Assembly: GCA_902984215.1 (NCBI GenBank)
Contig: CADWAF010003390.1
Span: 1 to 10,893, forward strand
Direction: 5' to 3'
Source: Willaertia magna
Taxonomy: Eukaryota; Heterolobosea; Eutetramitea; Acrasida; Naegleriidae
Length of the DNA stretch: 10,893 nt
Below are positions 1 to 10,893 of this stretch, piece by piece (within the stretch, counting starts at the first letter, position 1; each line of letters opens with the position of its first letter). The notes under the pieces were generated by a model that had not been told where the DNA came from, did not search any database, and worked only from the letters and a program-made list of their open reading frames with translations. Made by a program: the position numbers and the translations under genes.

Positions 1-3000
1 TTTAATTCTTGTTCTGTTAAATAATCAGAATTTAATTCAACTTGTAATTTTAGTATTTCTACTTGTGATTTCTTCCATTCTTTATTTAATGATTCTAATT
101 GTTCTAATTGTTGTGACAATTGTTGTTCTTGTAAATAAATAATATCATTGTAGTACTGTTTTAGTTCTTTTGCTTGAGATAAAATACAAAGATTATTTGT
201 CCCAATATCTATAATATTTAGCTGTTGTTGTTTTTTGTATTCATTATAAAATTGTAAAATACTTTTTAATTCAAAGTGTTGATTCATTCCTTTTACTTTT
301 TCTAAAAAAGTTTCAATAAAATTTAAATATTCTTTTCTTAATAAATTTCTCTTCTCTTTCAAATTATTAATGGCATCTAAATTATTTTCAGTATCGTTAC
401 TATTAATTAAGGATATTAAGGATTTTTCAATATTTCTAATTTCTAATTGTTTTTCTTTGGATTTAATATTAAATTCATAAATAAGTTTACCATAATTGTT
501 TTCGTTTACCTTTTCTTCAATTTGAGTAATAATATTATTAAAATTAAATTCTAAATCGTCACACTTTTTTACTTTTTTTTGTTTGGCACAATCTTCATTT
601 GATACTTCTTTTTTTCTTTTTAATTCATTTAAACTTGTAAAGTCTTCAATAATTTGTTTCATGTTAAGTTTTGTAGAAAAATTCAAATAATTATCTCCAT
701 TCTTAATAAAAATAAAATTTAACCTAAAAAAATTAATTATTTACTTACAGAATCAGTAATTGTATAGTCTGCTCCATATGAAAGTAATAATAAAACAATA
801 TTATAATTGTCTTCACAAATAGCTAAATGTAGTGGTGTCTAAAAAATTGTGATATTATTTAAATAAATATTAGTGTACTTACTCTTAATAACTATGTTGT
901 AAAACATATTAATTTTAATAAAAACTAATAAAGATACTTACTCCTCCATAAACACAATTTACATTTGCATTATTTTCTAAAAGATATTTTGTAATTTCGT
1001 AATTATTATGTCTTACAGCTTCATATAAAAGACTATAATTACCAATTGTTCCATCATCAAAGTTCTTTATTTACAATTAATATTAAACAAAAAGAATACC
1101 TACAATCTATAATAATGTTTAAAGAAATTGTTAATTCTTTTTACTTACTGAACACATATCATTAACATTAATAATCTTATTATCAATAAAAAATTTTACT
1201 TTATCAATATTATTTAATTCAATAAATTTAGTTAAAAAATTCCAACAACCATCCTAATTTGTTTAGTTATAATTAAACAATAACATTAAAAATATCAGAT
1301 ACTTACAATTGTTACTATTAAGTTTTCGTTAAGGAAAAATAAATTCATCATTTCTTGATTATCACTAAACGTTTCCAAAACAATTTCAAAACAGGACTAT
1401 TTCAATTAAATAATAGAGTTAATTATTAAAACTAGGTCACTTACTTTTTTATGCTGTTATATAATGGTTAAATAAAAAGAAATATTTTCGACTTACTTTA
1501 TTCGTTAAATTAGGGTCAGCTCCATTGTCAAGTAATAATTTAATGATTTTTTCTTTTTTCTCTCTTAATGCCAAATGCAATAATGTCTAATTGTAAAAAT
1601 ATAAGATATAAAAAAAGTAATAATAATACACTTACTTCCTCCTCCTTAAAATATTAAACGATACATTATAAAAATTACATTGAAATACTTACTTCACCAC
1701 AAATACAATTAGCATTAGCTCCATTCATTAACAAATGTTTTGCAATTTTATATCTATTTTCTAATATTGCTAAGTATAAGAGATTGTAATCTTTTGGAGT
1801 CACTAACATATCAATATCACATAATGAAAGGTCATATTTCTTAAATTTCTCTAAATTATTTTCTTTAACCGCACTAATTAATTTTGAAGCTTTTGGGAAT
1901 TTTTCAATATTTGGAATTTCATTTGAATATTTACTTTTTACCTTTAAAAATTCATCACGTTTTGCCCCAAAAAATAGCAATGCTTTAATTATTTCAATAT
2001 TTCCCCACCGTAAAGCGTTTTTAAATGGTGTCTAACAATATAATTTTACAAAAATTATCGTGTAAATTAATACTTACATCTTTTTCCTAAAAGATTTTTG
2101 TAAATAAATAAAATTATTATTTAACTTACACTTGGCTTTACAATAAATGTCAACAATTTACATGCTATAACATAGCTACTTACATTATTTTCAAGATTTG
2201 GATCTGCTCCATATCTCAACAATAGTTTTACCATTTCAACATTTGTATCATGAGTAGCAATAAGTAAAAGAGTCTTAATAATACATTATTAGCAGTATGT
2301 AAAACAGTATTGTAAAATTAAATTTAAAAACTTACTTTTTTATACTTAAAGAATTAAAATAGAAATAAAATAATAACCTACTCTAGCCTTTTGAATAGTT
2401 ATAAACAATTTTTTTCAACTACTTACAGATTTGTATTTGTGATTTATATCTAAATAGTATGGTAGTAATAATTTAGTCATTTCAACATTATTAACTTTCA
2501 CAAAAGTACTAATCATCACCTTTAAAAGATAAATACTAAAATTGGTATCAATTAACAATACATACCTCGTCAACTGCAGCCCCCTTTGTTAATAAATATT
2601 GAACTACCATTGTGTGATTTTTGTCAATGGCTGCTTTTAAAGCAGTTTTCCATCCAAAACATTTCTGATTTATATCCACGTTATCAACTTCAACAAATTT
2701 CTTTACAGTTCCTAAATCACCTTTTTCTACGGCTTCTATGAATTCCATTAATTTCCATTTTTGATTTACGTGTTGAAGAACAAATTCTTTAATATTTTTC
2801 CTTTTTATTTCTTTTATTTCCTTTGCAGTCTAAATATTTACGGTTTAATAAAATTAGGTTACCCAACAACAATACGTACAAACTTTAGAATGTCCTTTAA
2901 AAAATCTTCAATAGTAGAGTAACCCTTTGTTTCTATTAAACGATCTAAAATTGAAATGAAGGTATCCTTCTGTATGTTTTTGAAAGCAATCTCCAAATCC

Positions 3001-3041
3001 AAAAAATCCTTATACGTTGGCATTTTTTTTGATTTTGACAT
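1..3041 (-). CDS. Ankyrin-repeat protein with C-terminal coiled coil, 19 proposed exons, partial (3' end beyond the window)
   Basis: Ankyrin repeats are protein-binding scaffolds; the partner is unknown. Start is the ATG at 3039-3041. Proposed exons, 5' to 3': 2880-3041, 2566-2829, 2427-2519, 2382-2387 (doubtful), 2336-2344, 2184-2273, 2130-2135 (doubtful), 2078-2086, 1693-2031, 1636-1644, 1497-1586, 1445-1453, 1307-1396, 1149-1253, 1104-1106 (doubtful), 942-1064, 883-891, 749-838, and 701 down to the window edge. All junctions are phase 0. The joined protein is at least 735 residues. Residues 1-100 are a charged helical N-terminus, about 100-502 hold ankyrin units (VKLLLRYGADPN, TPLHLAI, IIKLLLDNGADPN), and 503 onward is K/E/Q-rich coiled coil without an in-frame stop. 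Some units (exons 1307-1396 and 1149-1253) are diverged. The repeat fold is secure from sequence; function cannot be assigned. Confidence 0.85.
883..891 (-). other. 9-nt microexon (Leu-Leu-Arg) in the ankyrin gene
   Basis: TTATTAAGA is preceded by ACATAG and followed by GTAAGT, with introns of 50 and 44 nt. It links a unit ending NVNCVYGG to TPLHLAI. An inner AG shortly before GTAAGT would leave a frame-breaking 1-nt exon, so the 9-nt reading is preferred. Confidence 0.65.
1104..1106 (-). other. Possible 3-nt microexon (Ile) in the ankyrin gene
   Basis: The 84-nt gap between exons 1149-1253 and 942-1064 contains TTATAG, then ATT, then GTAGGT. Splicing both sides would give introns of 42 and 39 nt, the normal size, and keep the frame. 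A one-codon exon is an extreme claim, and the donor is non-consensus. A single 84-nt intron is equally compatible with the frame. Confidence 0.25.
1445..1453 (-). other. 9-nt microexon (His-Lys-Lys) in the ankyrin gene
   Basis: CATAAAAAA is preceded by ATAACAG and followed by GTAAGT; the flanking introns are 43 and 48 nt. It joins the exactly 30-codon exon 1497-1586 (ending DPNLTNK) to exon 1307-1396. Thirty plus three gives the 33-residue ankyrin period. Confidence 0.7.
1636..1644 (-). other. 9-nt microexon (Glu-Glu-Glu) in the ankyrin gene
   Basis: GAGGAGGAA is preceded by TTTTAAG and followed by GTAAGT, with introns of 48 and 49 nt on either side. It links NANCICGE to the next unit, TLLHLAL. 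It is one of the clearest microexons because both splice sites are canonical for this gene and the GC-richer 9-mer stands out from the AT-rich introns. Confidence 0.75.
2078..2086 (-). other. 9-nt microexon (Glu-Lys-Asp) in the ankyrin gene
   Basis: GAAAAAGAT is preceded by CTTTTAG and followed by GTAAGT. It joins a unit ending ADPNLENN to the next unit, which opens TPFKNAL. The downstream intron is 46 nt. With it, the repeat that starts in exon 2184-2273 reaches exactly 33 residues. Confidence 0.7.
2130..2135 (-). other. Possible 6-nt microexon (Pro-Ser) in the ankyrin gene
   Basis: CCAAGT is bounded by AAAG and by a full GTAAGT. The flanking introns would be 48 and 43 nt, both typical for this gene. 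Against it, the 30-residue exon 2184-2273 plus the neighbouring EKD microexon already completes a 33-residue repeat, so these two residues would be extra. It may be alternatively used or spurious. Confidence 0.45.
2336..2344 (-). other. 9-nt microexon (Tyr-Lys-Lys) in the ankyrin gene
   Basis: TATAAAAAA is preceded by TTTAAG and followed directly by GTAAGT. It sits between the end of one ankyrin unit (INHKYKS) and the threonine opening the next (TLLLIA). It adds three residues to the inter-repeat loop and keeps phase 0. Confidence 0.65.
2382..2387 (-). other. Possible 6-nt microexon (Ala-Arg) in the ankyrin gene
   Basis: The gap between exon 2427-2519 and microexon 2336-2344 is 82 nt, about twice the usual intron length here. 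Inside it, AAAAG precedes GCTAGA, and GTAGGT follows. Splicing there would give introns of 37 and 39 nt and keep the frame. The donor is not the GTAAGT used elsewhere, so this is weaker than the 9-nt cases. The alternative is one 82-nt intron. Confidence 0.35.
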
Positions 3042-3063
3042 TCACACATTTTTACAACAAACA

Positions 3064-3069
3064 TTTATT
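3064..3069 (-). terminator. AATAAA polyadenylation signal
   Basis: AATAAA on the minus strand, 14 bases beyond the stop codon of the exonuclease-fold fragment and just upstream of the ankyrin gene's ATG. Its position suggests the fragment was once, or still is, the 3' end of a transcribed gene. Confidence 0.4.
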
Positions 3070-3083
3070 TCTTTGATATTCCT

Positions 3084-3380
3084 CTACACAGTGGTTGGTA
3101 AGTGGTTATCTTGAGAGGTAATCACAATGTTGTTTGTCTGAGTTATTGCAGGATGAGGTGCTGTTGACAACTTAAAACATGAATAAATTGGAATATGATC
3201 AGAACCATGTGCACCATTAGGTAAAGCATCACGCTTATCAATAATAATTTGAGGTTGATAATAATCTTTATCAACATCAATATCCTTATTACTTTCATCA
3301 TAACATTTCACCCAAATATAATCAATAGCTCTGTGAATCTTATCAGTATTAAATGTTTCAATTAAAGAGAAAGAAAGAAT
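3084..3380 (-). pseudogene. C-terminal remnant of an endonuclease/exonuclease/phosphatase (EEP) fold protein
   Basis: This open stretch of 98 codons ends in TAG. It contains HRAIDYIWVKC and, about 40 residues later, GAHGSDHIPIYSCF. The first resembles the R-x-D-Y-I-W strand, and the second the terminal S-D-H-x-P motif, of EEP-fold nucleases and phosphoesterases; the histidine is catalytic in that family. Only the last two of several conserved motifs are present. An in-frame stop (3381-3383) lies upstream without a convincing splice acceptor, and under 200 bp separate it from the RCC1-like gene, so the N-terminal two thirds of the domain is missing. I infer a truncated relic. The alternative, a last exon of a gene whose other exons are elsewhere, is less likely. 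Confidence 0.5.
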
Positions 3381-3450
3381 TTATCTTTGTTAATTACAAC
3401 CACAAGAGATTGAAATAAGCAAGACCCAATAAATGCTGAATTAAATAACT

Positions 3451-3469
3451 CTGAAAAGTGTATTTTCAG
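3451..3469. repeat. Short perfect inverted repeat (7-bp stem, 5-nt loop)
   Basis: CTGAAAA, then GTGTA, then TTTTCAG. It lies in the non-coding stretch 3381-3577 between the EEP remnant and the RCC1-like gene. At this AT content it may be chance. I see no gene, RNA or other structure in that stretch. Confidence 0.3.
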
Positions 3470-3577
3470 TTTACCTTTAATTTAGTAAAGTATGACCACC
3501 TTACAATTTTAAAGAATGTAAAAAGAAAGCTATTAAAATAAAGCTTAAATTTCTTGACGTCTTAATTTACTAGAAAT

Positions 3578-4404
3578 CTAATAAAAATAAATATCGCTTA
3601 AACACTTGTCCCTTATCAATTTTTGTAAATTTGATTTGAATTGAATTAATTCTTTAGATTCTTTTGATGGTTTAAAATAAACAACACAATGCCAACTTCC
3701 ACGAGAAACAGCATTGAATTTCAAAGTGTTTGATGAGTATTGTAAAGATACACAATGCGCTGTAACCTCTCCAAACTCTTCTTGAGGGAACTTTGCTGCA
3801 ATATCTCCAACAAAATAAACTTTATCTTTTGTTTTAAGGTGAGTTCCTCTAAAAGTACATCCAATTTCTTCTACATTTAATCCTATGGGTAACTTAAATT
3901 CTGTGAATAATTTAAATCCAGTAGACTTATGTCCACATTGTTTGTCACAATTGTATCCTTAATAAAAGTTTAGTAAAATTACAAATTAAAAAATTCACCT
4001 GAAGCAAAAACTTTTCCATTATTTAATAAAACAACGGTATGATAATATCCACATTTCACTTGTTTAATTTCTGACATTTCTTCAAATGGTGTTTTCACAT
4101 GTTCATATTCAAAACGTTTTGTTGTAACTCCACTTTGTGAATTAAATGAATTTGGGCCTTCTGCATATATTTTATTATCTTTTGTAACAATAATACTAAA
4201 ATTTGATCCAAATTCCACTGATTTTATTCCTTTTTGTAATAATTTATTAATTATTTCTTTTGCCGTGTCTGTTAATGGTGGTTCTTCAATTCAATAAGAT
4301 ATACTCATTACTTTCTAATTTTAAAATTAAAAAATTATAAAGACCAAATATATCTTTAATTTCAGGAATAACCAACTGATCTACCGCTGCTTCATTTTCA
4401 TAAA
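3578..4404 (-). pseudogene. RCC1-repeat (probably RCC1-BTB) gene, frame broken at 5' end and cut short at 3' end
   Basis: RCC1 repeats form beta-propeller blades used in protein and GTPase binding. Two exons join cleanly across a 41-nt intron (3958-3998, GTGAAT to TTAAG): IKQVKCGYYHTVVLL, then NGKVFASG, then YNCDKQCGHKSTG, a typical blade. The coding part is otherwise intact to a TAG at 3578-3580. Just before the stop comes NLQKLIRDKCLSDIYF, which resembles the opening strand of a BTB domain (L-S-D-V-x-F), so the protein appears to end where BTB would start. Upstream, the frame IEEPPLTDTAKEI hits an in-frame TGA (4291-4293). Coding-like sequence (NEAAVDQLVIPEIKDIFG) continues one frame over, and another shift seems present near 4404. 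A shortened 199-residue protein from the ATG at 4216-4218 remains possible. A 28-nt intron could explain the first shift. Confidence 0.55.
3802..3882 (-). repeat. Arm A of an inverted duplication (within the RCC1-like gene)
   Basis: This part of RCC1-like exon 2 (GLNVEEIGCTFRGTHL through KVYFVGDI) matches the plus strand at 4739-4806 in opposite orientation. Shared blocks include GTAGAAGAAATTG, GTACTTTTAGAG, AACTCACCTT and TTTTGTTGGAGATA in the same order. Confidence 0.6.
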
Positions 4405-4738
4405 ACTTTAGCTGCAACCTTTTTCAGGTCCGGTGTATGTTGTTTTGATCTCTTTGTTGTGCTAATAATATATGATTTATATGCTGCGTTTTTGTTTTTG
4501 TGCCACGGATTGGATTAGATTGTTTTGCACTTAATTTGATTTATTTGATTTGTTTTATAAATTGTTGTTTGGTGTAGTAGGGAAGAAAAAAAATATTATT
4601 TGATCACGATCAATTAATCTATTAAATCAAATGGAAATCTTGTTTTGATGACATTTTTTTTATTGTACTATTTGATACTTTACAACACTTTCAAGTTGAC
4701 TAAAACCAACAACAAATAAAAAACAAAATCTTTTGGAA
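4405..4738. other. Non-coding stretch between the RCC1-like pseudogene and its inverted fragment
   Basis: Short open stretches occur in all three minus-strand frames (for example SKQHTPDLKKVAAKV, codons upstream of 4404), but none has a credible start or splice context. They may be the decayed 5' end of the RCC1-like gene. I see no RNA gene or mobile element. Runs of T and A are frequent. Confidence 0.4.
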
Positions 4739-4806
4739 GATTAAACGTAGAAGAAATTGAAGTACTTTTAGAGAACTCACCTTGAAACAAAATTTTGTTG
4801 GAGATA
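4739..4806 (+). pseudogene. Decayed inverted fragment of an RCC1-like gene
   Basis: In plus-strand reading this stretch gives LNVEEIEVLLENSP followed by a stop, against GLNVEEIGCTFRGTHL in the minus-strand gene at 3802-3882. The nucleotide match is closer than the protein match. It differs by a few substitutions, a one-base loss after TTTTAGAG that shifts the frame, and loss of about 11 bases before TTTTGTTGGAGATA. No similarity is visible beyond either end. It is therefore a short, opposite-strand copy left by an inverted duplication or by a related RCC1 gene that has otherwise been erased. It lies 3' of the CAP gene; nothing suggests expression. Confidence 0.6.
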
Positions 4807-4890
4807 CCCAACAATAAATCAATAAATTAAGGCGTTAAGCAATCTAAATAAAAAGGAAAGAACACAAGGAATTGCCTTAAAAATTACAAA

Positions 4891-4896
4891 TTTATT
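4891..4896 (-). terminator. AATAAA polyadenylation signal overlapping the CAP stop codon
   Basis: The last CAP codon GAA and the stop TAA plus the next A form GAATAAA, so the stop at 4892-4894 lies inside the signal. The sequence between here and 4807 shows nothing else. Confidence 0.55.
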
Positions 4897-6408
4897 CATG
4901 TTTAATTGTTTCAGTTACAATCTTTCCAGTCTTTGGATCAATAGTGTGAACATATTGTTCTGGTAAAGGAATTTCAACAACATCTTCATCATCTTCAGTT
5001 GGAACAGATACATTCATTTCGCTTGACTTTGAAGTAATAATTCTACAAGTATGCATTGATTCCTTACTTAAATAAAGTTGGAAACCATCAGTCTTATCAA
5101 CAGAAATTGTTGGTACAACTCCAGTATTTTGTACTTGACAACTCTTACAATTAACTAATTCTACACTACTGACAACACTATTGAAAATAACACCAGTCTT
5201 TGTACATTTATCCATAGTGATGGTATTAACTTTACCTTCAATAGTAATTAAAGTATCATTACAACCATAAATATAAACAGTATGTTTTAAATCAGTGTCA
5301 GTAATCTTTAAATCATGAGCACCATCTTGATGATAAACTTCCCACTTTTGACCCATACCAGTTGAAATCTTTTGGAATTTTGGAGTTCCCTTAACTGTCT
5401 TTGAAGTAACTGATGTAGTTGTTGATTTCTTTACATTATCACCTGAAACAACACTAACTTTATCTTTTTGATTTTTAGTTTTCATATCTTTAGTTACATG
5501 TTTAAGACCAGCACCTGCATTATCTCTCTTTGATGCAATTTCTGCAAATAAATTAGCACTTGCACTTGATGATGTATTTTCAGTTGGTGGTGGTACATCA
5601 ACTTTAATAATCTTTGTTGGTGGAGGTGGTGCAAAGGATCCTCCAGTTGTTGTTGGTGCTGGAGTGGTTGTTGTGGTTGCAGTAGGAGTTGAACCCAAGT
5701 TTTCTAAAGAATTTGCGGAAGCAGGTTCTGATGCTCTTACATTCCAAGCTAAACCAGACATGTGATATTCCTTAACGTAATTAGCTAATTCTTCAATGGA
5801 TTGTTTTAATTGATTAACAAAAGTTTTATGTAATTCAGCCTTATCAGTATTCTTAAAAGTCATTAAAACTTTGTTAGTATAAAATTGAGCAGCATTAACC
5901 ATTTCTTTAACGAAACTAACTGGAGTAGGAGAAGTAGGCCATAAAATACATTTCATACCTTCTTCTAATGCATATAAATGATTATATTGTTCTGATTTAA
6001 ACTTTTTAAATCTTAAATCTCCGATTTGTTTCATTATCTTATCTAATGGTGTTAAAAGTGAAACGAATACTTCATCAGTAGGTTTTTTATATTTAGATGC
6101 ACAAGTAATTAATAACTTTAATTGATTCATTGCATCATTTAATAATTTGGTCTAATTTCATTGTTAATTTAATGTTAATAATGAATACTTACAACTGGTT
6201 CACAATCACCACCGATAGTATTTAAAGTGTTAATTAAAGGTTGGAAATGTTCACTTAAATAACTATTAAAAGCTTCTACTTGTGGTGCTTCTGCATTTCC
6301 ACTTGTTTCACCAGTTGATCCAGCACCAGAAACTTTAATACTTTCCAAACGATTAGCAACCTTTTCTAAACGTTCAACGAGAGCTTTTAATTGTTGTTCT
6401 TCAGACAT
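4892..6408 (-). CDS. CAP: Cyclase-associated protein (CAP, Srv2 family), actin-monomer recycling factor
   Basis: CAP proteins work with cofilin to sever actin filaments, strip cofilin from ADP-actin and promote nucleotide exchange in the cell cortex. Two exons, 6193-6408 and 4892-6151, join in phase 0 across a 41-nt intron to give 491 residues, normal for the family. In order: an N-terminal helical segment with two RLE motifs (residues 13-15 and 20-22); the helical folded domain, about 40-215, with the well-conserved SGLAWN near its end; a Ser/Thr/Pro linker with APPPPTK (248-253) and a second PPP (259-261), likely profilin or SH3 contacts; a WH2-like actin-binding stretch (LFAEI to GLKHVTKDM, about 273-295); and the C-terminal CARP beta-helix, about 330-485, starting near KWEVYHQDG. 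All modules are present and uninterrupted. The start follows an A-rich AAAAAATG. The 5' neighbour is divergent. Confidence 0.96.
6152..6192 (-). other. CAP intron, 41 nt
   Basis: Begins GTAAGTATTC and ends AAATTAG on the minus strand. Splicing joins CEPV to TKLLNDAMNQLK in phase 0; without it the frame hits a stop soon after the junction. It is a reference for intron size and signals in this genome. Confidence 0.9.
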
Positions 6409-6732
6409 TTTTTAATCTTAAAGTTGTCATTATCTTCAAGTGATGATGAGTCTTGTGGTTTGATCAAATTTGATGATTCCGCTAATGGAATTACAAATTT
6501 CATCTACAAGATTTTTGGCGCCTTGACAAATTTACAAATTGGAAAGATTTAATTTGAATACGTTAGAAATAAAGCTTTAATTCCTTTTTGTTGTTCTTCA
6601 TTTCAGACTCAATGTTGGATTTTAACATTTATTTTCAAAAGGGTTCACCAAGTGTTTCTTCTTAAAACAAACTGTTTTTAAGTTCACCAGTTAATGCAAA
6701 CACAGAAAGTAAGAAGAAAAACAAAGAAAAAA
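6409..6732. promoter_or_regulatory. Divergent intergenic region, probable shared promoter of CAP and the F-box gene
   Basis: The region separates two genes transcribed away from each other and must hold both 5' untranslated regions and both promoters. It is somewhat less AT-extreme than the other spacers around 6420-6520. I recognise no specific factor-binding motif. Both start codons are preceded by A-runs. Confidence 0.5.
6661..6682. repeat. Imperfect inverted repeat upstream of the F-box gene
   Basis: CTTAAAACA, a short spacer AAC, then TGTTTTTAAG, pairing except for one bulged T. It lies about 50 bp before the F-box start codon and could be a hairpin in the leader or a dyad protein-binding site. 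Chance is not excluded. Confidence 0.35.
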
Positions 6733-7830
6733 ATGGATCAATTGCCAATAGAAATTGTTGCTCAAATTTTAACATATGACATGAGTAACTATCACTCATT
6801 GTTATTCTTAAATAAAAATCATTATGAAATTTTAAATAGTGATAATTTATATCACGTAATTTTAAATGATTATTATAAATTTTATTATAAAAATCATTGT
6901 AATCAAAAAAACAAAACAAAAAAAGAAATTTTTAAAGAAATTTTTAATTTAAAAAATAATTGGAAAAATCAATCTCTTCATTACAATAAGGAAAACTTTA
7001 TGGCCACAAAATTGACAAGCGAAATGAAACAATTATTTAAAAATAATGAACTTACTTTAGAAATTTGGGTCAACCTAACATCCCACTCTGTTTGTCCTTG
7101 TTTTATAGATATTACGAATGATCCTTGGAATAAAGGTTGGGGATTATATGGAATGGGAGGAGGACAAAGAAGTTTCTTTGTTGGGAATTGGGAGAATACA
7201 GAAGATAACGTTACTTTTGATTCAAGAGAGTTGGAACAACTTTCTGTCTGGACTCATTATGCAGTAACTTGTAGTGCTGATCAAAAAGTATGTTTTTATG
7301 TAAATGGAAAGCGTGTTTCTGTAGAGTCTTCTGTATTGGCATTACCTTGTGACTTATCTAATATTGAGGAAGATCTTTTTCTACACGTTGGTTGTACTAG
7401 TTACAGCAGCGATTCTACTTCTTTTTATGTTGATGGATTATTTAATGAGGCAAGGGTTTGGAATAGAGTAAGAACACAAGAAGAGATTGTACAATACAAA
7501 GATAAAAGAATATTATCAGAGTATGAGGCAAAAGGATTAGTGTTTTATTACTATCCAGATTCTAATATGGATACAATCCAGTTCGTTGCTAACAAAACTC
7601 CTTGCACAGATTATGAAGGTAAATATCATTTGGGAATACAAACCCTTGGATTATCAATGTATGAAGAGAAAGCACCTGTAAGTGAGGAAAGCAGCACTGT
7701 AATTACAATTAATAATGAGAATGTAGGATTGGAAACACCTGTAGCGACAAACACAGCTCCACAATCATTGTGGCAAATGATTTCCAATGCAGTTATATAT
7801 ATTACAAGGAAGATATTTAAACTTCCTTAA
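6733..7830 (+). CDS. F-box protein with LamG-like (concanavalin A-like jelly-roll) domain
   Basis: F-box proteins link substrates to SCF ubiquitin ligases through Skp1. The LamG-like domain would be the ligand- or substrate-binding part (inference). I take the ATG at 6733, in the context AAAAAAATGG, because MDQLPIEIVAQIL is a typical F-box opening. An in-frame ATG at 6694 would add 13 mostly basic residues. The protein is 365 residues. The F-box covers about 2-45, followed by an N/K-rich spacer. The LamG-like domain covers about 92-277, with LTLEIWVNL, WTHYAVTC (173-180), FYVNGK (188-193) and the closing strand GLFNEARVWNRVRTQEEI (235-252), diagnostic of LamG_3-type jelly rolls. The last 19 residues (WQMISNAVIYITRKIFKLP) are hydrophobic and basic, possibly a membrane anchor or amphipathic helix. 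There is no intron. The gene converges on its downstream neighbour. Confidence 0.85.
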   Translation: MDQLPIEIVAQILTYDMSNYHSLLFLNKNHYEILNSDNLYHVILNDYYKFYYKNHCNQKNKTKKEIFKEIFNLKNNWKNQSLHYNKENFMATKLTSEMKQLFKNNELTLEIWVNLTSHSVCPCFIDITNDPWNKGWGLYGMGGGQRSFFVGNWENTEDNVTFDSRELEQLSVWTHYAVTCSADQKVCFYVNGKRVSVESSVLALPCDLSNIEEDLFLHVGCTSYSSDSTSFYVDGLFNEARVWNRVRTQEEIVQYKDKRILSEYEAKGLVFYYYPDSNMDTIQFVANKTPCTDYEGKYHLGIQTLGLSMYEEKAPVSEESSTVITINNENVGLETPVATNTAPQSLWQMISNAVIYITRKIFKLP

Positions 7831-7842
7831 ATAAATTTTATT
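7830..7842. terminator. Bidirectional palindromic polyadenylation element shared by two convergent genes
   Basis: The plus strand carries AATAAA at 7830-7835 and the minus strand AATAAA at 7837-7842, in a near-palindrome (AAATAAATTTTATTTAAAA). Each signal overlaps the stop codon of its own gene (7828-7830 plus; 7838-7840 minus). Cleavage some bases downstream must place each mRNA 3' end inside the other gene's coding sequence. Confidence 0.6.
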
Positions 7843-10796
7843 TAAAATTCCATACTTCTACTTTAAGAATTGAAAATGTTGTTTTAGTTCCACACAAAGG
7901 TTCATTATCAAATGTTAAACATCTTTCACTAGAACCAATACGTAAATTATCATCAATCTGAAGGGCTGGACCATCACCTCCAGCTCCAAATACTAATCTA
8001 TCTTTTCTACCCATCACAAAGAAATCATTCTTTCTACTCCACTTATATTTTGCTTCAATAGGATACATAGAAAACAAGAAAGTGTCAGTTGTCCCTTCAT
8101 ATCTATAAGTTTTATCATATGAATCACCACAATAAGCACCAAATATACAAACGTCAGGTGATTTCTTTTTCTTTTCAACACCAGTACTGCCAGAAAAAGA
8201 GGCAGATGTAGTTTGTATTGGTTTTACTTGTTTCTTTAATTCCTTTCTTAAAGATTTACCTTCTTCTTTATGTTTTCTAATCATCTCAATTACTTTCATT
8301 GCATCTTCTTCACTTTCAGAAATACTTTCAACTTGATGTGAACTATCTTCCTTTTCTTTCAGTCTTTTGATATCTTCAATGTCACCATCAAGTGAGAAAG
8401 GAACTGCTGATATTAATATTATGTTTGGACCAATATCGTTACAAATATTATACAATTGGGATAAACTATAACCATCTCTACTTGTTGTAAACCTTTGCGT
8501 TAATGTTCTTACTCTTTGTTTATAAGGCAACCAAGAAACTAATAACTCCCATTGTGACATGGAGTTAATAATATCAGAGGTAGAACCTATCTTTGGCTTA
8601 ACAAATTGAGAAATCTTTCCTGTTAGTTTTTGTGGATTAATTTCAGTTCTATTCTTTTCATCTAATTGATTTAAATGTTTTCTAGATAAACCAAATTTAA
8701 ATGCTGTCTTAAAGAACTCTTCTTCATCTACATAAAGAGTAGATGTTGATAATAGAACATCTTCCATATAATTTGGTGATAAAATCTTTAACAACTTTGG
8801 CTCTAAAGTTTTTAAAATTGCATATCCCACTCTATACAAAATTTTTGCACCTTCATTAATAAAAGCATCTAAAGATCTCATTACAAAATTAAATGGTAAA
8901 TATGGAACAAATAATCTTGAAAACCACTTATAAGCAACACCTGACAGGTCAAATCCAACTTTCTCAAAATGACTTCCTAAATTAGGTATGTTCTTATTTA
9001 TAATATCAGTAAATGATTCTACAAATAAAGCATGTTGCATTTTGTTAGTTCTAAAATACCATTTAGATTCTCTTGATTTTTCTAAAATACAATGAATAGT
9101 GGCATATGCTTGTTTTTCATTCATTAAAATTAATAAGAAATGAACTAAATCAGGAATAGGTGGACAAAAATCAATATCTAAATGATGATCAGCTAAAACA
9201 CATAATATTCTTTTAGCTGCCTTAATACCTTCAGAAGTAAGATAACAAATATCATCACCACTAATATTAATTGTTGTTGTTGTCATTAATGTCTTTTCTT
9301 CCTCTACACTCCCCCCAATACCATTCTTCTGTTGTTCATTATTATTGTCACCAACGACAGGTGTACACACAGGTGTCTCTACAGAACTATTCACACCAGG
9401 TAATTTCCCGCCAAATTCAGCTACAATCCTTGGATCAACTGATTCAATAAATAATCTTCTATTAATTTGTGTTTTCCCGCCATTAACTACACCTCCATCC
9501 ATTGGTTCATAATGTCCATAAGTCTTTTCAAAATGATTTTCATAAAAGTGTGGACTTTGTTTTAATAAAGTTGTTGAACCAGTTATACCCATCCATAATA
9601 AACAACGTTTAGATTGTGGTATACCATTTCTAATTAATCTTTTAGTTTTCTTTGATACTTCTGCATGATTTAAAGGAAAACTTGTAACTTCCTTCCAAGC
9701 ACCTCCTCTTTGTCTATAATCTTCACTTATCAATAGAGTTACTGGAACTTTAGATTTATCTGCAAATCTAGATAAATGTAACATTTCAATATTTAATGAA
9801 TCTCCTTGTTCAACCATTATAAATTCATCTTCTTCATTACTTTCTTCAAAATCATCCTTTCCGACAAGATAAAAAGATTCATCTTTCTGTAAATCAACAA
9901 ATGTTCCCTTCTCATTAATTTGTTCCCAATCAATTGGTGGAGTTTCAATCCCTTCATCTTCTTCTTCAATAAAACCTTCCATCTCATGTATAACATCTTG
10001 TTTCATTTCAAGTAATTTCTCTTGATTTTCAATAGCTGAAGGTAAAATATTTTCAATTAATAATTTAACCATTGATTTACCAGTCCTTCCACTTGGTATC
10101 TTTTCATTCTTATATATTCTAGTATATCCATTATGAAATATATCATGATATCTAATAATTACATTTCTATTTACTTTTGTGAAGGCTGATTCTAACCATG
10201 TTTCTGCTCCACCAATTGATGAAAATGTCATTGTACTTTGTGCAACACAATGTTCAACTGCTACTTTCCTTTTTGTATGAAAAGTATAAACATTTTCTTG
10301 TTGAGATGCATCAAACTCCATTTCATCAGTTACTTTAATAAATCTAATTAATTTTAATATCGGAATGTTAATTGAAAACTTACTTATTTTCTTTATCATT
10401 ATAAGCAAGAACAGATACAATAGGGTTGAATAGAGAGAACCAATCGGCTTGATCTCTAACCATTAAACCAATTAAATCTTTTCCATAAACAATTGTCATA
10501 TTTTCAGCATCTTCTTTTGTAGGTGCTTTAATTTCAATATTATTATTTAATTGTGATTGTTCTTCTGCTCTTCTTTTAAGTACATGTAAAGCAGGTCTAG
10601 GAATAATTTTAGCATATTTATCAGTATCTTCAAAATATTTAACAATAATCATTTTCATTGGTTTTTTATTAGTTTTTAATAATTTACTATTATTTAATTG
10701 TGTTGGAGAAGTACTAGATGATGATTGTTTCCCTTCCGTAACCACATTTTCATTATTGTTGTGTGGTTTCTTATTAACGCTATTCTTTGGCAACAT
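7838..10796 (-). CDS. TBC-TLDc domain protein (TBC1D24-like architecture)
   Basis: Exons 10384-10796 and 7838-10343 join across a 40-nt intron that splits a lysine codon, giving 972 residues. Residues 1-60 are low complexity (Asn, Ser, Lys). About 60-370 is conserved-looking but unrecognised. A TBC (Rab-GAP-type) domain covers about 375-657 (IRNGIPQSKRCLLWMGIT, then INRRLFIESVDPRI). A TLDc domain fills the C-terminus, about 738-972: GYSLSQLYN, CIFGAYCGDSYDKTY, LVFGAGGDGPALQIDDNL, RCLTFDNEPLCG and the final VEVWNF. TBC-TLDc proteins act at membranes in vesicle traffic and oxidative-stress protection, and TLDc domains bind the V-ATPase (known for the family). The catalytic arginine and glutamine fingers of active TBC GAPs are not evident, so GAP activity is doubtful. 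A charged insert, about 786-868, interrupts TLDc. The frame is closed upstream by a stop three codons before the ATG. Confidence 0.85.
10344..10383 (-). other. Intron of the TBC-TLDc gene, 40 nt
   Basis: Begins GTAAGTTTTC and ends TTAATTAG on the minus strand. It joins AYNDKEN to FIKVTDEMEFD through a lysine codon split AA/A, a phase-2 junction. Reading through instead gives a stop, so the intron is needed to attach the N-terminal 137 residues. Confidence 0.85.
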
Positions 10797-10893
10797 GTTC
10801 CATTAGTATTATGTTGTTCTTGATCTATTTTTTTTTCAATAAATGTCTATTATTGAGCCGGTGTCTTTCTCTTTTGAAATTTGGTAGCGATTT
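10797..10893 (-). promoter_or_regulatory. 5' flank of the TBC-TLDc gene
   Basis: Minus-strand sequence just upstream of the start codon. It includes a run of nine A (CTATTTTTTTTTC on the plus strand). A short open stretch at the window edge (IATKFQKRKTPAQ, then TAA) might be the end of another gene, but it is too short to call. Confidence 0.3.

Follow-up and report, generated by a model that had tools for sequence, protein, structure and literature searches.

Predicted serial microexons at the inter-repeat loops of an ankyrin gene of Willaertia magna

An ankyrin-repeat gene of Willaertia magna raises the question of whether segments of only six or nine nucleotides, lying between short introns, are exons that supply part of the loop between consecutive ankyrin repeats, or pieces of longer introns that are removed altogether. 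We analysed the whole 10,893-nt stretch of contig CADWAF010003390.1 that carries the gene (hereafter the window), together with other genes of the same genome. Our preferred explanation, in which we place high confidence, is that the predicted 9- and 6-nt exons are likely spliced in frame into the mRNA, each of them encoding part of an ankyrin inter-repeat loop.

Organization of the ankyrin gene

The window contains a single ankyrin-repeat gene on the minus strand, which extends from position 3041 to the end of the contig and has 17 introns in our model (Table 1). The introns are 37-84 nt long with a median of 48 nt, and 14 of the 17 start with the donor GTAAGT. Beside exons of 90-701 nt, a series of seven tiny exons, each of 6 or 9 nt and in phase 0, is predicted in the gene. 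Each of the 12 exons between 3041 and 1149 is a multiple of 3 nt long, which puts every junction among them in phase 0.

Table 1. Exons and microexons of the ankyrin gene in the window
Feature	Positions	Strand	Evidence and remarks
Exon 1, start codon at 3041	2880..3041	-	P0241 starts 6 residues later
Exon 2, first ankyrin units, downstream donor GTATGT	2566..2829	-	Ank_2 match
Exon 3, 93 nt	2427..2519	-	also in P0241
6-nt microexon GCTAGA (AR)	2382..2387	-	introns of 39 and 37 nt, downstream donor GTAGGT; in P0241
9-nt microexon YKK, TATAAAAAA	2336..2344	-	AG before, GTAAGT after; in P0241
90-nt ankyrin exon TLLLIATHD...LENN	2184..2273	-	sequence; P0241
6-nt microexon CCAAGT (PS)	2130..2135	-	introns of 48 and 43 nt, both donors GTAAGT; in P0241
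9-nt microexon EKD, GAAAAAGAT	2078..2086	-	AG before, GTAAGT after; in P0241
339-nt ankyrin exon TPFKNAL...CICGE	1693..2031	-	Ank_2 match; P0241
9-nt microexon EEE, GAGGAGGAA	1636..1644	-	AG before, GTAAGT after; in P0241
90-nt ankyrin exon TLLHLAL...LTNK	1497..1586	-	P0241 terminates within
9-nt microexon HKK, CATAAAAAA	1445..1453	-	AG before, GTAAGT after; in neither P0241 nor P0121
90-nt exon SCFEIV...LIVTI, degenerate repeat	1307..1396	-	P0121 begins at internal Met
105-nt exon beginning DGC	1149..1253	-	upstream intron at same position, without microexon
Candidate 3-nt microexon ATT (Ile)	1104..1106	-	sequence only; in 84-nt intron (42+3+39), second donor GTAGGT; not in P0121
123-nt ankyrin exon NFDDG...CVYGG	942..1064	-	sequence; P0121
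9-nt microexon LLR, TTATTAAGA	883..891	-	AG before, GTAAGT after; in P0121
90-nt ankyrin exon TPLHLAI...TITDS	749..838	-	sequence; P0121
Last window exon, beginning NGD, runs off contig	1..701	-	loop residues at exon head, without microexon

A preliminary description of the locus had reported five 9-nt exons, each between an AG and a GTAAGT and in phase 0, and four main exons of exactly 90 nt, all of which we recovered on the minus strand. Its sum of 90 + 9 = 99 nt also stands, as one 9-mer (YKK, EEE, HKK or LLR) lies one intron ahead of each 90-nt exon; EKD differs from the other four 9-mers in that it precedes the 339-nt exon. Flanking introns of 43-62 nt had been given for all 9-mers, which fails for two of the ten introns as read, namely those of 82 nt before YKK and 97 nt before EKD. 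Each of these two resolves into a pair of shorter introns around a 6-nt exon, as 39+6+37 (GCTAGA) and 48+6+43 (CCAAGT), respectively. The idea of a single microexon per loop has to be abandoned, since two loops carry two serial ones (AR+YKK and PS+EKD); the 6-nt exons had been missed, as had the candidate 3-nt exon. The PS exon was called from its donor pattern before any annotation was consulted, and AR was recorded only after the public model.

The public gene models divide the gene into two proteins, P0241 (ABK040_005104, 322 aa) and P0121 (1123 aa). P0241 reads NHKYKS-AR-YKK-TLLL, NLENN-PS-EKD-TPF and NCICGE-EEE-TLLH, and P0121 reads NCVYGG-LLR-TPLH. Between them, these models, themselves predictions, include YKK, EKD, EEE and LLR, four of the five 9-mers, and both 6-mers (AR and PS); HKK is located in the gap between P0241 and P0121, and is therefore in neither. 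P0241 lacks part of exon 2 and stops within an exon; as the models seem to bear errors, they lend support to the microexons and are not proof of them. According to PMC11702301, the T5(S)44 genome was annotated using HISAT2, Trinity, GMAP and BRAKER2 with RNA-seq and protein data, and from the shared species we infer that the ABK040 models are those of that paper. In the ankyrin gene, small differences separate the window strain from the annotated one. Near THDTKKNYVEMV, P0241 has three residues more than the window at 2184-2273, at the turn of one ankyrin repeat.

P0121, whose window part is 1-1396, indicates that the gene extends beyond the window and encodes a protein kinase domain there. 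Close to its C-terminus, P0121 has a segment, ESGIDEGGLTNEF, that may resemble HECT ligases; a Pfam search of P0121 gave no HECT match at E 0.01. Elsewhere in the window, an RCC1-repeat fragment at 3979-4290 is adjacent to two open frames that have no match in Pfam (3084-4290, minus strand), possibly a broken or mis-split gene. One open frame at 7838-10802 on the minus strand has TBC (Rab-GAP) and TLDc domains, another at 6733-7830 on the plus strand has a concanavalin-like Laminin_G_3 domain, and an adjacent CAP protein matches ABK040_005120 of Willaertia magna (Heterolobosea, Naegleriidae) with 100% identity across the query.

Loop spacing with and without the microexons

The AG-N9-GTAAGT segments might alternatively act as decoys or stepping stones within undivided introns some 100-150 nt long, in which case the 9-mers would be removed and the repeats joined three residues shorter. 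The included and skipped forms are both in frame, and the Pfam Ank_2 profile even scores the skipped form slightly higher (146.9 bits without the 9-mers vs 140.1 bits for the gene product with them; cut-off 27.3). Ankyrin profile matches are also found in P0121 and P0241. As the Pfam score fails to discriminate inclusion from skipping, the spacing of the loop, counted from N to T with a canonical value of 8, was taken as the test.

With the microexons included, the spacing in the window is 8 for HKK, 9 for EEE and LLR, 10 for PS+EKD and 11 for AR+YKK; upon skipping it becomes 5 for HKK and PS+EKD and 6 for EEE, LLR and AR+YKK, leaving all five loops below the canonical value. The comparison was extended to 14 loops of eight ankyrin genes, which were met while reading intron-bearing loci and are a non-random sample of 124 Ank_2 matches. 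With microexons included, none of the 14 is short, eight are canonical and six are longer; when skipped, 13 are short, none is canonical and one is longer (10). Among 20 hand-curated single-exon control loops of the same genome, none is short, 14 are canonical and six are longer. For short loops, the skipped forms differ strongly from the control (Fisher, p 1.5e-8) and the included forms do not (p 1.0), nor do the included forms differ from the curated control at a spacing of 8 (p 0.49).

The curated control consists of 18 of 38 rows, with the anchor corrected manually in three, and of two loops read separately, the other 20 rows having been dropped; a first automatic count had given seven loops only, five of them at spacing 8. 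The 38 uncurated rows, obtained with a relaxed pattern and containing double counts and non-ankyrin matches, have nine at 8 and eight at ≤7; of the latter, seven were judged false anchors by hand and one was re-read as 8. With these uncurated rows as control, the skipped loops still differ at ≤7 (p 3.6e-6), the contrast being weaker at exactly 8 (p 0.09). The usual G at position 6 is found in none of the window loops, and is present in 8 of the 14 canonical control loops.

Against the removal of the 9-mers, 13 of the 14 loops would on skipping fall below every one of the 20 curated controls, four of the five 9-mers are retained in public models, and the combined introns would be 100-153 nt long compared to the gene median of 48 nt. 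The absence of HKK from both public models speaks for removal; all in all, we regard it as highly improbable. Serial in-frame microexons at ankyrin inter-repeat loops are very likely real. The further claim that they complete 33-residue repeats is only partly supported: the sum 9+90=99 nt holds for all four short exons, and the loop arithmetic is only partly exact, with the HKK loop alone of the five matching, EEE and LLR one residue over, and the two loops with a 6-nt exon longer still.

An AlphaFold model of P0241 (mean pLDDT 81, 40 sequences) places the AR+YKK and EEE residues at the turn and the returning, second strand of the predicted inter-repeat β-hairpin, and those of PS+EKD in what is modelled as an irregular loop, the third loop modelled. 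A Foldseek search points to ankyrin only, with query TM-scores of 0.26-0.38 among the 50 matches listed.

We propose that phase-0 introns of 37-62 nt, mostly with GTAAGT, would flank the loop segment on both sides, at the junction where N-x-x-D-x closes a repeat and T-P-L-H opens the following one. Recognition probably proceeds by intron definition, each short intron with its strong donor being treated as a unit, and an exon of 3-12 nt would then not have to be recognised in its own right. Constitutive inclusion would be the simplest reading. In seven other ankyrin genes, predicted exons of 3, 6, 9 or 12 nt would likewise bring the loop into the normal length range.

Origin of the array and tiny exons elsewhere in the genome

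Could the pattern have arisen by chance? In dinucleotide shuffles of the combined introns (20,000 per combined intron, ends kept), AG-N9-GTAAGT appears at frequencies of 0.0034, 0.0043, 0.00045, 0.0002 and 0.00085. Moreover, the 9-mers are 80% purine (36/45), a value reached in none of 100,000 draws, compared to 43% in the introns and 54% in five neighbouring exons; such a composition, far from that of the introns, also argues against 9-mers lying within single introns. Chance is excluded as the origin of the 9-nt pattern of the window.

Genome-wide, the pattern GTAAGT-N31-61-AG-N9-GTAAGT has 11 matches on both strands of 19.2 Mb, four of them in the window gene, compared to five for a reversed-pattern control; YKK is outside the four because its upstream donor is GTAGGT. 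The classification covered nine of the 11, all save C404 and C475. Seven were judged 9-nt exons (the four of the window, C418, C782 and C732), and the exon at C181 has 11 nt. The match at C801 was rejected as a microexon, as it sits in a long open frame and is due to chance. The plain AG-N9-GTAAGT shows no genome-wide enrichment (455 vs 589 for the reversed control), and neither do two-donor patterns for exons of 1-8 nt (66 vs 89) or 10-24 nt (70 vs 110). As these naive patterns never exceed the reversed control, microexon abundance cannot be read from such counts.

The array might also stem from tandem duplication of one exon-intron-microexon-intron unit, the five 9-mers being a single copied event. 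Position and phase are identical in every loop, and three of the four 90-nt exons have 12-15 of 30 residues in common, as such copying would predict; the fourth, by contrast, shares just 2-3 of 30. Divergence is seen among the introns that flank the five 9-mers: in 19 of 20 pairs the resemblance does not exceed that of shuffles, with no similarity beyond the splice sites, while AG-N9-GTAAGT is kept in all. The repeats detected amount to two weak two-copy ones of 23-25 nt. In addition, two loops of this gene, DGC (1253) and NGD (701), are preceded by an intron at the usual place and lack a microexon; their three loop residues stand at the head of the next exon, which is the arrangement expected if a microexon is an exon head cut off by a second intron. 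A single copied event is conceivable yet somewhat doubtful; an old duplication is possible, and would be compatible with the inclusion of the microexons in the mRNA.

The preliminary description had proposed searching the other ankyrin genes of the genome. Of 13 ankyrin loci read beyond the window (L050-L060, L039 and L075), seven contain predicted microexons of 3-12 nt in their loops, each flanked by splice signals: TTTTTT and GGAAAT in one loop and AATGAA in the next (C685), CAA (C719), AGTGGA and AAT in one loop and GAG in the next (C583), CAT (C763), TATGAAGGACAT (C69), GTTACTTTT (C732) and TTC (C388). AGC, a putative second exon of C732, was excluded from the set, and C871 (TTT) was ambiguous and not counted; C90, C342 (126 kb), C808, C640 and C77 showed no loop microexon in the part read. 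The loop microexons found in ankyrin genes are all in phase 0 and of 3, 6, 9 or 12 nt. The canonical G-x-T is carried or restored by GN in C685, YEGH in C69, Q in C719, E in C583 and F in C388, and the N-x-x-D-x-x-G-x-T spacing becomes exact with the microexon in NARD-FF-GN-TALH, NLPD-YEGH-TPLI, HKTVIG-E-TPLH and QVNIFG-Q-NALF.

Tiny exons are not confined to the window gene: predicted exons of 3-12 nt occur in these seven ankyrin genes and in eight unrelated genes of the same genome. The latter were picked for recognisable products (the GTPase loci C340, C448, C595 and C503 and seven reference GTPase stretches were not used), and in all eight chosen genes a predicted exon of 4, 5, 6, 6, 9, 9, 11 or 11 nt restores a conserved motif, part of which is lost upon skipping. 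Their family names (Ras/Rab/Rho, V-PPase, trypsin, E2) are ones that we assume from the motifs; Ras family profile matches lie beside the Ras, Rho and Rab cases. The 9-nt exons belong to a Ras-like gene (DTAGQE-EYK-GLRDEYMR) and V-PPase (GDNVGDCSGRGAD). Those of 11 nt belong to a trypsin-like gene (L031 1501-1610, C181; CPGDSGGP), where GDSGG around the catalytic serine lies in the tiny exon, and ubiquitin E2 (TLYEGGMF). A Rho-like gene (LW-DT-AGQEDYD) and a Rab-like gene (LWDTAGQ) each have 6 nt, and two further Rab-like genes have 5 nt (L070, C541; RFRSITAGYYKGA) and 4 nt (L073, C858; RFRSITHSYYRG). The second intron of the C858 gene is 84 nt long, and may hide another exon. The loss of motif residues in eight of eight genes when a similar tiny exon is skipped weighs further against the decoys considered above.

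A further possibility is that the microexons are regulated cassettes, with included and skipped forms both made to tune loop length and repeat stacking. The loop microexons are all in phase 0 and multiples of three, so that skipping would be frame-neutral. There is precedent in schistosome micro-exon genes (MEGs), for which exons mostly in multiples of three (PMC10526429) and alternatively spliced isoforms (PMC10399815) have been described. Against regulated skipping, five of the eight microexons in the chosen conserved genes cannot be skipped without a broken frame or a stop, and the skipped ankyrin loops fall outside the range of the curated controls. We consider such regulation unlikely.

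Relation to known microexon systems and implications

Microexons have been studied mainly in animal neurons and plants, and vertebrate ankyrin genes have one exon per 33-residue repeat. The latter likewise have a 99-nt module and phase-matched introns, and differ from the W. magna gene, in which the module is split into 90+9 by a second intron.

The closest parallels are found outside ankyrin genes. Like the window gene, Schistosoma MEGs have serial exons of at least 6 nt, mostly multiples of three, in one gene, which are hard for automatic annotation; unlike it, their exons are mostly of 15 nt, their introns reach about 5 kb and their proteins are secreted, as described in PMC10526429. In the W. 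magna gene, by contrast, microexons are a coding minority, introns are about 48 nt and the microexons have a fixed place in the repeat fold. The window gene therefore shares the serial symmetric exons of a Schistosoma-type micro-exon gene, and lacks the mainly short exons and long introns. Plant microexons of 1-15 nt are similar in being ultra-short internal coding exons of conserved position and phase that are often unannotated, there in conserved genes, though they come as one or an adjacent pair per gene in the examples described in PMC8831610, compared to seven serial predicted ones in W. magna; the word "ankyrin" is absent from the main text of that paper on small plant microexons. Exons of 1-3 nt have been reported in Arabidopsis, Fusarium and Drosophila, in single genes (PMC4674806, PMC12940212 and PMC7392893), whereas in W. 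magna the architecture is repeated. The neuronal microexon E35a of Ank3, an ankyrin-named animal gene, is one regulated exon (PMC12713133), differing from the serial exons in the loops of several protist genes described here.

In one open literature library, no paper was found for Naegleria together with microexon, the search for microexon and protist returned no heterolobosean by title, and Willaertia was absent among the literature matches listed. Protist microexon reports include Creolimax, a relative of animals (PMC4739763). Words beginning with intron or exon are absent from the main texts of PMC11702301 and PMC6892926. Microexons are a known class; the arrangement and the lineage are new.

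Exons this tiny are easily overlooked by gene finders, and the protein sets of such genomes may err at microexons, as in the window gene, whose public models are split in two and lack HKK. The ankyrin loops could serve as an internal ruler here: the fold roughly sets the exon length, so that gene models can be checked without RNA. If the predicted splicing holds, these genes would provide a compact system for studying how the spliceosome treats an exon too short for factors at both ends, and exons as small as 3-12 nt are likely to be a normal component of genes in a lineage far from animals and plants. In a broader reading, which we put forward as rather speculative, splicing of 3-12-nt exons would be everyday in W. 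magna and perhaps its heterolobosean relatives, and each ankyrin inter-repeat hairpin would be a frame-neutral cassette that may be added, lengthened, doubled or skipped while the helices stay untouched.
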